From: Haloferula sp. BvORR071 | GTDB taxonomy: Bacteria > Verrucomicrobiota > Verrucomicrobiia > Verrucomicrobiales > Akkermansiaceae | Length of the DNA: 64,000 nt | Direction: 5' to 3' | Assembly (NCBI RefSeq): GCF_000739615.1 | Contig: NZ_BATP01000058.1 | Location: 1 to 64,000, forward strand | Shown: one piece after another, positions 1 through 64,000 of the stretch | How positions within the stretch are numbered: position 1 is the stretch's first letter | Layout of the letters: each line of letters opens with the position of its first letter | Made by a program: the position numbers and the translations under genes | Notes under the pieces: model-generated | What the model saw: only the letters and a program-made list of their open reading frames with translations | What the model was told of the DNA's origin: nothing | The model's database searches: none

Positions 1-1
1 C

Positions 2-223
2 CTGAAGCTGAAGATGATCGTGATGGAGATGGATGCGAAGGTGATGGGAGATCCCGTCGTGGTGCATATGGCAGAACACTCGCCGCGCGTGATCTTGGCG
101 GAGCGCTGGAAGGCGCTGGGGATGGCTGCGGCATGGACGCTGGGGGTGAGCGTGCTGGTGGCCATGTTTGTGGCTTATGTGCTTGAGGCGTTGGTGCCGC
201 GGCGGGTGGTGGATGGGGTGTGA
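2..223 (+). CDS. C-terminal fragment of a membrane protein (partial, runs off left edge)
   Basis: The reading frame is open from the window edge to a TGA at 221-223, so the gene most likely begins upstream. An internal ATG at 14 could also be a start. The visible part has a polar stretch, then one hydrophobic segment around WTLGVSVLVAMFVAYVLEAL that fits a transmembrane helix, and a short basic tail. I do not recognise a family. Confidence 0.5.
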   Translation: MKLKMIVMEMDAKVMGDPVVVHMAEHSPRVILAERWKALGMAAAWTLGVSVLVAMFVAYVLEALVPRRVVDGV

Positions 224-240
224 GTGACGCCGGCGCTGAC

Positions 241-365
241 TTTTGGTAGGGCGAGCTGGCCTCAGCGCGCCGCGAGCGATGAGGGGATCATCCGGGAGCG
301 TAGAAGACTGTTCAGGTCTCCGCGGATCGCCCGCGGCTGCCTGAGGCCAGCTCGCCCTACCAAAA
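241..365. repeat. Palindromic element with perfect 25-bp terminal inverted repeats
   Basis: Bases 241-265 and 341-365 are exact reverse complements. The inner flanks are also partly complementary (the GCCGCG.GCGAT blocks), so one strand could fold into a long hairpin with a loop of a few tens of bases. It fills most of the gap between the partial membrane-protein gene and the convergent J-domain gene. No coding potential is seen. It could be a REP/MITE-like element or act as a bidirectional terminator; a second copy is not visible in the window. Confidence 0.8.
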
Positions 366-453
366 GGCAGCCCTACTGAAAGCCACCTTAAACGAGTGCC
401 ATTCGTCTCAGGAAAGCACGCTCCTTCGGCAGAGGCTTGCAAGGCTACTAGCT

Positions 454-987
454 TCACCAGAGGCCGGCGAAGCGGGCCTTGAGCTCGGCTTGCCACTTTT
501 CGAGGAAGGCGAGGTCGCGGGCTGTTAGCCAGGGGTCGCCTTGGCGGACTTCGATGGCGGGGAAGTTCGCTTCCTGGGCTGTGATGGCGGTGGCGACATC
601 TGCCAAGGCATCTTCCAGCTTCTCGCGGACTGCTTGGACGGCGGGCTCTAACATGGCCTTCGCCAAGGCGCTTTGTGCGGCGCTGCGGCGGCGAGTGACA
701 TCATCCGCTTCTTGGAGGGTGGAGCCGACCTTTGAGAAGAGATCTAACAGAGCGGGGGAGATTGCGCCGCGTTCTTCGCCCTGCAGGCCCTTGCACTCGA
801 GCCATGCGCGCAGGCGTTTGGCCGGACGGGAGAGGCGTGCGTAAGCTTCTTGCAGCGCGGTGAAATCTTCGCCAGTGCCGCCGGCATCCGGGTGATCGCG
901 CTTGCCCGCGGCGCGGAAGGCCTCGCGCAATTCCTCCTCGGAAATCGCAAGCCGCTGCTCCAAGCCGAGACGCGTGAAGGGATCCAT
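454..987 (-). CDS. J-domain protein, HscB-like co-chaperone
   Basis: The 177-aa product starts with a J domain containing the diagnostic HPD tripeptide at residues 32-34. A helical, charged C-terminal region follows, comparable in layout to HscB (about 170 aa). J proteins stimulate Hsp70 ATPases, and HscB-type members deliver Fe-S scaffold proteins to HscA. The gene lies 6 bp downstream of an A-type Fe-S carrier on the same strand, so a role in Fe-S protein maturation is likely. No HscA, IscU or IscS is in the window. The zinc-finger DnaJ C-terminal domains are absent. Confidence 0.75.
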   Translation of the reverse strand: MDPFTRLGLEQRLAISEEELREAFRAAGKRDHPDAGGTGEDFTALQEAYARLSRPAKRLRAWLECKGLQGEERGAISPALLDLFSKVGSTLQEADDVTRRRSAAQSALAKAMLEPAVQAVREKLEDALADVATAITAQEANFPAIEVRQGDPWLTARDLAFLEKWQAELKARFAGLW

Positions 988-993
988 CGGTCC

Positions 994-1359
994 TCAGGCC
1001 GCGAAGCTTTCGCCGCAGGAACAGGTCACCACCGCATTCGGGTTGCTGACCTTGAAGCCGCCCTGCTGGAGGTCGTCCGACCAATCCAGCTCGCTGCCGC
1101 TGACGAAGAGGGCGCTCTTTGGATCGATCACCACGTTCACGCCATTGCTCGGCACCATGATGTCGCGATCGCGCGGGCCGTCGGTGAGGTCCATCTTGTA
1201 TTGCAGGCCGCTGCAACCGCCGCCGATGACGGCGATGCGGAGCGCGCCCTCCGGCCGGCCCTGCTTCGTGAGCAGGCCGCGCAAATGTGCCGAGGCTGCA
1301 TCCAGCACCCGGACCAGCTTTTCATTGCCCACCTTGTAATTCACCGCAGCCGCTGACAT
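994..1359 (-). CDS. A-type iron-sulfur carrier protein (IscA/ErpA/SufA family)
   Basis: The 121-aa product has the family's three cysteines: C49 in GGGCSGLQY and C113/C115 in the C-terminal CSCGESF motif, which bind iron or an Fe-S cluster for transfer to apoproteins. Length matches the family. It is the first gene of a two-gene unit with the J-domain gene downstream. Only about 52 bp separate it from the divergent patatin gene, so the promoters must share that short region. Which paralogue (IscA, ErpA or SufA) it is cannot be told from sequence alone. Confidence 0.9.
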   Translation of the reverse strand: MSAAAVNYKVGNEKLVRVLDAASAHLRGLLTKQGRPEGALRIAVIGGGCSGLQYKMDLTDGPRDRDIMVPSNGVNVVIDPKSALFVSGSELDWSDDLQQGGFKVSNPNAVVTCSCGESFAA

Positions 1360-1411
1360 CGCGGCGGATTTTCGCTCCGGAATCGCGCGCTGGAAACTGA
1401 AATCTGGCCAA

Positions 1412-2284
1412 GTGCGTGCCGATCCCTACGGTGCGCCGCGTTTGCCCGACGACCCTTCACCCATCGCGCCAGTCACACCCGGCCTCGCCGTCGCCCTTGG
1501 ATCTTCGTTTCTGGGGTATTATGCCCATGCCGGGTTTCTCAATGGCTTGGCTGCGGCGGGGCTGCATCCGGAGAAGGTTTCCGGATCTTCGGCCGGGGCG
1601 CTTACCGGTTCGCTTTACGCCTCCGGGCTGCGCGGCGAGGAGCTGAAGGAGGCGGTCCTGGATGCTTCCTTGCGCTGGTCTTTCTTCGACTGGGGCTCGG
1701 TCTTCCGCCTCCCAGGGGTGCTTAGTGTCTTCTGGTCCTCCGGGCTGTTTTCGGGAAAACGCGCGGTCAAGCGCCTGCAGCGGCTGGTCGATGACAAGGA
1801 CCTCTCCGCGCTCCAATCGCCGAGTATGGAGATCGCCGTGACCGATGCGATCAGCCACCGGCCTGAGATTTTGCGCGAGGGTCCCTTGGCGGAATTGATC
1901 GTGGCGAGTTGTGCCGTGCCGGGCATGCTGACGATCCAGCGGGTGGGGGAGAAACGCTACATCGATGGCGGCGTGGCGTGTGAGATCCCCTTCGAGCAGT
2001 GGCTGGATGATCCGGCTGTGGATACGATTATCGTTCACCGGATCCGCCATGAGGCGGGGAGCGGACCGACGGTGAACTGGGAGACTGTGGCCACGTCCAT
2101 CGGCTCCGCGCATCACACGGTGTGCAATGAACTTCACCGCCACCGCGCGGAGCTGGCGCGGCTGAAGGGGAAAAAGCTGATCGAGGTGGATACGATCACG
2201 CCGATGCCCAGCTTGATCACGCAGAGCAATGCTGCGCGGTGCTACGAGCTGGGGCTGACGGCGGGGCGGACTGTAGTCGCTTAG
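1412..2284 (+). CDS. Patatin-like phospholipase family protein
   Basis: The 290-aa product carries the patatin catalytic dyad: the nucleophile elbow GSSAG at residues 58-62 (Ser60) and a D-G-G motif at Asp185 (YIDGG). A glycine-containing oxyanion-type segment (GSSFLGYYAHAG) precedes the elbow. Patatins hydrolyse acyl esters of membrane lipids; the substrate here is unknown. No signal peptide is seen, so it is probably cytoplasmic. The GTG at 1412 is the most upstream start; a slightly later start is possible. Its TAG stop overlaps the stop codon of the convergent gene at 2281. Confidence 0.85.
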   Translation: MRADPYGAPRLPDDPSPIAPVTPGLAVALGSSFLGYYAHAGFLNGLAAAGLHPEKVSGSSAGALTGSLYASGLRGEELKEAVLDASLRWSFFDWGSVFRLPGVLSVFWSSGLFSGKRAVKRLQRLVDDKDLSALQSPSMEIAVTDAISHRPEILREGPLAELIVASCAVPGMLTIQRVGEKRYIDGGVACEIPFEQWLDDPAVDTIIVHRIRHEAGSGPTVNWETVATSIGSAHHTVCNELHRHRAELARLKGKKLIEVDTITPMPSLITQSNAARCYELGLTAGRTVVA

Positions 2285-2532
2285 GCTGGCTCGTCTTCCG
2301 CGAGGATCTTGTCGATCGCCTCGATCCACTCCCAAGGGCAGCGCTTGCGCTGGTATTTTTTCCAGAGGATGTCGCGGAGTGCCTCCCACATCTCCCGCGG
2401 CACGGGGTCGATGGGTTGCCAGTCGGGGTCAGTCTTGAGAGTGGTTTGGAAGGTCCAGCGGTTGGCGTGGCGGGATGCCCGCCAGAAGCGCAGGCCTTCT
2501 TCAGTTCTTTCGCGCCACTCGTGGGACTCCAT
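2281..2532 (-). CDS. Small conserved-looking protein of unknown function
   Basis: The predicted start MESHEWRERTEEG gives 83 aa; an in-frame ATG 16 codons upstream is less likely because the added residues run into a palindromic repeat. The protein is rich in Trp and basic residues, with segments such as HANRWTFQTTLKTD and LRDILWKKYQRKRCPWEWI that look structured and conserved. It is probably soluble. Its TAA stop (2281-2283) overlaps the TAG stop of the convergent patatin gene. I cannot assign a function. Confidence 0.7.
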   Translation of the reverse strand: MESHEWRERTEEGLRFWRASRHANRWTFQTTLKTDPDWQPIDPVPREMWEALRDILWKKYQRKRCPWEWIEAIDKILAEDEPA

Positions 2533-2558
2533 GCGGGGAGACTGGGTGGGCAAGCGGG

Positions 2559-2640
2559 AACTTCCAAGCGCCAAGGGCAAAAAACGCCACCCGATGGCTG
2601 CGGACTAGGTAAATATCCTAGCACTTGGCGCTTGGAAGTT
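2559..2640. repeat. Inverted repeat, 17-bp perfect arms
   Basis: Bases 2559-2575 and 2624-2640 are exact reverse complements (arm core CTTGGCGCTTGGAAG) separated by 48 bp. It sits between the divergent starts of the 83-aa gene and the CPBP protease gene, so it may affect their promoters or simply be a dispersed intergenic repeat. Confidence 0.7.
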
Positions 2641-2668
2641 TCGGGCGGTGGCGGCATAATCCACTCCC

Positions 2669-3733
2669 GTGCGGAGCGGTCAGCAGAGCGATGTCCTGAA
2701 AATCTTCGCCTATGTGGCGGCCACGCTGATTTTGGGGGCCGTGATCGCCCCTTGGCTCTACAATTTTGGCAAGGGCATGGCGGAGGTCTTCTCCGGCAAA
2801 GAAAGCAATGCCGTGATCCACTGGCTGGCGGATGCCGCCCGGCGTGCGGATTTCACGCGCTTCTTCAACCGCGCGGTACTGCTTGCCGCGGTGCTGCTGC
2901 TTTTCCCGCTGATGGCGTGGCTGCGGCTGGGGCGGGCAAGCGGGAAGTACGGTGACACCCCGTGGTCGGTGCGCCTGCCGCAGCAATTGGTGGTGTCCGA
3001 CTTCGGCCAACCGTTGAAGCGCAATTTCCAAGGCTGGCTTCAGTTCGGCACGGGATTTTTCCTGGCGGCGGGGCTGCTGCTGCTCTCGGGCTGGGTGATG
3101 ATTCAGTCCGGTTGTTTCGTGTGGCGGGATATGCCGCTGTCCGCCCGCGGCACCCCCAACAAGGTCGTGGAGGCGATCAACTGGGCTGCTGCGGTCAAAA
3201 AAGGCCTGCCTGCGGCCCTGGCGACTGCTCTGATCGAGGAGACCTTGTTCCGCGGGGTGCTGTTGGGAATCTTCCTGCGGGCGATGCGTCCGGCCTACGC
3301 GATTGCCACGCTATCCTTCCTGTTTGCTTTCGTGCATTTCCTGGAACCTCCCGTGGGGGTGATGATCTCCGATCCCGAGTCGGCGTCAGCGGGCTTCCAG
3401 ATGCTGGGCCAGATTTTCGGCCGTTTTGCTGATCCGGTGCCGATGGTTTCGACTTTCCTGGTGCTTTCGGCGGTGGGGGTGGTGCTGGCGTATTCGCGCT
3501 ACCGCACGGCCTCGCTGTGGCTGCCGGTGGGCCTGCATTTCGGCTGGGTTTTCGGGGAGAAGATGTTCAAGGCGGCGACTTGGGTGGTGCCCGGGCTGCC
3601 GCGCGGGGTCCACTGGTTTGTGGGCGAGACGCTCAAGGAAGGGTTGCTGCCGCTCTCGGTGGTCGTGATCACGGGGATCCTGGTGCATGCCATGACCCGC
3701 GAGGTCGAGCCGGTGGCGGAGTACCGGAACTGA
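2669..3733 (+). CDS. CPBP family intramembrane glutamic endopeptidase (CAAX protease/Abi)
   Basis: The 354-aa polytopic membrane protein has the CPBP signature: the EExxxR motif at E190-E191 (LIEETLFRG), His223 in FAFVHFLEP and His290 in PVGLHFGW. These residues form the catalytic site of Rce1-like intramembrane proteases. About eight hydrophobic segments are visible, and it acts in the inner membrane; the substrate is unknown. It starts with GTG at 2669 and is followed 13 bp later by comF on the same strand, so the two may be co-transcribed. Confidence 0.88.
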   Translation: MRSGQQSDVLKIFAYVAATLILGAVIAPWLYNFGKGMAEVFSGKESNAVIHWLADAARRADFTRFFNRAVLLAAVLLLFPLMAWLRLGRASGKYGDTPWSVRLPQQLVVSDFGQPLKRNFQGWLQFGTGFFLAAGLLLLSGWVMIQSGCFVWRDMPLSARGTPNKVVEAINWAAAVKKGLPAALATALIEETLFRGVLLGIFLRAMRPAYAIATLSFLFAFVHFLEPPVGVMISDPESASAGFQMLGQIFGRFADPVPMVSTFLVLSAVGVVLAYSRYRTASLWLPVGLHFGWVFGEKMFKAATWVVPGLPRGVHWFVGETLKEGLLPLSVVVITGILVHAMTREVEPVAEYRN

Positions 3734-3746
3734 AGCGATTGACGCG

Positions 3747-4529
3747 ATGACGACGGACGAGGCCGCAGCCCCTGCCACGCCAGTCGCGGTGCCGGTCCGG
3801 GGCTGGTGGGCGCGCTGTCTGGATCTGCTTTTCCCCTCCGTTTGCAATGCCTGCGGGCAGTCGACAAAGGGTGACGCGGCGCTGTGCGAGGCCTGCCGGG
3901 CGGCGATTCCTTCGTTGCAATCGCCCTTCTGCCTGCGCTGCGCGGAGGAATTCGAGGGCAGGATCGAGGGGGATTTCGAGTGCAGCAACTGCCGCAACCT
4001 GGACTTCGATTTCGCTTTTGCCCGGCCGGCGGTGGCGAATCATCCGGTGGTGCTGCAGATGATCCACGAGCTGAAGTACCAGCGGCGGATCCATCTGGCA
4101 CCGGAGCTAGGGCGCATGGCCCAACGCTCGTTCGGGGAAGATCCGCGGCTGCTAGAGGCGCTGGCGGGGAAGTGGCCGCTGGTGCCGGTGCCACTGCACC
4201 GCCGCCGGCAGCTCTGGCGGCATTTCAACCAAGCGGAGGAGATCGCCCGGCCGATCGCAGCGCTGACCGGGCTGCCGCTATGCCGGGGGCTGGCCCGCCA
4301 ACGGGGGACCGGTAGCCAGACGCGGCTGAGCCGGGCCCAGCGACTGAAGAATTTGCGCGGGGCCTTCGCCCTGACGCGGGAGGGCGAGCGCCACTTTGCG
4401 GCCCACCCGGGCGGGGCGGTGCTGGTGGATGACGTTTTCACCACCGGGGCGACCACCGGCGAGTGCGCCCGGGTGCTCCGCAAGGCGGGGGTTCAAAAGG
4501 TGGTTGTCGTCACCGTGATGCGCGGCTAG
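3747..4529 (+). CDS. comF: ComF family phosphoribosyltransferase-like protein
   Basis: The 260-aa product begins with a double zinc-ribbon region (CNACG, CEAC, CLRC, CSNC) and ends with a type I phosphoribosyltransferase fold whose PRPP-binding loop is VLVDDVFTTGATT. This arrangement is typical of ComF/GntX proteins, linked in other bacteria to DNA uptake and to primosome functions. Here it lies between a CPBP protease and accD, with gaps of 13 and 19 bp, which suggests one transcript. No other competence genes are in the window. Confidence 0.9.
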   Translation: MTTDEAAAPATPVAVPVRGWWARCLDLLFPSVCNACGQSTKGDAALCEACRAAIPSLQSPFCLRCAEEFEGRIEGDFECSNCRNLDFDFAFARPAVANHPVVLQMIHELKYQRRIHLAPELGRMAQRSFGEDPRLLEALAGKWPLVPVPLHRRRQLWRHFNQAEEIARPIAALTGLPLCRGLARQRGTGSQTRLSRAQRLKNLRGAFALTREGERHFAAHPGGAVLVDDVFTTGATTGECARVLRKAGVQKVVVVTVMRG

Positions 4530-4548
4530 CGTCGCCGCCTCACCACCG

Positions 4549-5385
4549 ATGGGTATTTTCAACAAGCCACCCCTCCGCCGCGGCCGCGGCCGCGACGACA
4601 TGCCGGAGGGTCTTTGGACCAAATGTCCCGATTGCGGGGCCATGCTTCACACGCTGGAGCTCAAGCAGCATTTCCAAACCTGCCACCATTGCGGTTACCA
4701 TTTCCTGATGGATTCGCGCGAGCGGATCGATCTGGTGGCGGATGTCGGCAGCTTCAACGAGACCGAGGCGGGGATGAGCTCAGCCAATCCGCTCGGCTTC
4801 TTCAACTATCAGGAGAAAATCGCCGGCATGCGCGAGAAGACCGGCATGGGCGATGCGGTGGTAACCGGGCGCCTGACGATCGGTGGCAAGCCGGCGATGA
4901 TCGCGGTGATGGATTTCAAGTTCTTCGCGGGCTCCATGGGCTCGGTGGTGGGTGAGAAGATCACCCGCGCGGTGGAGCTCGCGATTCAGGAGAAACGCGG
5001 CATGATCATCGTCTCCGCTTCCTCAGGCGCGCGGATGCAGGAGGGCATGCTCTCGCTGATGCAGATGGCCAAGACCTGCGGCGCGCTCGCGCGTCTCTCG
5101 GAGGCTCATTTGCCTTACATCTCGGTGATGACCCATCCGACCACCGGCGGGGTCACAGCTTCCTTTGCGACGATCGGTGACGTCAATCTGGCCGAGCCGA
5201 AGTGCATGATCGGCTTCGCCGGTCCGCGCGTCGTGAAAGAGACGACCCACCAGAGCTTGCCTGCCGGCTTCCAGACCGCGGAGTTCATGCTCGAGCACGG
5301 CCTCGTCGATGCGATCGTGCCGCGCCCGAAACTGCGGGACCAGCTTGCCCAGTTGCTCGGGTATATGATGCCGGTGGCGGGGTGA
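4549..5385 (+). CDS. accD: Acetyl-CoA carboxylase carboxyltransferase subunit beta
   Basis: The 278-aa product has the AccD N-terminal zinc ribbon (C26, C29, C45, C48: CPDC and CHHC), then the crotonase-type carboxyltransferase core with GSMGSVVGEKI and GGVTASFATIGD, which form oxyanion holes. With AccA it transfers the carboxyl group from biotin to acetyl-CoA, the committed step of fatty acid synthesis. Length and order match the bacterial enzyme. It is followed by a 44-aa ORF and folC. AccA and the biotin subunits are not in the window. Confidence 0.96.
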   Translation: MGIFNKPPLRRGRGRDDMPEGLWTKCPDCGAMLHTLELKQHFQTCHHCGYHFLMDSRERIDLVADVGSFNETEAGMSSANPLGFFNYQEKIAGMREKTGMGDAVVTGRLTIGGKPAMIAVMDFKFFAGSMGSVVGEKITRAVELAIQEKRGMIIVSASSGARMQEGMLSLMQMAKTCGALARLSEAHLPYISVMTHPTTGGVTASFATIGDVNLAEPKCMIGFAGPRVVKETTHQSLPAGFQTAEFMLEHGLVDAIVPRPKLRDQLAQLLGYMMPVAG

Positions 5386-5422
5386 GGTGGACTGGATGGA
5401 TAGGTCGTGCTAGGAAGAGAGC

Positions 5423-5557
5423 ATGAGCAAAAGGTCCTTGGCGCTTCTGGATGAGGTCATGGCACTGGAGCCGGAAGAGCGCTTAGCCAGCTTGAAGCGT
5501 GGCGAAGCCAGACTCATTCCGTTCGAGGTGGCGCTGGAGATGTTGCGGCGCCGATGA
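5423..5557 (+). CDS. Putative 44-aa protein, translationally coupled to folC
   Basis: An ATG at 5423 follows an AGGAAGAGA Shine-Dalgarno-like sequence and opens a 44-codon frame. The product begins MSKRSLALLDEVMALEPEER and ends in a basic stretch, and would be a charged, mostly helical peptide. Its TGA stop overlaps the folC ATG as ATGA, a classic coupling arrangement. I do not recognise a family. It could be a small regulator or a leader that sets folC translation. The good ribosome-binding site and the exact overlap are the main support. Confidence 0.55.
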   Translation: MSKRSLALLDEVMALEPEERLASLKRGEARLIPFEVALEMLRRR

Positions 5558-6777
5558 CCTACCCTGAATCCATCGAGTGGCTCTTCTCCACGCAGCTCTT
5601 CGGCATCAAGCTGGGGCTGGAGGGGCCGCGGCGTTTGTTGAAGGAGTTCTTGGCCTACCCGGATCATGGCGTGAAGGTGATCCATGTCGCCGGGACCAAC
5701 GGAAAGGGTAGTACTTGCGCGATGATCGACTCAGTGGCGCGGACAGCGGGGAACCGCACCGGGCTTTTCACCTCGCCGCACCTGATCGATTTCCGCGAGC
5801 GGATCCGGGTTTCGGGAGAAGAGATCCCGGAAGAGGAGTGCGCGGCGATGTTGACGGAATTGCGCGGGATCTGTGAGACGCTTGATCCGCATCCGACTTT
5901 CTTTGAGATCGCGCTGGTGCTGGGCATGCGCTGGTTCCGCGAGCGGGGCTGCGACCTGATCGTGCTGGAAACCGGCATGGGCGGGCGCTTGGATGCGACG
6001 ACCGCGGTGCCCGCGGATGTCTGCGCGATCACGCCGGTGGGACTCGATCACATGCAGTGGCTGGGCGATACCGTGGAGAAGATTGCGGCGGAGAAGGCGG
6101 CGATCATGGTCGAGGGCAAGCCGGTGATTTCCGCGCCACAGGAGCCCGGAGTAAGGAAGGTGTTAGAGAAGGAAGCGAACGAGCGCCGCTCCCCGCTGAC
6201 CTTCATCGATCAGCCTCTGGAGGGATATCCGCTGGCATTGCCGGGCCCTCACCAGCGCTGGAATGCGGCGCTGGCACTGGAGTGCCTGCATGCGGCGGGC
6301 ATCCATCTTTCCTATGGGGTGGTGCAACACGGGCTCTCCGTGGTGCGCTGGCCGGGTCGTTTCGAGCGGATCGAGCGGGATGGCAGGGAAGTGATCCTGG
6401 ATGGCGCGCACAACCCGCAAGGAGCCGCGGTGCTGGCGGAGACTTGGCGCGAGCAGTTCCGCCAGCGCAAGGCGACGCTGCTATTCAGCGCCGTGGCGGC
6501 AAAGGATGTGCGCGGGATTCTGGCGCTGCTGGCTCCGCTGGCGGAGAAGATCCACATCTGCCCGGTGGATACCCTGCGGGTGGTGCCGGCGGAAGAGTTG
6601 GCCGCGCAGCTGCCGGAAGGAGCTCCGCCTCATGTCTGCTACTCCAGCTTCGAGGCGGCATGGCAGGCGGTGTTAGAAGAAGAGGGCGGACCGCTGCTGA
6701 TCGCCGGGTCACTCTTCCTGGTGGGGGAGGCGAAGGCGAAGCTCGAGGGCGGCAAGTTCCAGTCCAGTACGCAGTGA
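5554..6777 (+). CDS. folC: Folylpolyglutamate synthase / dihydrofolate synthase (Mur-ligase family)
   Basis: The 407-aa product has the Mur-ligase P-loop GTNGKGST at residues 47-54 and the later HNPQGA motif. Together these identify FolC, which ligates glutamate to dihydropteroate or to folates using ATP. A possible inverted repeat overlaps the stop codon and could end the transcript. The start ATG overlaps the stop of the 44-aa ORF. It ends the comF-accD-ORF-folC run, and the next gene is convergent. Confidence 0.93.
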   Translation: MTYPESIEWLFSTQLFGIKLGLEGPRRLLKEFLAYPDHGVKVIHVAGTNGKGSTCAMIDSVARTAGNRTGLFTSPHLIDFRERIRVSGEEIPEEECAAMLTELRGICETLDPHPTFFEIALVLGMRWFRERGCDLIVLETGMGGRLDATTAVPADVCAITPVGLDHMQWLGDTVEKIAAEKAAIMVEGKPVISAPQEPGVRKVLEKEANERRSPLTFIDQPLEGYPLALPGPHQRWNAALALECLHAAGIHLSYGVVQHGLSVVRWPGRFERIERDGREVILDGAHNPQGAAVLAETWREQFRQRKATLLFSAVAAKDVRGILALLAPLAEKIHICPVDTLRVVPAEELAAQLPEGAPPHVCYSSFEAAWQAVLEEEGGPLLIAGSLFLVGEAKAKLEGGKFQSSTQ

Positions 6778-6800
6778 AGGAGGGCGCGGGCCCTCCTTCA
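6775..6800. terminator. Hairpin between convergent genes
   Basis: An 11-bp stem (6775-6785 with 6790-6800, loop GCGG) begins at the folC stop codon. There is no downstream T-run on the plus strand. It may act as a terminator for folC and perhaps for the convergent 167-aa gene. Confidence 0.5.
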
Positions 6801-6832
6801 TGCAAAAACAAGTGTGAGTCAGAACCTGGTGG

Positions 6833-7336
6833 TTACTGCAGCATGTAGTTCACCGTGGTGACGGTCACGTTGAAGCCCTTGCCCCGCTTCACCAGGAAGA
6901 AGGTCAGAGCAGCTCCGCCGGTGGGTTCATTGGTGCTTGGGTTCTTCCACACCAGCGCGGAGTGCGGTGTCGGGGCCTTTGCGGTCGGAAGCTTGACGTA
7001 GCTATTGACGTTGCCGCCGTCCGCCTTGAAGGCGATGTTCAGGCCTTTCGGCGCGAGCAATTCGCCCTTCTTGCCGATGGTGAAGGTTACCCGTTCGCCA
7101 AGGGTGTAGGCGGGGATGCCCTTCGGCACCGGAACCGGGACGGCGGTGCCGCCTATGCCTGAAACGGCAGAGGAGACCACATCGGTGACGGTATAGCTGA
7201 AGGTCTTGCCGGCAGCCCAGCCGCCGAAGAGGACTGGTGTTGCCGGTGGCTTCGGTTTCTTCTTTACTTCGGCTGCGTTCAAGGGAGCCGCAAACAACGA
7301 GCACAGGGCGAGCCCTGCGAGCAGTAGTGTTTTCAT
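6833..7336 (-). CDS. Secreted protein of unknown function
   Basis: The 167-aa product starts with a clear Sec signal peptide (MKTLLLAGLALCSLFAAPLNA, cleavage expected near residue 21). A Lys/Pro-rich linker and a beta-rich domain with alternating hydrophobic residues follow. No cysteine pairs, catalytic motif or lipobox is seen after the signal. It is monocistronic and convergent to folC. I do not recognise the family. Confidence 0.75.
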   Translation of the reverse strand: MKTLLLAGLALCSLFAAPLNAAEVKKKPKPPATPVLFGGWAAGKTFSYTVTDVVSSAVSGIGGTAVPVPVPKGIPAYTLGERVTFTIGKKGELLAPKGLNIAFKADGGNVNSYVKLPTAKAPTPHSALVWKNPSTNEPTGGAALTFFLVKRGKGFNVTVTTVNYMLQ

Positions 7337-7520
7337 CTTCTAGGGGGTGAATGGCAGGAGATATGCCGCAGCCCTGTTAGCCCATCTAACCAATATGGGC
7401 AATTCGAAAATAACCAGTGGGTTATAGTCGGTGGGGGAGGTGAATGGCGTTGCGAAATGCAATCGCCTAACAGCTCATCGCGGACCACTGCGTCCTTCCC
7501 AGACACCCGCTGGCCTCAGG

Positions 7521-10421
7521 TCACTTCAGCTGCGAGAGCTCCGTGGGCGGCGGGGGAGGTGCGCCGTAAAGCGGGCACTCGTAGTCCAGCGGCGGCGCGG
7601 TGGGCGGCACGGGTAAGGTTGCTGGTGCCAGCCAAGTCGGGATCCGCAGGGAGATCTGGTCGCGGCGGTCGGTCAGCCGCAGATAGGGACCCTTGTCACG
7701 GTGCAGCTCGATTGTCGCGCCGCCGGGCAGGGTGTGGTTCCACATCGTCGGGAAGCGGTCACCTTGGCGAGTGCCTTCGGCATTCTTCCCGGCGGTGCTG
7801 CGCTGGCGGCTGCCTTCGAGACGCAGGGCGGAGAGGGTGGACAAACGGCGCCAAGTCAGGAGCCGGTGCTGCTCACAGAAGTCGAGGATCAGGGTGGCCT
7901 CACCCGCGGAGACCATCACCGGGAGGGCCATCTGCGGCGGCAGGTCGCCGACCTTGCGGGTCTTCTTCCAGTGGCGCGCGAGCGCGACGGAGGCTGGCAC
8001 GAGGGTCGTGTTTTGCTCCGCGAGCAAGCGCCGCACGGTGCGGATCCGCGGATAGAGGTCGCGCCAGAAGCGCGGGTCGAGTGACGCTTGGGCGGCCGCG
8101 TCGGAAATGGCAGAGAGGCGGGTGCGTTCGGCCCATGCGGCGACCAGCAGGAGGCCTTCGACTTCGGGATCGGGATTGACGTTGCGCTCGTTGAGGCGCT
8201 TGTCCATCAGGTCGATTGCCGCAGCATCGAAGTTGCCGGCACCCGATTCGCGCTCAACGACAGTGAGGACCCGGAGTTCGGCATCGGTGAAGTCATTGCG
8301 GCGCTCGAGGCTGGTAGCCGGTTCGATTTCCGAGAAAATCTGCAGCAATTGGTCCGCGCGGTGGAGGGTATCGGTCTTGCGCCCTTCGTTGGCGGAGATC
8401 TCAAGCTGGCGGACCTGGACGTCCACCCAGATCGGCAGGATCTGGGCACCGATCACGTTACTGCGCGAGGCGATCACGGCCTTCTGCCAGTCCAAGCGAT
8501 CGAGACGCGCGCCGATCTTGGTGGCAACCTTGGAGGCGGCTTCGCGCGGCCGGTCGAGATGGGCGACCTGGACACCATCGGCATCCCTCTCCGTCTCGGC
8601 GGCGAGATGGACGAGATCCAAGCGATCTTCGGGCGAGAGGGTGCGATTCTCGCGCGGGAAGGTCTTGCGGAATTCATTCACGTGCTCCGCGGTGCGGACC
8701 ATGCGGCCGGCATCACCGAGCACCGGGCCTAACAGCACGCCAACGAAGAGCAGGGCAGGCAAGGCACTCGCCAAGGTCAGCAGGCTACCGCCAGCGAAGC
8801 GGGTGGCCAAGCTGGGGCGCTTGCGCATGACTTCCATGAGCAGTGCCTCGATCTTCTTGTGCCAGCCATCGCTGCCGATGAAGGAGCCGTGGCCTTCCTG
8901 ACGCAGGCCGCGGAAGATCCGGCGCAGGGCTTCGCCCTCGTCATTCACTTCGCCGGCCCATGGCAGCTTGCGGGCACCGCGGACGACCTGGATGGTCTTC
9001 ACGTCCCAGATCACGCCGCCGAACATCGCCATGGCGATGTAGCGCAGCACGCGGTTGTTCAGGACGATGGCAGCGGCAAAAGCGGAGAGCGAAGCGGTGA
9101 CCGTGAAGAAGGGGCGCAGCAGAGGAAGGTCACGGAAGACCAGCAGGTCGATGATCTTGCCACCATCCATCGGCAGCACCGGCAGCAAGTGCAGGGCATT
9201 GAGGGCCACGGCCATGCCTGCGGCATCCAACAGCCAGAGTGGCGTGTCCGGGCGGAAGTAACCGTGGGCGAGCATTGCCAGACCGGCGATCAGGCCGGGG
9301 AGGGGGCCGCCAAGGAGGACGACGAGCTGCTGCCAAGCGGGGGCGTGAAGCTTGCGGCCGCGTTCGGTGGCACCCGTAAAGGGAATGAAGACCGGCGGGA
9401 TCCCGCGATAGCCGAAGAGGCGCATGGGCAGCCAGTGGCCGGCCTCGTGCAGCGCGGAGAGCACGATCACGGTAAGCGCGGTCTGCAGCGGCTGGTCCTC
9501 GCCGAAGAGGAAGATGAAGAAGGCGACAGTGCCAGCGAGCAGGACCAGGCGACGGACATGGTCGATCGGGCTGGAACCCACCGATTGCAGTGCGCGGTAG
9601 CGAGTGAGGTCTTGCTCGACAGCTTGGTTCAGCGAAAGGCCGATGGCCCCGCCGACGCGTTCGTTTTCATCCGGCTTGGCCTTGGCCGGTGCGGCCACAT
9701 CGCGGCGCGTGGTCGAACGGAAGTAGCGGCCGAGGAAGAAATCGCCGAGGATCGGCAGCACCCGCGAGGGCAGGCGGGTGAGGCGGAGGCGCAGGACCTC
9801 CGGATCGGCCTTGGTTGGCGTGAACTCGCCGCCAGTGACCAGCGCGGCGTGGCGGGCCTCCTCGTCGGCGGCCAGCATTTCGGTGAACTTCTCGATCGGA
9901 GGGATGATCCGGCCTTGCTCGCCGCGGATGCGGGCGTAGTGGTGCTTCCACTGGGCGGTCACGGTGCCGAAGTGGCGCTGCACGTCGCGCCACCACGATG
10001 GGGGATGGCGGGTGAGGCGATGGTCGAGGGTGACGATCAGCGTGCCATCGCGCAGCGGCGTGAAGAGCGAAAGTGAGACCCGCGGGCCAGCACCGGATAC
10101 GGGCACGGTGCGCTCCAGGGTGGCAAAGGTCTTTTCCTCATCATTGATGAGGATCCAGCGGTGGGCCTCGGCGAAGCCGGCGCTCTCCAAGCGCACGACC
10201 TGTGCCTGACGAAAGCCGAAGTGGCCCATGCGGTTCAGCCATGGGGCCATGCGACGCTTCACATCGGTCGGAACCATGTGGGTCTCGCAGGCATGGGCCT
10301 TCACCCGGTAGCGCCGCACGTTCATCAGGGCGATGAAGGCACATACGAGCGGCAGACCGGTGGCGAAGACCAAAGCCAAGAGTACCAGGCCGAAGGTCAT
10401 ACCTAGAAATGCTGGGGGCAT
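7521..10421 (-). CDS. Very long site-2-protease-like (M50) membrane metalloprotease, paralogue 1
   Basis: The 966-aa product has both M50 hallmarks: zinc motif HEAGH at residues 325-329 and the third-ligand motif N408-ALHLLPVLPMDGG to 421. They lie in a run of transmembrane helices from about 290 to 480. Before them are an N-terminal membrane segment and a soluble domain of about 250 aa; after them, one more membrane segment near 555-580 and about 390 aa of soluble sequence. Typical M50 proteins are 350-450 aa. The whole length resembles the gene at 11579, including the C-terminal blocks TWRRLSTLSALRLE and LPGGA. The substrate is unknown; other M50 enzymes cleave membrane-bound anti-sigma or regulatory proteins. 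Confidence 0.88.
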   Translation of the reverse strand: MPPAFLGMTFGLVLLALVFATGLPLVCAFIALMNVRRYRVKAHACETHMVPTDVKRRMAPWLNRMGHFGFRQAQVVRLESAGFAEAHRWILINDEEKTFATLERTVPVSGAGPRVSLSLFTPLRDGTLIVTLDHRLTRHPPSWWRDVQRHFGTVTAQWKHHYARIRGEQGRIIPPIEKFTEMLAADEEARHAALVTGGEFTPTKADPEVLRLRLTRLPSRVLPILGDFFLGRYFRSTTRRDVAAPAKAKPDENERVGGAIGLSLNQAVEQDLTRYRALQSVGSSPIDHVRRLVLLAGTVAFFIFLFGEDQPLQTALTVIVLSALHEAGHWLPMRLFGYRGIPPVFIPFTGATERGRKLHAPAWQQLVVLLGGPLPGLIAGLAMLAHGYFRPDTPLWLLDAAGMAVALNALHLLPVLPMDGGKIIDLLVFRDLPLLRPFFTVTASLSAFAAAIVLNNRVLRYIAMAMFGGVIWDVKTIQVVRGARKLPWAGEVNDEGEALRRIFRGLRQEGHGSFIGSDGWHKKIEALLMEVMRKRPSLATRFAGGSLLTLASALPALLFVGVLLGPVLGDAGRMVRTAEHVNEFRKTFPRENRTLSPEDRLDLVHLAAETERDADGVQVAHLDRPREAASKVATKIGARLDRLDWQKAVIASRSNVIGAQILPIWVDVQVRQLEISANEGRKTDTLHRADQLLQIFSEIEPATSLERRNDFTDAELRVLTVVERESGAGNFDAAAIDLMDKRLNERNVNPDPEVEGLLLVAAWAERTRLSAISDAAAQASLDPRFWRDLYPRIRTVRRLLAEQNTTLVPASVALARHWKKTRKVGDLPPQMALPVMVSAGEATLILDFCEQHRLLTWRRLSTLSALRLEGSRQRSTAGKNAEGTRQGDRFPTMWNHTLPGGATIELHRDKGPYLRLTDRRDQISLRIPTWLAPATLPVPPTAPPLDYECPLYGAPPPPPTELSQLK

Positions 10422-10821
10422 CCGGGCCCCATTAAGATTAGATTTCTAAAAAAATCAAGTTGGTTTTACTTTCGTGCAAGTAATTCTTCACGTGTATCGA
10501 GATTTTTTTGAACGCCGGACAGTCTGTTTTGTCTGACTCTCCTAGACCGTCGCTGCGGTGGAAATCATTGGTTTGGAGGGGATTCATTCCTTCCCGGCCG
10601 CTGGGGGATCTTCCACCGTTTCGAGGTCGCTTGATGACCGAAAACCACCCGCGCCTGCTTGCGGAATGTGGGCGGGAGGATCGTGGAGAAGTTTAACTTT
10701 TCCTGATATTTTATGCAGATCGGTGCTAATGTGGCCCCGGCCTTGACGCAAGAAGCCCAAGGCTGCGTTGCCGCAAGCCTTGGGCTTCGAATTGATTCGA
10801 TGGTGGAGTGGGAGTGCTCGC
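10422..10821. other. Intergenic region with AT-rich upstream DNA of the M50 gene
   Basis: No gene is supported in these 400 bp. The 100 bp nearest the start of the first M50 paralogue (about 10430-10510) are clearly AT-rich against the GC-rich background and probably hold its promoter, but I cannot place convincing -35/-10 boxes. The other end holds the hairpin at 10752-10788. Confidence 0.6.
10752..10788 (-). terminator. Long hairpin downstream of the 220-aa membrane protein gene
   Basis: GAAGCCCAAGGCT pairs with its exact reverse complement, and an inner TGCG/CGCA pair extends the stem to about 16 bp with one bulge. It lies 34 bp past the stop at 10822. There is no T-run, so its role in termination or RNA stabilisation is only inferred. 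Confidence 0.5.
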
Positions 10822-11484
10822 TCAAGCGGCCGGCGGCATCGGCGGCGGTCCCTGTGGCTGGGGTTCAGCTTTCTTCAAGTGGCCACGGACGACGAGGGCG
10901 CCGAGGAGCAGGCCAAGGGCTGTCATCAAGCTGGCCTGTGCCAAGTCTGGCCTCTTGCCGTCTTCGATGATGGCAGCGTTCGAGTCCAGATTGGGGTAGA
11001 GCTTGGCGACCTTGTCGCGCTTCTTGCTGTCGGACTCGATGCCGAATTGGACCAAGCCTTCGACATCACGCTTGGGGCGGAGCTTGTCGGCGTTTTTGGC
11101 GGCGAACTCGATGGCCTTCTCCGGAGAACCTCCGCCGGCCTCGATCTTGCGGCCTTCGTTGATGAAGCCGACGAGCTCCGGGTCCTTGGTGAGCAGGAGC
11201 AGGCGGATATTCCCGGTGGTGGAGTCCTCGCCGGGGGCGACGACGGGGACGTAGATCTCCTTTGCATCCGAACCGGAGGTGCGCGAGGTGAAGACGCTGT
11301 TGAGCGTATCGAGTTCACCACCGGTGACCTTCAGCCATTTGGCATCGGGCGTTTGCTTGTAGAAGTCCTGAATCGAAATTTCGAGCGGCTTGCGATTGGT
11401 CGCGATGGTGTAGAGACCTTGGCCGCCGAGGGCGAGGAGGCCCAGGGAAAGCAAGGGGAGGAGACAGCCGAGACGCATGATCAT
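10822..11484 (-). CDS. Membrane-anchored protein between the two M50 proteases
   Basis: The 220-aa product has an N-terminal hydrophobic segment (CLLPLLSLGLLALGGQGLY), a soluble domain of about 150 aa, a second hydrophobic segment (SLMTALGLLLGALVV) near residues 185-200 and a Pro/Gln-rich tail. The domain between the helices is probably outside the cytoplasm. A start two codons later (second ATG) is possible. It is flanked by the two M50 paralogues on the same strand, with gaps of 94 and 400 bp, so it may be a partner or substrate of theirs. No known family is recognised. Confidence 0.75.
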   Translation of the reverse strand: MIMRLGCLLPLLSLGLLALGGQGLYTIATNRKPLEISIQDFYKQTPDAKWLKVTGGELDTLNSVFTSRTSGSDAKEIYVPVVAPGEDSTTGNIRLLLLTKDPELVGFINEGRKIEAGGGSPEKAIEFAAKNADKLRPKRDVEGLVQFGIESDSKKRDKVAKLYPNLDSNAAIIEDGKRPDLAQASLMTALGLLLGALVVRGHLKKAEPQPQGPPPMPPAA

Positions 11485-11578
11485 GGGAGAAGCAAGTTAG
11501 GTGTTAGGATGCCGCATTTGATAAGCGGATCCTGCGCGCTCGGGCAATCGCTTTGCTGGCGAAGTTGCCCGGCCTGGC

Positions 11579-14392
11579 CTACTTCTGCGAAAGCGGGGTG
11601 CCTGGATTGAGCGGGCACTCGTGGTTGATAGGCGCTGGCTTCGTGGAAAGTTGGCTCATCCAAGATGGGGTCAGCTTCGCGAGTTCGCGATGGTCTTCGA
11701 GCATGAGCTTCGGGTGTTCGCCGGGGACCAGTTTGAGGATCGCGCCGCCCGGGAGGCTATAATTCCACGTGGGAGGCAGGCTGCCCTTCTTGAGGCGGTG
11801 GTTTTCGAGACGCAGCGCGGAGAGAGTGGTGATGCGCCGCCAGGTCATGCGCTGGTGGGCCTCGCAGAAGTCCATGATGTAGGCAGCTTCCCCGTTGAGC
11901 GGTTGATCCGCGCCTTCCAGCGTTTCGGGAAGCTGGCCGACCTTCTTGGTGCTCTTCCAATGGCGGGCGACTGCTGCGGTGGCCATGGCCGCCTCCCGGC
12001 CGATCACGGCGTGGTTCAAGCAGTTGAACTTGCGGAGGGCGGCGAGACGCCAGAAGCGGTGGTCTTCATCCACGCCCGTGTCAGCAAGGCTGCCGTCGAG
12101 CAATTCCGGTGCTTCGAAGGCGGTACCGGAACCTGCGTCGTGCCAGATATTGCCATCGACTAACAGACGGTTCTCCACGGCGGGAAGCGGAGCTTGGTTG
12201 AGAGCGTTGATGCGGGCATCGAGGCGGCCGATCGTGACGGCATCGAGCTGGCCGCTGGCGGAGAGTTGTTCGACGACATCGAGGGTGCGCTGCTCGCTAT
12301 CCCACAGGGCCTGGCGGATGTGCAATGTCGCGGCGGGCTCCATGGAGCTGCGGGCGTGGAGGAGCATCTCGGCACGGCGGGCGGCTTCCGGGGCGCGGCC
12401 TTCTTGCAAGGCCTTTTCCATGCGGCTGCAGAGGACATTCATCCAGATGGTGAAGGTTTCCTCGTGGACCATGCCGGCATTGATCACGCGGCTGGCAGTG
12501 GGCCAGTCGAAGTGATCGAGCGATGCGGTATCCATGCTCGCGGTCGTCTTGTCCTCGAGAGCGCGAAAGGGGATGACTTGGTCGGAGGTGACGGGAGTCG
12601 TGCTGGCGGGGAAGTCGGACCGGAACTCGGTGGTGCTCTCCGCCATGCGGCGGCGGTGCTCGCTGCCGCCGGAAAGCGAGAGCCCCAGGGTGAGGATGAT
12701 GAGAAGGATGGCGACCGACCATGCAGCCAGATAGGCGGCGCCGCCGAGGATGCGCAGCAGGAAGCCGGGGCGCTTGCGCATGACCTCGGCCAGGAGGACC
12801 TCGATCTGGCGGTGCCAGTTGCCATCGCCGAAGAAGCCGGTGTTACCTTCCTCATGGATGCCACTGAAGATGCGGCGCAGGGTCTCGTCTTCATCCGCGG
12901 CATCCGTCCAGCCGAGACGTCGGCCACCGCGCACCACGCGGATCATCTTGAAGTCCCAGATCATGGCGCTGAACATGCCGATGCCCATGTAGAGGAGGGC
13001 GCGGTTCTGGGTGAAGAACCAGGCGGCAAGCACCAGCCCGGCGGAAACGCCGGTGAAGAAGGGGCGCAGGAAGGGCAGGTCGCGGAAGACCAGCAGGTCC
13101 ACGACCTTACCACCATCCAGCGGGAGAAAGGGGAGGAGATGGAAGGCATTGATGATGATCGCGAAGCCGCCGACATCGAGCAGCCAGCCGGGCAGCGGCA
13201 GGACCAGTCCGAGGGCGATGATGGCGATGCCGCCGAGCAGGCCGGGCAGGGGGCCGGCGAGGATGGCCAGCAGGCTCTGCCATGCCGGGGCGTGCAGCTT
13301 GCGGGCGCGGTCGAGCGGATTGAGAAAGGGGACGAAAAAGCGGCCCATGCCCTTGAAGCCGAAGATCTTCAGCATCAGCCAGTGGCCGAACTCGTGGGTC
13401 GCCAGCACGGCGAGCACGATCGCCGCCGTCTCCAGGGGATCGGACTTGCCGATGAATGCGACGCAGAGGGCGAGGGTGAGGGTGGTCGCGCCAATACGGG
13501 AAGCGTAGTACTTGCGGCCGGCGCTGCTGGTGGTGAGTTCGCGGTAGCGGTTGAGCTGGTCTTCCACGCTATCCTCCGTGCTGCGCTCGTGGGAGGGTGT
13601 ATGCTGCTGCTGCTCCTGTTCCAGTTCACCGGGCTTGGCGGCGGCGGCCAGGTCGGTGCGGCGGCCGGAGGCGGCGGCAGCGCCGGAGAAGAAGGCGGCG
13701 AGCTGTCGCCAGGCGAGCTTGGGCCGTGCGGTGAAGGCGGGCTTGGCTCCTTGGGATTCGTAGGAGAGCGGGGAATAGTTGCCGCTGGCGATCAAAGCCT
13801 CCGGCACCGCCTGTTCTTCGTGGGCCAAGCGGGCACCGATCTGCTGCTGGGGAATGAAGATCACCGGCTGGCCTTCCAAGCGGGAGCGATGCTCCAATAA
13901 CTGGGCCTCGACCGTGGTGAAGCGGCGGTGGCAGAGCTGCCAGTGCTCCGGGCGGCTGGGGGCGATGGCGCGGTCCGCGGTGACGATCACGCCGCCGTCC
14001 GGCAGGAAGGCGAAGAGGCTGAGCGAGATCTGGGCCTTGGCCTTCGGCGAGGAGGAGGGGATCCGCACCTTGACCACGGCGAGGCTGCGGTCATTGACGC
14101 TGGCGAAACGGTAGATGAAGCAGTCGCGCTTGTTCTCATCCAGGCTGCGGCTGGAGTTCTGGAAGGCATAGCCGAGGAAGCCCAAACGGCCGATCCACGG
14201 CTGGATCTGGCGGCGGACGTTGGCTGGCAGGGTAGCGGGATCGGCGGCCGTATGCTGGGGCAGGAACCAAGTCCGCAACTTCGCCGCCGTGACGACGAGC
14301 AGCGGCAGGGGCGAGAGTAAAAGGGTCCCCAGATAGAAGGTGAGAAACCATCCGGGCAGGGCATCGAGTGGGAAAATGCCAAGGGCGAGCAC
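11579..14392 (-). CDS. Very long site-2-protease-like (M50) membrane metalloprotease, paralogue 2
   Basis: The 937-aa product, starting at GTG 14392, has HEFGH at residues 333-337 and N415-AFHLLPFLPLDGG to 428, the zinc ligands of M50 proteases. Layout matches the paralogue at 7521: N-terminal hydrophobic helix, soluble domain with a Gln/Glu-rich linker near 255-275, a membrane core of about 300-480, a further membrane segment near 570-590, and a long soluble C-terminus with TWRRITTLSALRLE and LPGGA blocks. Both proteins also share RKLHAPAWQ and LAGPLPGL. A promoter-like sequence lies about 40 bp upstream. It probably leads the cluster. Confidence 0.88.
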   Translation of the reverse strand: MLALGIFPLDALPGWFLTFYLGTLLLSPLPLLVVTAAKLRTWFLPQHTAADPATLPANVRRQIQPWIGRLGFLGYAFQNSSRSLDENKRDCFIYRFASVNDRSLAVVKVRIPSSSPKAKAQISLSLFAFLPDGGVIVTADRAIAPSRPEHWQLCHRRFTTVEAQLLEHRSRLEGQPVIFIPQQQIGARLAHEEQAVPEALIASGNYSPLSYESQGAKPAFTARPKLAWRQLAAFFSGAAAASGRRTDLAAAAKPGELEQEQQQHTPSHERSTEDSVEDQLNRYRELTTSSAGRKYYASRIGATTLTLALCVAFIGKSDPLETAAIVLAVLATHEFGHWLMLKIFGFKGMGRFFVPFLNPLDRARKLHAPAWQSLLAILAGPLPGLLGGIAIIALGLVLPLPGWLLDVGGFAIIINAFHLLPFLPLDGGKVVDLLVFRDLPFLRPFFTGVSAGLVLAAWFFTQNRALLYMGIGMFSAMIWDFKMIRVVRGGRRLGWTDAADEDETLRRIFSGIHEEGNTGFFGDGNWHRQIEVLLAEVMRKRPGFLLRILGGAAYLAAWSVAILLIILTLGLSLSGGSEHRRRMAESTTEFRSDFPASTTPVTSDQVIPFRALEDKTTASMDTASLDHFDWPTASRVINAGMVHEETFTIWMNVLCSRMEKALQEGRAPEAARRAEMLLHARSSMEPAATLHIRQALWDSEQRTLDVVEQLSASGQLDAVTIGRLDARINALNQAPLPAVENRLLVDGNIWHDAGSGTAFEAPELLDGSLADTGVDEDHRFWRLAALRKFNCLNHAVIGREAAMATAAVARHWKSTKKVGQLPETLEGADQPLNGEAAYIMDFCEAHQRMTWRRITTLSALRLENHRLKKGSLPPTWNYSLPGGAILKLVPGEHPKLMLEDHRELAKLTPSWMSQLSTKPAPINHECPLNPGTPLSQK

Positions 14393-14428
14393 GCTACCGC
14401 TCTACACTTTCCGGGAATTTTTTAAAAG

Positions 14429-14456
14429 CTTATATTTGGGAGGACTAGATTTTCAA
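14429..14456 (-). promoter_or_regulatory. Candidate sigma-70-type promoter for the M50 cluster
   Basis: On the minus strand TTGAAA (14456-14451) and TATAAG (14434-14429) are spaced by 16 bp within an AT-rich stretch. The predicted RNA start lies about 30 nt before the GTG at 14392. This is a pattern match only. Confidence 0.45.
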
Positions 14457-14508
14457 AATGAAAGATTAATGCAAATTGCACGGATCCAGCCATCACGGCC
14501 GCCCGTAA

Positions 14509-17301
14509 TCAGGCATCCACCAATGACCACGCATACTGGAGCGTATCGATGTCCGCCGCGGTCTTGTCGCGGCGGATGGCGTGGATGCGGGGGAAGCGCA
14601 TGGCCAGTCCGGAGTCGTGGCGCTTGGAGGGCTGGATCGAGTCGAAGGCGATCTCTAACACGAGGTTTGGCTCGACGATGTGCTTGCGGCGCTCGGTGGA
14701 GAGGGTGTGGCGCTTGAAGTGCTCGGTGAGGTCCTCGATCTCCGCGTCAGTCAGGCCGGAGTAGGCCTTGCCGACGATGCGGAGCTGGCCGTTGCTGGCG
14801 TCGCGGACGGCGAAAGTGTAGTCGGACAAGACCTCAGCGCGCTTGCCGTGGCCTTGCTCGGCGGCGACGACGACGCAGTCGAGGGTGGTGGAAGTTTTGA
14901 GCTTGAGCCAGCCCTTGCCGCGGCGGCCGGGGGAGTAGGGGCTGTTCGGGGCCTTGGCGATCAGGCCTTCATTGCCATCGGCGCGGGCCAGCTTGAAGGC
15001 GGCTTGGACCGCGTCGGCGTCCGGCGGGAGGTGGGCGACGGCGATTGGGACGATGAGTGCGGAATGCGGAATGCGGAGCGCGGAGTTCTCTAGCAACTGG
15101 CGGCGTTCCTTCAGGGGGTGGTGGAGCAGGCTTTGCTCCGCATGCCAGAGAAGGTCGAAGGCGATGAAGCGGACGGGAGGGAGAGAAGAGGAGCTCTGAG
15201 ATTGGGAATTTGAGGGGCCGGAGAAGAGGTCACCTTGGGCAGTGGAAAGCCGGCCAAGGCGCGTCTGCAGGTCGTGGAAGGTCAGGCGCCGGCCTTCAGC
15301 GTAGGCGATGATTTCGCCATCAAGGATGAAGTCTCCGGGGAGCTCGAGAGCGGCGGCGAGGAGCTCTGGGAACTCGGCATCAAGCGGGCGCAGGTCGCGG
15401 GAGAAAAGGGCAGCCTGGTCACCTTGCTTGTGGAGCTGGGCGCGGATGCCGTCGTACTTCGGTTCGAGCCAGAGCGGATTGCCGTCATTGCGCTCGGCCA
15501 AGGCGGCGACCAGTGAGGCTGCATCCGGCATCGGCGAGGCGAGCATCACCTTGATCGGCACCAAGGGCCGCAGGCTGGCTTCTTCCAGGCGCTTGTGGCG
15601 GGCCAAGCGGGCGGTCTCACCGAGATCGCCAGTGAGCATGTGGGCGTGGCGGACGCTGGTGGGCTCCGCGCCGAAGGCCTCGGCCACGGCGTCTTCGACG
15701 AGGCCTTCCTTCAGGCCGATGCGCAGGTCGCCGGTGAGCAGTTTCACTAGGGTCTCGCCCTCTGCGGGATGCAGGGTGCGCAGGCGGCTCGCCAGCAGGT
15801 CGATCCGTGCCAGCGAGCCGGGCGAGCTCGCGAGCTGTTCGAAGAATGCGGCCAGCCCGGCCAGATCAAGCGGCTCCGGCTTGAGTGGCAGCTCTTGAAG
15901 CAGCAGACGGGTGGTGCGGGCGGCATCGGCTTGGGAGATAGAGATCTCGCGGTAGCGTTCCTCGCGGGCACCGGGGAGCTTGAGCAGGGCGCGGCGCAGG
16001 GTGGCACCGCCGGTGAATACTGCGCGGCGGTCGGCAGCGCGGGGCAGGGCGCGGCCGGTCAGCCAATTGGCGGCGCGGGCGAGATCCTCATCGCTCACCA
16101 GTCCTTTCAGGTAGGCGGCAAGGTGGCGGATCTTCTCCAGGCGACTGCTGGTCTCGCCAGTCAGGCGGCAGAGGCTGGTGAAGTCCGCCAGTGCACAGAT
16201 CGGCCGCACGTGGCGGGCGCTGGCGGTGGTCTGGATGCCGCTGCCGGTGAGGAAGCCACGCGCGGAGGGCGGCGCTAGCGCCAGCTCCATCTGGTCGTTC
16301 CCCGTGGCCGACCAGGCTTCTTGCCCGCGCAGGCGCAGTTCCGCGGCGAATTCGCGGGTGTAGCCGTGGACGGTCAGGATTTTCTTCGGACGCACCCGCT
16401 GGATGCATTCGAGCAGGCCGGGGTAGTCGGCGTGATCGGAGAGGGGAATCGCCTCATCCACCCGGTAGCGGAAGCTGGCACCGGGAGTCATTGCCCAGCC
16501 GCTGAGCATGGCCACCCGGCGATTGCCGAGGGCGCGCAGGAGCTTCGAGCGCACGGCATTCGGCGGGGCGATTACCGCGTGGCCTGCCGGTACTGGGGTG
16601 CCGTCGAGGATTAGCGGCTCGGGCAGACCGGGCACGCCGGCCTCGCGGCAGGCTACGGTCATGTCCGCCACATTCGGGTGCAGCAGGGTGGGGATGCCGT
16701 GCTCGGTGAGCAGGGCCAGCGCCTCCTGCGCCTTGCCCAGCGAGTAGCCTAGCAGCACCGGGACCTCGCCATCCGCGAGGGCATCGTGAACGAAACGCAA
16801 AACTGCAGACTCCACCTCCATGGGCGAGGGGAAGTTGAACTGCGGCAGGCCGAAAGTGGTCTCCAGGATCAACAGGTCGGCCTGTTGGAACACCACGGGC
16901 TCGGCGGTGCGGCCTTTCCGGACCTTGAAGTCGCCGGTGTAGAGTAGGGTAGAACCATCGGCGATCCGCGTGACATGCAGCATCGCCGAGCCGGCGATGT
17001 GCCCGGCGGGGAGCATGCGAAGGCGAAAGCCATTGCGTTCCACGGTGGTGTGGAACGAGGCTGGCAGCAGCCGCGATTCGGCAATCCCGTAGCGGGAGCG
17101 GACCAGCGCGGCGGTCACGGTCGAGCACAGGGCCATCTCATGGCGCGCGAAGTGGTCGGCGTGGGCATGCGAAACGAAGGCCCACGGCTGCGCGTCGTAG
17201 GGATCGAGCCACAGATCGGGCTCGGGGAGGTATAGGCCGCGCTGGAACCTGACTTCGATCACACTCGCCGGGAAGGTGGCCGCGGAACCCCGCCGGGCCA
17301 A
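14509..17301 (-). CDS. Fusion of ligase-associated MBL-fold DNA exonuclease and ATP-dependent DNA ligase
   Basis: The 930-aa product has two enzymes in one chain. Residues about 15-345 are a metallo-beta-lactamase/beta-CASP exonuclease with HAHADH at 45-50, GHIAGSAM at 100-107 and Asp124 in TGDF. Residues about 370-930 are an ATP-dependent DNA ligase: an N-terminal helical domain, then nucleotidyltransferase motif I EPKYDGIR (Lys615 expected to be adenylated), DGEII at 661-665, EGLIAK at 778-783 and WLKLK at 798-802. In many bacteria these are separate neighbours in a four-gene repair cassette with a Lhr-type helicase and a metallophosphoesterase, neither of which is here. The ligase carries a Ser/Gln insert (about 696-707) and a repeat-derived insert (about 739-750). 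Confidence 0.92.
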   Translation of the reverse strand: MARRGSAATFPASVIEVRFQRGLYLPEPDLWLDPYDAQPWAFVSHAHADHFARHEMALCSTVTAALVRSRYGIAESRLLPASFHTTVERNGFRLRMLPAGHIAGSAMLHVTRIADGSTLLYTGDFKVRKGRTAEPVVFQQADLLILETTFGLPQFNFPSPMEVESAVLRFVHDALADGEVPVLLGYSLGKAQEALALLTEHGIPTLLHPNVADMTVACREAGVPGLPEPLILDGTPVPAGHAVIAPPNAVRSKLLRALGNRRVAMLSGWAMTPGASFRYRVDEAIPLSDHADYPGLLECIQRVRPKKILTVHGYTREFAAELRLRGQEAWSATGNDQMELALAPPSARGFLTGSGIQTTASARHVRPICALADFTSLCRLTGETSSRLEKIRHLAAYLKGLVSDEDLARAANWLTGRALPRAADRRAVFTGGATLRRALLKLPGAREERYREISISQADAARTTRLLLQELPLKPEPLDLAGLAAFFEQLASSPGSLARIDLLASRLRTLHPAEGETLVKLLTGDLRIGLKEGLVEDAVAEAFGAEPTSVRHAHMLTGDLGETARLARHKRLEEASLRPLVPIKVMLASPMPDAASLVAALAERNDGNPLWLEPKYDGIRAQLHKQGDQAALFSRDLRPLDAEFPELLAAALELPGDFILDGEIIAYAEGRRLTFHDLQTRLGRLSTAQGDLFSGPSNSQSQSSSSLPPVRFIAFDLLWHAEQSLLHHPLKERRQLLENSALRIPHSALIVPIAVAHLPPDADAVQAAFKLARADGNEGLIAKAPNSPYSPGRRGKGWLKLKTSTTLDCVVVAAEQGHGKRAEVLSDYTFAVRDASNGQLRIVGKAYSGLTDAEIEDLTEHFKRHTLSTERRKHIVEPNLVLEIAFDSIQPSKRHDSGLAMRFPRIHAIRRDKTAADIDTLQYAWSLVDA
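15055..15088. repeat. GCGGAAT-type tandem repeat inside the ligase gene
   Basis: Short near-perfect heptamer units (GCGGAAT GCGGAAT GCGGAGC) run in frame through the ligase coding region and are read as NSALRIPHSAL on the minus strand. They lie between the nucleotidyltransferase motifs. Confidence 0.7.
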
Positions 17302-17450
17302 GCGGTAAGATCGTTTCGGTTAGAACGCGAACGCGGAGGGTGGGGTTGGATGGATGTTTCTAACGGGTGTTTTGTGGATCTGTGGGGATCCATTTCTCCC
17401 TCCGTCCATGTGCTCAGGGAAATGGACAGATGGACGCACGGACCGATCGG

Positions 17451-18050
17451 TCACAGTGCGATGTCGTCTTCCGTGCCAGCGATGCCGTCATCACCGGAAG
17501 AATGGACCGTCAGGCCCCCGGCTTCGCTGAAGCGGATGAAATAGGGCCGGTCCCATGGATCGATCGCATTGCCAGTGGAATCCAGGCGGAGGGATTCGCG
17601 GAATCGCTTGGCGCAGGATTCGCTTGAGCAGAGTTCGCGGATCAGTGCGGCATTGGTCCTGGCTTCGGGCCAGCCGCGATCGTGTGCGCCGAAGTAGATG
17701 AAGGACTCCGTCTGGATTAGGCCGATTTGCTCGCGGGACTTCATGAAGCGGTGAATCGGCCGCGAGTTCTTTTCCTTGTAATACATTCCCCCGCTCGTGA
17801 CCGCGATGAGGCAGGTGGCGCAGAGCAGTCCGACCACGGATCGAAGTGAGGACTTCGCCGCTCGCTTGGCCTTCGCCAAGGCCGCGAGAGACCAGCATGC
17901 CGCGATGATGCCCAGAATCAGGATGAGCCCGGGAGTGTAGTCCAAGGGGCCGATCACGGTGGCAGGAAGGCTCATCGGTAGGGCGATTGGGATCAGGAGA
18001 AGTTCGTTCACAGTGTTCTGCCAAGCAAGGAAGGAAGATACGGTTTCCAA
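17451..18050 (-). CDS. Membrane protein with pseudopilin-like C-terminal motif
   Basis: The 199-aa product has about three hydrophobic segments in its first 95 residues (LLLIPIALPMSLPATVIG, GLILILGIIAACWSLAAL, SVVGLLCATCLIAVTSGG). A soluble C-terminal half ends in DPWDRPYFIRF and SSGDDGIAGTEDDI. That ending resembles the calcium-binding C-terminus of type II secretion major pseudopilins (DPWGxPY and S-x-G-x-DG-x-x-x-T-DDI). The N-terminal prepilin cleavage motif is missing, so it is not an ordinary pseudopilin. Function unknown. Confidence 0.7.
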   Translation of the reverse strand: METVSSFLAWQNTVNELLLIPIALPMSLPATVIGPLDYTPGLILILGIIAACWSLAALAKAKRAAKSSLRSVVGLLCATCLIAVTSGGMYYKEKNSRPIHRFMKSREQIGLIQTESFIYFGAHDRGWPEARTNAALIRELCSSESCAKRFRESLRLDSTGNAIDPWDRPYFIRFSEAGGLTVHSSGDDGIAGTEDDIAL

Positions 18051-18127
18051 GCGCGGCGAGGGAATCCGTCCGTCGGTTCCCTAGGCGAACGGACGGACGA
18101 ATGGACAGCGGCTTTCCCCGAACGCAC

Positions 18128-18499
18128 TCAGCCGGACTCACGCTCGCTCTCGCGTGCTGCTTCCGCAGCAGCAGCCTCTTTCTCCCGCTCCTTGGCCCCC
18201 TTTTGAAAGAGGAAGACAATGCCGATGACCGGCAAGATCGCTCCGACCAGGGCGCCATAGGTAAAGGTGGTGCCGATGTCCCGCGAGCGCTTCCCGAGCG
18301 CCAGAGCCCAGACCAGGTAGAGGCCGAGCCGGTAGAAGACCATGTCTCCGGCAGGATAAACCTCAGGGAAACGTCTCATCAATCCGTCCAGGCAGAGACT
18401 GATCGCGTATAGGCCCACGCCCGCGGCTAGCAGTTCCAAGCGCGAGAAGCTGCCCTTGGGCGAGAAGTAGCCGGAGAGATACGCGGTAGTGAGGGGCAT
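18128..18499 (-). CDS. DUF805-like small membrane protein
   Basis: The start MPLTTAYLSGYFSPKG at 18499 is preferred over an upstream ATG at 18598, whose extra residues are low in structure. The 123-aa product opens with a G-Y-F-S-x-K-G-x-x-S-R-x-E segment like DUF805 proteins, has three or four hydrophobic helices and an R-x-x-DIG motif, and ends in an Ala/Glu-rich charged tail. The assignment to DUF805 is tentative. It is an inner-membrane protein of unknown role. Confidence 0.65.
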   Translation of the reverse strand: MPLTTAYLSGYFSPKGSFSRLELLAAGVGLYAISLCLDGLMRRFPEVYPAGDMVFYRLGLYLVWALALGKRSRDIGTTFTYGALVGAILPVIGIVFLFQKGAKEREKEAAAAEAARESERESG

Positions 18500-18683
18500 G
18501 GGGACTTGGGACGGATGATGCGGGGGCCGAGTATTCTGCCAATGCTGTTCTGGCAACTCGCCTGGAACTTGTATGGCGCCCTTCTGGGAAGGGCTCACTC
18601 CGAAAGCGGCTCTGCCACAAAAGGGATCACGTGCCGTGGTAAGGACGTCTCTCTTTCAGGGGACGGTCCCAATATCCCGCCAA

Positions 18684-19220
18684 TCAGGTCCGGAGTGTGA
18701 GCCGGGTGGTGTGCTTGAGCTTTACCGGGCGGAACTCGACCATTCCCAAGGACACCACCTCCACCTCGAAGGGCAGCGCTGCGGCATCAATCACCCCGGC
18801 GATCTGGCCGCATTGCTCACGTGGCAGGTCCATCGCCAGGGTGCAGTGTGGCATCCATTTGGCGGGCGTGTAGTTGGGCCAGATGTCGGGACTGATCAAC
18901 GACAGTTCCTCATGGAATTGCTCCTGCAACTGCAGCAGCTCGGACGTGACCTTCGGCGCGAGGAACATGACCGGCTTCTCGCCGGGGAAGAAACCGGTAG
19001 CCGCGAACTGCAGCGGGAAGCTGGCGAAGTTCTCGCCGAAGCCATCGAGCAAGCGGGAGGCGGCGGGCAGATCGATGCTGTCGCAGACCGCTAAGGTCAG
19101 GTGTGGCCGTGCGCCGCTGCTGTGCATGTAGGTGGCACCGAGTCCGGCGAGACGTTCCCACAGCTTGCGAATGCGCAGGTCCGAGTCGTCGTCGAAGAAG
19201 AGTTCGATGGCGTGGGGCAT
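18684..19220 (-). CDS. 2H phosphoesterase superfamily protein (2'-5' RNA ligase-like)
   Basis: The 178-aa product has two HxTx motifs about 85 residues apart: HLTL at 40-43 and HCTL at 125-128. These are the catalytic histidines of 2H phosphoesterases, which act on cyclic or 2'-5' phosphodiester bonds in RNA or nucleotides. Length fits the LigT/YjcG-like groups. It starts 3 bp after the zinc-ribbon gene at 19224-19472 and is probably the last gene of a minus-strand unit that begins near 21386. Confidence 0.82.
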   Translation of the reverse strand: MPHAIELFFDDDSDLRIRKLWERLAGLGATYMHSSGARPHLTLAVCDSIDLPAASRLLDGFGENFASFPLQFAATGFFPGEKPVMFLAPKVTSELLQLQEQFHEELSLISPDIWPNYTPAKWMPHCTLAMDLPREQCGQIAGVIDAAALPFEVEVVSLGMVEFRPVKLKHTTRLTLRT

Positions 19221-19223
19221 GGC

Positions 19224-19472
19224 TCAGTTCTCGGGCTGGATCAGATCAAGCGGGCGGTTGGCATAGAGCTCGGTGAAGCCGCAGGCGGCACAGACCCAGG
19301 CGGAGAGTGCGGTCTCCTGCTTGCCGGTGAAGATGAAGGCATCCTTGTTGCGGTAAGTGGCCACGCTCAGGTCCCGGTTGCCACCACGATCTCGGTCCAC
19401 CACCGTGGCATCGGCGATGATGCGTGGGCTGTTGCACTTCGGGCATATGCCGGATTTCTTCATCGCGGTCAT
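19224..19472 (-). CDS. Small zinc-ribbon protein
   Basis: The 82-aa product has two CxxC knuckles (CPKC near residue 10 and CAAC near residue 61) that should bind one zinc. The second is followed by GFTELYANRP, a layout common in small nucleic-acid-binding-type zinc ribbons. A start at the fourth residue (19463) is equally possible. Its stop is 3 bp before the start of the 2H phosphoesterase gene, which suggests coupled expression. Function unknown. Confidence 0.75.
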   Translation of the reverse strand: MTAMKKSGICPKCNSPRIIADATVVDRDRGGNRDLSVATYRNKDAFIFTGKQETALSAWVCAACGFTELYANRPLDLIQPEN

Positions 19473-19552
19473 TTCTGCGTACCGCGGGTTCCGCCTTCAA
19501 GCTTCTCCGCCTTCCAATATCGTTCTGCCTTTCCATGGCCTTCGGGTGCGCC

Positions 19553-20086
19553 TCAAGATTTCCGGCGCACGATCTTCGAGACCACCGGATCCTTGGCATC
19601 CATGAAGAAGTAGCAGCGGCCCCACAGCGCCTTCATGCCGAACTCATCGAACTGGTTCTGGCCCAGCGAGGTGATCAGCACCTCGTCACGGGCCAAGGCT
19701 TTCAAGTGATTGGCTCGGATGCTCGCGATGTGCTCCTGCGCCAGGTCTTCCAGCACCACGTTGAAAGCCGGGTGATTGTAGCGCACCAGCATATTCCCGT
19801 CGTCCATTGGCACGGGGTTCATGTCCGGGTGGTAGTTGAAGATCTTCGACAAGATCGCCTTCGCCTCCTCCTTGGCAGCGGTATCGCTCAGGCCCTCCGG
19901 AACGAGGACACAAGTCCCGTGGCGGAAGACCACGAAGTCATTCTTGTGATCGGTGTAGTAGCGGAAACGGTCGATGATCTGGTCCTCCCGGATCTTGATG
20001 GCTGGTTCCCATGCCGGCACCGGCGGGAAGTCCTTGTCCTTTTCAGGCTTGGCCCCACCACCGAAAAATTTGGAGAAGAATCCCAT
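19553..20086 (-). CDS. Cytosolic protein of unknown function
   Basis: The 177-aa product starts MGFFSKFFGGGAKPEKD, followed by a mixed alpha/beta sequence without signal peptide or membrane helices. It has no cysteine motif or recognisable catalytic signature. It lies 13 bp downstream of the diiron MBL-fold gene and is likely co-transcribed with it. I do not recognise the family. Confidence 0.7.
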   Translation of the reverse strand: MGFFSKFFGGGAKPEKDKDFPPVPAWEPAIKIREDQIIDRFRYYTDHKNDFVVFRHGTCVLVPEGLSDTAAKEEAKAILSKIFNYHPDMNPVPMDDGNMLVRYNHPAFNVVLEDLAQEHIASIRANHLKALARDEVLITSLGQNQFDEFGMKALWGRCYFFMDAKDPVVSKIVRRKS

Positions 20087-20099
20087 GCGCCCGTGTTTG

Positions 20100-20834
20100 T
20101 TAGAAGTTCTCGCGAATGACCTCTGCCAAATCTCCTAACAAGTCGTCGCACTGTCCAGCATAGGAAGATCCATGCATCACCGCCAGGGTCTCCGGCTTAA
20201 GTTCCGCCAGTGAGTTGAGCACGCCGGCGGTCCGCCGGGTGTAGGGCATGTAGCCGGAGAGGGGACCGGAGTTGAGGCGCTGCATGGCATCGGTGGTGCG
20301 GCCGATCAGGTCGGAGCTCGTCAGCGCTTCCGGATTGCCGAAGTGGTGGAAAAGGTCCGAGCAGAAGAGGGTCTTGCGGGTCTCCTCGAACATCACGCTG
20401 GCATCCCAGCCGTGCGGGATGTGTGGCGAGTGGTGGAAGCGGAAGCGATACTTGCCGGTCTCCAGCACATCGTCCGCAGTCATCCCGCGCGCCGGGCGTT
20501 GCGAGAAGTCATCCACGCTCACCAATTTGCCGACCAAGGTGCACACCGGCTCTGCGTCCGGGGCGATCGCCAGCCAATCATTGAGTGCCCCGCATTCATC
20601 CGACTCGAAGTGGCTCCACGAGATGTAGCGCAGCGTGGCCGGATCGATCAGGCTGGCAACTGCTTCACGCAGGACGGGGAACATCGACCGCAGGCCGGTA
20701 TGGAAGAGCAGCGGTGCCTCGTCCCGCACCAGAAAGTGGTTGAATTGCATGTCGAAGTCCGGGACATACACGCTGAGGCGGAATAGATCGGGAGCGATTT
20801 CGTCGGTGGTGGCACTCATGGCATCTCCGGCCAT
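20100..20834 (-). CDS. MBL-fold protein of the diiron oxidoreductase (ODP/FprA-like) type
   Basis: The 244-aa product has the metal-binding motif H75-x-E77-x-D79 ([11 protein letters not shown]). This replaces the hydrolase HxHxDH with the diiron ligands seen in flavodiiron proteins. Further candidate ligands are His in [10 protein letters not shown], Asp in [10 protein letters not shown] and His in VMHGSSY. The flavodoxin domain of true FprA proteins is missing. Stand-alone ODP domains have been linked to O2/NO reduction or sensing; the role here is not shown. A start at the second Met (residue 6) is possible. Confidence 0.8.
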
Positions 20835-20879
20835 AGCGCGAGGCAGGAGGACGGGGAAGCAAGCGCTGTGGCGATGCCA

Positions 20880-21386
20880 CTATCGGTGCACTTCGTCCGG
20901 GTTGCCGGCGTCCGGCGGGACGGGTGGCGGCACATGATACAGCGAGGCGAGTAGCAGGTGCTCGCCCTGCGTCTCCTCCGGTGGGGCTAGCATCGCATCC
21001 TCCAGCTTCTTCCTTCGCAGGTAACTCCACAGCATCAGGAAAACCCAAGCATTGAAGAACAGCACAATCACGATCCACGCCGCGAGCCGGATCTCGCGGT
21101 GCGGGCCTTGGAAGTCGAAGTAGCAGGAGCCCTGTTCCACTTTCAGATTCTGGATCCGGCCCATGGTGCTGAAGTCCTCATGGCCGAAGTTGAAGCCGGG
21201 GTGGATGCTGGCGTTTGGCGCGGTATTCAGCGAGCAACTCAGCGTGGCATCGTAGCCATAGATGCCCAGCGTCCCCGCGGGACGCGAATACTCCGCATAG
21301 GAACAGTATCGCCCGCTGTCCCACCAAACCCAGAACAAGTAGGAGAGGACGAAGAGTCCGGACCAGAAGGTGACCGAACGGCGCAT
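20880..21386 (-). CDS. Two-helix membrane protein of unknown function
   Basis: The 168-aa product has an N-terminal hydrophobic helix (FWSGLFVLSYLFWVWW), an extracytoplasmic domain of about 85 residues with three Cys, and a second helix (LAAWIVIVLFFNAWVFLMLW) leading to a charged, Pro-rich cytoplasmic tail. The topology suggests a bitopic inner-membrane protein. It is the first gene of the minus-strand run down to 18684. No family recognised. Confidence 0.65.
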   Translation of the reverse strand: MRRSVTFWSGLFVLSYLFWVWWDSGRYCSYAEYSRPAGTLGIYGYDATLSCSLNTAPNASIHPGFNFGHEDFSTMGRIQNLKVEQGSCYFDFQGPHREIRLAAWIVIVLFFNAWVFLMLWSYLRRKKLEDAMLAPPEETQGEHLLLASLYHVPPPVPPDAGNPDEVHR

Positions 21387-21549
21387 TTCTCCCTTGCTAG
21401 CACCCGGCGTGCGAAAAGGGGAGCACCTTTTCCATCGGCAAAGGCGTCACTCCCGCACCCAGCATGGCTTGGGAGAGGAGGGTATTGATTGAAGAAAATA
21501 AAATGTTCCAATACCCAGATGGCTGAGAGTGAAGTGAAAGTTTTCTCAA

Positions 21550-21831
21550 ATGAACAGCTTGGACGAAGTAATCGCGGAAATTCGGAAAAGGGGGGAGGTG
21601 ATGCTTCCTTCCGATCTGGCGAGGTTGGCTAACGAGAGGCTGGGGGGAGAACTCAGCGAGTATTTACTTATTCACATCTTCTGGAAGGCTTTCAAGGTCC
21701 CCATAGGAAAGATGAAAAGTGTTAGTTTCTGGCACGGCGTCTGGCCCCAAGAGGGAGCGTTAAGTGACGATGAATTCAATGACCGGTTAAAACAGTGGGT
21801 GCCCTATGGTTCTTCTGAGAGGATCACTTGA
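21550..21831 (+). CDS. Small protein of unknown function in an AT-richer patch
   Basis: The 93-aa product (MNSLDEVIAEIRKRGEVMLP...) looks like a folded alpha-helical protein with a Trp-containing C-terminal half. Its base composition and codon use (many A/T third positions, for example ATT, AAA, TTA) differ from neighbouring genes, which suggests recent acquisition. It has no helix-turn-helix or toxin motif that I recognise, and no clear partner gene. Confidence 0.6.
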   Translation: MNSLDEVIAEIRKRGEVMLPSDLARLANERLGGELSEYLLIHIFWKAFKVPIGKMKSVSFWHGVWPQEGALSDDEFNDRLKQWVPYGSSERIT

Positions 21832-22165
21832 GGAGATTGTTGATCGGTCCGGCGGAGCTGAGCATCTTGGCTTGCCGGTGGTCCCGTTGCTTCGTTCGCC
21901 GACGCGTCAGAAAACTTGGAAGGCTTCACGGCTCCCGCGGAATCCACGGTGAGTCGGATCAGGTAACACAGCTGACCGAGAGGAAGACTCGAACTCCGAT
22001 TCTGCGATCCTTTGTTCTCATTTCTTCAATGGTGAACTGGGGGTGTCCCGGCGCCCCGGTGCCTCGGGACATGTGAGTGACCTTCGCCTTAAATGGCAAA
22101 TTGTAGGTCCCTCCGCCGTGCTGGATGACTGTGCCAGCTTCGAGGATGTCCTTTTCTCTGTAGGG

Positions 22166-22203
22166 AAAAAAAACCGCCGGTGCCCCTCCCCGAGCACCGG
22201 CGG
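22166..22203 (-). terminator. Rho-independent terminator, minus strand
   Basis: A perfect 10-bp GC-rich stem (CCGCCGGTGC with its complement, 10-nt loop) is followed on the minus strand by eight T residues. It lies about 230 nt past the stop of the BlaR1-like gene. It may end that transcript or an unrecognised small RNA. Confidence 0.85.
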
Positions 22204-22405
22204 ATTCCTTGCTGCTGCTTATCGATCCCCCCGGTTCGACAGCGGCAGCGGGAAAATGTCAGGTCGCACTGAATCGCAAGAAGCCGCGCAGGCGGCCTTT
22301 CACGGTGACGCGACCGACTGCGGAGTCGGCCAAGACCACCATGATTTTGCGGAGTGCGTCCATCTGTGCAAAGCAATGGACCCAAACGGCTCGACCGTCA
22401 ACGGG

Positions 22406-22429
22406 AAAAGAATAATTTCTTATTCTTTT
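22406..22429 (-). terminator. AT-rich hairpin just after the BlaR1-like gene
   Basis: AAAAGAATAA pairs perfectly with TTATTCTTTT across a 4-nt loop, 8 nt beyond the stop codon. The stem is weak and no T-run follows on the minus strand, so its function is uncertain. Confidence 0.35.
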
Positions 22430-22436
22430 TCGCCTC

Positions 22437-24455
22437 CTACTCCGAATCCGACCATCCCGGCGTGTCAGTAAGCCGCAGGAAGCGCAGGGAGCCGGGCATG
22501 GGCTCACGGATGATGGCGATGAAACGAACCACCCCGGAATCCTCGGGGATGGGACCATCGACGGCGAGCAGGTCGGGATCGCTGGTCCAAGTGCTTTGAT
22601 CCGCTGAAATCTCAGGATACCAAGTATCCGCTGCCGCCTCAGGCACGGTCCAAGTGACGGCGAAATGGGAACCGTCGTCGCTGGTGAAGGGGATGATTTG
22701 CAGCGCCGGCAGATTTCCGGATTCAGGTGTCCCGGAGGAAGGAGGTGGCTGCGTAGAGGGGAAGGACGGTTGCGGCGGCCAGGTCACATCATCCGGGCCA
22801 TGGCTGGGGCCATCATCGGGTGGAGTGGTCTCGCCCCCATCGCCGTTCCCCGGGTCTGAGCCGGTATCGGTGCCCGACCCGGTATCGGTGCCCGGATCGG
22901 AGCCCGTGTCAGTGCCGGGATGGGAGCCTGTATCGGGCTCCGGTTGATCCGGTTGCGTGGTTGCCGGCGGCTTGGGATTGCTTTCAGGCTGCTCCGGGCC
23001 GACGGGGGGCGTCGGGGTAGGTGTCTTGGTTGGCGGGGTGCCTGGTCCTTCAGAGGGAGCTGCGGGAGGAGGCGGGGGAACCGGGCGCCTGAAACCGAAA
23101 CCACGCGCCATCGGCTCCGGTGCGAGAGGCGCGCTGTGACTCGCTGAGTCCTCTGGCAAGGAGACGGGGAAGTTCGATGGTTCGGGTTCGCCCCTACGCG
23201 AGGTGTAGGTCAATGGCATCCTGGCCGCACGAAGATCCTGGCTGGCGGGAGCTTGTAGCACCGGCAAGATCTGAGGCGGGGAGGCGGGCTGAGTTACTGG
23301 CGCGGCAACTGCGACAGATGGTTGCGCTTCCGGCAAGGCGCTGGCGACCAAGGGCTCCACCAGGTCCGACCACAAGCTGGGCGTCGCGGCGTGTCGTACT
23401 GTGGCCTTTCGAGTGGTGCGCTGTGCTGGCTGCGCCTCCGCTGCCGCTTTGAAGCCGAGCGAGGCGATCACGAGGGCAGGGGCTGCCAAAGGAAGTCCCA
23501 CGGCGAGCCAGCCGCTCGTGCTGGGTGCCTTGCGCCGCCGTGTGCTGTCCAAGATGGCATGCAGGCGGGAGATCACCGGGTGCTGGCGCGCGAAAGCCAG
23601 CGCGGGCGAGGGCGGAGGAGCTTGGGTCCGGTGGCGGAGCGCCGCAGCGCCCAGGCAAGCGGCGTAGGCTTCCGCATCGCGCCCATCGAGCAGCACCAAG
23701 TCATCGGCCGCCATCTCCCGCGCCAAATGGCTGCGCTTTACCAGCAGCCATGCCAGCGGATGAAACCAGTAAAGGGTCCTGAAGATCTCGAAAACCCAAG
23801 CCCACAAGGGATCGCGCCGGCGGACATGCGCCAGTTCGTGCTCCAAGACCATGCGGACCTGCTCCTCCGGCAGGCTTGCGACTGAGGTCGGCAGCACCAC
23901 CACCGGGGAAAAGATGCGGTAGACGAAGGCATCACCCTGCCCCTCTACGATCCGCAAGCGCACCGGCGGCCCCGGGATCGTGGCTGCCAAGTCCAACAGT
24001 TCTTGGGTCGGCGCCACGGAGCCAAGAACCCAGCGGCGCAGGGCTGCGGCATTCAGAGCAATCCTCAGCAGGGCCACGCCGACGCCCGCGAGCCAGAGCA
24101 CAGCGGCCACACGGAACCAGCGCCGATAGCCATCCGCTGCAGGTGCTGGATGCACCGGCGCCGCGCTGACAGAAGGACTTCCAAGGGCGACGCTGCCCGT
24201 TGCGACGGGGAGGGCTTCCTTTTGATAGGCGGAGGCCACTACGGCCATCACCGGCGCATTCGGGCGCGGCAGCACCTGCCAATCCGGCATGCAGCGCAGC
24301 AAGAGCGGAGCTGCGAGGGAAAGCGTCGCGGCGACGACCAGCACCTGATGGCGGGCCGTGGCGGACGTCCGTTTCGGAGTCGCCAGCAAGGCCAGCAGGA
24401 CCACCCCTGTGACGAGGGGCATGGATTCGCAGATGACGCCAAAGGCGGAACTCAT
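22437..24455 (-). CDS. BlaR1/MecR1-like M56 metalloprotease sensor with Pro/Thr/Asp-rich tail
   Basis: The 672-aa product has the M56 architecture: hydrophobic segments in the first 140 residues, zinc motif HELAH at about 206-210, then YWFHPLAWLL and the conserved EMAADDLVL. After a further hydrophobic segment near 300 the rest is a long, low-complexity, Pro/Ser/Thr-rich region with GTDTGSDP repeats, ending in a small domain with Trp-rich WTVPEAAADTWYPEIS. No penicillin-binding domain is present, so the signal sensed is unknown. It overlaps blaI by 4 bp (ATGA). It should cleave or trigger loss of the BlaI repressor. Confidence 0.88.
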   Translation of the reverse strand: MSSAFGVICESMPLVTGVVLLALLATPKRTSATARHQVLVVAATLSLAAPLLLRCMPDWQVLPRPNAPVMAVVASAYQKEALPVATGSVALGSPSVSAAPVHPAPAADGYRRWFRVAAVLWLAGVGVALLRIALNAAALRRWVLGSVAPTQELLDLAATIPGPPVRLRIVEGQGDAFVYRIFSPVVVLPTSVASLPEEQVRMVLEHELAHVRRRDPLWAWVFEIFRTLYWFHPLAWLLVKRSHLAREMAADDLVLLDGRDAEAYAACLGAAALRHRTQAPPPSPALAFARQHPVISRLHAILDSTRRRKAPSTSGWLAVGLPLAAPALVIASLGFKAAAEAQPAQRTTRKATVRHAATPSLWSDLVEPLVASALPEAQPSVAVAAPVTQPASPPQILPVLQAPASQDLRAARMPLTYTSRRGEPEPSNFPVSLPEDSASHSAPLAPEPMARGFGFRRPVPPPPPAAPSEGPGTPPTKTPTPTPPVGPEQPESNPKPPATTQPDQPEPDTGSHPGTDTGSDPGTDTGSGTDTGSDPGNGDGGETTPPDDGPSHGPDDVTWPPQPSFPSTQPPPSSGTPESGNLPALQIIPFTSDDGSHFAVTWTVPEAAADTWYPEISADQSTWTSDPDLLAVDGPIPEDSGVVRFIAIIREPMPGSLRFLRLTDTPGWSDSE
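22849..22940. repeat. Coding minisatellite in the BlaR1-like gene
   Basis: Imperfect tandem units of about 18-24 bp containing GGTATCGGTGCCCG or GAGCC(G/C)GT encode alternating GTDTGSDP motifs in the protein's tail. Such arrays can change length by slippage or recombination. Confidence 0.7.
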
Positions 24456-24883
24456 GAGCGTGGGGGACGCTTGGGAGGAGAAGAGTCGGTTCTAAGTCGA
24501 TCTACCAGATCGGCGATTTCGTCAAGCTCGCTCTTCTTGAGCGAGTCAGGCGATTCCTCGAAGTGACAGGCGATCGCGTCTTTGAGAGAACCTTTGAAGA
24601 AAGTGGAGAGCAGGCGCTTCAGAGACGAGCCGCCTTCGCGCTCGCGGCTGCGGGTCGCCTGGTAGACAAACTCGCGGCCAGCCTTGCCGTGGGTGACGTG
24701 GCCCTTCCTCTCCAGGATGTTCATCAGGGTGCGGACCGCGGCCCGCACTGGCGGGTCGCTCATCTCCGCGATGATCTCGCTCAGGGTCGGGGTCCCCAAG
24801 CGATGGATAATCTCTACGATTTCCCGTTCCCTGCGGGACAGGGAGGGGTAGGTCGGGGTGCTGTTGGACTCGGGCTGGGCCAT
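24452..24883 (-). CDS. BlaI/MecI/CopY family transcriptional repressor
   Basis: The 143-aa product has the BlaI-type winged helix (SRREREIVEIIHRLG, then AAVRTLMNILERKGHVTH, then GREFVYQA) and a helical C-terminal dimer region (LLSTFFKGSLKDAIACHF). BlaI proteins bind an operator upstream of their own operon and are inactivated by the cognate BlaR1/M56 protease, whose gene overlaps its 3' end. The target operator is likely in the 60 bp between 24884 and 24942. No beta-lactamase gene is nearby. Confidence 0.9.
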   Translation of the reverse strand: MAQPESNSTPTYPSLSRREREIVEIIHRLGTPTLSEIIAEMSDPPVRAAVRTLMNILERKGHVTHGKAGREFVYQATRSREREGGSSLKRLLSTFFKGSLKDAIACHFEESPDSLKKSELDEIADLVDRLRTDSSPPKRPPRS

Positions 24884-24942
24884 GGTTCGCGCCTTCTGTT
24901 ACCAGAAAGTCGCGAAGACGGCGAGGGCTCAAGGATTATTTT

Positions 24943-25380
24943 TTATTTCTTCAGGCCGCCCGGCTCGTCCAAGGCTGCTGGCAGCGGTGTCAAATCGGGC
25001 GGGAGGAATTCCTGTTTCGCCTCGGCGGACATGATCCGGTCCCGCGAATAGAAGAACAGCAGCACTCGTTTCCCCGCGAGCTGGCTCTGCGTGTTGAGGA
25101 AGGTATCGGCATCCTCGGCCGGTCCGAATTGGCCCAGGGTGCTCGCCACGAGTTGCAGCCAGGCGCAGGTCAGCGTCTCATGATAGCCGCCGGTGGGTGT
25201 GTCCTCGATGCGATGGGCCGCATTGTAAGCGCGGATGCCGGCACGGACCTTCGCCAGCGCTTCCTCGAAGGGATGCTGCAAGAGGTGGAGATAGGCCACC
25301 TTCAGATGCGCGCGGTGGTTCCACTCCTCCAGCGGCAGGGATTGGTCCAGGAAGGCGCGCAGGAATTCCTCGTCGGTCAT
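24943..25380 (-). CDS. Cytosolic protein of unknown function, His-rich conserved core
   Basis: The start MTDEEFLRAFLDQSLP at 25380 (145 aa) is preferred; an upstream in-frame ATG at 25428 would overlap the preceding gene. The core HRAHLKVAYLHLL, a later AYNAAHRI and GYHETLT look conserved, and their regularly placed His residues might bind a metal. No signal peptide or membrane helix is seen. I recall similar uncharacterised proteins but cannot name a function. Confidence 0.7.
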   Translation of the reverse strand: MTDEEFLRAFLDQSLPLEEWNHRAHLKVAYLHLLQHPFEEALAKVRAGIRAYNAAHRIEDTPTGGYHETLTCAWLQLVASTLGQFGPAEDADTFLNTQSQLAGKRVLLFFYSRDRIMSAEAKQEFLPPDLTPLPAALDEPGGLKK

Positions 25381-25414
25381 GGGGGCGGGGGATGATCTAA
25401 CAAACCGGGTCCCG

Positions 25415-25885
25415 TCAGGGGTATTCACTACCTTGATGCAGAACCAGCTCCGTGGCGAATTGCGCCATCGCCTTCGAGTAGTCCTCGCGGCGCACGAGCA
25501 TCACCACGCCTTTGGCCGAAGATGAAGGAGGGAAGGCTCGCCTCATCGGATAGGCCGCGTCGAGCTTCGCGCGAGACTCCTGATTGGGCCTCGCCGTCAA
25601 GCGGATGGGCACAGTGGCGCGTTTGAAGAGCTCAACGGTATAGAGGGGGAGCATATTGCAAAGGGAGAGAGCGAGAATGAAGCCGGCTACACGGAACAGC
25701 CCTGTTCTCACCCGCCTGAGCCCGAATACCGCGAGGGCAAAGACCGCCGTGGCGATGGCTGGCAGCCAAGGGACGATCGACGCTCCAGGAAGATCGAGCC
25801 GCTGCACGAAGCTGCCATGCATCGCGACGATCTCGGTGTTCATGAAGAACAGGGCGAATCCGAAGAAGAGGGCGATGGGGAACAT
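25415..25885 (-). CDS. Membrane protein of unknown function
   Basis: The 156-aa product has three hydrophobic segments (LFFGFALFFMNTEIVAM, IVPWLPAIATAVFALAVFGL, RVAGFILALSLCNMLPLY) in the first 90 residues and a soluble C-terminal part. It is probably anchored in the inner membrane. It lies 34 bp upstream of the 145-aa gene on the same strand and 22 bp after the SDR gene, so the three may form an operon. Confidence 0.6.
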   Translation of the reverse strand: MFPIALFFGFALFFMNTEIVAMHGSFVQRLDLPGASIVPWLPAIATAVFALAVFGLRRVRTGLFRVAGFILALSLCNMLPLYTVELFKRATVPIRLTARPNQESRAKLDAAYPMRRAFPPSSSAKGVVMLVRREDYSKAMAQFATELVLHQGSEYP

Positions 25886-25907
25886 CGTTGGCAGGCTTTG
25901 GCCATCG

Positions 25908-26588
25908 TCACTGCGGTGCCGTCAGCGCCGCGCCGTTGTCCTTCGCCCCCAGCTTCTCCAGGAAGGGGACCACCTTGATCGCCCAGTGAGCTGGATCGGG
26001 ATAGGCGGAGGAGGCGGAGCCGAAGCTACTCCGCAGCATGTCCGTATCGATGATCCCCGGATTCAGCGCCACGGCAGCCAGTCCGGCGGGCAGCTCCTGC
26101 GCCAGCGCGCTGGTCAGGCCCTCCACACCCCACTTGGTGCAGCAGTAAGGGGCTACCTCAGGAGAGGTGGAGCGGCCCCAGCCGGAGGAGAAATTCACCA
26201 CCACTCCAGTGCCGCGGGCGATCATGGCGGGAAGGAAGCCCCGGCAGATCAGGTGGACGCCCTTGAGGTTCACGTCGATCACGCGAGAGAAATCCTCCGG
26301 CGGCACCTCCCAGAGCGGGGCATTGCGGTTGATCAGGGCGGCGTTGTTCAGGAGCAGATCGGGCGCGCCCACCCCGGCTAGGATGTCCGCCGCAAAGGCT
26401 GCAACCTCCTCCGCGGAAGTCACATCGCAGCGGGTGACGCGGTGTTTCTCGCCCAGCTCTTTGGCGAGGGCGGCGGCCGCGCTGCCATTCGTCCCGCAGC
26501 CGGAGACCGTCCAGCCCTTGGCGGCGAAGCCGCGGGCCATCGCCAATCCGAGGCCGCGCGTGCAGCCGGTGATCAAAACATGCTTCAT
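25908..26588 (-). CDS. Short-chain dehydrogenase/reductase (SDR) family oxidoreductase
   Basis: Starting at MKHVLITG (26588), the 226-aa product has the Rossmann motif TGCTRGLG, the NNAA motif, the active-site Ser in VNFSSGWG and YCCTK (YxxxK), plus NPGIIDTDM. These define a classical SDR that uses NAD(P)H. The substrate cannot be inferred. An upstream ATG at 26654 would add 22 unlike residues. It is probably the first gene of the minus-strand set ending at 24943. Confidence 0.9.
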   Translation of the reverse strand: MKHVLITGCTRGLGLAMARGFAAKGWTVSGCGTNGSAAAALAKELGEKHRVTRCDVTSAEEVAAFAADILAGVGAPDLLLNNAALINRNAPLWEVPPEDFSRVIDVNLKGVHLICRGFLPAMIARGTGVVVNFSSGWGRSTSPEVAPYCCTKWGVEGLTSALAQELPAGLAAVALNPGIIDTDMLRSSFGSASSAYPDPAHWAIKVVPFLEKLGAKDNGAALTAPQ

Positions 26589-26682
26589 GCTCGGGAGGGT
26601 AGGGAAGCCAAGTTGAAAATGAAGGCAGTAATTCCACCCGTATGCAAGTTGCACGCACGGGGTTTTTCCCTATCGTTCCTAG

Positions 26683-27441
26683 ATGACTTTCGAGTTTTAC
26701 GGACTCCTCGCGCAGTTCCAGCAACAGCAGCCGGGGGGCGGGCATGGGATTGGGATCGGCTACTGGCTGATCATCGGGGCTTCATTCCTGTTGAGCATGG
26801 CCGTCAGCGGAACGCTCAAGCGGCGCTTCGCCGAGTATTCGCAGATTCCGATGCGCATGACCGGCGCCCAGGTCGCCGAGGCGATGCTCCGCCAGAACGG
26901 CATCAATGACGTGCAAGTCATCAGCGTGCCCGGTCATCTGACGGATCACTACAATCCCGCGAACAAGACCGTGAATCTAAGCGAGCCGGTGTATCACGCG
27001 AACTCTGTGGCGGCCGCTGCTGTGGCGGCCCACGAGTGCGGCCACGCCGTGCAGCACCAGCAGGCCTACGCCTGGCTCGGCTTCCGCTCGGCCATGGTGC
27101 CGGTGGTGAATATCGCCAGCACCCTGCAGCAGTACCTGATGCTGTTCGCTTTCGGGGGCTTGGCCTTCTTCAAGTCGCCGATGATGCTGATGATCTGGGC
27201 TGGCGCCTTCGTGGTTACCGCCCTCTTCGCGGTGGTGACTCTGCCGGTGGAGTTTGATGCCAGCCGCCGGGCCTTGGTCTGGCTGGAGAAGAGCGGCGTC
27301 GCCAACCAGATGGAGCACAAGACGGCCAAGAACGCGCTGTTCTGGGCGGCCATGACCTACGTCTCCGCTGCCATCGGCGCGATAGCCCAGGCCGCCTACC
27401 TCGTGATGATGCTTCTGGGCCAGCGCGACAATCGCGGCTGA
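26683..27441 (+). CDS. YugP-type zinc metallopeptidase, membrane-bound
   Basis: The 252-aa product has the zinc motif HECGH at residues 117-121 (AAHECGHAVQ) and four hydrophobic segments, the layout of PF04298/YugP peptidases. The N-terminus has a short Gln/Gly-rich stretch before the first helix (YWLIIGASFLLSMAVSG). It likely degrades or processes membrane proteins, but no substrate is known. It is transcribed alone and diverges from the SDR gene. Confidence 0.88.
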   Translation: MTFEFYGLLAQFQQQQPGGGHGIGIGYWLIIGASFLLSMAVSGTLKRRFAEYSQIPMRMTGAQVAEAMLRQNGINDVQVISVPGHLTDHYNPANKTVNLSEPVYHANSVAAAAVAAHECGHAVQHQQAYAWLGFRSAMVPVVNIASTLQQYLMLFAFGGLAFFKSPMMLMIWAGAFVVTALFAVVTLPVEFDASRRALVWLEKSGVANQMEHKTAKNALFWAAMTYVSAAIGAIAQAAYLVMMLLGQRDNRG

Positions 27442-27589
27442 GCTTCGCGAGGGGGCGTCTAATGTCGCGACGCGAAAACGGTTTACCTACTTTTTCACGT
27501 AAGCGGATTTCCGTTGAGATGCGGAGGAGTTGTGGCTTAGTATGACTTAACCGCACCTCTTCCGGCGGCAGAGCCCAAGCCCTGCCCAA

Positions 27590-27904
27590 ATGATGTTCCC
27601 ACTACCCGGTTCCCCTGATCATCACTCCGCAGCCGACCACGATCAGCACGAGCACGCTGCGGCTGAGATGCCCTTCGACCCTTTGCCGACGCACCTGCAG
27701 CCGCTGCGCGAAAACCTCATGAAGGCGGCGATTGAGCTGCTCTCCTTCGCGGCGCGAGACGAGGTGAATCTCTTCGAGACGGTCATCGGCGGCCAGCGCC
27801 TCTCCATCGAGATCGCCTTGCTGCCACGGGTTGGCCGGGAGTCTGCCGGTGCCATGCGGGTGGTGCCGCTTCGTCCCGAGCTGCCGTCCCCCGCGACGTC
27901 TTGA
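27590..27904 (+). CDS. Small protein of unknown function
   Basis: The 104-aa product has a His/Asp-rich N-terminal stretch (DHHSAADHDQHEHAAAEMP), which could bind metal, and a helical segment MKAAIELLSFAARDEVNLFE. A later start at the Met near residue 27 (MPFDPLPTHLQPL) would remove the His-rich part. No family recognised; coding status is moderately supported by codon use. Confidence 0.5.
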   Translation: MMFPLPGSPDHHSAADHDQHEHAAAEMPFDPLPTHLQPLRENLMKAAIELLSFAARDEVNLFETVIGGQRLSIEIALLPRVGRESAGAMRVVPLRPELPSPATS

Positions 27905-27930
27905 GATTGGAGGCGGGTTCTCGCTGCGAT

Positions 27931-27955
27931 AGGTCCTATAAGTTCTATAGGACCT
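27931..27955. terminator. Palindrome between convergent genes
   Basis: AGGTCCTATA and TATAGGACCT form a 10-bp stem with a 5-nt loop between the ends of the 104-aa gene and the GH16 gene. A second GC hairpin (27967-27981) follows. Together they may terminate both transcripts; the palindrome might also be a dispersed repeat. Confidence 0.45.
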
Positions 27956-27983
27956 GTCCGGGGTGAGGGGCGCAGAGCCCCGC

Positions 27984-28781
27984 TCACTTCTTCTGGAACA
28001 CCCGCACGTAGTCGATGGTGAGCTTCTGCGGGAATTTGGTATCCGCATTCGGCGGCCCCGGCCAGCCGCCGCCCACGGCGAGATTCAGGACCATGTAGAA
28101 GGGCTGGTCGAAGGGGGCAGGGAACTGTCCGTTGGCGCTGTTCCACTTGGTCTGGGTCTGGTAGAGTTCACCGTCCACGTACCAGCGGATCTCGCCCTTC
28201 TCCCACTCCAGGGCGAAGACGTGGAAGTCGTCGCCGAAGTTGCCGGACTTGAGCTTGAAGGGCTCGCCGGTGTGCTCGTTCTTCGGCCAGCCGCCGCCGT
28301 AGTGCAGGGTGCCGTGCACGGTGTCGCGCTCGTGGCCGACTTGCTCCATGATGTCGATCTCGCCGCTGGCCGCCCAGCCGCCGTATTTTTGGGTGGCCGG
28401 GAGCATCCAGATGGCCGGCCACACGCCCTTGCCGCCCTCCGGGAGCTTCGCCCGGATCTCGAAGCGGCCGTAAAGCCAGCTCGCGCGGCGGTGAGTGCGC
28501 ATGCGGCCGGAGGTGTAATCCTTCTGGACCCCGGCGTTGTTGAATTTCTCTTTCTTGGCCTCGATTACCAGCATGCCGTTCTCGACGCGGATGTTCTCCG
28601 GCCGGTCCATGTAGTACTGCATCTCGCCATTGCCGCCGCCGTGGCCGTTTTCCTCGACCCCCCACTTGGAGAAGTCGATTTCCTTGCCGTCGAATTCATC
28701 CGCCCAGACTTGGCTCCAGCCCTCGGGTGCGGCGTGGGCGAGGGGAGCGAGGAGCAACAGGGAGAAGAGGATGGGTTTCAT
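27984..28781 (-). CDS. Secreted GH16 family glycoside hydrolase (laminarinase-like)
   Basis: Starting at MKPILF (three codons after an alternative ATG), the 265-aa product has a signal peptide (cleavage near LAHA-AP) and a single GH16 domain. The catalytic motif is GEIDIMEQVG, with E141 nucleophile, D143 and E146 acid/base. The extended motif with the extra Met (ExDxME) is the beta-bulge type found in laminarinases and agarases. It should hydrolyse beta-1,3 or related glucans or galactans outside the cytoplasm. No carbohydrate-binding module is attached. Confidence 0.92.
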   Translation of the reverse strand: MKPILFSLLLLAPLAHAAPEGWSQVWADEFDGKEIDFSKWGVEENGHGGGNGEMQYYMDRPENIRVENGMLVIEAKKEKFNNAGVQKDYTSGRMRTHRRASWLYGRFEIRAKLPEGGKGVWPAIWMLPATQKYGGWAASGEIDIMEQVGHERDTVHGTLHYGGGWPKNEHTGEPFKLKSGNFGDDFHVFALEWEKGEIRWYVDGELYQTQTKWNSANGQFPAPFDQPFYMVLNLAVGGGWPGPPNADTKFPQKLTIDYVRVFQKK

Positions 28782-28983
28782 GTTGTGCATAAAATTACAT
28801 CAGCGGGCAGCCGGGTCTTTCAAGGTAAATCGCCGGAAAGCTTGGCTGCTGTCCCGGATCCCATCAAGGCGGCTTTCCTGCGTCGCTCATGCTTGAGATT
28901 CAACGGGACAGGAAGAGCTTGCCGCTTTCTTCACCCGTTGGATTGCCAAACTCCCTGCCACCCGCTCTCATCCCGCCCGCGGA

Positions 28984-30984
28984 ATGGCAGCCGGTTTCTC
29001 TTTCGACTCACTCAACAAGGCCCAACGGGATGCCGTGGCCTCCTTGGATGGACCTGTATTGATCCTGGCCGGCGCGGGCACCGGAAAAACGCGCACAGTG
29101 ACCTGCCGGATCTCGAACATGCTCGAGCGCGGCATCCAGCCGGAGAATATCCTGGCAGTGACCTTCACCAACAAGGCCGCCGCGGAAATGCGCGAGCGCA
29201 TCGGTGGCATGGTCTCGAAGAAGAAGGCGGAGGCGATGACCGTCTGCACCTTCCACTCGCTCTGCGTGCGGCTGCTGCGCGGCGGCATCCACAAGCTGGG
29301 TTACAAGAAGAATTTCTCGATCTGCTCGGGCAGCGATCAGGTCGGCATCATGAAGCAGCTCGTGGTCCGCATGGGTGGCGCCGATGAGAAGGTGAAGGCG
29401 GAAGCCGTGCTGGCGGAGATTTCGAGGGCCAAGAACAAGGCGATCCCGCTGGAGGACATGGAGGATGATTTCTTCTCCTCGCTGGCAGTGGCGTATCAGA
29501 ATGAGATGCGTGCGCAGAATGCCGTGGACTTCGACGACCTGCTCTTGCTTGCGGAGCAACTGCTGCGGGAGCACAGCGATGTGCGCGACTACTTCCGCCA
29601 CGTTTACAAATACGTGACGGTGGACGAATTCCAGGACACCAACGGCCTGCAGATGCAACTGCTGCAGCAACTGGTGGGTCCGCCCTACAACGTCTGCGTG
29701 GTGGGTGATGACGACCAGTCGATCTACGGCTTCCGCGGTGCCGAGAGTGCGAACATCCTCGAGTTCGAGCGCTTCTTCCCGAATCCGAAGGTGATCCTCT
29801 TGGAAGAGAATTACCGCTCGACCCATGCGATCCTGCACACAGCGAACAGCCTGATCCGCCGCAATGTCGGGCGCCGCGAGAAGTCCCTGAAGTCCACCAT
29901 CCTCGGCGGTGAGCCGGTGCGCGCCGTCGGCATGCCCGGGGATGAGGAGGAGGCGACCTTCATTGCGGAGGAGATCCTGGTGGACAAGGCCCGCGGCAAT
30001 CTTCCCTGGGAAGAATTCGCGATCCTCTTCCGCACCAACAAGCAGAGCCGCAAGCTGGAAGAGGCGCTGCGCGAGCGCAAGATCCCGTACCGTATGGTCG
30101 GAGCACAGAGCTTCTACGACCGCCGCGAGGTGAAGGATTTGTTGTCCTACATAGCTCTGTTAGAAGATCCGGAGGCAGACGTGCCGCTGCTGCGGATCCT
30201 GAATTCCCCGCCGCGCGGCATCGGCCAGTCCACCGCGATGCTGGCCACCGACTATAGCCGCGAGATCGGTGCGAGTGTCTGGCGCGCGCTTTGCGACGAA
30301 GGCTTCCTCGAACAGCTTTCCACCAAGGCGAGGAACTCCGTCGAGACCTTCACTGCCCAGGTGCTCTCGGCCAAGATGAAGGTCGATGCCAAGGTCATGC
30401 CGGCCCAGGACGTCATGAAGGAGTTCATCGACGAGATCGAGTACATCCCCTGGCTGGAGCGCGGCTGCAAGACCGAGCAGGAGAAGCTCAACCGCAACGA
30501 GGGCATCGGCAATGTCCTGCAAGAGCTGGGCAAGGCCATGGAGCGCGGCAAGACCTTGCGCAAGTTCCTCGACGACAGCGCGCTGGCTTCCGACCGCGAG
30601 GACGACGATCTGGATAAGAAGTCCGGTGCCACCTTGATCACCCTCCACGCTTCGAAGGGCTTGGAGTTCCCCACCGTCTTCCTCGTCGGCTTGGAGGAAG
30701 GTGTGCTGCCTCACCAGCGCAGCGTCACGGAAGGAACGAAGGACGAGGAGCGCCGCCTGCTCTACGTCGGCATCACCCGCGCCCAGAAGAAGCTGACGAT
30801 GACCTATTGCACGCTCCGCCAGAAGTGGGGCCAGCCAGTTTCGTGCCTGCCGAGCACCTTCCTCATGGAGCTGGATGACGAGTATCTGATCCACACCTGC
30901 TACGACGACATCATGGGTGCTGAGGCGGATGACGGGGAGCTCGACAACTTCTTCGGCAGCATGAAGGACTTCCTGAATAGCTGA
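28984..30984 (+). CDS. UvrD/Rep/PcrA family ATP-dependent DNA helicase
   Basis: The 666-aa product has the superfamily 1A motifs in order: Q motif LNKAQRDAV, Walker A AGAGTGKTRTV (about 30-39), TFTNKAAAEMRERI, VDEFQDTN, GDDDQSIYGFRGA, ENYRSTHAI, TLHASKGLEFPTVFLVGLEEGVLPH, and YVGITRAQKKL. It is a 3'-5' helicase acting in replication restart or repair. The C-terminus lacks the long PcrA Tudor-like tail, so it is closer in length to Rep. It is transcribed alone. Confidence 0.94.
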   Translation: MAAGFSFDSLNKAQRDAVASLDGPVLILAGAGTGKTRTVTCRISNMLERGIQPENILAVTFTNKAAAEMRERIGGMVSKKKAEAMTVCTFHSLCVRLLRGGIHKLGYKKNFSICSGSDQVGIMKQLVVRMGGADEKVKAEAVLAEISRAKNKAIPLEDMEDDFFSSLAVAYQNEMRAQNAVDFDDLLLLAEQLLREHSDVRDYFRHVYKYVTVDEFQDTNGLQMQLLQQLVGPPYNVCVVGDDDQSIYGFRGAESANILEFERFFPNPKVILLEENYRSTHAILHTANSLIRRNVGRREKSLKSTILGGEPVRAVGMPGDEEEATFIAEEILVDKARGNLPWEEFAILFRTNKQSRKLEEALRERKIPYRMVGAQSFYDRREVKDLLSYIALLEDPEADVPLLRILNSPPRGIGQSTAMLATDYSREIGASVWRALCDEGFLEQLSTKARNSVETFTAQVLSAKMKVDAKVMPAQDVMKEFIDEIEYIPWLERGCKTEQEKLNRNEGIGNVLQELGKAMERGKTLRKFLDDSALASDREDDDLDKKSGATLITLHASKGLEFPTVFLVGLEEGVLPHQRSVTEGTKDEERRLLYVGITRAQKKLTMTYCTLRQKWGQPVSCLPSTFLMELDDEYLIHTCYDDIMGAEADDGELDNFFGSMKDFLNS

Positions 30985-31062
30985 GCTTCGCTCCTCGCGA
31001 TGACGTGAGGGGATCGGGTCTTGATTTTCCTGCTCGGTTGATAGACTGGGCGGCGAATCCAG

Positions 31063-32025
31063 ATGTCGAATCCTCCCCCTTCATCCTCTCATGTTTCAGC
31101 ACCCGATGAGGATGCGTTGACCGCGGAACTCGCCGCTCTCCGTGAAGAGAGGGATGCACTGAAGACGGAGGTCAAGGATCTCTACGCCTTGCTGGCGAAG
31201 GAGGGCGGCTGGGCGGCGGGGCACTACTACTCGCCGATTCCCGACAAGGCGGAGGTGCTGCGGCAGATCGAGCTGAAGCGGGGTGAGCTGTCCTCGATGC
31301 CCGATATCGAGATGAATCGCCGAGGGCAGGAGGTGCTGCTCCGGGAATTCGCCACCTATCACGCGGAGATTCCCTTCCCTGAAGCGCAGGCGGAAGACTT
31401 CCGCTATTTCTTCCGCAACGAGTGGTTCGGCCATGCCGATGCGGTTTACCTCCACTGCCTGCTGCGCAAGCATCAGCCACGGCGGATCATTGAGGTTGGC
31501 TCGGGCTTCTCGTCCGCGGTGATGCTGGACACGATCGACCGCTTCTTCAGCCATCCGGTAGAGCTCACCTTCGTCGAGCCTTATCCGGAGCGTTTGAAGA
31601 GCCTGCTGCGGAACGACGATCCGGATCGCGCCACCATCCTGGAGAAGAAGGTCCAGGAAGTCCCGATCGGGGTTTTTCGCACCCTGCAGGGCGGGGACCT
31701 GCTCTTCATCGATTCCAGCCACGTCATCAAGTGCGGGGGCGACTTGCAGTTCCTGATGTTTGAGGTTCTGCCCCACCTGCCCTCGGGCGTCTTCGTCCAC
31801 TTCCACGACATCTTCTATCCCTTCGAGTATCCGGAGGAGTGGTTGCAGCAGGAGCGCAACTGGAACGAGCTGTATCTGCTCCGGGCCTTCCTGGCTCACA
31901 ATGAGTCTTGGGAGATCCACTTCTTCAACAGCTACGTCGCCTCGGAATTCGGGGGCCTGATTGCGGAAAGTCTGCCGCTTGCGGGGAAGAGCGCCGGGGG
32001 TAGCATCTACCTGCTGAAGCTCTGA
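31063..32025 (+). CDS. Class I SAM-dependent methyltransferase-like protein
   Basis: The 320-aa product has an N-terminal coiled-coil segment (about 10-45, TAELAALREERDALKTEVKD). The Rossmann-type domain has motif I IIEVGSGFSSAVML, VEPYPERLKSLL at strand 2, and DLLFIDSSHVIKCGGD, typical of Methyltransf_24. The coiled coil resembles those on enzymes that modify polysaccharide or glycan chains, but the substrate is not known. It lies alone between the helicase and the PQQ dehydrogenase. Confidence 0.78.
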   Translation: MSNPPPSSSHVSAPDEDALTAELAALREERDALKTEVKDLYALLAKEGGWAAGHYYSPIPDKAEVLRQIELKRGELSSMPDIEMNRRGQEVLLREFATYHAEIPFPEAQAEDFRYFFRNEWFGHADAVYLHCLLRKHQPRRIIEVGSGFSSAVMLDTIDRFFSHPVELTFVEPYPERLKSLLRNDDPDRATILEKKVQEVPIGVFRTLQGGDLLFIDSSHVIKCGGDLQFLMFEVLPHLPSGVFVHFHDIFYPFEYPEEWLQQERNWNELYLLRAFLAHNESWEIHFFNSYVASEFGGLIAESLPLAGKSAGGSIYLLKL

Positions 32026-32182
32026 GTTGGGTCGCGGAATGCACGACCCCGGCGGTTTTCTGTGATTCTTTCAAATCTGGCGAAAATTTCTAATTTACCC
32101 GCTCGCGCCAGGCACGGAATGCGCTAGCGTCCGCCTCGTCGTCTCCCCCCTGAGGCCAGACTTCCAAGTCACCTGATTTCCG

Positions 32183-33496
32183 ATGAGAGCTGCTGTTTTC
32201 TGTCTGGGCGCCGCCATCACCGTGGCAGTGGCATCCGCGCAAGAGCCATCCGCCCGTCCCGAGACCCCGCTGCGCCTGCAGCGTGCTTTCCCCAATCTCG
32301 TCTTTGACGACAACGCTACCGCCGCCTCGGTCACGCCGGACGCGGACAAGCGCATCGTGGTCGCCCTCCAGCGCGGGCAGATCCGTGTGTTGCCCCAAGA
32401 CCGTGAAGCGACGGACTCCTCGCTCTTCCTCGATCTGCGGGAGAAGATGAAGGAGGAGGTCGAGTTCGAGGAAGGTGTGCACGGCCTCGCCTTCCACCCG
32501 AACTTCGCCAGTACGCGCAGGGTCTATGTCTGCTACTCGCAGCGCGGACCGCGCCGCACCGTGCTCAGTGAATTCGTGGTGCCGGAGGGCAAGGAGTTTC
32601 GCGCCGATCCTCGCACCGAGCGGGTTATCCTCGAATACCCGCACCCGCTGGGAAATCACTGGGGTGGGGGCATCGCCTTCGGGCCGGATGGTTTCCTCTA
32701 TGTCGGCATCGGTGATGGAGGCCTGCGCGACGATCCCTACCGCCTTGGGCAGAACCTCTGGGCGCTCCACGGCAAGATCCTGCGCCTCGATATCGATGGC
32801 CGCAGCGCTGGTCTCGCCTACCGGATCCCGCCGGACAATCCCTTCGGCAGCCGCCAGGAGACCCGCGACGAGATTTACGCCTATGGTTTGCGCAATCCTT
32901 GGGGGATGTCTTTCGACCGCGAGACCGGTACCCTGTGGTGCGGTGATGTCGGCCAGGACCGCTGGGAAGAGGTCAACTTGATCAAGCCAGGCGGCAACTA
33001 CGGCTGGAGCGAGCGCGACGGCCCGGGCCGTCTAACAGCCCGCGAGGCGGCCCCGGAAGAGGGCGGTCCCTATATCGATCCGATTCACGCCTACGGCCAC
33101 GACCAAGGTATCAGCGTCACCGGCGGCTTCGTTTATCGCGGCAGCCGCATGCCCTCGTTGGGTGGTCGCTACCTCTTCGGTGATTGGGGCATGGGCAAGC
33201 TCTGGGCACTGTCTTGGGATCCGGCCACGAGCAAGTCCACCGCGGTTCGCCAGCTGTTCGCCCCGGAAGGCGACCTGCGAATCAATCCCACCGTCATCGC
33301 GCAGGATGCCGAGGGTGAGCCGCTGATCTTCTCCCACTCGCCTTCAGTGATCTACACCTTGGAAGAGTTGCCGGTGCTGGTGGAAACGGAGATGACCGAG
33401 GATCTCGGCGTCGAGCCCTTGCCGGAGCCGGGTGACTTGGAGCTGCCTTCTGCCGACCCTGTGAGTGAGCCGGACGCCGTCGAGAGCAGCGGCTGA
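32183..33496 (+). CDS. Secreted PQQ-dependent sugar dehydrogenase (GSDH/YliI-like)
   Basis: The 437-aa product has a signal peptide (MRAAVFCLGAAITVAVASA), then a six-bladed beta-propeller of the soluble glucose dehydrogenase family. Signature pieces are VHGLAFHPNFAS, NHWGGGIAFGPDGFLYVGIGDGG, YGLRNPWGMSFDRETGTLWCGDVGQDRWEEV and GGNYGW. These enzymes oxidise aldose sugars using PQQ and calcium. The last 45 residues are acidic and Pro-rich, unlike the family. The two much larger proteins at 44574 and 50982 carry the same propeller. Confidence 0.92.
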   Translation: MRAAVFCLGAAITVAVASAQEPSARPETPLRLQRAFPNLVFDDNATAASVTPDADKRIVVALQRGQIRVLPQDREATDSSLFLDLREKMKEEVEFEEGVHGLAFHPNFASTRRVYVCYSQRGPRRTVLSEFVVPEGKEFRADPRTERVILEYPHPLGNHWGGGIAFGPDGFLYVGIGDGGLRDDPYRLGQNLWALHGKILRLDIDGRSAGLAYRIPPDNPFGSRQETRDEIYAYGLRNPWGMSFDRETGTLWCGDVGQDRWEEVNLIKPGGNYGWSERDGPGRLTAREAAPEEGGPYIDPIHAYGHDQGISVTGGFVYRGSRMPSLGGRYLFGDWGMGKLWALSWDPATSKSTAVRQLFAPEGDLRINPTVIAQDAEGEPLIFSHSPSVIYTLEELPVLVETEMTEDLGVEPLPEPGDLELPSADPVSEPDAVESSG

Positions 33497-33528
33497 TCCA
33501 GTGCGGCCTGGCCGCCCTCTCGTTCAGC

Positions 33529-33998
33529 TTAGCCCTCCCAACTTTTGAAGACCTTCAGATCGGGCGTCTCTCCGGGCCAAATCTGAACCGAGTAAAAATC
33601 CCGTCCCTTGAGCCCATCTTCCGACAGGGTGCCGAGGCCATTGAACAGGATGCGGGCCGTGTAGTGGCCTGGCTCTACGCCTAGCTCGGCGAGCGCCCCT
33701 CCCGTGCATTCGTGGATCTGGATTGTGCCACTCGTGATTTCCAAGGGGGCTACGACAACATGCTGCCATTCGGCGAAGTGGATTGTGGGCTCGCGGTTCC
33801 AAATGCTGATCTCAACCGGCACCTCCGTGTTGCGCAGCGGCTGAACCACCACCACTCCCGTTGTTGCCTTGACCCGATGTGCGATGTCTTCTTGCGTGTA
33901 GTCGCGGGGAGCATGCATCCTGACAGCTCGGGATCCCAGATGTAGAACTGATGGTAGTCCGCGAAGACCTGAAGCGAAATGCGATGGACTGGCTTCAT
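33529..33998 (-). pseudogene. Probable frameshifted gene of unknown function
   Basis: The minus strand holds an intact 129-codon frame (33529-33918, MHAPRDYTQEDIAHRV...). Directly upstream, in another frame, is a well-formed N-terminus MKPVHRISLQVFADYHQF with YIWDPELSG from 33998. The two join at about 33915-33922 if one base is lost or gained. The combined product of about 155 aa would be a beta-rich protein with VVVVQPLRNTEVPVEI in the middle. Either a real frameshift or sequencing error, or translation begins only at 33918. Function unknown. Confidence 0.55.
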
Positions 33999-34214
33999 CC
34001 TGCCGGCTCTTTAGATGGTTCGCTGGGACGGCGCCAGCGCCACAATTGTGCCTGGGTCTCCGCCGTATGTCGGATGTCGACTCTCCGTTTTCCGAATCGT
34101 GGGAGTTTTCCGTGCCTCCTTCGCAGCTTCCTCAATCCCGCGCTTGCCCCGGCTTCGAACGCGGTGTTAGTCCTTCAAACGTGTTCGCCCGGCGGACGCC
34201 CTACTCCACTGGCC

Positions 34215-35180
34215 ATGAATCCGCTCCGCACCCTGATCCTCTCGCTGACCCTCGCCGTGTCCGCCTCCGCTGAAGAGAAAACCTCCGGCAATCCGATCTT
34301 CGAAGGCTGGTACGCGGACCCGGAGGCCATCGTCTTCAACAACGAAGTCTGGGTCTTCCCGACCTTCTCCGCGCCCTACGAGCAGCAGACCCATTTCGAT
34401 GCCTTCTCCTCGCCGGACCTGGTGAAGTGGACCAAGCACGAGAAGATCTTCGACACGGGTGACATCAAGTGGGCCAAGCGCGCGATGTGGGCGCCATCGA
34501 TCATCGAGAAGGACAAGAAGTACTACTTCTTCTTCGCCGCGAACGATATTCAGAATGACAACGAGGCAGGTGGCATTGGCGTGGCCGTGGCCGACAAGCC
34601 GGAAGGTCCCTACAAGGACCTGCTCGGCAAGCCGCTGATCGACAAGTTCTACCACGGCGCGCAGCCGATCGATGGCTTCGTCTTCAAGGATGACGACGGC
34701 TCCTACTACTTCATCTACGGCGGCTGGCGTCACTGCAACATCACCAAGCTCAAGCCCGACTTCACCGGCTTCATCCCATTTGCGGACGGGGAGACCTTCA
34801 AGGAGATCACCCCGGAGGGCTACGTGGAAGGACCCTTCGTCTTCAAGAAGAACGGCAAGTACTACTTCATGTGGTCCGAAGGCGGTTGGACCGGTCCGAA
34901 CTACAAAGTGGCCTACGCCATCTCCGATACGCTCATGGGGCCGCACAAGCGCATCGGCACCATCCTCCAGTCGGACCCTGCGATCGGCACCGGGGCCGGC
35001 CACCACTCGGTGATCCACACCAAGGATAATAGCTATTACATCGTCTATCACCGACATCCGCTCGGCGATAAGGACGGCAACCACCGCGTGACCTGCATCG
35101 ACAAGATGGAGTTCGAAGCCGACGGCAAGATCAAGCCCGTGAAGATTACCAAGGAAGGCGTCCCGGCGAACAAGCCCTAA
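34215..35180 (+). CDS. Secreted GH43 family glycoside hydrolase (arabinanase/xylosidase-like)
   Basis: Starting at MNPLRTLILSLTLAVSASA (a signal peptide), the 321-aa product is a single five-bladed GH43 propeller. The catalytic base is the Asp of GWYADPEA (D35), the pKa-modulating Asp is in AQPIDGFVF, and the acid is the Glu of YVEGPFVFKKNGKYY. The frame is open further upstream to 33951, but that part has no secretion signal. It should act on arabinose- or xylose-containing side chains. It is transcribed alone, downstream of a non-coding stretch of about 215 bp. Confidence 0.92.
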   Translation: MNPLRTLILSLTLAVSASAEEKTSGNPIFEGWYADPEAIVFNNEVWVFPTFSAPYEQQTHFDAFSSPDLVKWTKHEKIFDTGDIKWAKRAMWAPSIIEKDKKYYFFFAANDIQNDNEAGGIGVAVADKPEGPYKDLLGKPLIDKFYHGAQPIDGFVFKDDDGSYYFIYGGWRHCNITKLKPDFTGFIPFADGETFKEITPEGYVEGPFVFKKNGKYYFMWSEGGWTGPNYKVAYAISDTLMGPHKRIGTILQSDPAIGTGAGHHSVIHTKDNSYYIVYHRHPLGDKDGNHRVTCIDKMEFEADGKIKPVKITKEGVPANKP

Positions 35181-35197
35181 GCTACCAGTGCCGCAGC

Positions 35198-35306
35198 CGA
35201 TAAGGAGAGGGGACCTTACTGTCCCCTGTACCGGTCGGGAGAAGCACCTATTGAGATTCGCTGTTAGGGATCTCACCGGGGGCAGTAAGGCCCCCGCTCC
35301 TTATCG
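35198..35306. repeat. Long imperfect palindrome
   Basis: Bases 35198-35221 and 35283-35306 are complementary at 22 of 24 positions (core CGATAAGGAG and CCTTACTG), with weaker pairing continuing inward. It lies between the GH43 and ATP-grasp genes, both on the plus strand. It may be a dispersed element or a strong hairpin that ends the GH43 transcript. Confidence 0.75.
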
Positions 35307-35329
35307 AAGGCATCGGATTCCCGCATTCC

Positions 35330-36115
35330 ATGCACTGGATCATCCATCGTGGATTCTTCTCCGAGCCTGGCGGGAGCTGGTTGCTTGATACGCTTGAGCG
35401 CTTCGGCATCAGCCACTCTCTCCACGATGTCGTCCCCGTCATCGGCGACCTCGTCCCTGAGCCCGAGCTCGCTCACCTCAACGTGATCGGCATGGGCTCC
35501 TTCTCCATGCGCCACTACGCCGCGAAGCAGGAATGGAACCCCGGCATCTTCGATCTCTTCGACCAAGATTTCGAACAACAACGCGTGCACTGGGGAGATC
35601 ACCTCCTCAACTCCCGATCACGGGTCACGACCGTTCGCGATGCCAGCTTCCCGGACTCCCGCATGTTCGTCCGCCCTGTGAAGGACACGAAATACTTCAC
35701 CGGCCGCGTCTTCGAACGGAGCGAGTTCCTCGCTTTGCAGCAATCCATCTGCGCCCCCAACCCCACTCACGGCACCAGCCTCACCCCGGAGACCCTCATC
35801 CAGATCTCCGAGCCACGTTCCATCTCCGAGGAATGCCGCTTCTGGGTTGTCGCCGGTGAGATCATCGCCAGCTCTCCGTACGAGCGCGACGGCCAGCCCA
35901 CTCGCGAAGGCAATGTCTCCAACTCCATGACTTCCTTCGTTACCGACCGCATCCGCGAATGGTGTTCGCACGAGGCCTTCGTCATCGATGCCTGCCAGAC
36001 CGCCGATGACCTCAAGATCGTGGAGATCAACACCCTCAACTCCTCCGCCTTTTACGCCGCGGATGTCCCGCGTTTGGTGATGGCTCTGGAGGACCGGTTC
36101 AACGCTGTAGGTTGA
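35330..36115 (+). CDS. ATP-grasp domain protein, R2K-clade-like (DUF4343)
   Basis: The 261-aa product has the reduced ATP-grasp layout of the R2K clade: an N-terminal WIIHRGFFSEPGGSWLL segment, MFVRPVKDTKYFTGRVF in the nucleotide-binding region, EECRFWVVAGEIIASSPY and a C-terminal VIDACQTADDLKIVEINTLNSSAFY that supplies the Mg2+-binding E and N. R2K enzymes are thought to ligate amino acids or peptides to other molecules, often in phage or conflict contexts. Here it faces a glycan-modifying operon, so its substrate is uncertain. Confidence 0.8.
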   Translation: MHWIIHRGFFSEPGGSWLLDTLERFGISHSLHDVVPVIGDLVPEPELAHLNVIGMGSFSMRHYAAKQEWNPGIFDLFDQDFEQQRVHWGDHLLNSRSRVTTVRDASFPDSRMFVRPVKDTKYFTGRVFERSEFLALQQSICAPNPTHGTSLTPETLIQISEPRSISEECRFWVVAGEIIASSPYERDGQPTREGNVSNSMTSFVTDRIREWCSHEAFVIDACQTADDLKIVEINTLNSSAFYAADVPRLVMALEDRFNAVG

Positions 36116-36130
36116 GGGAAACCTAAGCTC

Positions 36131-36994
36131 TCAATACTCCAGCCGATTCGGCACCTTCGTCCACTCGCTCCCCGGCTTCAGCGGCCAGCCCGGATCGGAG
36201 GGCGTGAAGACCCGCTTGTCCGCGTGTCTTCTCAACCACGCCGCCCACCAGGAGAAGGAGCTGTTCGCCACGATCGCATGCCGGCAGGCGGCCATCAGCC
36301 GGAAGTCGACCAGTTCCTCCGCAGAGGCTTCGTGATACCTCACCGGCGCGCCGTGGAAATCCAGATACTGCTGTGCCCAACCCAGATCGTCGCCGAAGAC
36401 TTCGAAACGGCAGGTGCCCAAGGTTGAGAGCGCCGAGGTGATGCTGGAGTCGTAGTAGCCCGAACCCAATCGCGGCGAATAGCGGTCGCGGCGGATGTGC
36501 AGGAAGACCGAGGGAGTCCCGGCCAGCTCCGCTTCCAGATCCGCTTCCGCGCTGCCCTCTTCGAAGGGTGGCGGCTGGAGTTCCGTGCGGATCGTCGAGG
36601 CCCGCTCGAAGAAGTACTTCTCGCTCTGCCAGTAGCCATTCAGGCGCACCACCACGCGGTTCGAGATGAAGCCCGTGAGCTGGGTCTCCGGCTGTTCCTG
36701 GTCCTCCGCGAGGTAGGACCGCAGCGGATTTGGCAGCAGCTTGTTGAAGGAGCGGATCGTCTTGTGCCGTGGCCCCCTGGGATCACCCAGGCGCCAGCGC
36801 GGCGGGGCGACGCTGCCTGCAATCGGGAAGCGGTCGAGCTTGTAGGCGCGATCGTAGCTGTCGCTCTTGTAACCGGAGACATCGTCCAGCATCAGATCCC
36901 GGCTGGTCCGGATCGAATAGGCTCGCGCCGCGGCGTAGGCGAAGAGCTGGTTGCCCAGCCCGCCTTTGATCATGGCGACTACCGTTCGTTTCAC
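36131..36994 (-). CDS. GT11 family alpha-1,2-fucosyltransferase-like glycosyltransferase
   Basis: The 287-aa product starts with the GT11 nucleotide-sugar motif KGGLGNQLFAYAAARAY and has the HIRRDRY segment that matches the family HxRRxDY motif. C-terminal ANSSFSWWAAWL is also typical. These enzymes transfer fucose from GDP-fucose to galactose of surface glycans. It is the last gene of a six-gene minus-strand operon, 3 bp after the AlgJ-like gene. No GDP-fucose synthesis genes are in the window. Confidence 0.88.
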   Translation of the reverse strand: MKRTVVAMIKGGLGNQLFAYAAARAYSIRTSRDLMLDDVSGYKSDSYDRAYKLDRFPIAGSVAPPRWRLGDPRGPRHKTIRSFNKLLPNPLRSYLAEDQEQPETQLTGFISNRVVVRLNGYWQSEKYFFERASTIRTELQPPPFEEGSAEADLEAELAGTPSVFLHIRRDRYSPRLGSGYYDSSITSALSTLGTCRFEVFGDDLGWAQQYLDFHGAPVRYHEASAEELVDFRLMAACRHAIVANSSFSWWAAWLRRHADKRVFTPSDPGWPLKPGSEWTKVPNRLEY

Positions 36995-36997
36995 TGA

Positions 36998-38182
36998 TTA
37001 CTCGGGACCTGGGGATTTCCGGAACTTGGCCAGCGCCTTGCGCAGGAGGTCGACGTCTTCCGGATTCCGCGCCGCATAGTCATCCAACTGCGCCTTCACC
37101 TTCGCCACCCGCGCCTCCACGCCGTCCGGGGCGAGGAGTTCGCCGTAATCCCCGCCGCCGTGCAAGCGTTCCAGCATCCGATTGCCGGTTTCTGGCAATA
37201 CGTGGAAAAGGTCTACCCAGCCCTCAGGGTGTGCGCCCTTTTTCTGCTCCTTGGGCATCGGGGGGGTATTGACCGGGTGGCCGTCCAGGAAATCCCAGAA
37301 CTCCACCGGCGGTGCGGTGGGATCCCCCGCATTGGCCCGGGCAGCCAGATCAGCCAAGGCCTGCCGGTCCACCTTGAAATAGGGGTCCGGGTCGCCCAGC
37401 TCGGCGAAGGCCATCTGGAACAGCGCGTGGTTCGGCATGAAGAAGATCACCAGCCGCGTGCCCTTTTCCCGGCAGCGCTTCACGATGTCCTCCAGCATGG
37501 CCATTTTCTCCGGATCCACCGTGCCGTTGTTGGTGTGGTTCTTGGCCATCCGGTAGATGGTCGAGTAGTAGAGGGCTTGGCCATCCGGGTATTCCGGCGC
37601 CCGGCGGAAGCCCTGCGGGGTGTGGTCTGCCAGCTCGCCCTTGGCCATCCGGGTGGTCGTGACAATTGAGGAGGCGATGGTCGAGATCCCGGCGCGGTAG
37701 CGCAGCTCGCGTTCTAAAACGTTTGATTTCGGGTCGAGCGGGGACAGGGCGAAGTCGGTCGGGTTGTGCTTCGCCAGCGGGGTGGTCAGGTCGGTGGCGT
37801 CCAAGGCCAGCACCACCAGCTTGGGGCTCTCATGCTCCATGAAGTAGCGGAGCATCGGGTGGCTCTCCTGAAGGAGGCCGGCGTTGAGGCCGAAGTTCCC
37901 GCACTTCATTCCCACGAAAACCGGGTGCTCGGGGTTCAGTCCGATGTCCACCCGCGAGGACCCGAACAGGCCCGCGTCCCAAGTTCCGGACAGCGCCAAG
38001 CCAGCCTTACAGGTGCGGGTCCAATCCCGCTCAATCCCGCGGTAAGGCTCCATCTTCGCCGAGGCCAGAGAAGAGGGGATCACGCGCCAAGGATTCACCC
38101 ATGTATTAAACGCCACGCCGGAGACTACCACCATCGCCAGCAGGACGAGGAAGAAGGCTTGGTAGCGTTTGAGTGCGCGCAT
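36998..38182 (-). CDS. AlgJ/DltD-like membrane-anchored SGNH protein
   Basis: The 394-aa product has an N-terminal anchor (AFFLVLLAMVVVSGVAF) and a periplasmic domain with the SGNH nucleophile segment FGSSRVDIGLNPEHPVF and the Asp/His pair in VDLFHVLPET. This combination is typical of the partner proteins of MBOAT O-acyltransferases (AlgJ, AlgX, DltD), which move acyl groups from the membrane enzyme to a polysaccharide. The MBOAT gene lies 12 bp upstream, supporting that role. Confidence 0.8.
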   Translation of the reverse strand: MRALKRYQAFFLVLLAMVVVSGVAFNTWVNPWRVIPSSLASAKMEPYRGIERDWTRTCKAGLALSGTWDAGLFGSSRVDIGLNPEHPVFVGMKCGNFGLNAGLLQESHPMLRYFMEHESPKLVVLALDATDLTTPLAKHNPTDFALSPLDPKSNVLERELRYRAGISTIASSIVTTTRMAKGELADHTPQGFRRAPEYPDGQALYYSTIYRMAKNHTNNGTVDPEKMAMLEDIVKRCREKGTRLVIFFMPNHALFQMAFAELGDPDPYFKVDRQALADLAARANAGDPTAPPVEFWDFLDGHPVNTPPMPKEQKKGAHPEGWVDLFHVLPETGNRMLERLHGGGDYGELLAPDGVEARVAKVKAQLDDYAARNPEDVDLLRKALAKFRKSPGPE

Positions 38183-38194
38183 GCGAACGGTCGA

Positions 38195-39688
38195 TTAAAA
38201 CTGGAAGTAGATGAATTGGCTTACCTTGTCGAACTGTAGGCCGATCACCACGATAGCCAGCACGCTGGCCGCGGCGAACACCGGAGTGGGGCGCCATTGC
38301 CACCAGCGGCGGAGGGTCCGCGCCGGGTAGGGGGCTCCCTTCACGGGGAGGGCCGGCTTGTAGCGGGCGAAGATTTCCTGGGTGTTCGGCATCGCCCAAC
38401 AAACGAGCAGGGCCAGTCCCACCCACAGTGGCTGGACGCTGGCGATTACCCGGTTCGCCTTGTCCGGCATCCCCGTGAAGCCGTGCACGCCGACCATCGA
38501 GCCGAGCATCTTCCCGGCGCTGGCGAAGTTTTCGGAACGGAAGAAGACCCAGCCCACGAGCGCGGCTAGGAATGTGAGTAAGATCGCCGCAGGCTTCCAC
38601 AAACGTCGCCCTGTGGCGGCCCAAGCGTGATTGAAACAAAGGTATAAACCATGCAGCGCACCCCATGCGATGAAGGTCCATCCTGCACCGTGCCAGAGAC
38701 CGCCAAGGAGCATGGTCAGGAACAGGTTCACGTAGCGACGTGTCGGACCTTTGCGGTTTCCACCCAAAGGAATGTAGAGATATTCCCGGAGGAAACGGGA
38801 AAGGGTCATGTGCCAGCGTCGCCAGAATTCAGCGATTGAAACGGCCTTGTAGGGGGAGTGGAAATTGAGCGGGAAGCGGATCCCGAACATTCGCGCTGAG
38901 CCGATCGCCATGTCGGAATACCCGGAGAAATCGAAGTAGAGCTGAAGGGCGTAAGCGACCGCCCCAACCCAGGACTCCGCCATCGTCGGCATCCGGCCGG
39001 CACCTGCCGCCAAGCCGAAAATCGGGTTCGCGATCGGCGCCATGTTGTCGGCGATCACCACCTTCTTGAACATCCCCGACATGAAGATCCCCAGTCCGAC
39101 GGGAAAGTCCCGGTGCCATCCGTGATGCTTCAAACGAAACTGCGGCATCATCTCCCGGTGATGGATCAGCGGGCCCGCAATCAGATGCGGGAAGAAGGTT
39201 ACGAAGAGCAGGTAGTCCGTGAAATGGTATTCCTCGGTCTGGCCCTTCCAAGCATCCACCAAGTAGGCGATCTGGAGGAAGGTGAAGAAGGATATGGCGA
39301 GCGGCAGGGTGATCTTGGCGATATCCCCGGGCCACCCGGTGAGCCAGGTAGCCGTGGCGGCCAAGAAACCGGCGTATTTGAAATAGCCGAGCAGCAGCAG
39401 GTTCGCGGCGATTCCAACACCCAATAGAAGCCTGCCCGGCTGTGTGTGCTTCAAACGGGATAGCTGCCTGCCTAGCAGGTAGTTGGCCCCGCAGGAGCTG
39501 AGGATCATGACCAGATATTTCGGGCTCCATGGCGCATCTGGATTTGGGTTCCAAACGCCATAATAAACGAGTGATGCAAACACCAGCCAGCCGAGACCCA
39601 GCCGAAACGGCGCCCGCCGCAGCGCCAAGAACACCGCCAGTGTCACCGGCAGGAAGAGCAGCAGGAAGGTGTAGGAATTGAAGAGCAT
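38195..39688 (-). CDS. MBOAT family O-acyltransferase (AlgI-like)
   Basis: The 497-aa polytopic protein (about 11 hydrophobic segments) has the AlgI signature YFDFSGYSDMAIGSARMFG, FWRRWHMTLSRFLREYLYIPLGGN and the invariant catalytic His in LLGGLWHGAGWTFIAWG. AlgI-type proteins pass acetyl groups across the inner membrane for O-acetylation of secreted polysaccharides. It is followed by its probable partner, the AlgJ-like gene. Confidence 0.95.
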   Translation of the reverse strand: MLFNSYTFLLLFLPVTLAVFLALRRAPFRLGLGWLVFASLVYYGVWNPNPDAPWSPKYLVMILSSCGANYLLGRQLSRLKHTQPGRLLLGVGIAANLLLLGYFKYAGFLAATATWLTGWPGDIAKITLPLAISFFTFLQIAYLVDAWKGQTEEYHFTDYLLFVTFFPHLIAGPLIHHREMMPQFRLKHHGWHRDFPVGLGIFMSGMFKKVVIADNMAPIANPIFGLAAGAGRMPTMAESWVGAVAYALQLYFDFSGYSDMAIGSARMFGIRFPLNFHSPYKAVSIAEFWRRWHMTLSRFLREYLYIPLGGNRKGPTRRYVNLFLTMLLGGLWHGAGWTFIAWGALHGLYLCFNHAWAATGRRLWKPAAILLTFLAALVGWVFFRSENFASAGKMLGSMVGVHGFTGMPDKANRVIASVQPLWVGLALLVCWAMPNTQEIFARYKPALPVKGAPYPARTLRRWWQWRPTPVFAAASVLAIVVIGLQFDKVSQFIYFQF

Positions 39689-39712
39689 CTCGGAAGAAAG
39701 CGAACGATCGCT

Positions 39713-39967
39713 TCAAGCGGACTTGTCGCCGAAAATGTCGCTCTCGATAGCCTCAAGCGTGTCGAGCAAATCGCGATCATTTCGCCCCGCGGAACGGATG
39801 CGAAGTAGCGCCGCCTTCAGAGCTTCCTTCTCCTCCGGCTCGCAGTCCTGAAGGGTGAGAACGAGTGATTCAAGCGCTCGTGCATCCGCGTCCTCGCGTT
39901 CAGCGCCAGCCGGGGCGGTGCTGATGTAAACGATCGCTTCGATCACGGCGTCGGCCAAAATGCTCAT
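39713..39967 (-). CDS. Small acidic protein of unknown function
   Basis: The 84-aa product is acidic, Ala/Glu-rich and almost entirely helical by composition, without signal or membrane segment. It lies 3 bp after the SGNH gene and 24 bp before the MBOAT gene, inside the glycan operon, so it is expected to be co-expressed. It may be a small regulator or chaperone, but no family is recognised. Confidence 0.65.
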   Translation of the reverse strand: MSILADAVIEAIVYISTAPAGAEREDADARALESLVLTLQDCEPEEKEALKAALLRIRSAGRNDRDLLDTLEAIESDIFGDKSA

Positions 39968-39970
39968 GAC

Positions 39971-40864
39971 TCAGGCGTGGGGAATCTCCAGGACTCCCGC
40001 TTTCTCAAGTTCCCTCAGAGCCAGCGGCATCAGCCGCTGGGACAGGTGGGTGCCGTCGTGGAAGAACTCCCGGGCGGCCTTCTCCATCGGCGGGTGATAC
40101 ATCCCCAGGATGCTCACGCAGGGAATCCCGTGCTCACCGCAATGGGCTTTCAAACGCTCGAGGTACGCGTAGGAGATATCCCGCCGCAGCTCGTAGGAGC
40201 CGACAAAGGGGAAGGTCGGGCTGGAAAGCTTCTCGTCCTTCGGCACGATCTGCGGCAGGGCCCAGAGGGCGGGGCGGAAGCCGCGCTCCTTTAGTTCCAC
40301 CAGCAGCTTGATGAATTTCGCCGCGGTCTTTTCCACCGCTTCCTCGATTGTCGTCTTCCCGGCCTTGATGGTCTTGGCCATGTGGATCCGGCAATCGATC
40401 TCGCCGATGGAGAGCAGAACCTTGCCTCCAGGCTTCACGTCTTTCTTGAGCAGGATCTCCAGCTTCTCGCGGGCCCGGGTGGAGGAGCCCTTGTCGCCGG
40501 CCTTCCACGCCGTGGTCGGTCCAATGTGGAAAGCGCGGAAGCAGGGCAGAAGATCCAGCCCGCGGTTGATCCAATGTGGCTTCCACAGCGCGCTGCGGCG
40601 GTAGCGGATGAAGCGCAGGCGCTCCGCTCCGGCGAAGAACATGGTATTGCTGTCTCCGATGCAGGTGATCAGCTCGACCTCCTCCGGGAGCTTGCGCCCC
40701 AAGTGCTTGGCCAGCAGGGCTCGCCGCCGATCATCGAAGGGGGTAGCCTTGGTCCGCGGCTTGCGGGTGATCAGGGCGTCGAGGTTGTCGGCCAGCGACG
40801 CCAGCTCGGTCAGGGTGGATTCGGGCAGTTCAGGGATCACGTGAGGTCCGGAATCTTGACTCAT
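39971..40864 (-). CDS. SGNH/GDSL-like protein in the glycan operon
   Basis: The 297-aa product starts at MSQDSGPH, whose ATG overlaps the stop of the FkbM gene (ATGA). It has the nucleophile block ITCIGDSNTMFFAG, an Asn/Glu-containing LLSIGEIDCRIH, and the C-terminal catalytic pair in FHDGTHLS. No signal peptide is visible, so it acts in the cytoplasm or is exported by another route. It may be an acyl-ester hydrolase or transferase. A longer frame to 41050 exists but overlaps the FkbM gene. Confidence 0.75.
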   Translation of the reverse strand: MSQDSGPHVIPELPESTLTELASLADNLDALITRKPRTKATPFDDRRRALLAKHLGRKLPEEVELITCIGDSNTMFFAGAERLRFIRYRRSALWKPHWINRGLDLLPCFRAFHIGPTTAWKAGDKGSSTRAREKLEILLKKDVKPGGKVLLSIGEIDCRIHMAKTIKAGKTTIEEAVEKTAAKFIKLLVELKERGFRPALWALPQIVPKDEKLSSPTFPFVGSYELRRDISYAYLERLKAHCGEHGIPCVSILGMYHPPMEKAAREFFHDGTHLSQRLMPLALRELEKAGVLEIPHA

Positions 40865-41784
40865 CCCACGATGCTCCATTCCGGGGCCAACCAGCCATCC
40901 GGGGTCTGCTTGCCGACGAGGACGAGATCGGTGTGAACCCGCTCGGCATCGCCGTGGAGCTTTGGCAAGTCGTTGAAAGAGCTGACTTTCCTGAGCTTCT
41001 TCCCGCCGATGTTGCCCACCCGATAAGTATCGAAGCGGCGCTGCAGCCACGACAGGTACTCCTCCGGCGATTCGCCGGCCCAGCGGATGTACTGGGCGTC
41101 GAACTCGATGAAGCCGACCGAGCGCCCAACCGAGGCGAGGACCTCGATGAAGCCCTTGAGGGCCTTCGACTCGTAGCCCTCGATATCCATCTTGAAGAGC
41201 AGGGTCTTGCCGCGTGCCTCGTCCAGCGGGACCACGGAATCGATCGTCCGGGCCGTCAGTTTGAATTCCAGTGTCTGCGGGCGGGTGTTCATCTCCCGCA
41301 CGGCCGAGGAGCTGCCGCTCCAGTCCGGATTCACGAAGAAAGGGATGTCCTCCGCCGCTTGGTCGGAGACTAGGCAGTTGGTGATCGTCATCCGCAGCCC
41401 GGCAGGGTGCTCCGCCTTGCTCTTCTCGAGGTGCGGGATCAGCCGCGGGTTCGCCTCGAAGCCGTAGAGGACTGTAACTTCCTCATAATCCGTGCCGAAC
41501 ATGCACTCGCCATAGTTCAGGCCCACGTCGACGATCAGGTCGGGCTTGAGGTGGCGGTTGAAGTCGCGCCAGAAAATCAGGTTGTCGGAGACCTTCCCGC
41601 GCAGCGGCTCCTCCACCACTTTTTTGCGGGCGCAAGGATCCTCGGCGTCGATGTAGATCCAGTGATTGCTGCCGTGGAGCTTCGCCCGCTCCGGCTTGAG
41701 GGTGCCGTAACGTATGAGCGTCAAGGGCTTGAGATAAGCGCGCTTGAAGGCTTTCTCCAGGCGCTTGTAGGGGCTGACTTTCAT
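40861..41784 (-). CDS. FkbM family methyltransferase
   Basis: Starting at MKVSPYKRLEKAFKRAYLKP (41784), the 307-aa product has the SAM-binding motif LIVDVGLNYGE, GFEANPRLIPHLE, and FKMDIEGYESKALKGF, which define FkbM methyltransferases. They methylate sugar hydroxyls or polyketides. As first gene of the operon its likely target is a sugar residue on the same surface glycan. Its stop overlaps the start of the SGNH gene. Confidence 0.85.
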   Translation of the reverse strand: MKVSPYKRLEKAFKRAYLKPLTLIRYGTLKPERAKLHGSNHWIYIDAEDPCARKKVVEEPLRGKVSDNLIFWRDFNRHLKPDLIVDVGLNYGECMFGTDYEEVTVLYGFEANPRLIPHLEKSKAEHPAGLRMTITNCLVSDQAAEDIPFFVNPDWSGSSSAVREMNTRPQTLEFKLTARTIDSVVPLDEARGKTLLFKMDIEGYESKALKGFIEVLASVGRSVGFIEFDAQYIRWAGESPEEYLSWLQRRFDTYRVGNIGGKKLRKVSSFNDLPKLHGDAERVHTDLVLVGKQTPDGWLAPEWSIVG

Positions 41785-41919
41785 TGGGGCGGCGGCAGGG
41801 CCGAGCATGACCGCCCGCGGCGGGCGGGGCAAGCGGGGAGAGAGCGAAAGGGCGGGAGGGCTTTTTCTTCACCGCTTGTTCAATCCAGCTTCACATCCCG
41901 TAGTGAGAAGAGCCCATCC

Positions 41920-43113
41920 ATGATGAACCGCCGCCGCAGTCTTTCCCTCGCCCTCGCCGGTCTCGCCGCCGGCACCACCGCCGCCTGTCGCCGCGAGGAG
42001 GTAGCGAAAGCTCCCGAGCCCGCTCCCGCACCTCCGCCTCCATCGCCCCCGCGCAAGGATCTCGAAGGTTCGGCACTCACTCCGGTCTCGGTCGATCCAT
42101 CTTTGGAAATCCGCACCATAACCGGGCTGCGGCCCTTCCGGCCCTCCGGCTTTGTAGTGCGGCGGGAGGAGAGGGAAGGGAAGACGCTGGTCCACAACTA
42201 CGGCCATGGCGGGGCGGGGATCACCTTGTCGTGGGGCTGCGCAAATCTGGCGGCGAACTTGGTGCCTCTGGTGTCCGGTCTACCCTGCGCGGTGATTGGC
42301 GGCGGCGTGATCGGCTTGAGCACCGCCCGAATGCTCCAACTCCGCGGCGCGAAGGTCACCCTCTACACGGATCTGCTGCCACCCGACACCACCTCCAACA
42401 TTGCCGGGGGCCACTGGTGGCCGGTCTCAGTCTTCGATTCGAACAAGCGCACGCCGGAGTTCACCGCCCAGTTCCTGGACGCCGCGCGCTTCTCCTTCCG
42501 CTACTTCCAGCGTCTCATGGGGCCGCGTTGGGGTGTGCGCTGGGTGCCCAGCTACTACCTGAGCGAGGGTCCACCGGAGAATGGCTGGCTGGCTGGTCCC
42601 GGCGGGGTGCTGCATGAGACCCAAATCGGCTTCCGCGATTTCGGGCCCGGCGAGCACATTTTCCCGGCGGCCTATGTGCGGCGCTTCCACACCATCCTGA
42701 TCGATCCCTCGATCTATCTGGAGACCCTCCTGCGCGATGTCCAGGTGGCAGGTGGTGCGGTCGAGATCCGGCGCTTCGCCGGCGCGGACGAAATCCTGAA
42801 GCTGCCCCAGCAGACGATCTTCAACTGCACAGGTCTCGGAGCGCGCGAGCTCTTCGCGGATTCCGAGCTCACGCCGATCAAGGGCCAGCTCAGCATCCTC
42901 CTGCCCCAGCCTGCAGTGAACTACAATCTGATCAACGGCAGCTACTACATGTTTCCCCGTGCCGATGGCGTGGTCCTCGGCGGCACCTTTGAAAAGGGCA
43001 ACGGCGACCTCGCGCCGGATGATGCGGTGAAGTCGCGGGTCATCGCCGGGCAGCGGGCGATGTTCGAGCAGATGCGCGAGAACCAGAAGGGAATCCTTGC
43101 CGCCGCGCGCTGA
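41920..43113 (+). CDS. Circularly permuted D-amino-acid-oxidase-like FAD enzyme, Tat lipoprotein
   Basis: The 397-aa product begins with a twin-arginine signal (NRRRSLSLALAGLAAG) ending in a lipobox at C23, then a Pro/Ala-rich linker. Two blocks of the D-amino-acid oxidase family are in reversed order. The block that is C-terminal in DAAO (TGLRPFRP and HNYGHGGAGITLSWG, residues 68-106) comes first, followed by the dinucleotide motif AVIGGGVIGLSTA (GGGVIG 127-132) that is normally N-terminal. The chain ends with YMFPRADGVVLGGTFEKGN, which normally precedes the transferred block. The fold would be the same but cut at a new place. Tat export fits FAD loading before export. It likely oxidises amino acids outside the cytoplasm. 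Confidence 0.85.
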   Translation: MMNRRRSLSLALAGLAAGTTAACRREEVAKAPEPAPAPPPPSPPRKDLEGSALTPVSVDPSLEIRTITGLRPFRPSGFVVRREEREGKTLVHNYGHGGAGITLSWGCANLAANLVPLVSGLPCAVIGGGVIGLSTARMLQLRGAKVTLYTDLLPPDTTSNIAGGHWWPVSVFDSNKRTPEFTAQFLDAARFSFRYFQRLMGPRWGVRWVPSYYLSEGPPENGWLAGPGGVLHETQIGFRDFGPGEHIFPAAYVRRFHTILIDPSIYLETLLRDVQVAGGAVEIRRFAGADEILKLPQQTIFNCTGLGARELFADSELTPIKGQLSILLPQPAVNYNLINGSYYMFPRADGVVLGGTFEKGNGDLAPDDAVKSRVIAGQRAMFEQMRENQKGILAAAR

Positions 43114-43130
43114 AGAGTTCTGATAGGTGG

Positions 43131-43847
43131 ATGGCCGCGAAGAAGCCGAAGCCGTCACCCTCGCCAGAATTGCGACCGAGCGTGGATGAGATCATCGCCC
43201 GTCTCAAGAAGCTCGCGACCAAGAAGGATCTCGAAGGGATGGCCCGCTATGCCATTCCTTCCGACCATGCCTTCGGCGTGGCGATGAACCAGATCCAGAA
43301 GCTCGCCAAGGAACTCGGCAAGGATCACGAGCTCGCGCAGGAGCTGTGGGCCAGGGGCTTCTACGAGGCCCGCACCCTTGCTGGATATGTGGATGAGCCA
43401 GCCAAGGTCACTGCCGCCCAGATGGACCGCTGGTGCAAGGACTTCGACAATTGGGCGATCTGCGACACCGTCTGCTTTGCGCTCTTCAAGCGAGTGCCCG
43501 GGTCTTGGCCGATGGTGAAGAAATGGGCTGCTCGCAAACCGGAGTTTGAGAAGCGCGGTGCCTTTGCCCTGCTATGGGCCTTCGCCGGCAGTGCGGATGA
43601 CGATGCACCCTTTACCGAAGGTCTCAAATTGATCGAAGCCGCCGCTACGGATGAGCGGAACTTCGTGAAGAAGGCGGTGGACATGGCGCTGCGCGCGACC
43701 GGTAAGCGCAGCATCAACTTGAATACCGCTGCGGTGACTCTCGCCAAGCGACTCGCTGCTTCCGCCGATCCCACCGCGGCGTGGATCGGCAAGCATTCGC
43801 TGAAAGAGCTAAGCAGCCCCGCAGTGGTGAAGCGTCTTAAGGCATAG
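43131..43847 (+). CDS. DNA alkylation repair protein (AlkD-like)
   Basis: The 238-aa product is made of HEAT-like helical repeats with ARTLAGYVDEPAKVTAAQMDRWCKDFDNWAICDTVC, the D-N-W-x-x-C-D block typical of AlkD-type glycosylases. These remove alkylated bases without flipping them. The N-terminus is Lys/Pro-rich. It starts 17 bp after the oxidase gene and is followed 15 bp later by another helical-repeat protein, so the three may be in one transcript. Confidence 0.85.
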   Translation: MAAKKPKPSPSPELRPSVDEIIARLKKLATKKDLEGMARYAIPSDHAFGVAMNQIQKLAKELGKDHELAQELWARGFYEARTLAGYVDEPAKVTAAQMDRWCKDFDNWAICDTVCFALFKRVPGSWPMVKKWAARKPEFEKRGAFALLWAFAGSADDDAPFTEGLKLIEAAATDERNFVKKAVDMALRATGKRSINLNTAAVTLAKRLAASADPTAAWIGKHSLKELSSPAVVKRLKA

Positions 43848-43862
43848 CGACAAGAGCTCCCG

Positions 43863-44564
43863 ATGGATCCCGACGAACTCAAGCGCCGCTTCGGTGAGGA
43901 ATACCCCGCGGCTTTAACCTTCGAAGGCAAGCGCCTGCCGTTGAAGGGCGAAAGCCTCTTTGGGCGCACCTATGTCGAGGAGGGAACCGAGAAGTTCTTC
44001 ACTATCTCCCGCTTCATGGATGGCTCTGCCACGATTTCCCTAGAGGAACTCGAGGCGGAATGGCCGGCTTGGTCTGATCGCCTGCGCGGTAGCTTCTGCA
44101 TGGGGCTCGGCTGGCTTCGGGATCAGGCTGATTTCCGCGGGATGCTGCAATACATCATGGACCATGGTGGTGAGGATGAACGCGGAGCGATTGCGAACAT
44201 CGTTGCAAGTGCGTTGCCTCAGGATCAGGCCTTTGACTTCCTCGTCACCGCTTTGAGAAATCATCAAGGGCCGGGCAGTGCGAATCTCATCCAAGGTATC
44301 GCAGCAACGGAGCATCCGCATGCCTCCGGGATCTTGCGGGAACATCTCGCCTATCTGTGGCAGATGCCTGATTTGTGGAAGGAGGATCCTTTCATGAACT
44401 GGACGGCCTTTGATGCCTCCTGCTGCATTCTCCACCTTCTTGAGGCGGGCGGCGTCCCCGGGGATTATGAGGAGCAGGTGCGTTGCCTCGCCTCCCATGC
44501 ATGCGAGGGGAATCGCCGTTCCACGAAGAGCTACCTTGGTGCTTACTATCCTTGGCTGGAATGA
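43863..44564 (+). CDS. HEAT-like helical protein of unknown function
   Basis: The 233-aa product has a globular N-terminal region of about 60 residues and then helical segments separated by loops (FRGMLQYIMDHGGEDERGAI, AFDFLVTALRNHQ). The pattern suggests HEAT-like repeats. It follows the AlkD-like gene closely and may act with it. No known family is recognised. The stop is 9 bp from the convergent stop of the large PQQ protein. Confidence 0.65.
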   Translation: MDPDELKRRFGEEYPAALTFEGKRLPLKGESLFGRTYVEEGTEKFFTISRFMDGSATISLEELEAEWPAWSDRLRGSFCMGLGWLRDQADFRGMLQYIMDHGGEDERGAIANIVASALPQDQAFDFLVTALRNHQGPGSANLIQGIAATEHPHASGILREHLAYLWQMPDLWKEDPFMNWTAFDASCCILHLLEAGGVPGDYEEQVRCLASHACEGNRRSTKSYLGAYYPWLE

Positions 44565-44573
44565 TGCGCTCTC

Positions 44574-47500
44574 TCAATTCTCAAACAACTCGATGCGGAA
44601 GAAGCGCTGGGGATCACCCGCAGGCTTGGTGATTAAGACCGGTCCACCACCAGCCGGCAGACCTTGGTTCTCCGGGATGTCCCAGAGGGTCCATTGATTG
44701 AGTCCTGTCGAGGTATGGATGCGGTAGGATCGGTTCGCTGGAACGCTGAAGTTTAGATTCAGCGACCCGCCGTCCACGCTCACGCCGGGGCGGAAGGCGC
44801 TGGCCGGGTCGTGGGGATTGGTTCCGGCGAGGAACTCTTCCTGATTCGTGAGGCCATCGCCATCGGGGTCCTCGGCCGGGGCGCCGCTGGGGTCATTGTC
44901 CGGCTCGAAGTTGGCGATCCGCCAGTCAGCATAGACTTGGCGTCCCGGTAGCTCGGTGGTGATCCATTGTGAGAGCAGGTTCGCATCCGTCTGGTCGATC
45001 ACGTTGCTGGCCAGTGGGGGCATGCGGCCGAAGCCTCCGGTGCCATTGACCCGCTGATAGACGATCGAGTTTGCGGTCGAGCCGGGGACCACCAGTTTGT
45101 TCGCCGCGTTGCCGCCATTGTTGTTCGGGGTGCCATTGATCAGCCCTGTGGCTGTTAGTGTGAGTTCCGGGCGGCCATCCCACGCTGTGGGTGCGCTGCC
45201 GCCCGCCTTGTGACAGTAGGAGCAATTGACCGCGATGTAAGAGCGCACCCGGGCCTCCAGTGGATAGTTGGTCTCATCCGGCCGCAGATGGCGCGGCAGC
45301 AGGTTCGGCGATCCCGGATCGTTGGTGAAGTATCCCTGCTGTTGCAGCGTCGTGAGCTGGTTGCCGCTGAAACCGAGCATGCTATTCGCCAGGTTGAGTT
45401 GGCGCGTGTTGAAGGACAGCGCATGCCCGGCCTGCGAGGTGTGGCATGCCATGCACTCCGCGCGGCTGGGGATGCGCCAGGTCTGCGGCACCGGATTGCC
45501 ATTCTCTGTGATCGCCAGGTTGAAGTTCACGCCGCCGTCCGGAACTAGGTCCGCTTCGGTCCCGGCGTCGTTCCAGCGGTAGCTCACGCCATAGGCACCG
45601 GTCGGGTTCTTGACGATCAGCCGAGTCTCGATCCGTTTCTTGCTCGCTGGAACCCCGCGCTGCATCTCCATATCGAAGTGCTTCACCCAGATCGTTCCGG
45701 ATGGCAGGGTCCACAGGCCATCCTGCGAGGTGGTGAATTGCGAAGTCCCATTCGGCACGATGAACCAGCGGCTCTTCACCGCGTGGTCGCTCCAGAAAGG
45801 CAGATTCACGTTGTAAGGAACCATCCCCGGCGACGGCGTCAGATCCGTGAGATCGGCAAACAAACCGGTGGCCGAAAGAGTCTCCGGAAAGCTCTGCGTC
45901 TGCGTGGATTGAACCAAGCGCAGAACGCGGTTACCATCGTTGTCCGCGATCAGGATATCGCCGTTTGAGGAATCGTAACCGAAGCCAGCGATGCCGGTCT
46001 CACCCGCAATCCGGGTCACGTTGCTGCCATTCAGATCCATCGACCAGATGTTGCCGGTGCCGTAGTCGCCGAAGATGTATTTCCCGCTGAGCGAGGGGAT
46101 GTTCGTACCGCGATAGACCCGCCCGCCCGTTACCGAGAAGCCTTGGAACTCCGCTGGCATCGAACTGCCGGTATCCGGCTGATCATAGGTGTAGGTCGGC
46201 TTGCTGTGGTAGAGCGTGTCGAAGTTGGCAGGCATCGTCGGGTTCGTGGTCCGGGCGCCCACGTCATTGCCCTCGCGGAAGACCCACCCGTAGTTGCCAC
46301 CGCGGGTGATGATGTTGATCTCCTCGTGCTTGTCCTGGCCAACATCGCCGCACCAGAGGGTGCCGGTCTGCGGATCGAAGGACATCCGCCAGGGATTGCG
46401 CAGGCCGGTGGCCCAGAACTCACTGCGGACCGTGCCGCTCACCGCACTGCCATTGTAGGTGCCATTCCAGTTGCCGCCGTTCGAGGGCAGCACGAAGGGG
46501 TTGGTCTTTGGGACCGAATAGCGCGCGATACCGTTATCATCCAGGATAATCGAGAGGTGTGGGTTCGGCTCAATGCTGTTCGTGGGGCTCTTGTCCACGT
46601 CGATCCGCAGGATGGCGGAGAAGAAGTCCTTGTTGATCTGCTGGCTGTTGATGAAGGTGTCGTTGCCGTCGCCCTCGTCACCTATGGAGATGTAGAGATA
46701 GCCATCGGGGCCGAAGTGCATGTCCCCGCCGTTGTGATTGCCTGCCTGGTCGAGTTGCTCGATCAGGATCGACTCGCTCGCGGCATCCGCAGCGTTGAAA
46801 TTTGCCTGCGCGGTGAAGCTCGACACCCGCTGGTAGCGCTGCCCGCCCTTGGTCACCGAGTAGAAGACGAAGAAGCGGCGGTTCGTCTGGTAGTTGGGAT
46901 GGAAGGCCAAGCCTAACAGACCGCACTCGGAGCCGGTATCGACGCTCTCGGTGGGGTTGTTGCGGGTGGCGAGAATGGTTGGCAGGTTGAGGAAGGTGGA
47001 AATTGTCGGCGTGGCGGCCGTGACATCCGGCACCATTTGCAGCAAGCCACCCTTTTGACTGATGAAGAGCCGCTTGGTATCGCCGGGTGCATTGGTGATG
47101 CCTACCGGGCTGGTGAAATCCAAGCCGCCGTTGTCATCGTTCGGCAGGGGAAAGGCGTTCACCAGTTGCAGCGCGGTAGTCGGCGGCGCTGCTGGCACGT
47201 TCAGGTTTGAGTTCGCCAGCTTGAGCGCGTTCTGGATCGTGATCGTGACCGTCGCCGTATTCGAGAAGCCGCCGCCACCACGCACGCGGTAGCTCAGCGA
47301 GTCGCTGGTCGCAGCGAGGTTGGTGTGCGTGTAGAGGATGCGCCCGTCACTCTGAACGCTGGCACTGCCGTTCACCGGTGCGCTGATGATCTCGACGCTG
47401 GAGGGGAATGCTTGGCCGCTGTCATTCGTCAGCACCGGGATGCCGGCTTTCTTGCCCGGCATCAGGGAGACGGTGTCGGCATTGGCGGTCGGCGTCATCG

Positions 47501-48314
47501 CGGCATCCACACCGGCCTTGCGGCTTGCGGTTTGGTCGATGGGCGACATCACGCCGGAGTAGAGGCGGAACTCGTCGTAGGAGATGTTCGAGTTGCTATC
47601 GTCAGTGAACTGCGAGCGCCCGAGCCAGTTGTTGACGTCCTCGATCTGGTTGAGCCGGAAGTTGGTGTCGACGAAGCCAACCTGAACTCCATCCCGATAC
47701 CAGGTGAAGCGACCGCCGGTGGCTGGATTTGCTCCGACCCCGGCCTGGAAGGTCGCCACGAAGTGGTAGCGGGTCCCGGGGACCATATCGACGCTGTTGT
47801 TATTGCCGAGTTCGGTGGCGCCGTCGTTGCGTGCTGCGATCCGCTGCTGGTTCAAGGCGGTGCCGCGTTGCGCTGCAAGCATCAGGTTGTCGCGCGAGGC
47901 CGCGGCGCTGGGCGCTCCGCCGCTGCCGGTCAACTCGCCGGGAGCACCATTCCCGGTAATACTCATTCGGCCGAAGTCGAAAAGCCGCTGCCAATTTTTG
48001 GAGGACTGGAGCGTCGCCCAGATCTCCACGGTCATGTCCGTCTTCGAGGAGACGATGCCATTCGGCAGATCGAAGTAAGCGGAAATGTTCGCGGGTGCCA
48101 GACTTCCGTTAGTGGTCCCGGGAAGAGTCAGGGCCGTGCCCGTGCGCACGGCCCCTACACCCACGATTGCGCCATTCGCTGAAGTGATCGAGTCCGGGAG
48201 AACCGTGCCATTCCCGGAAGCCCCGGTGCCATTGAAGGACCAGCGGTGCGTGATGGTTTGGGCCTGTGCCGAACCAAGAAGAACCGTGAAGAGGAGCGTG
48301 GCTTTCCGGGTCAT
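44574..48314 (-). CDS. Large secreted multidomain PQQ dehydrogenase / cytochrome c protein (LamG type)
   Basis: The 1246-aa product has a signal peptide (MTRKATLLFTVLLGSAQAQ), a LamG/concanavalin-like domain (about 22-265), an Ig/cadherin-like domain (about 275-365), a soluble glucose-dehydrogenase propeller (about 390-790; GLLGLAFHPN, LRNPWRMSFDPQTGTLWCGDVGQ) and a C-terminal part with two CxxCH haem motifs (CMACH and CSYCH). A calcium-type DPDGDGLTNQEEFLAGTNP segment and a small beta domain end the chain. It could oxidise a sugar with PQQ and pass electrons to its own haems. A paralogue lacking the first two domains is at 50982. Confidence 0.9.
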   Translation of the reverse strand: MTRKATLLFTVLLGSAQAQTITHRWSFNGTGASGNGTVLPDSITSANGAIVGVGAVRTGTALTLPGTTNGSLAPANISAYFDLPNGIVSSKTDMTVEIWATLQSSKNWQRLFDFGRMSITGNGAPGELTGSGGAPSAAASRDNLMLAAQRGTALNQQRIAARNDGATELGNNNSVDMVPGTRYHFVATFQAGVGANPATGGRFTWYRDGVQVGFVDTNFRLNQIEDVNNWLGRSQFTDDSNSNISYDEFRLYSGVMSPIDQTASRKAGVDAAMTPTANADTVSLMPGKKAGIPVLTNDSGQAFPSSVEIISAPVNGSASVQSDGRILYTHTNLAATSDSLSYRVRGGGGFSNTATVTITIQNALKLANSNLNVPAAPPTTALQLVNAFPLPNDDNGGLDFTSPVGITNAPGDTKRLFISQKGGLLQMVPDVTAATPTISTFLNLPTILATRNNPTESVDTGSECGLLGLAFHPNYQTNRRFFVFYSVTKGGQRYQRVSSFTAQANFNAADAASESILIEQLDQAGNHNGGDMHFGPDGYLYISIGDEGDGNDTFINSQQINKDFFSAILRIDVDKSPTNSIEPNPHLSIILDDNGIARYSVPKTNPFVLPSNGGNWNGTYNGSAVSGTVRSEFWATGLRNPWRMSFDPQTGTLWCGDVGQDKHEEINIITRGGNYGWVFREGNDVGARTTNPTMPANFDTLYHSKPTYTYDQPDTGSSMPAEFQGFSVTGGRVYRGTNIPSLSGKYIFGDYGTGNIWSMDLNGSNVTRIAGETGIAGFGYDSSNGDILIADNDGNRVLRLVQSTQTQSFPETLSATGLFADLTDLTPSPGMVPYNVNLPFWSDHAVKSRWFIVPNGTSQFTTSQDGLWTLPSGTIWVKHFDMEMQRGVPASKKRIETRLIVKNPTGAYGVSYRWNDAGTEADLVPDGGVNFNLAITENGNPVPQTWRIPSRAECMACHTSQAGHALSFNTRQLNLANSMLGFSGNQLTTLQQQGYFTNDPGSPNLLPRHLRPDETNYPLEARVRSYIAVNCSYCHKAGGSAPTAWDGRPELTLTATGLINGTPNNNGGNAANKLVVPGSTANSIVYQRVNGTGGFGRMPPLASNVIDQTDANLLSQWITTELPGRQVYADWRIANFEPDNDPSGAPAEDPDGDGLTNQEEFLAGTNPHDPASAFRPGVSVDGGSLNLNFSVPANRSYRIHTSTGLNQWTLWDIPENQGLPAGGGPVLITKPAGDPQRFFRIELFEN

Positions 48315-48400
48315 GGAACCCGTAAGCTAGCCGGAATCTCAGGAAAGGCAAAAGGCTTAGGGTGACATGCCGCTCCGGGAATCTGGCCAACGCTTCGGGC

Positions 48401-50302
48401 CTACTTCTTCAGCAGCTTGTCGAAAAACGGCAGGGCCGCCTTGTAGATCGCTTCATGCCCTGCCGCGGTAGGGTGCTGCCCATCGCAAGTCTCAAACTGG
48501 ATTTGTCCCAAGTCTACCAGATGGGTCCGCTCATCCTTGCTGCCCTGCACGTAGCTCTGCACCGCGGCAGTCACTTCGCTGCGAGCCCTGCCGGACACCG
48601 GGATCATCACGATGATCTTCGTCTCCGGCGTGCAACGCTGGCGCAGCTTCGTGAGGCCAGCGATCGCGGTGGCGGCCTCCGGTGCGCGGTTCTCGCCCAG
48701 ATTGACCAAAACGACATCGGGACTCGGCACGAGTTTCTCACCCGTGAGGCGTGAACTTGTGCTGGTGATCCGATCGATCAAGCCCGCGACATCGGGATTG
48801 TTCCCGCCTCCGCCGTGCCAGGCATAGCCACCGAAGGCCAAGCGCGATTCCCGGTAGCCATAGTGCTTCGCCAAGAGATAGCCATAGCTCGCGCGCGCAT
48901 CGTCGGATGCGGCCCACTGGTCATCGGGCGGCCGGCCTTGGCTGCCGGCATACGCGGCACCATCACCGGAGAGAATGGAATCGCCGAGGTTCAGCCAGAG
49001 GTGGCCGGCGGGCGGCGGTGTGAGGCGTCCCTTTTCATCCACGCCGAAGCCGGTGATGCTCACGGCATTTGCCGGCACATCGCCGTGGAAGCGATCCTCA
49101 AAGGGGGAAAGGCCCTTGATGTAGAAATCGATCACCGGATTCGCCACGGAATCGGAAAGGGTGATCTCGCTTTCTCCCGCTGCAAGCTGGTGCGTCTGTA
49201 GCGGGTTCTTGTTGACCGTCCAGGCAAGGATCGGAAAGCGGGCGGGGGAGGGATACTTCAATCGCGTGGTATCCACCTTGAGCACGACTTTCTTCGTGTT
49301 GAGGAAGGCGAACTTGAAGGATGCTCCACACACTGGAGAATGAATGCCATCGTTCGTGCGGATCCAATTCAGAGGAGAAAGTCCCGCGAGGACCTGAGGG
49401 TCCGTGGCTGGAATGATATGACCGGTGGCAGAAGTCTTGGCGGTGAGCATGCCCTGGGCTTCCAGCCACTTGAGTGATCCCGCCTGCCATGCATCCCACG
49501 AGGGACCCTTGTAGCCATTCAGTCCATGGCCGCCAGAGGGTAGCTCGAGGTATTCGGCCGCTACGTGGTGAGCCTTGAGTGCATCGGCGAAGAGCTCGCT
49601 GTTGCGCGGTGTGACCACCGTGTCGTCCTTCGCATGGGCGAGGAAGCAAGGCGGGGTTTTGTCTGTGACCTGCTTCTCGGTGGAGAATTCGTCGATCGAC
49701 TGCGGCGTCGGATTTTGCCCTAACAGATTGTTCCGCGAGCCGCCGTGGGTCAGTTCGGTCATCGTGATCACCGGGTAGATCAGCACTGCGAAGTCCGGGC
49801 GGGAGCTGAGCCGATCGACTGGATCCTCCGCCTGCGGGGAGCCCGCATCGAAGCGGGTGGCGGCGGTCGAAGCGAGATGACCGCCCGCGGAGAAGCCGAT
49901 GATGCCGAGGCGCTGCGGATCGATCTGCCAGTCCTTCGCCTTCGAGCGTGCGAGGCGGATCGCGCGCTGGGCGTCGAGCAAGGGGACCATCTTCCTGCCC
50001 TGCGGCAGCCGGTATTCCAGCACCAGGCCGGTGATTCCGTGGGTATTCAGCCACTGCGCGATGCCGTGCCCCTCGCCACCGGTGACCAGGCCGCCGTAGC
50101 CGCCGCCCGGGCAGATGACCATGGCCGCGCCGTTCGGATGTTCCGGCTGATAGACCGTGAGCATCGTCGTGGCGGGTGAGCTGCTGCCGTCGCCATTCGG
50201 TGCCTCCTTGCCCGGCCAGACCGGGATTCGCTGGGGCTCGGCACAGGCGATGCCTGCCAGAGCGGAGAGAAAGAAGAGGGCGCGAAGGAGCTGGGATCGC
50301 AT
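48401..50302 (-). CDS. Secreted two-domain esterase (alpha/beta hydrolase plus SGNH)
   Basis: Starting at MRSQLLRALFFLSALAGIACA (signal), the 633-aa product has an alpha/beta hydrolase domain with oxyanion CPGGGYGG and nucleophile GFSAGG, like acetyl-xylan esterases. A linker follows, then an SGNH hydrolase domain with GDSILSGDGAA, NLGENRAPEA and DGQHPTAAGH. Fusions of two esterases are seen on secreted polysaccharide-degrading enzymes and should remove acetyl groups from plant or algal glycans. It sits between the two PQQ/cytochrome proteins on the same strand. Confidence 0.88.
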   Translation of the reverse strand: MRSQLLRALFFLSALAGIACAEPQRIPVWPGKEAPNGDGSSSPATTMLTVYQPEHPNGAAMVICPGGGYGGLVTGGEGHGIAQWLNTHGITGLVLEYRLPQGRKMVPLLDAQRAIRLARSKAKDWQIDPQRLGIIGFSAGGHLASTAATRFDAGSPQAEDPVDRLSSRPDFAVLIYPVITMTELTHGGSRNNLLGQNPTPQSIDEFSTEKQVTDKTPPCFLAHAKDDTVVTPRNSELFADALKAHHVAAEYLELPSGGHGLNGYKGPSWDAWQAGSLKWLEAQGMLTAKTSATGHIIPATDPQVLAGLSPLNWIRTNDGIHSPVCGASFKFAFLNTKKVVLKVDTTRLKYPSPARFPILAWTVNKNPLQTHQLAAGESEITLSDSVANPVIDFYIKGLSPFEDRFHGDVPANAVSITGFGVDEKGRLTPPPAGHLWLNLGDSILSGDGAAYAGSQGRPPDDQWAASDDARASYGYLLAKHYGYRESRLAFGGYAWHGGGGNNPDVAGLIDRITSTSSRLTGEKLVPSPDVVLVNLGENRAPEAATAIAGLTKLRQRCTPETKIIVMIPVSGRARSEVTAAVQSYVQGSKDERTHLVDLGQIQFETCDGQHPTAAGHEAIYKAALPFFDKLLKK

Positions 50303-50446
50303 GGCTGTTTCTCTACGCAAGAGCGCGCAGAAGTAGCACAACTATTCCAATCGCGGGTAGGAGTGTCCCTCCCTTTTTGGGTAGAAGGGATGCCGTCCCA
50401 AAGGCAGGAATCCGCACGCTTAACGCGCGGAAACCTTCAGGTCGTC

Positions 50447-50743
50447 TCAAGCCTTGGCCGACCTGCGGCTACGCAGGAAAGCGCCGGCGAGCAAAAGCCC
50501 GCTGACCGCTACCATGGTGCTTGGCTCAGGGACGACCGAGGTCTGCAAGGCATGAGGAGAGCCCTGACTCCAATCATCGCGACGAGGCTGATCCAATTGG
50601 GGTGCCTCGCCTTCTTTGCCTTTAACAAGCGGCTGGCTTGAAGGAAGTCCGCTTGCGCCTTTATCGACAAGAAGCGCAGCGTGTGCCTGCTGCACGGCAA
50701 ATCCGATCAGGCAGGCGAACAGCCATTTTGAGCTGCTTTTCAC
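50447..50743 (-). CDS. Small PEP-CTERM exported protein
   Basis: From GTG 50743 the 98-aa product has a signal peptide (KSSSKWLFACLIGFAVQQAHA), a short 40-residue charged middle, and a PEP-CTERM tail: VVPEPS, a hydrophobic helix TMVAVSGLLLAGAFL and a basic end RSRRS. PEP-CTERM proteins are sorted by exosortase and anchored or secreted in biofilm-forming Gram-negatives. No ribosome-binding site stands out; the frame is open upstream to 50923. No exosortase gene is in the window. Confidence 0.75.
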   Translation of the reverse strand: MKSSSKWLFACLIGFAVQQAHAALLVDKGASGLPSSQPLVKGKEGEAPQLDQPRRDDWSQGSPHALQTSVVPEPSTMVAVSGLLLAGAFLRSRRSAKA

Positions 50744-50954
50744 TTGGTTTGGGGGGTGAGGGTGAGGGTGAAATTTTGGAAGCTTGAGGCAATCGTAGCG
50801 GTTAGAAAAACCGATCGTAGTGCTCGCGCCAACCAAAAGGGTTGAGGTGATCCTAAGGCGCGAGGGTACCCCTGTCAACCAAGCGGACCGAGGGAAGCAG
50901 GAAAGGGTGGATGCAAAATGCACGAATGAGACGCTTGGGTTCGCGAGCGCTTGG

Positions 50955-50975
50955 AAAAACCGGGCGTCTCGCCCG
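50955..50975 (-). terminator. Rho-independent terminator after the second PQQ/cytochrome gene
   Basis: On the minus strand CGGGCG-AGA-CGCCCG is followed by GTTTTT, starting 7 nt after the stop at 50982. Confidence 0.7.
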
Positions 50976-50981
50976 TGAGGC

Positions 50982-53696
50982 TCAATGCTCCTGCAGCTCC
51001 ACCCTGAAGTAGCGCTCAGGTGTGGTAATCGGAAAGGTGAATTCGACCAGCCCGGCAGCGTGCGGCAGAGGCTGATTGCCGGGGATGTCCCACGGCGTCC
51101 AGGCTTGTGTTAGATCGGGTGTGCTGGTGATGCGGAAGGAGCGGTTGGCTGGCAGATTGAAGGAGAGAGTATAGGCGCCATTCGCAGCGTTGACCTGCGG
51201 GAGCAGATGGCTCGTCGCCGCATTCGGATCGGTGCCCGCCAGGAATTCCTGATAGTTGGTCTGCTTGTCGCCATCGGCATCGACTGCCGGAGCTCCGGCG
51301 GGATCGCCATCCGGTTCGAAGTTCGAAATACGCCAAGCCTCGTAGGTTTGGCGGTTCTCCAGCTCGCCATTGATCCAGGTCGTCAGCAAGTTGGCTGCCG
51401 CCGTGTCGAGCACATTGCTGGCCAGCGGCGGCATGCGGGTGAAGCCATTGGTCACTGCCACGCGGTTGAGGACGATCGAGTGAGTGGTGTCGCCCGGAAC
51501 TACGAGCTTGTTGGCCTCGTTGCCGCCGTTGTTGGTCGCCGGGCCATTGACCAGGTTGGTTTGGTCCAGCGTGAGCTCGGGCCGGCCATCCCACTGGCCG
51601 AGCGCGGTGCCACCGGTTTTGTGGCAGTAGGAACAATTCACCGCGAGGTAGGAGCGCACGCGGGCTTCGATCGAATAAGTGGATTCGTCCGGCCTCAAGT
51701 GCCGCGGCAAGAGGTTTGGCGAGCCCGGATCGCCACTCAGATAGCCCTCCGTGAAGAGTGTGGTGAGCTGATTGCCGGCATGGCCGGACATGTCATTCTC
51801 CAGATTGAGCTGGCGGGTGTTGAAGGAGAGCGCATAGCCCGCCTGCGAGGTGTGGCAGATCATGCACTGCCCGCGCGCGGGGATGGTCCAGGTCTGCGGC
51901 ACCGGGTTGCCATTATCGGTGATGGCCAGGTTGAAACTGTCGCCGCCATCGGGCACCAGCGTGGCTTCCGTCCCGCCGGCATTCCAGCGGTAGCTTACTC
52001 CATAAGCACCCGCGGCGTTCTTCACGATCAAGCGCGTCTCGATCCGCTTCTTGCTCGCGGGCACGCCTCGCTGCATCTCCATGTCGAAGTGCTTTACCCA
52101 GATCGTGCCCGTCGGCAGGGTCCAAAGGCCATCTTGTGACCCGGTGAAGGTGGCGGTGGGGCTTGGGACTGTGAACCAGCGCTGCTTTTGCGCGTGATCG
52201 CTCCAGAAGGGCAGGTTGACCTCGTAGGGGACCACCCCCGGGGCCGGAGTCAGGCTCGCGACATTCGTGAACAGGCCGGTCTCTGAAAGCGTATTCGGGA
52301 AGGCCGTGGCCGAAACATTGCCGGTGATCCTCAGGAGGCGGCCGCCGTCCTCGTCCGCCAGCAGCACGTCCTGGTTCGAGGGGTCCGTGCCGAAGGCAGA
52401 GATCCCGCCCTCGCTGAAGATCTTGGTCACGCCGGTGCCGTCCTGGTTCATCGACCAGACCTTGCCCTCGGTGTAATCGGCGAAGAGATACTTGCCGTAG
52501 AGCGAGCTGGCGCTGCCGCCGCGACAGACCAGGCCGCCGATGATGCAATCGCCAGTGAAGTCCGCGCCGCCTTGGCTATGGTGATAGTTGTAAACCGGAT
52601 CGATCGACGTGAAGCCGGGGGGCGCCGCTGGATGAGCCGCCACATCCCACGGCCCCTCGAAGGGGCCCTCGCGATAGACCCAGCCGTAGTTGCCGCCCTT
52701 CACGATCAGGTTCACCTCCTCACGCTTCGAGCCACCAACATCCCCGCACCACAGGTTGTTTGTCATCGGGTCGAAGGAGAAGCGCCAGGGATTGCGCAGG
52801 CCCACCGCCCACATCTCGCCGCGGACGTAGTCAGGATTTACCGGCAGACCGTTGAAAGTCGTGGCCCCGACGAAGGGATTATCCGCCGGCACGGAGTAGC
52901 GGGCGATGCCGTTGTCGCGCTTGATGGATGATCCGGTGCTGTCCGCATAGGCCGGGTTGGGATTCGGGTTGGGCTCGAGGTTGCCCGGCTTCTTGTCGAC
53001 ATCGATCCGGAAGATCGCGGAGAAGAAATCGCGGTCGATGATCTGTGCGTTGAGCTGTTGGTCGTTCTGCCCGCCCTCGTCACCCACGCTGAAGTAGAGA
53101 TAACCATCCGGACCGAAGTGGAGGTCGCCGCCGTTGTGATTTCCCTGCTGGTCACGTTGGTCGATGTAAACCAGCTCGCTGGTGGTATCCGCAAGATTCG
53201 GATTGGCAGCTTGGGTGGTGAAGCGGCACAGGCGGTCATGTAGCGGCGGCGCATTCCCGCTGCCCAGACCCACGCTGTAAGCGAGGTAGAAGTAACGGTT
53301 GCTCGCGTACTGCGGATGGAAGGCCATGCCGAGCAGGCCGATCTCGTCGCCATTGGTTCGGAGCCGCTCGCCGGTGCGGGCATTCACCGTGGCTAACAGA
53401 TCAAGAAACAGCACCTTGGTCGGGCTGGCGGCGGCAGTATCCGGGATCATCCAGATCTTGCCGCCCTGCTCGCAGATGAAGAGGCGGTGGGTGTCTCCCG
53501 GCGGCGAAACCAAGCACACCGGCTCGCTGAAGCTCAGGTTCGGGAAGGCATTGACGAGCGCAAAGCTGGTGCTGTCCACGGGAGGCGTGGCTGGCACATT
53601 CAGCGCGGGGTTTGGCTGACGCAGTGGTGCGGGATCGGCGAAGGCGGAAGCCAATACGCAGGGGAGGAGGAAAGCGACCAGGGGGGGACGGCGCAT
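50982..53696 (-). CDS. Large secreted PQQ dehydrogenase / cytochrome c protein (short paralogue)
   Basis: The 904-aa product has a signal peptide (FLLPCVLASAFA) and goes straight into the glucose-dehydrogenase propeller (GLLGMAFHPQYASNRYFYLAY, GLRNPWRFSFDPMTNNLWCGDVGG). It ends with a C-terminal part containing two CxxCH motifs (CMICH and CSYCH), a calcium-type VDADGDKQTNYQEFLAGTDP segment and a small beta domain. It is highly similar to residues about 380-1246 of the 44574 protein; even the motif ETRLIVKN and LPFWSDHA are shared. Likely periplasmic or surface sugar oxidation. Confidence 0.9.
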   Translation of the reverse strand: MRRPPLVAFLLPCVLASAFADPAPLRQPNPALNVPATPPVDSTSFALVNAFPNLSFSEPVCLVSPPGDTHRLFICEQGGKIWMIPDTAAASPTKVLFLDLLATVNARTGERLRTNGDEIGLLGMAFHPQYASNRYFYLAYSVGLGSGNAPPLHDRLCRFTTQAANPNLADTTSELVYIDQRDQQGNHNGGDLHFGPDGYLYFSVGDEGGQNDQQLNAQIIDRDFFSAIFRIDVDKKPGNLEPNPNPNPAYADSTGSSIKRDNGIARYSVPADNPFVGATTFNGLPVNPDYVRGEMWAVGLRNPWRFSFDPMTNNLWCGDVGGSKREEVNLIVKGGNYGWVYREGPFEGPWDVAAHPAAPPGFTSIDPVYNYHHSQGGADFTGDCIIGGLVCRGGSASSLYGKYLFADYTEGKVWSMNQDGTGVTKIFSEGGISAFGTDPSNQDVLLADEDGGRLLRITGNVSATAFPNTLSETGLFTNVASLTPAPGVVPYEVNLPFWSDHAQKQRWFTVPSPTATFTGSQDGLWTLPTGTIWVKHFDMEMQRGVPASKKRIETRLIVKNAAGAYGVSYRWNAGGTEATLVPDGGDSFNLAITDNGNPVPQTWTIPARGQCMICHTSQAGYALSFNTRQLNLENDMSGHAGNQLTTLFTEGYLSGDPGSPNLLPRHLRPDESTYSIEARVRSYLAVNCSYCHKTGGTALGQWDGRPELTLDQTNLVNGPATNNGGNEANKLVVPGDTTHSIVLNRVAVTNGFTRMPPLASNVLDTAAANLLTTWINGELENRQTYEAWRISNFEPDGDPAGAPAVDADGDKQTNYQEFLAGTDPNAATSHLLPQVNAANGAYTLSFNLPANRSFRITSTPDLTQAWTPWDIPGNQPLPHAAGLVEFTFPITTPERYFRVELQEH

Positions 53697-53780
53697 AAAA
53701 CGGAACCTAGTGAAGTGGATTCCGAAGTCAAAGCGCCAGATGTGCCATTTCTAACTGAAAACAAGGCACTTCCACATTGC

Positions 53781-53808
53781 AAAAAGCCCCGGCTGATGCC
53801 GGGGCTTT
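53781..53808 (-). terminator. Rho-independent terminator of the ClpP-like gene
   Basis: An 11-bp stem AAAGCCCCGGC with its complement and a TGAT/ATCA loop ends in T residues on the minus strand, 33 nt past the stop at 53841. Confidence 0.85.
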
Positions 53809-53840
53809 CGCGAATACCAGTGGAACAACTTCGCTGCGGC

Positions 53841-55190
53841 TCAGCGCATGCGGAAGTAGTTGTCGGGGTTGTAGAGGAAGTAAACGTCCTTCGGCGTGAG
53901 GTGCGGCAGGTAGGAGAAGGGCTTGCCATTGGCATCCACTTCTTCCTTCAGCGCGTTCGGGGCGGGAGTCGCCACCGGACCCGAATCGGGGTTCTTGGTG
54001 AACGAGGTTTCCTCGATGCCTTGGACGATGTGATCGACCCACTTGAGCTTGCAGGCATCCTCGCCGAACTCGCTCCAGTCGCCCGAGGAGTTGTGGGCAT
54101 ACATCTGCTTGATGAATTCGTCCGTGGTCACGCCCATCTTTTGCGCGATGGGGGTGCCGAAGCGGGCCCACCAGCGCTGGCTTTCCTTCACCACTTCCGC
54201 TTGCTCGGTCAGGTTGAGCTGGCCGAAGAGAGTGGAGCTGATCTGGTGGTGCAGGATGACCGCATTCGGATAGGCGTAGGAGTGCTTCGCCAGAGTGGTG
54301 ATCCCCGCGGCCATCGAGGCGGCGAAGGACTTCACCACCACGTGCACGGGTGCGTCGCTGGACTCCATCGCCTTCTGGATCCGGTAGCCGGCCATCACCG
54401 AGCCGCCCGGCGATTCGTCGATGACGATGAAGATCGGCAGCTTCTTGTCCAAGTTGTTGTAGAAGTCGATGCGGTCCGTGATGTGGTCCGCAGTGGCCAT
54501 CGTGATCAAGCCGTTCAGCGCGATCCGGCGGTCGGAAATCACCAGGGTGCCGTCATCCTTCAGCGGATTCTCCAAGTAGGTGGGCTTTGCGTCGGCATAG
54601 GCCTTGCGCTTGCCTTCCATCTCATAGGTGGAGATCTGGTTCTGCAGCTTGGCGAGCGCGATACCGGACTCGCTCTGCACCGACTTCAGCTCGTTGGTGA
54701 GCAGTTCGGCACGGGCGCGGGCGATGCTGGCCTCGCGGGAGATCTTCGCGCTTTCGGCCTCGGCCTTGGCGTTTTCGTCTTCCTGCGCGGCCTGGCGCTT
54801 GGCAGCGGCCAGTCCCATGCGCTCCGTCAGGAGATCCTTCTCCATCTTGAGCTTAGTGATCTCATCGCGCATTGCGTTGGTCTCCGCCTTCAGGCGCTCC
54901 GCGGCCAAATTGTTCTCGACCGACAGCTTCTCCTGCTCGGCCTTGATGGGGTCGGCCTTGGCCTCAGGGGCCGGTTTTTCGGCGGACTTCTCGGCGGGCT
55001 TTTCCTGCGGCTTGTCCGCCGTTGGGGCGGGAGCGGCCGGGATGTTACCGATGCCGATTGGCGGGGTGGCGGCAGAGGCCGGCACGGGAGCCGCGGGGGT
55101 TGCCGGAGCGGGTGCAGGGGCGTCTTGAGCGACAGCAAAGGCGGTGGCCATGCCAAGCAGGGCCAAGGTACAACGGGTGGTGGCTTTCAT
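53841..55190 (-). CDS. Exported ClpP-like serine protease with coiled-coil domain
   Basis: The start MKATTRCTLALLGMATAFAVAQ at 55190 gives a 449-aa product with a signal peptide. A Pro/Ala/Lys-rich linker (about 23-85) and a charged coiled coil (about 85-195) precede a ClpP-type domain (about 205-400). ClpP features are the strand IFIVIDESPGGSV, the nucleophile Ser292 in FAASMAAG, His315 in LHHQIS and a candidate Asp371 in SSGDW. No ClpX/ClpA partner could reach an exported protein, so it works without an AAA unfoldase. Its target is unknown. It shares a strand with a membrane protein gene 57 bp upstream. Confidence 0.8.
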   Translation of the reverse strand: MKATTRCTLALLGMATAFAVAQDAPAPAPATPAAPVPASAATPPIGIGNIPAAPAPTADKPQEKPAEKSAEKPAPEAKADPIKAEQEKLSVENNLAAERLKAETNAMRDEITKLKMEKDLLTERMGLAAAKRQAAQEDENAKAEAESAKISREASIARARAELLTNELKSVQSESGIALAKLQNQISTYEMEGKRKAYADAKPTYLENPLKDDGTLVISDRRIALNGLITMATADHITDRIDFYNNLDKKLPIFIVIDESPGGSVMAGYRIQKAMESSDAPVHVVVKSFAASMAAGITTLAKHSYAYPNAVILHHQISSTLFGQLNLTEQAEVVKESQRWWARFGTPIAQKMGVTTDEFIKQMYAHNSSGDWSEFGEDACKLKWVDHIVQGIEETSFTKNPDSGPVATPAPNALKEEVDANGKPFSYLPHLTPKDVYFLYNPDNYFRMR

Positions 55191-55247
55191 GGGGCGTTCA
55201 GGTGCAGGAAGTGCGGGGAATACCGATCTTCCCGGACAATCTCGCAA

Positions 55248-56126
55248 TCAAGCGCCACCGTCGCCCCGGCTTGTTTCGCCGGAATTTTTCAATCGGCGCT
55301 GTTTGCGGATTCCCACAAACACAATAATCCCCACGAAGGCAAGGAAGACGCAGGCGAGGATGCCTAACCATTTGACGATTCGCCCGCCGCCCTCGCGGAA
55401 GGCTGCGTCGCCCACCACTTCAGGCGGGGATTCGCCCGGGACGCGGGCCAAAATCAGCTTCCCCGGGGCCAATTCGGCCCGGGTCAGGGCTGCCATCGCA
55501 GGGCCGATATTGCCGTCCTTGGTGGCCGCTTCGAAGATCCGCAGGGTGGAGAAATGCTCCATGAAGCCCTCCGCCACCGTTTTTCCTGGAACTTCGAGGG
55601 AACTGACCTTCAGCGCCAATTCCCGCCGCGCCAGCAGCGGGTGGCCCTTGAGCGAACCGATGAGGTAGCGCGGATCGGCCGTAATCGGGCCGTCCTCACC
55701 GTCGCGAGCCAGCCGCGGCTTGCCGTTCAACTTGTAGTTGATGTCGATAAGCAGCGCTTCCTGAGTGATTTCCTTCACCCGGAAGGTTCCGCGGAGCTGC
55801 TCGACCGGCTTGTAGGCAGCGATGGCGAGGTTCAGGTCCTCGACGCTGAGCTCCATCCGGGCGGGCGTTTTGGCGTCGCCCTTCAGCTCATCGCTGAATT
55901 TCTCCATCCGGGCGGTCAGCTCGGCGAGCTTGGCCTGATCCACGGTCTCCACCGGCAGTGGGGCAGGGGTGGGGGAGGTGAACTTCTCCATCTCCGTGGC
56001 CTGCTTGAAAGGCAGCCAAACGGCGAAACCGACCAAGCTCACCAGCATCAGCAGCGCCAGGATCAGGATCAGGCAGCCGGCGAAGGGGGAGCGGGCGGTG
56101 GCTTGCGGTGGCTCTTTGTCAGGCAT
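55248..56126 (-). CDS. Bitopic membrane protein of unknown function
   Basis: The 292-aa product has an N-terminal helix (FAGCLILILALLMLVSLVGFAVWL), a periplasmic domain of about 190 residues and a C-terminal helix (WLGILACVFLAFVGIIVFVGI) with a basic cytoplasmic tail. The domain between is beta-rich without cysteines and has no recognised motif. It is 57 bp upstream of the exported ClpP-like gene, so the two may be linked. Family not recognised. Confidence 0.65.
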   Translation of the reverse strand: MPDKEPPQATARSPFAGCLILILALLMLVSLVGFAVWLPFKQATEMEKFTSPTPAPLPVETVDQAKLAELTARMEKFSDELKGDAKTPARMELSVEDLNLAIAAYKPVEQLRGTFRVKEITQEALLIDINYKLNGKPRLARDGEDGPITADPRYLIGSLKGHPLLARRELALKVSSLEVPGKTVAEGFMEHFSTLRIFEAATKDGNIGPAMAALTRAELAPGKLILARVPGESPPEVVGDAAFREGGGRIVKWLGILACVFLAFVGIIVFVGIRKQRRLKNSGETSRGDGGA

Positions 56127-56180
56127 GGGCGGCGCTTCTTAGGCGCGGCTTGCTGGTTTGTCGAAGGCGGAAATCGAGGG

Positions 56181-56483
56181 CTACAGTCGGCCCTGCCATT
56201 TCCAAGTCAGCATCACGAGCACACCCACGTGGCACAACAACAGGGGGTAGCCGAGCCGCAGGATCCGGGCGTCCCGTGGACTCGGCCCTGCGGGTCGGCG
56301 GAAGAAAATGAAGGCAGCCACTATCCAGAAAGCCCCAATGGCGAGGGTATTGACGAATAGCAGCACTCCGCCGTCGAAGGTCAGCGCCGCGAAGAATTGC
56401 AGCAGCAGCTGAAGGATACCGGAGAAAACCAGTGCATCCTGATAGTTGGGTGATACGGGCTGTGGGTGGAGCATCTTGCGCAT
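56181..56483 (-). CDS. Small membrane protein of unknown function
   Basis: The 100-aa product has three hydrophobic segments (ALVFSGILQLLLQFFAAL, VLLFVNTLAIGAFWIVAAFIFF, LGYPLLLCHVGVLVMLTW) separated by a short basic, Pro-rich loop. It starts 6 bp after the stop of the acidic 91-aa gene, so they are probably co-transcribed. No family recognised. Confidence 0.6.
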   Translation of the reverse strand: MRKMLHPQPVSPNYQDALVFSGILQLLLQFFAALTFDGGVLLFVNTLAIGAFWIVAAFIFFRRPAGPSPRDARILRLGYPLLLCHVGVLVMLTWKWQGRL

Positions 56484-56489
56484 TGGGTT

Positions 56490-56765
56490 CTACTCTTCCT
56501 CGTCCTCGCCGTCTTCGAATTTCTCATCCGCCCGGATCGCGTCGAGCTTCTCCTGGTAGCTCTTCTCGTCGAAGCCCTTCTTGCGCCGGTACATCGCGTC
56601 GGTCTCCTCGCCCAGGCAGGCGGCGATGCGCTCCTTGGCGTCTTGCTCGCTCATTCCGCCCGCAGTGAGGCGTTGCAGGGTCTTCGCGACATAGCGGGTC
56701 TGCGGGGCAGCCAGTTGCTGCTCCACCGCTGCGAGAAGGTCTTGGAAAAAGGCGTCGTGGTCCAT
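56490..56765 (-). CDS. Small helical protein of unknown function
   Basis: The 91-aa product is acidic and helical (MDHDAFFQDLLAAVEQQLAA..., then ERIAACLGEETDAMYRRK, FDEKSYQEKLDAIR), with an Asp/Glu-rich tail. It has no signal peptide. Such sequences are often conserved uncharacterised proteins in this phylum, but I cannot name one. It is the first gene of a pair with the 100-aa membrane protein. Confidence 0.65.
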   Translation of the reverse strand: MDHDAFFQDLLAAVEQQLAAPQTRYVAKTLQRLTAGGMSEQDAKERIAACLGEETDAMYRRKKGFDEKSYQEKLDAIRADEKFEDGEDEEE

Positions 56766-56875
56766 CCGGCCCGCACAGCCTGTTGCAAGGGATCGGAGAA
56801 GTCAGCCGGAATCTGGCAGGCGGGATGCTCGCGGAAAAAGCCTGCCAAGTCTGAAATCACGGTCAAACTCCCGCC

Positions 56876-57652
56876 ATGCCGCGCCTGATCCCCTTGCTCC
56901 TCTGCCTGCTCCTCGCTGCCTGTGGCGGCAAGAAGGACAACTCCCTTCGCATCGGCATGGAGCTGACCTATCCGCCCTTTGAGATGAAGGACGCGCAGGG
57001 CAATCCCGACGGGGTGGGGGTGAAGATGGCCGAGGCGCTGGCCAAGGAACTCGGCCGCCCGCTCAAGATCGTGCCGATGGAGTTCACCGGGTTGATGCCG
57101 GCGCTCCAGTCCGGCAGCGTGGATCTGGTGATTTCCTCGATGACTGCCAGCGAGGAACGCCGCAAGTCGATCGACTTCTCCGAGCCCTATGCCTTCACCG
57201 GTCTCTCGATCCTGGTGGGGAAAGACTCCACGATCCAATCGGTGGAGGATCTCAAGAAGGACGGCATCAAGCTTGCCCTGAAGGCCGGCACCACCGCCGA
57301 GATCTGGGCCAATGCAAACACCCCCAAGGCCAAGGTCACCACCTTCAGCGAGGAAAGCGCCTGCGTGCAGGAGGTGGCGCAGGGCCGGGCGGATGCTTTC
57401 ATCTACGATCAGCTTAGTATCTACGCCTACCACAAGAAGAACCCGGACACGACCCGCCCGATCCTGAAGGCCTTCGTGGAAGAGAACTGGGGTGTCGGCA
57501 TAGCCAAGGGCAATGACGAGTTGAAGGGCAAGGTGAATGCCTTCATTGAGAAGTTCCGCAAGGAGGGCGGCTTCGGGAAGCTCGGCGACCAGTATCTCAA
57601 GGACGAGAAGAAGGCGCTCGAGGGAATGGGCGTGCCTTTCATCCTGCGTTGA
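56876..57652 (+). CDS. Amino-acid ABC transporter substrate-binding lipoprotein
   Basis: The 258-aa product has a lipoprotein signal (MPRLIPLLLCLLLAACGG, lipobox LAAC) and the family 3 solute-binding fold: LRIGMELTYPPFEMKDAQGN, ELGRPLKIVPMEFTGLMPALQSGSVDLVISSMTASEERRKSIDFSEPY. Motifs are typical of polar amino-acid receptors. It begins a three-gene transporter operon. The bound amino acid cannot be told from sequence. Confidence 0.93.
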   Translation: MPRLIPLLLCLLLAACGGKKDNSLRIGMELTYPPFEMKDAQGNPDGVGVKMAEALAKELGRPLKIVPMEFTGLMPALQSGSVDLVISSMTASEERRKSIDFSEPYAFTGLSILVGKDSTIQSVEDLKKDGIKLALKAGTTAEIWANANTPKAKVTTFSEESACVQEVAQGRADAFIYDQLSIYAYHKKNPDTTRPILKAFVEENWGVGIAKGNDELKGKVNAFIEKFRKEGGFGKLGDQYLKDEKKALEGMGVPFILR

Positions 57653-57663
57653 GCTGAACGGCT

Positions 57664-58443
57664 ATGCGCACGGGAACGCAGCGGATTTGGAACGGCATCG
57701 CTGCGCTGCTGATTGCGGCGCTGTTTGCGGGCATCTGCACGCTGGTCTTCACCAAGCTTGGCGGGCGGACGGACTGGTCGAAGCTCTGGGAGTTCCGCGG
57801 CCTGTGGTTCAGCGGCTGGTTGTGCACCTTGCTGATCTCGCTCGGGGCTTTGGTCGGCAGTCTGATTGTGGGTCTGCTCCTCATGTTAGGGCAGCGCAGC
57901 CCCTTGCCCGCGGTGAAATGGAGCTGCCGCTTCTTCCTGGAGTTTGTCCGGGACACGCCGCTGCTGGTGCAGTTGCTGGTCGGCTATTTCGTGATCTTTG
58001 CGCCCTTCCTGTCCCGCACGCTGGATGGCATGGGCTGGAATGAGAAGATTGTCATTGGCATCATCCTGCTCTCGCTCTTTGAGGGAGCCTATCTCGGCGA
58101 GATCTTCCGCGGCGGCGTGGAGAGTATTCCGCGCGCGCAGTGGGAATCGGCACGCGCGGTCGGCTTCAACCGCAGCCAAGTCTACCGTCACGTCATCTTC
58201 CCGCAAGCGCTGCGCCGCGTGCTGCCGGCGGTGGCAGGGCAATTCGTCTCGCTGATCAAGGATTCCTCGCTGCTCAGCATCATCGGGGTGCAGGAGCTCT
58301 TCTACCAGGCCCGAGCTTACGGGACGCGAACCTACTCCGGCCTGGATGCCTACATTCCGCTGGCGCTGGGTTACCTGATCCTCACGGCCCCGGTGGTCTT
58401 CCTCGCCCACCGTCTCGAACGCCGCTTCCGCGATGAAACTTGA
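57664..58443 (+). CDS. Amino-acid ABC transporter permease
   Basis: The 259-aa inner-membrane protein has about five hydrophobic segments and the HisMQ-type permease block EFVRDTPLLVQLLVGYF and the EAA loop RGGVESIPRAQWESARAVGFNRSQVYRHVIFPQALRRVLPA, which contacts the ATPase. It starts 12 bp after the binding protein and overlaps the ATPase gene by 11 bp, so the three genes are co-translated. Confidence 0.94.
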   Translation: MRTGTQRIWNGIAALLIAALFAGICTLVFTKLGGRTDWSKLWEFRGLWFSGWLCTLLISLGALVGSLIVGLLLMLGQRSPLPAVKWSCRFFLEFVRDTPLLVQLLVGYFVIFAPFLSRTLDGMGWNEKIVIGIILLSLFEGAYLGEIFRGGVESIPRAQWESARAVGFNRSQVYRHVIFPQALRRVLPAVAGQFVSLIKDSSLLSIIGVQELFYQARAYGTRTYSGLDAYIPLALGYLILTAPVVFLAHRLERRFRDET

Positions 58444-59167
58444 GATCCACGGCCTGACCAAACGCTTCGGCAGCCATGCCGCGCTCGACCATCTCGACCT
58501 CAGTGTCGATGGCGGCCGGGTGATCGTGCTGGTGGGCCCCTCCGGTGGTGGCAAGAGCACCCTGCTGAGAGTGCTGGGCGGCTTGGAAACACCGGACGCG
58601 GGCGAGGTGGTTATCCGCGAGAAACCGCTGCCACGCAGCGAGGCAGAGCTGCTCGCTTATCGCCGCCGGAATGGCTTCCTCTTCCAGCAGTTCAATCTCT
58701 TCCCTCATCTAACAGCCCTGCGCAATCTGACCCTGCCGTTGGAGGAAGTGCAGCGTCTATCGCCTGCCGATGCCAAGGCCACCGCTGAGGCTGCGCTCGA
58801 CCGCTTCGGCCTGCTGGCGCACGCCCACAAGCGCCCTGCCGAGCTTTCCGGCGGCCAGCAGCAGCGCGTCGGGATTGCCCGGGCCGTGGCCGCGAAGCCG
58901 GAGGTCCTCTTCCTGGATGAGCCGACCTCCGCGCTCGATCCGGAGATGACGGCGGAGGTGTTAGAGCTGATTCAAGAGCTGGCGGAAGGCGGCCAGCGGA
59001 TCATCCTGAGCACGCACGAGATGGGCTTTGCCCGCGCGGTGGGGGATCTCGTCGCCTTCCTGGCCGCGGGCAAGGTGGTGGAATCCGCGCCGCCTGCGCA
59101 GTGGTTCGAGAAGCCGCAGTCCGAGCAAGCGCAGCGCTTTCTCTCGCGGGTGCTAAGATACGTGTAA
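58433..59167 (+). CDS. Amino-acid ABC transporter ATP-binding protein
   Basis: The 244-aa product has Walker A GPSGGGKST, Q-loop FLFQQFNLFPHLT, signature LSGGQQQR, Walker B VLFLDEPTSALDP and the H-loop STHEMGFAR, the standard set of polar amino-acid transporter ATPases (GlnQ/HisP type). It energises the permease encoded just upstream. A long hairpin overlaps its stop codon and the convergent RluD-type gene's stop. Confidence 0.95.
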   Translation: MKLEIHGLTKRFGSHAALDHLDLSVDGGRVIVLVGPSGGGKSTLLRVLGGLETPDAGEVVIREKPLPRSEAELLAYRRRNGFLFQQFNLFPHLTALRNLTLPLEEVQRLSPADAKATAEAALDRFGLLAHAHKRPAELSGGQQQRVGIARAVAAKPEVLFLDEPTSALDPEMTAEVLELIQELAEGGQRIILSTHEMGFARAVGDLVAFLAAGKVVESAPPAQWFEKPQSEQAQRFLSRVLRYV

Positions 59168-59198
59168 GTAGTCCGCACACGGCGTGTGTGGACTACTT
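59166..59198. terminator. Bidirectional hairpin between convergent genes
   Basis: A 15-bp stem (one G-U pair, 3-nt loop) begins in the TAA stop of the ABC ATPase gene and ends past the TAG stop of the pseudouridine synthase gene. It could stop transcription from both sides, although no T-run is present. Confidence 0.55.
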
Positions 59199-60122
59199 CG
59201 GCAATTCCCCATCCATCGCCAGCAGCCACGGCGTGTATTCCGGCGGGATCGGCGCTTCGAACTTCAACCGCTGCTTGGTTACCGGGTGCTCGAAGCTCAG
59301 CCGCCAGGCGTGCAGCATCAGCCGCCCCGGCTTGGCCGTTTGGCGTTCCGGCTTCGCATAGATCGGGTCGCCGATCAGCGGGCAACCGCGGCTCAGGAGG
59401 TGCACGCGGATCTGGTGGGTCCTGCCGGTGTGCAGATGGCAGAGCACCAGCGCGCTTCCGGTCGAGCGATCGATCCCCAGCACTTCATAGTCGGTGATCG
59501 CCGGCTTGCCCCCCGGCGGATTGACCACCGCCATCTTCTGGCGGTTTACCGGATGGCGGCCGATGTGGGTGAAAATCGTGTCCTTCGCTGGCTCGGGCAC
59601 GCCTTGCACGGCAGCCAGGTAGAGCTTCTCCATCGTGGTCCGCCCGGAAAACTGCTCCGACAGCGACTGGTGCGCCTGATCGGTCTTGGCCACTACCAGA
59701 CAACCGGAGGTGTCCTTGTCCAAGCGGTGCACGATTCCCGGCCGCTCCACGCCGCCGATCCCCGAAAGCTGGCCCTTGCAGTGGTGCAGCAGGGCATTGA
59801 CCAAGGTCCCGTCCGGATTCCCCGCCGCCGGGTGCACCACGATCCCGGATTCCTTGTCCAGCACCACCAGATGCGCGTCCTCAAACAATATGTGCAGCGG
59901 GATGTCCTGCGCCTGGGCCTCCGCCGGCACTGCCTCGGGCAGCGCGATACTAAGCAGATCTCCGGTCGCCACCGCATCCCGCGGCTTCGCCGGGTTTCCG
60001 TTGCGCAGGATGAACTGCTCGCGGATCAGCTCCTGGATCCGCGAACGCGAAAGGTCCGGCAGGTTCGCCGCCAGCCAAGCATCCAGCCGCATCCCGGCAT
60101 TGTTTTCCACGCGGAGTTCCAT
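59193..60122 (-). CDS. RluA-family 23S rRNA pseudouridine synthase (RluD-like)
   Basis: The start MELRVENNAGMRLDAWLAAN at 60122 gives 309 aa, with an S4 RNA-binding domain (RLDAWLAANLPDLSRSRIQELI), the catalytic motif HRLDKDTSG with its Asp nucleophile, and the C-terminal HTGRTHQIRVHL. RluD modifies U1911/1915/1917 of 23S rRNA; this member's exact sites are not known. The frame is open further upstream to 60242, but that part lacks homology-like features. It faces the ABC operon. Confidence 0.92.
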   Translation of the reverse strand: MELRVENNAGMRLDAWLAANLPDLSRSRIQELIREQFILRNGNPAKPRDAVATGDLLSIALPEAVPAEAQAQDIPLHILFEDAHLVVLDKESGIVVHPAAGNPDGTLVNALLHHCKGQLSGIGGVERPGIVHRLDKDTSGCLVVAKTDQAHQSLSEQFSGRTTMEKLYLAAVQGVPEPAKDTIFTHIGRHPVNRQKMAVVNPPGGKPAITDYEVLGIDRSTGSALVLCHLHTGRTHQIRVHLLSRGCPLIGDPIYAKPERQTAKPGRLMLHAWRLSFEHPVTKQRLKFEAPIPPEYTPWLLAMDGELPK

Positions 60123-60244
60123 TCGCGGCGGAGCGTCGGGGCAGGCAGGCGAGTTTGTCAACCAAGCCGGGGAGATGCGGCTGCGGAGAGCCCTGCCTGT
60201 TGAATTGTCTGGCGGGTTGCCCGGAATTGGCGCTCTTCGCATGA

Positions 60245-60838
60245 GTGGAAGACTTTCTCAGCGCAATCGACCGCCATGGCTGGGGCTTCCTGCCCGGATA
60301 CGTGAGCGAAGGAGAGGCTCTCCTGCTACGAGGCGAGTGCGTGGATGCCTCCGAGAAGGGCCAATTCAAGCGGGCGGGCGTGGGCCGAGGCCTGAATCTG
60401 GAAGTCCGCGAGGACATCCGCAGGGATCAGGTGATGTGGCTGCAGGCGGGTGAGATGGCCGGGACAGATTCCTATCTGGCGATGCTGGAAGTGCTCCGGC
60501 TCGCGTTCAACCAGCGCTTCTACCTCGGCTTATTTGCATTTGAAGGCCATTTTGCCATTTACCCGGCAGGGGCCTTCTACAAGGCCCATCTGGACCGCCA
60601 CGCCGGAACCAGCGACCGGATCGTGACGGCGATTCTTTACCTCAACCAAGACTGGCAACCCGGTGATGGGGGCGAGCTGAAGCTGTGGACGACGCCGGAT
60701 GGCCGGGACGGCGCCTTCGTGCTCATCGAGCCGCGGATGGGCACGCTGGTGTGTTTCCTGGCCGGGGATTTCTGGCACGAGGTGCTACCCGCGACGAAGA
60801 CCCGCATGAGCATCACGGGCTGGTTCCAGCAGCGCTGA
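60245..60838 (+). CDS. 2-oxoglutarate-Fe(II) oxygenase, prolyl-hydroxylase-like
   Basis: The 197-aa product starts at GTG 60245 and has the double-stranded beta-helix iron ligands H115-x-D117 (YKAHLDRH) and H178 (GDFWHEVLP), and a candidate 2-oxoglutarate-binding Arg187. The family includes bacterial P4H/EGL-9-like enzymes that hydroxylate protein prolines or other residues. The substrate is unknown. It diverges from the RluD-type gene with about 120 bp between starts. Confidence 0.85.
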   Translation: MEDFLSAIDRHGWGFLPGYVSEGEALLLRGECVDASEKGQFKRAGVGRGLNLEVREDIRRDQVMWLQAGEMAGTDSYLAMLEVLRLAFNQRFYLGLFAFEGHFAIYPAGAFYKAHLDRHAGTSDRIVTAILYLNQDWQPGDGGELKLWTTPDGRDGAFVLIEPRMGTLVCFLAGDFWHEVLPATKTRMSITGWFQQR

Positions 60839-60933
60839 GGCTGAGCGGGTTGAAGATTTGGCCTTCACCCGCTCTCCAAGAAGTTCACGGGATTTGAAGT
60901 TTCCACCCGGCACGCCCGTAGCTACGCTAGGCC

Positions 60934-62793
60934 ATGCCAGAGGGGGAACCGGAGATCGCATACTGCCACGCCTGTGGACTGTCCATGGACGTGTCGCTGG
61001 TCGCCCCCTTCTCGAATGTCGAGTGCCCGTCCTGCCGGAAGCACACGCGGGTGAAGCGCGAGTTCGGGCCCTACACCTTGCTGCGCCGCCATGCAGTCGG
61101 CGGGATGAGCGTGGTCTTCATCGGCCAGGACAACACCCTCGACCGCGAGGTGGTGGTCAAGATCCTCAACGAGGAATACGGCGCGGACTCGAAGCGGATC
61201 CAGGCTTTCGAAGAAGAGGCCCGGATCACCGCTTCCTTCAGCCACCCGCACGTGGTCCGGGTGTTCACCACTGGCCGGGCCTTCGGGCGCTTCTACATCG
61301 CGATGGAGGTGGTCGGCGGGGGCCACATGGAGCATCACATCCGCGAGCGCGGCTCGATCCCGGAGGCGGAGATGCTACCGCTGGCGATCCAGGTGGCGGA
61401 CGGCCTGAAGGCCGCCCACTCCGCCGGCCTGATCCACCGCGATATCAAGCCCGGCAATGTGCTGCTTGATGTCGCAGGCAATGCCAAGATCGTCGATTTC
61501 GGTCTCGCGCTGGTGACCAAGGGCGGCAAGGCCAAGGCCACCGAAATCTGGGCCACGCCCTACTACGTGCCGCCCGAGACCATCGAGGGCCTGCCGGAGG
61601 ACTTCCGCTCGGATATCTACGCCTTCGGCGCGACCCTCTACCACGCGCTGGCCGGCAAGCCGCCCTGCGACGAGGAGTCGATGGACACCAACAAGCTGCG
61701 CGAGGCAAAGCGGCGGGTTCTGCCGCTGGCGAAGATGGCACCATGGATCAGCCTGGATACCTGCGCGGCGGTGGACCGGGCGATGGCCCACGATCCGAAC
61801 CAGCGCTTCCGCTCTTACAACGACCTGCTTTCCGCCCTGGAGGTAGCGCGCCAGCGCCTCGCCAGCGGGGCTGCGCCGATCACTCCGGCCTCGGTGGCGC
61901 GGAATGCCGCCACGCGCCGCCGCGAGAAGATGTCCCTGATTGGCGCCGGTGCCTTGGTGCTGGCGGCCTCGGCTTTTGGAATTTACTGGGTCAACCACAA
62001 CCGCGAGGTCGAAGTCATTCCCGACGCCAAGCCGCGCGAATCCGCCTTGAGTAAGACCGGCGAGACCGATGCTCCCGATGGCGCGCGTGCCGGGACCTCC
62101 TACCGCGAGGCCGGAGAGGCGCTCCGGGCAGGGGACTACGCCAAGGCCCGCAGCCTTTTTGCCACGGTCCGCGATGACCCGCATGCGATGGAGCCCACCG
62201 GCTCATGGGCCGCCTGCGAAGCCGTGCTCTGCGACTTCCTTGATGGCTCTTCCAACGAGGCACGCAAGGATGCTCGCGATGCGGTCACCCATGTTTCCAG
62301 TGCCAAGGGTGTCGATTCCAAGGTCAGCAACGAGTTGCTGGTGGCACTCGATAAGGTGAAGGAACTCCACCCGGTGCTACACTCGGAGGATAGTCCGCCT
62401 CTTACGGGTGCCTCGCTGATGGCCGCATTGCTTCACGGGCTCAAGAATTGGGAGCAAGGAATGCCGGAGGCTGCCCGCCCGCAATTCGAAGCGATCATGG
62501 CGGTCCAGGCCAAGGGGGCGGACGCTTGGGTTGAGCCCTACCACAAGATCGTAGCCGGCTATCTCACGGACGCTGAGACCTTGCAGAAGATCTCCGGCGA
62601 CAAGCTGCCGGACGACGCCCAAACCTGCCGCAGCCTCGCCGATGAACTTCACGCCGTGCATGCCGGGCTGAAGACCAAGGGCCGGGCGCGATTCAACGTG
62701 CGGGCCCTGCAGCTCGATCTCGAAAAGCGCGCCCGCCTGCTGGAAGCCGGAGCTTCGGTGGATCACTCAAGCTCGCCGGCGTCCACGGAATAG
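60934..62793 (+). CDS. Ser/Thr protein kinase with N-terminal zinc ribbon and TPR-like C-terminus
   Basis: The 619-aa product has a zinc ribbon (C11, C14, C31, C34), then a PknB-type kinase domain (about 45-300). It has VVVKIL (K76), the catalytic loop HRDIKPGN at 168-175, DFG at 188-190 and YVPPETIEG. The glycine-rich loop is loose (HAVGGMSVVF). A single hydrophobic helix lies near residue 335 (SLIGAGALVLAASAFGIYWV). The C-terminal 260 residues are helical and probably periplasmic, with TPR-like repeats. It would phosphorylate proteins in the cytoplasm in response to an outside signal. Confidence 0.88.
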   Translation: MPEGEPEIAYCHACGLSMDVSLVAPFSNVECPSCRKHTRVKREFGPYTLLRRHAVGGMSVVFIGQDNTLDREVVVKILNEEYGADSKRIQAFEEEARITASFSHPHVVRVFTTGRAFGRFYIAMEVVGGGHMEHHIRERGSIPEAEMLPLAIQVADGLKAAHSAGLIHRDIKPGNVLLDVAGNAKIVDFGLALVTKGGKAKATEIWATPYYVPPETIEGLPEDFRSDIYAFGATLYHALAGKPPCDEESMDTNKLREAKRRVLPLAKMAPWISLDTCAAVDRAMAHDPNQRFRSYNDLLSALEVARQRLASGAAPITPASVARNAATRRREKMSLIGAGALVLAASAFGIYWVNHNREVEVIPDAKPRESALSKTGETDAPDGARAGTSYREAGEALRAGDYAKARSLFATVRDDPHAMEPTGSWAACEAVLCDFLDGSSNEARKDARDAVTHVSSAKGVDSKVSNELLVALDKVKELHPVLHSEDSPPLTGASLMAALLHGLKNWEQGMPEAARPQFEAIMAVQAKGADAWVEPYHKIVAGYLTDAETLQKISGDKLPDDAQTCRSLADELHAVHAGLKTKGRARFNVRALQLDLEKRARLLEAGASVDHSSSPASTE

Positions 62794-62812
62794 GCAGCGC
62801 AGCGCCCTGTGG

Positions 62813-62836
62813 CGAGCGGACCCTCCTGTCCGCTCG
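62813..62836 (+). terminator. Hairpin after the kinase gene
   Basis: CGAGCGGAC pairs with GTCCGCTCG over a 6-nt loop, 20 nt past the stop. There is no T-run. Confidence 0.45.
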
Positions 62837-62886
62837 ACGGACGGCCGCCGCAGAAAATGCACGACGAGAGCTAACAAATCGTCATC

Positions 62887-63246
62887 GTGAGCAGCCGCAC
62901 CTACATCTGCACCGCCTGTCGCACCGCCCGCCGCGCGGAGGCATGGCACGGGATGCCTTCGCCCTTGCGCTGCTCCCTCTGCCGGGGCTCGCTCTGGGAG
63001 CTGAGCCGCAAGTGGCGCATCCCAGCGAAGACCAATGACAAGGGCTGGAGCGAACTCGAGCAAATCGTCGCAGAGGAAACACCGCTGCGCGCCACCCTGC
63101 TCCGGGAACGCGGCCACCGCCTATTGCGCCAACTTGACGACAAACTCGGCAAGCTGAGGGTCCAAAATCCGAAGGGCCGGAACGACGCGCGTATCGCCGT
63201 CCTGCAGAGCCAGCGCGACAAGGTGCTTGCCGAATACTTCATGTAG
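62887..63246 (+). CDS. Small zinc-ribbon protein of unknown function
   Basis: The 119-aa product starts at GTG 62887. It has two CxxC pairs (CTAC at residues 8-11 and CSLC near 29-32), like an N-terminal zinc ribbon, and a charged helical C-terminus with DKLGKLRVQ and QSQRDKVLAEYFM. It may bind nucleic acid or protein. It is the gene downstream of the zinc-ribbon kinase, with a hairpin between. Confidence 0.65.
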   Translation: MSSRTYICTACRTARRAEAWHGMPSPLRCSLCRGSLWELSRKWRIPAKTNDKGWSELEQIVAEETPLRATLLRERGHRLLRQLDDKLGKLRVQNPKGRNDARIAVLQSQRDKVLAEYFM

Positions 63247-63393
63247 CGGCGCGTCTATGACCGTCGCACTTCGGCGGCCGCAAGCCGCATCGTGAGATCC
63301 CCGCGGGTCGAGGCGAAGCCGACCTCTAATGTAGCGGCTCGTCTATGATTGTCGCACTTCGGCGGCCACAAGCCGCATCGCGAGATCCCCGTC
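63241..63393. repeat. Direct repeat of about 62 bp in intergenic DNA
   Basis: Bases from 63241 and from 63331 share nearly the same sequence over about 62 bp (few substitutions), spaced by 90 bp. Each copy contains the imperfect palindrome CGGCGGCC..AAGCCG. The first copy covers the end of the 119-aa gene. Confidence 0.8.
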
Positions 63394-63578
63394 CATTCTC
63401 CCGATCCCGATAGGGATCACAGCTCCAGTAGCCGGGGGTTGAGGCGCAGCCGACACCCCCGGTAAGGCCCCGCAAAGTCCACTCGATCCCGAAGGGATCG
63501 TAGCGAGTTTCGATTTACCAAACGCTCCCCGCGAAAGCTCTCAACCGTTGGAGTCAGCTACAGCTTTTCGGAAATGCT
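63247..63578. other. Intergenic repeat cluster with no gene
   Basis: After the zinc-ribbon gene no coding frame is supported for about 330 bp. The stretch holds the direct repeats, a stem CCGGGGGT/ACCCCCGG at 63432-63462, and two short palindromes (GATCCCGATAGGGATC at 63402-63417 and CGATCCCGAAGGGATCG near 63484-63500). It looks like a patch of REP-type elements. Confidence 0.65.
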
Positions 63579-63998
63579 CTAGAAGTCGTCGGTCCGCCAC
63601 TGGCGCGTCTCGTTGTCGAAGATGCATCCACTTCCCAGGATGAAAGGCCGCCAGTATTCAAAATAGAAGTAGCCGCGGTCCCCCCGATAGCTGCCGACAC
63701 CAGCGAGAAGAGTCGGTGGTTCGGGCGCTCCGATCTCATTCAAGGTCTTGGGATAGCCCCCAGTCTTGGCTCGATATTCGTCCAACCGGGGCACAATACC
63801 GTTCACATAAGATTGGACCTCCCATACCCGGTAGTAGCCGAATGCAGTGGAGGAAAGCACGAGGATGATCACCCAGGCAAAGAGGGTCATGCTTGCCCTG
63901 AAGGTCTTTTCGAGACCGATCGGCACCTCGCCATCACGCCTGAGCCCGATGATCAGCCACACGGCCATCACCAGCCCGAGTGGCACGGCGAGCGCCAT
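63579..63998 (-). CDS. Membrane protein of unknown function (may extend beyond right edge)
   Basis: The 139-aa frame starts at 63998, two bases from the window edge, so the true start may be further upstream. It has two hydrophobic helices (VPLGLVMAVWLIIGLR and MTLFAWVIILVLSSTAFGYY). A soluble domain with EYRAKTGGYPKTLNEIG follows, which resembles the pattern in pseudopilin-like and type IV pilin-related proteins. Function unknown. Confidence 0.55.
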   Translation of the reverse strand: MALAVPLGLVMAVWLIIGLRRDGEVPIGLEKTFRASMTLFAWVIILVLSSTAFGYYRVWEVQSYVNGIVPRLDEYRAKTGGYPKTLNEIGAPEPPTLLAGVGSYRGDRGYFYFEYWRPFILGSGCIFDNETRQWRTDDF

Positions 63999-64000
63999 CC

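Follow-up and report, generated by a model that had tools for sequence, protein, structure and literature searches.

D-amino-acid oxidase (DAAO), a classical flavoenzyme that serves as a drug target and is used in industry, binds the carboxylate of its substrate through R283 and Y228; in human DASPO, the arginines of the FIRDG and GGTRQ segments have a role in D-Asp binding. To our knowledge, ThiO has no HNYGHGG block. Canonical bacterial DAAO-type proteins carry the FAD motif (GxGxxG) first and the HNYGHGG block last, whereas in the permuted clade described here the two follow the opposite order. A description of a permuted DAAO was not found in the literature searched, whose coverage is poor for subscription journals.

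The gene analysed here lies in a window of 64,000 nucleotides (the whole stretch of DNA under study) from Haloferula sp. BvORR071. It is an intact open frame on the plus strand, at 41923..43113 with the stop at 43113, and it encodes 396 amino acids plus stop; an alternative start is the ATG at 41920. A search of its own genome (7.8 Mb in 66 contigs) returned the window gene itself as the single match. The protein starts with MNRRRSLSLALAGLAAGTTAAC, comprising a twin-arginine leader in which residue 22 is a lipobox-like cysteine, and continues with some 30 residues of proline-rich linker. All three family motifs, namely GxGxxG, the GLRP arginine and the HNYGHGG block, are present in the window protein. 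The sole Pfam match over the cut-off was DAO (PF01266; E 3.7e-32, 112.7 bits versus a gathering threshold of 27.9), which was found in two stretches, the better one placing residues 123-384 on positions 3-300 of the 353 of the profile.

The initial annotation had located the HNYGHGG block ahead of the FAD motif, and this order was confirmed: counting from the start at 41923, the GLRP...HNYGHGG...WG segment spans residues 68-105 and GGGVIG residues 126-131 (42298..42315, plus strand), the latter having been given as 127-132, which fits a numbering from the ATG at 41920. The HNYGHGG sequence itself occupies residues 91-97 (42193..42213, plus strand), with G97 aligned to G313 of DAAO, and the three glycines of the FAD motif are found in 72 of 72 aligned rows (63 permuted and 9 canonical). 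The transferred block comprises residues 52-114 (42076..42264, plus strand), as delimited by phmmer matches at 56-114 (6rkf) and 63-113 (1an9), and the FAD-domain core comprises residues 119-396 (42277..43110, plus strand), its part aligned by VIA-align being equivalent to DAAO residues 1-271 approximately. What is C-terminal in DAAO (about residues 272-330) is therefore found at the N-terminus here, about 9 residues away from the FAD-binding beta strand.

As found by phmmer against the PDB, pig DAAO (1an9) matches the window protein twice, with residues 123-361 on DAAO 4-247 (i-E 5.2e-14) and residues 63-113 on DAAO 276-329 (i-E 1.2e-7), and the swapped order of these two matches is well above chance. 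A rotated copy of the protein, made with one rotation point only (residues 119-396 followed by 52-118), matched in one stretch the Pfam DAO profile (3-353 of 353), 6rkf (4-341 to 15-334, 100.9 bits, the native pieces scoring 76.9 and 29.2 bits) and 1an9 (5-340 to 4-329, 84.6 bits). The total scores were barely raised by the rotation, from 106.6 to 107.1 bits for 6rkf, from 89.9 to 91.6 for 1an9 and from 112.7 to 117.7 for Pfam; the effect of rotation is that two pieces become one, and not a gain in score. Since the rotated copy gives a single colinear match while a canonical bacterial protein (L115) is colinear without any rotation, these results indicate a circular permutation and not a truncation. 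Furthermore, no second GxGxxG motif was seen by eye before the HNYGHGG block in the open frame upstream, which extends to 41407 and mostly lies opposite a FkbM-type gene.

The structure of the protein was predicted by AlphaFold2 on an alignment of 52 rows, giving a model with a mean pLDDT of 90.7 and a pTM of 0.85, in which residues 1-50 (leader and linker) have low confidence. The modelled elements are, in order, strands at 62-72, 78-84 and 87-93, a helix at 96-111, the FAD strand at 121-125, about 9 residues past this helix, and, as the last element, a long helix at 367-395. The top Foldseek hits were human DASPO and mammalian DAAO, with TM values of 0.55-0.59 over the whole query (ranks 1-25), and the same proteins filled ranks 1-14 of VIA-align, which superposed residues 118-385 on DAAO 1-271 (Z 22.7-23.4, rmsd 1.8-2.2 A over 244-252 residues). 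Both programs preserve sequence order and cover residues 118-385 only, and by both the predicted fold of this part is that of DAAO, in agreement with the family proposed in the initial annotation. The place of residues 52-114 in the fold is suggested by the sequence matches and by the confidence of a single model. The earlier statement that the chain ends right after LGGTFEKGN had to be corrected, as about 36 more residues follow, mostly in the long helix; because this tail, up to residues 382-385, aligns with mammalian DAAO and DASPO up to residues 263-271, the cut can be placed near residue 270 of DAAO.

Scanning one genome per species returned at least 562 relatives, the best 80 of which were kept. 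HNYGHGG precedes GxGxxG in 80 out of these 80 best of at least 562, a count that includes L059, whose FAD motif, read by eye as GAGVNG in the same place, is missed by the regex; the FAD motif of L007 and L047 was missed by one regex and displayed in a separate check. Homologues with the same order thus exist, and the gene, which had been treated as a single odd case, is instead a member of a widespread permuted clade. The distance from HNYGHGG to GxGxxG is 35 residues in 67 of the 80 kept relatives, which by their record titles belong to Acidobacteriota, Pseudomonadota, Gemmatimonadota, Bacteroidota and other phyla. Close kin of the window protein, with 75, 69, 64 and 62% identity across almost their whole length, are stop-free.

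Colinearity after rotation, the DAAO fold predicted for residues 118-385 and the like order of 80 of 80 kept relatives bear out the earlier proposal of a true circular permutation as opposed to a truncation, and we consider it almost certain that the protein is a circular permutation of the DAAO lineage. A truncated pseudogene, a frameshift or an assembly artefact could be argued from a few relatives that have an in-frame stop inside the match (G522, G601) or, as in Mesorhizobium, are split into two annotated genes, but nothing in the window speaks for it, and the stop-free close kin and the at least 562 relatives in several phyla, alike in order in the best 80, reduce its probability to a negligible level. 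Truncation, pseudogene formation and misassembly were ruled out by the order shared in 80 of 80 kept relatives of at least 562.

The HNYGHGG block occurs in one copy in each of the 80 kept relatives and none of these (0 of 80) has two blocks, so the path that led to the present order is not visible. This leaves some room for domain shuffling, in which the N-terminal block would have been acquired separately and the original C-terminal block lost, with no permutation by tandem duplication. However, the cut and joining points are as the duplication-and-trim model predicts, the end product would be identical, and trees of the core only and of the rotated sequences each give one permuted clade; we therefore regard shuffling as improbable and retain circular permutation.

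Sampling by taxon gave matches in 24 of 387 genomes of the window's phylum, comprising 10 permuted proteins, 1 canonical protein (G166) and 13 short or partial matches, and in 32 of 299 genomes of Pseudomonadota, the phylum of Dokdonella (L005), comprising 15 permuted proteins and 17 short or partial matches. Plasmids contributed 51 records with a match, and the 12 inspected were equally divided into permuted and canonical forms (6 each), one of the six permuted forms (L110) being split into two annotated genes. When the canonical protein L115 was used as query, matches were obtained in 103 of the 299 Pseudomonadota genomes, many of them short or weak, and a canonical HNYGHGG-type protein was not found by regex in 30 loci from this query; the HNYAHGG variant of Burkholderia (L117), which escapes the canonical regex, was added to the tree by hand.

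Altogether, 109 permuted proteins were examined, and all the permuted proteins placed on trees form one clade. Its support was 100/99 in the maximum-likelihood trees of rotated sequences, and the core block alone, for which no rotation is needed, recovered the permuted clade with an SH-aLRT of 100 in a quick tree. Group A includes the window protein, group B is marked by a GWSLSWG motif (L087-L090, L107, L113, L133-L137, L139 and L140, the last with a broken frame) and group C consists of the proteins from Rhizobium, Bradyrhizobium, Nonomuraea, G217, G502 and G550. Group C is the sister of A plus B (support 100/99 and 99/95, respectively), and it has the permuted order too, with a junction 4 residues longer than usual; L077 and L080, labelled group A, were placed beside group B. 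The tree contained 34 of the 80 kept loci, L059 being excluded by the regex and L122-L126 as repeats, and L091, L096 and L140 were excluded from the second rotated tree and from the core-only tree. Canonical bacterial DAAO-type proteins adjoin the permuted clade; because the first tree was rooted on one distant outgroup (end branch 6.81) and held only 9 canonical rows, a position nested within the canonical proteins is weakly indicated. That there is one permuted clade is firm. Its members are widespread, mostly carry export leaders and make up a permuted branch within the DAAO lineage, and since the window protein does not follow the FAD-first, HNYGHGG-last order, we assign it to this derived branch and not to canonical DAAO.

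The twin arginines of the Tat-type leader, R3-R4 (41929..41934, plus strand), are invariant in 52 of 52 aligned rows and the lipobox-type cysteine C22 (in TAAC; 41986..41988, plus strand) is conserved in at least 90% of the 52. Judging from these sequence features, Tat export of the window protein is very probable and a lipid anchor on it has good, somewhat lower probability. Leader regex positives were 90 of 90 in group A (including L077, L080 and the window protein), 12 of 13 in group B, whose single miss is the broken frame L140, 2 of 6 in group C and 1 of 6 among the canonical proteins, with a pattern so loose that 838 of 2180 shuffled segments pass too; because of this looseness, the alignment columns were preferred as evidence for the leader. 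The lipobox cysteine was found by pattern in 64 of 90 proteins of group A, 7 of 13 of group B and 0 of 6 of group C. By eye, 5 of the 6 group C proteins lack a leader and start some 25 residues ahead of GLRP (the starts of L086, L108 and L132 having been picked by eye and those of L109 and L112 taken as annotated) and L138 has a twin-arginine leader; the regex positives of this group are L138, a real leader, and L109, where the match is upstream of the annotated start. The six canonical proteins show no export leader by eye, the regex positive L111 not being a leader on this inspection. The initial annotation had called a Tat lipoprotein unusual for the family, which holds for the canonical rows examined but does not hold for groups A and B, where the twin-arginine leader is the rule.

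The minimum number of changes on the tree is 1 for the block order and 2 for the leader (labelled by eye), counts which alone do not separate gain from loss. Because group C is permuted and mostly leaderless, the permutation probably preceded the export leaders, and the simplest reading is probably that the order changed first and that export leaders were afterwards added to the N-terminus so created. The idea that export caused the permutation is unsupported, given that 5 of the 6 group C proteins have the permuted order but no leader.

Gene neighbourhoods were compared by clustering the open frames, chosen by length only, around the 80 loci. Considering the 25 largest clusters, the largest spans at most 13 loci; the largest ones are, by record title, sphingomonad or gammaproteobacterial, and a few small clusters mix phyla. 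With a maximum of 13 of the 80 loci per cluster, the context points to neither the substrate nor the acceptor. Around the window gene lie a FkbM-type methyltransferase gene, on the opposite strand, and a gene for a DNA-alkylation-repair protein, 17 bases downstream; other neighbours encode an MBOAT O-acyltransferase and a product containing a glucose/sorbosone-dehydrogenase domain. Of the close relatives L082-L085, only L082 was seen to have the FkbM and DNA-alkylation neighbours (flanks of about 1500 bases). Positions 44574-48314 of the window (minus strand) encode a 1246-aa protein with laminin-G-like, bacterial Ig-like and glucose/sorbosone-dehydrogenase domains and a TSP3 repeat. A recurrent downstream gene was observed in 12 loci (L028, L033, L039, L042, L045, L047, L050, L051, L056, L058, L063 and L068; sphingomonads where named), within 64 bases in at least 8, and from its start it may be a HslU-type ATPase gene. 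On rhizobial plasmids (L109 2941-4002 and L112 2926-3978; Rhizobium, Bradyrhizobium) the group C gene lies between genes for a FAD-binding oxidoreductase and a thiamine-diphosphate enzyme, and in Mesorhizobium (L110), where the permuted gene is annotated as two, the thiamine-diphosphate enzyme gene is retained. This group C plasmid neighbourhood suggests a small conserved pathway. In Kozakia baliensis (L113, 2902-4562), an annotated cytochrome c gene starts 6 bases past the end of the group B gene, and this cytochrome c is a possible electron acceptor.

With regard to the active site, the FAD glycines 7, 9 and 12, R283, H307, Y309 and G313 (pig DAAO mapping) are conserved in all 63 permuted rows, and the window protein has R70, Y342 and G97 as equivalents of R283, Y228 and G313. 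R70 (42130..42132, plus strand), which we take to be the substrate-carboxylate residue, is an arginine in all 63 permuted and all 9 canonical rows, and Y342 (42946..42948, plus strand) is Y in 39 of 44 rows of group A, 6 of 6 of group C and 2 of 13 of group B. The lid tyrosine Y224 corresponds to a gap in the window protein and is Y in 2 of 44 group A rows, in a region that aligns poorly; the segment is gapped in 29 of 44 rows of group A, 12 of 13 of group B and 6 of 6 of group C, and at least 6 of the 9 canonical rows have another residue at this position. At the positions of the DASPO arginines of FIRDG and GGTRQ, the window protein has I and F, the same as pig DAAO. In group B, the first glycine of the LGG strand is replaced by Q in 11 of 13 proteins, and because Y228 is kept in only 2 of 13 this group may have another function; the loss of both features in most members suggests a changed chemistry.

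Because the R283 and Y228 equivalents are kept, the substrate of the window protein is likely to be a 2-amino or 2-hydroxy acid, with a site more similar to that of DAAO than to that of DASPO, and a D-amino-acid-type substrate is slightly favoured. Alternatively, the same permuted fold could belong to a dehydrogenase that uses a respiratory acceptor, its substrate being for example an amine, a 2-hydroxy acid, glycine or an imino acid. The absence of Y224 and the shortened lid are consistent with this, as are the Kozakia cytochrome c gene next to a group B gene and the matches of the window protein to the NCBIfam models for glycine oxidase ThiO and D-amino-acid dehydrogenase, both far below their cut-offs. 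On the other hand, the canonical DAAO and DASPO rows share with the permuted proteins the HNYGHGG block and R283, and with groups A and C also Y228, and the nearest solved proteins are DAAO and DASPO; a different substrate appears possible but is not the reading that we favour.

In the reading that we favour, the Tat pathway would export the folded protein with FAD already bound, and the lipid on C22 would anchor it at the membrane, facing the periplasm. There, R70 and Y342 would hold a D-amino acid (or similar 2-amino or 2-hydroxy acid), the alpha carbon of which would be oxidised, and the electrons would pass to O2 or to a respiratory acceptor. We consider it likely that the gene encodes such an exported, lipid-anchored, permuted FAD enzyme, which would act in the periplasm as an oxidising enzyme for D-amino acids or acids like them, its substrate, acceptor and location being those that we infer. 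A broader and more tentative scenario, to which we give less than even weight, is that one ancient permutation shifted the N-terminus from the buried FAD strand to a surface loop, giving room for leaders that were taken up at least 2 times, and that the resulting widespread periplasmic lipid-anchored D-amino-acid-oxidising enzyme takes the place of canonical DAAO in many Gram-negative bacteria. A natural permutation of DAAO with a mostly leaderless sister group offers a test case for the effects of permutation on folding, cofactor loading and export. Naturally permuted, exported oxidases would have potential use in biosensors, and a periplasmic route would be suggested for D-amino acids released from peptidoglycan.

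Compared with the known systems, the window protein has in common with human DASPO (6rkf), pig (1an9), human (2du8) and yeast (1c0i) DAAO the FAD-domain fold, the GxGxxG motif, the GLRP arginine, the HNYGHGG-type block and the Y228 equivalent, and it differs from DAAO and DASPO in its swapped blocks and its N-terminal Tat-type lipoprotein leader. Its lid is shortened and without Y224 with respect to pig DAAO, and with respect to DASPO it is devoid of the FIRDG and GGTRQ arginines. ThiO and other enzymes of the DAO superfamily have the FAD-domain superfamily in common with it, but they are less similar in structure and sequence than DAAO and DASPO (Z 17.2-17.9 by VIA-align for glycine oxidases). 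The motifs are also common to the canonical bacterial proteins from Tsukamurella (L115), Streptomyces (L111 and L114), Mycobacterium (L116), Burkholderia (L117) and Nocardia (L118), and to L091 (G166) from the window's own phylum.
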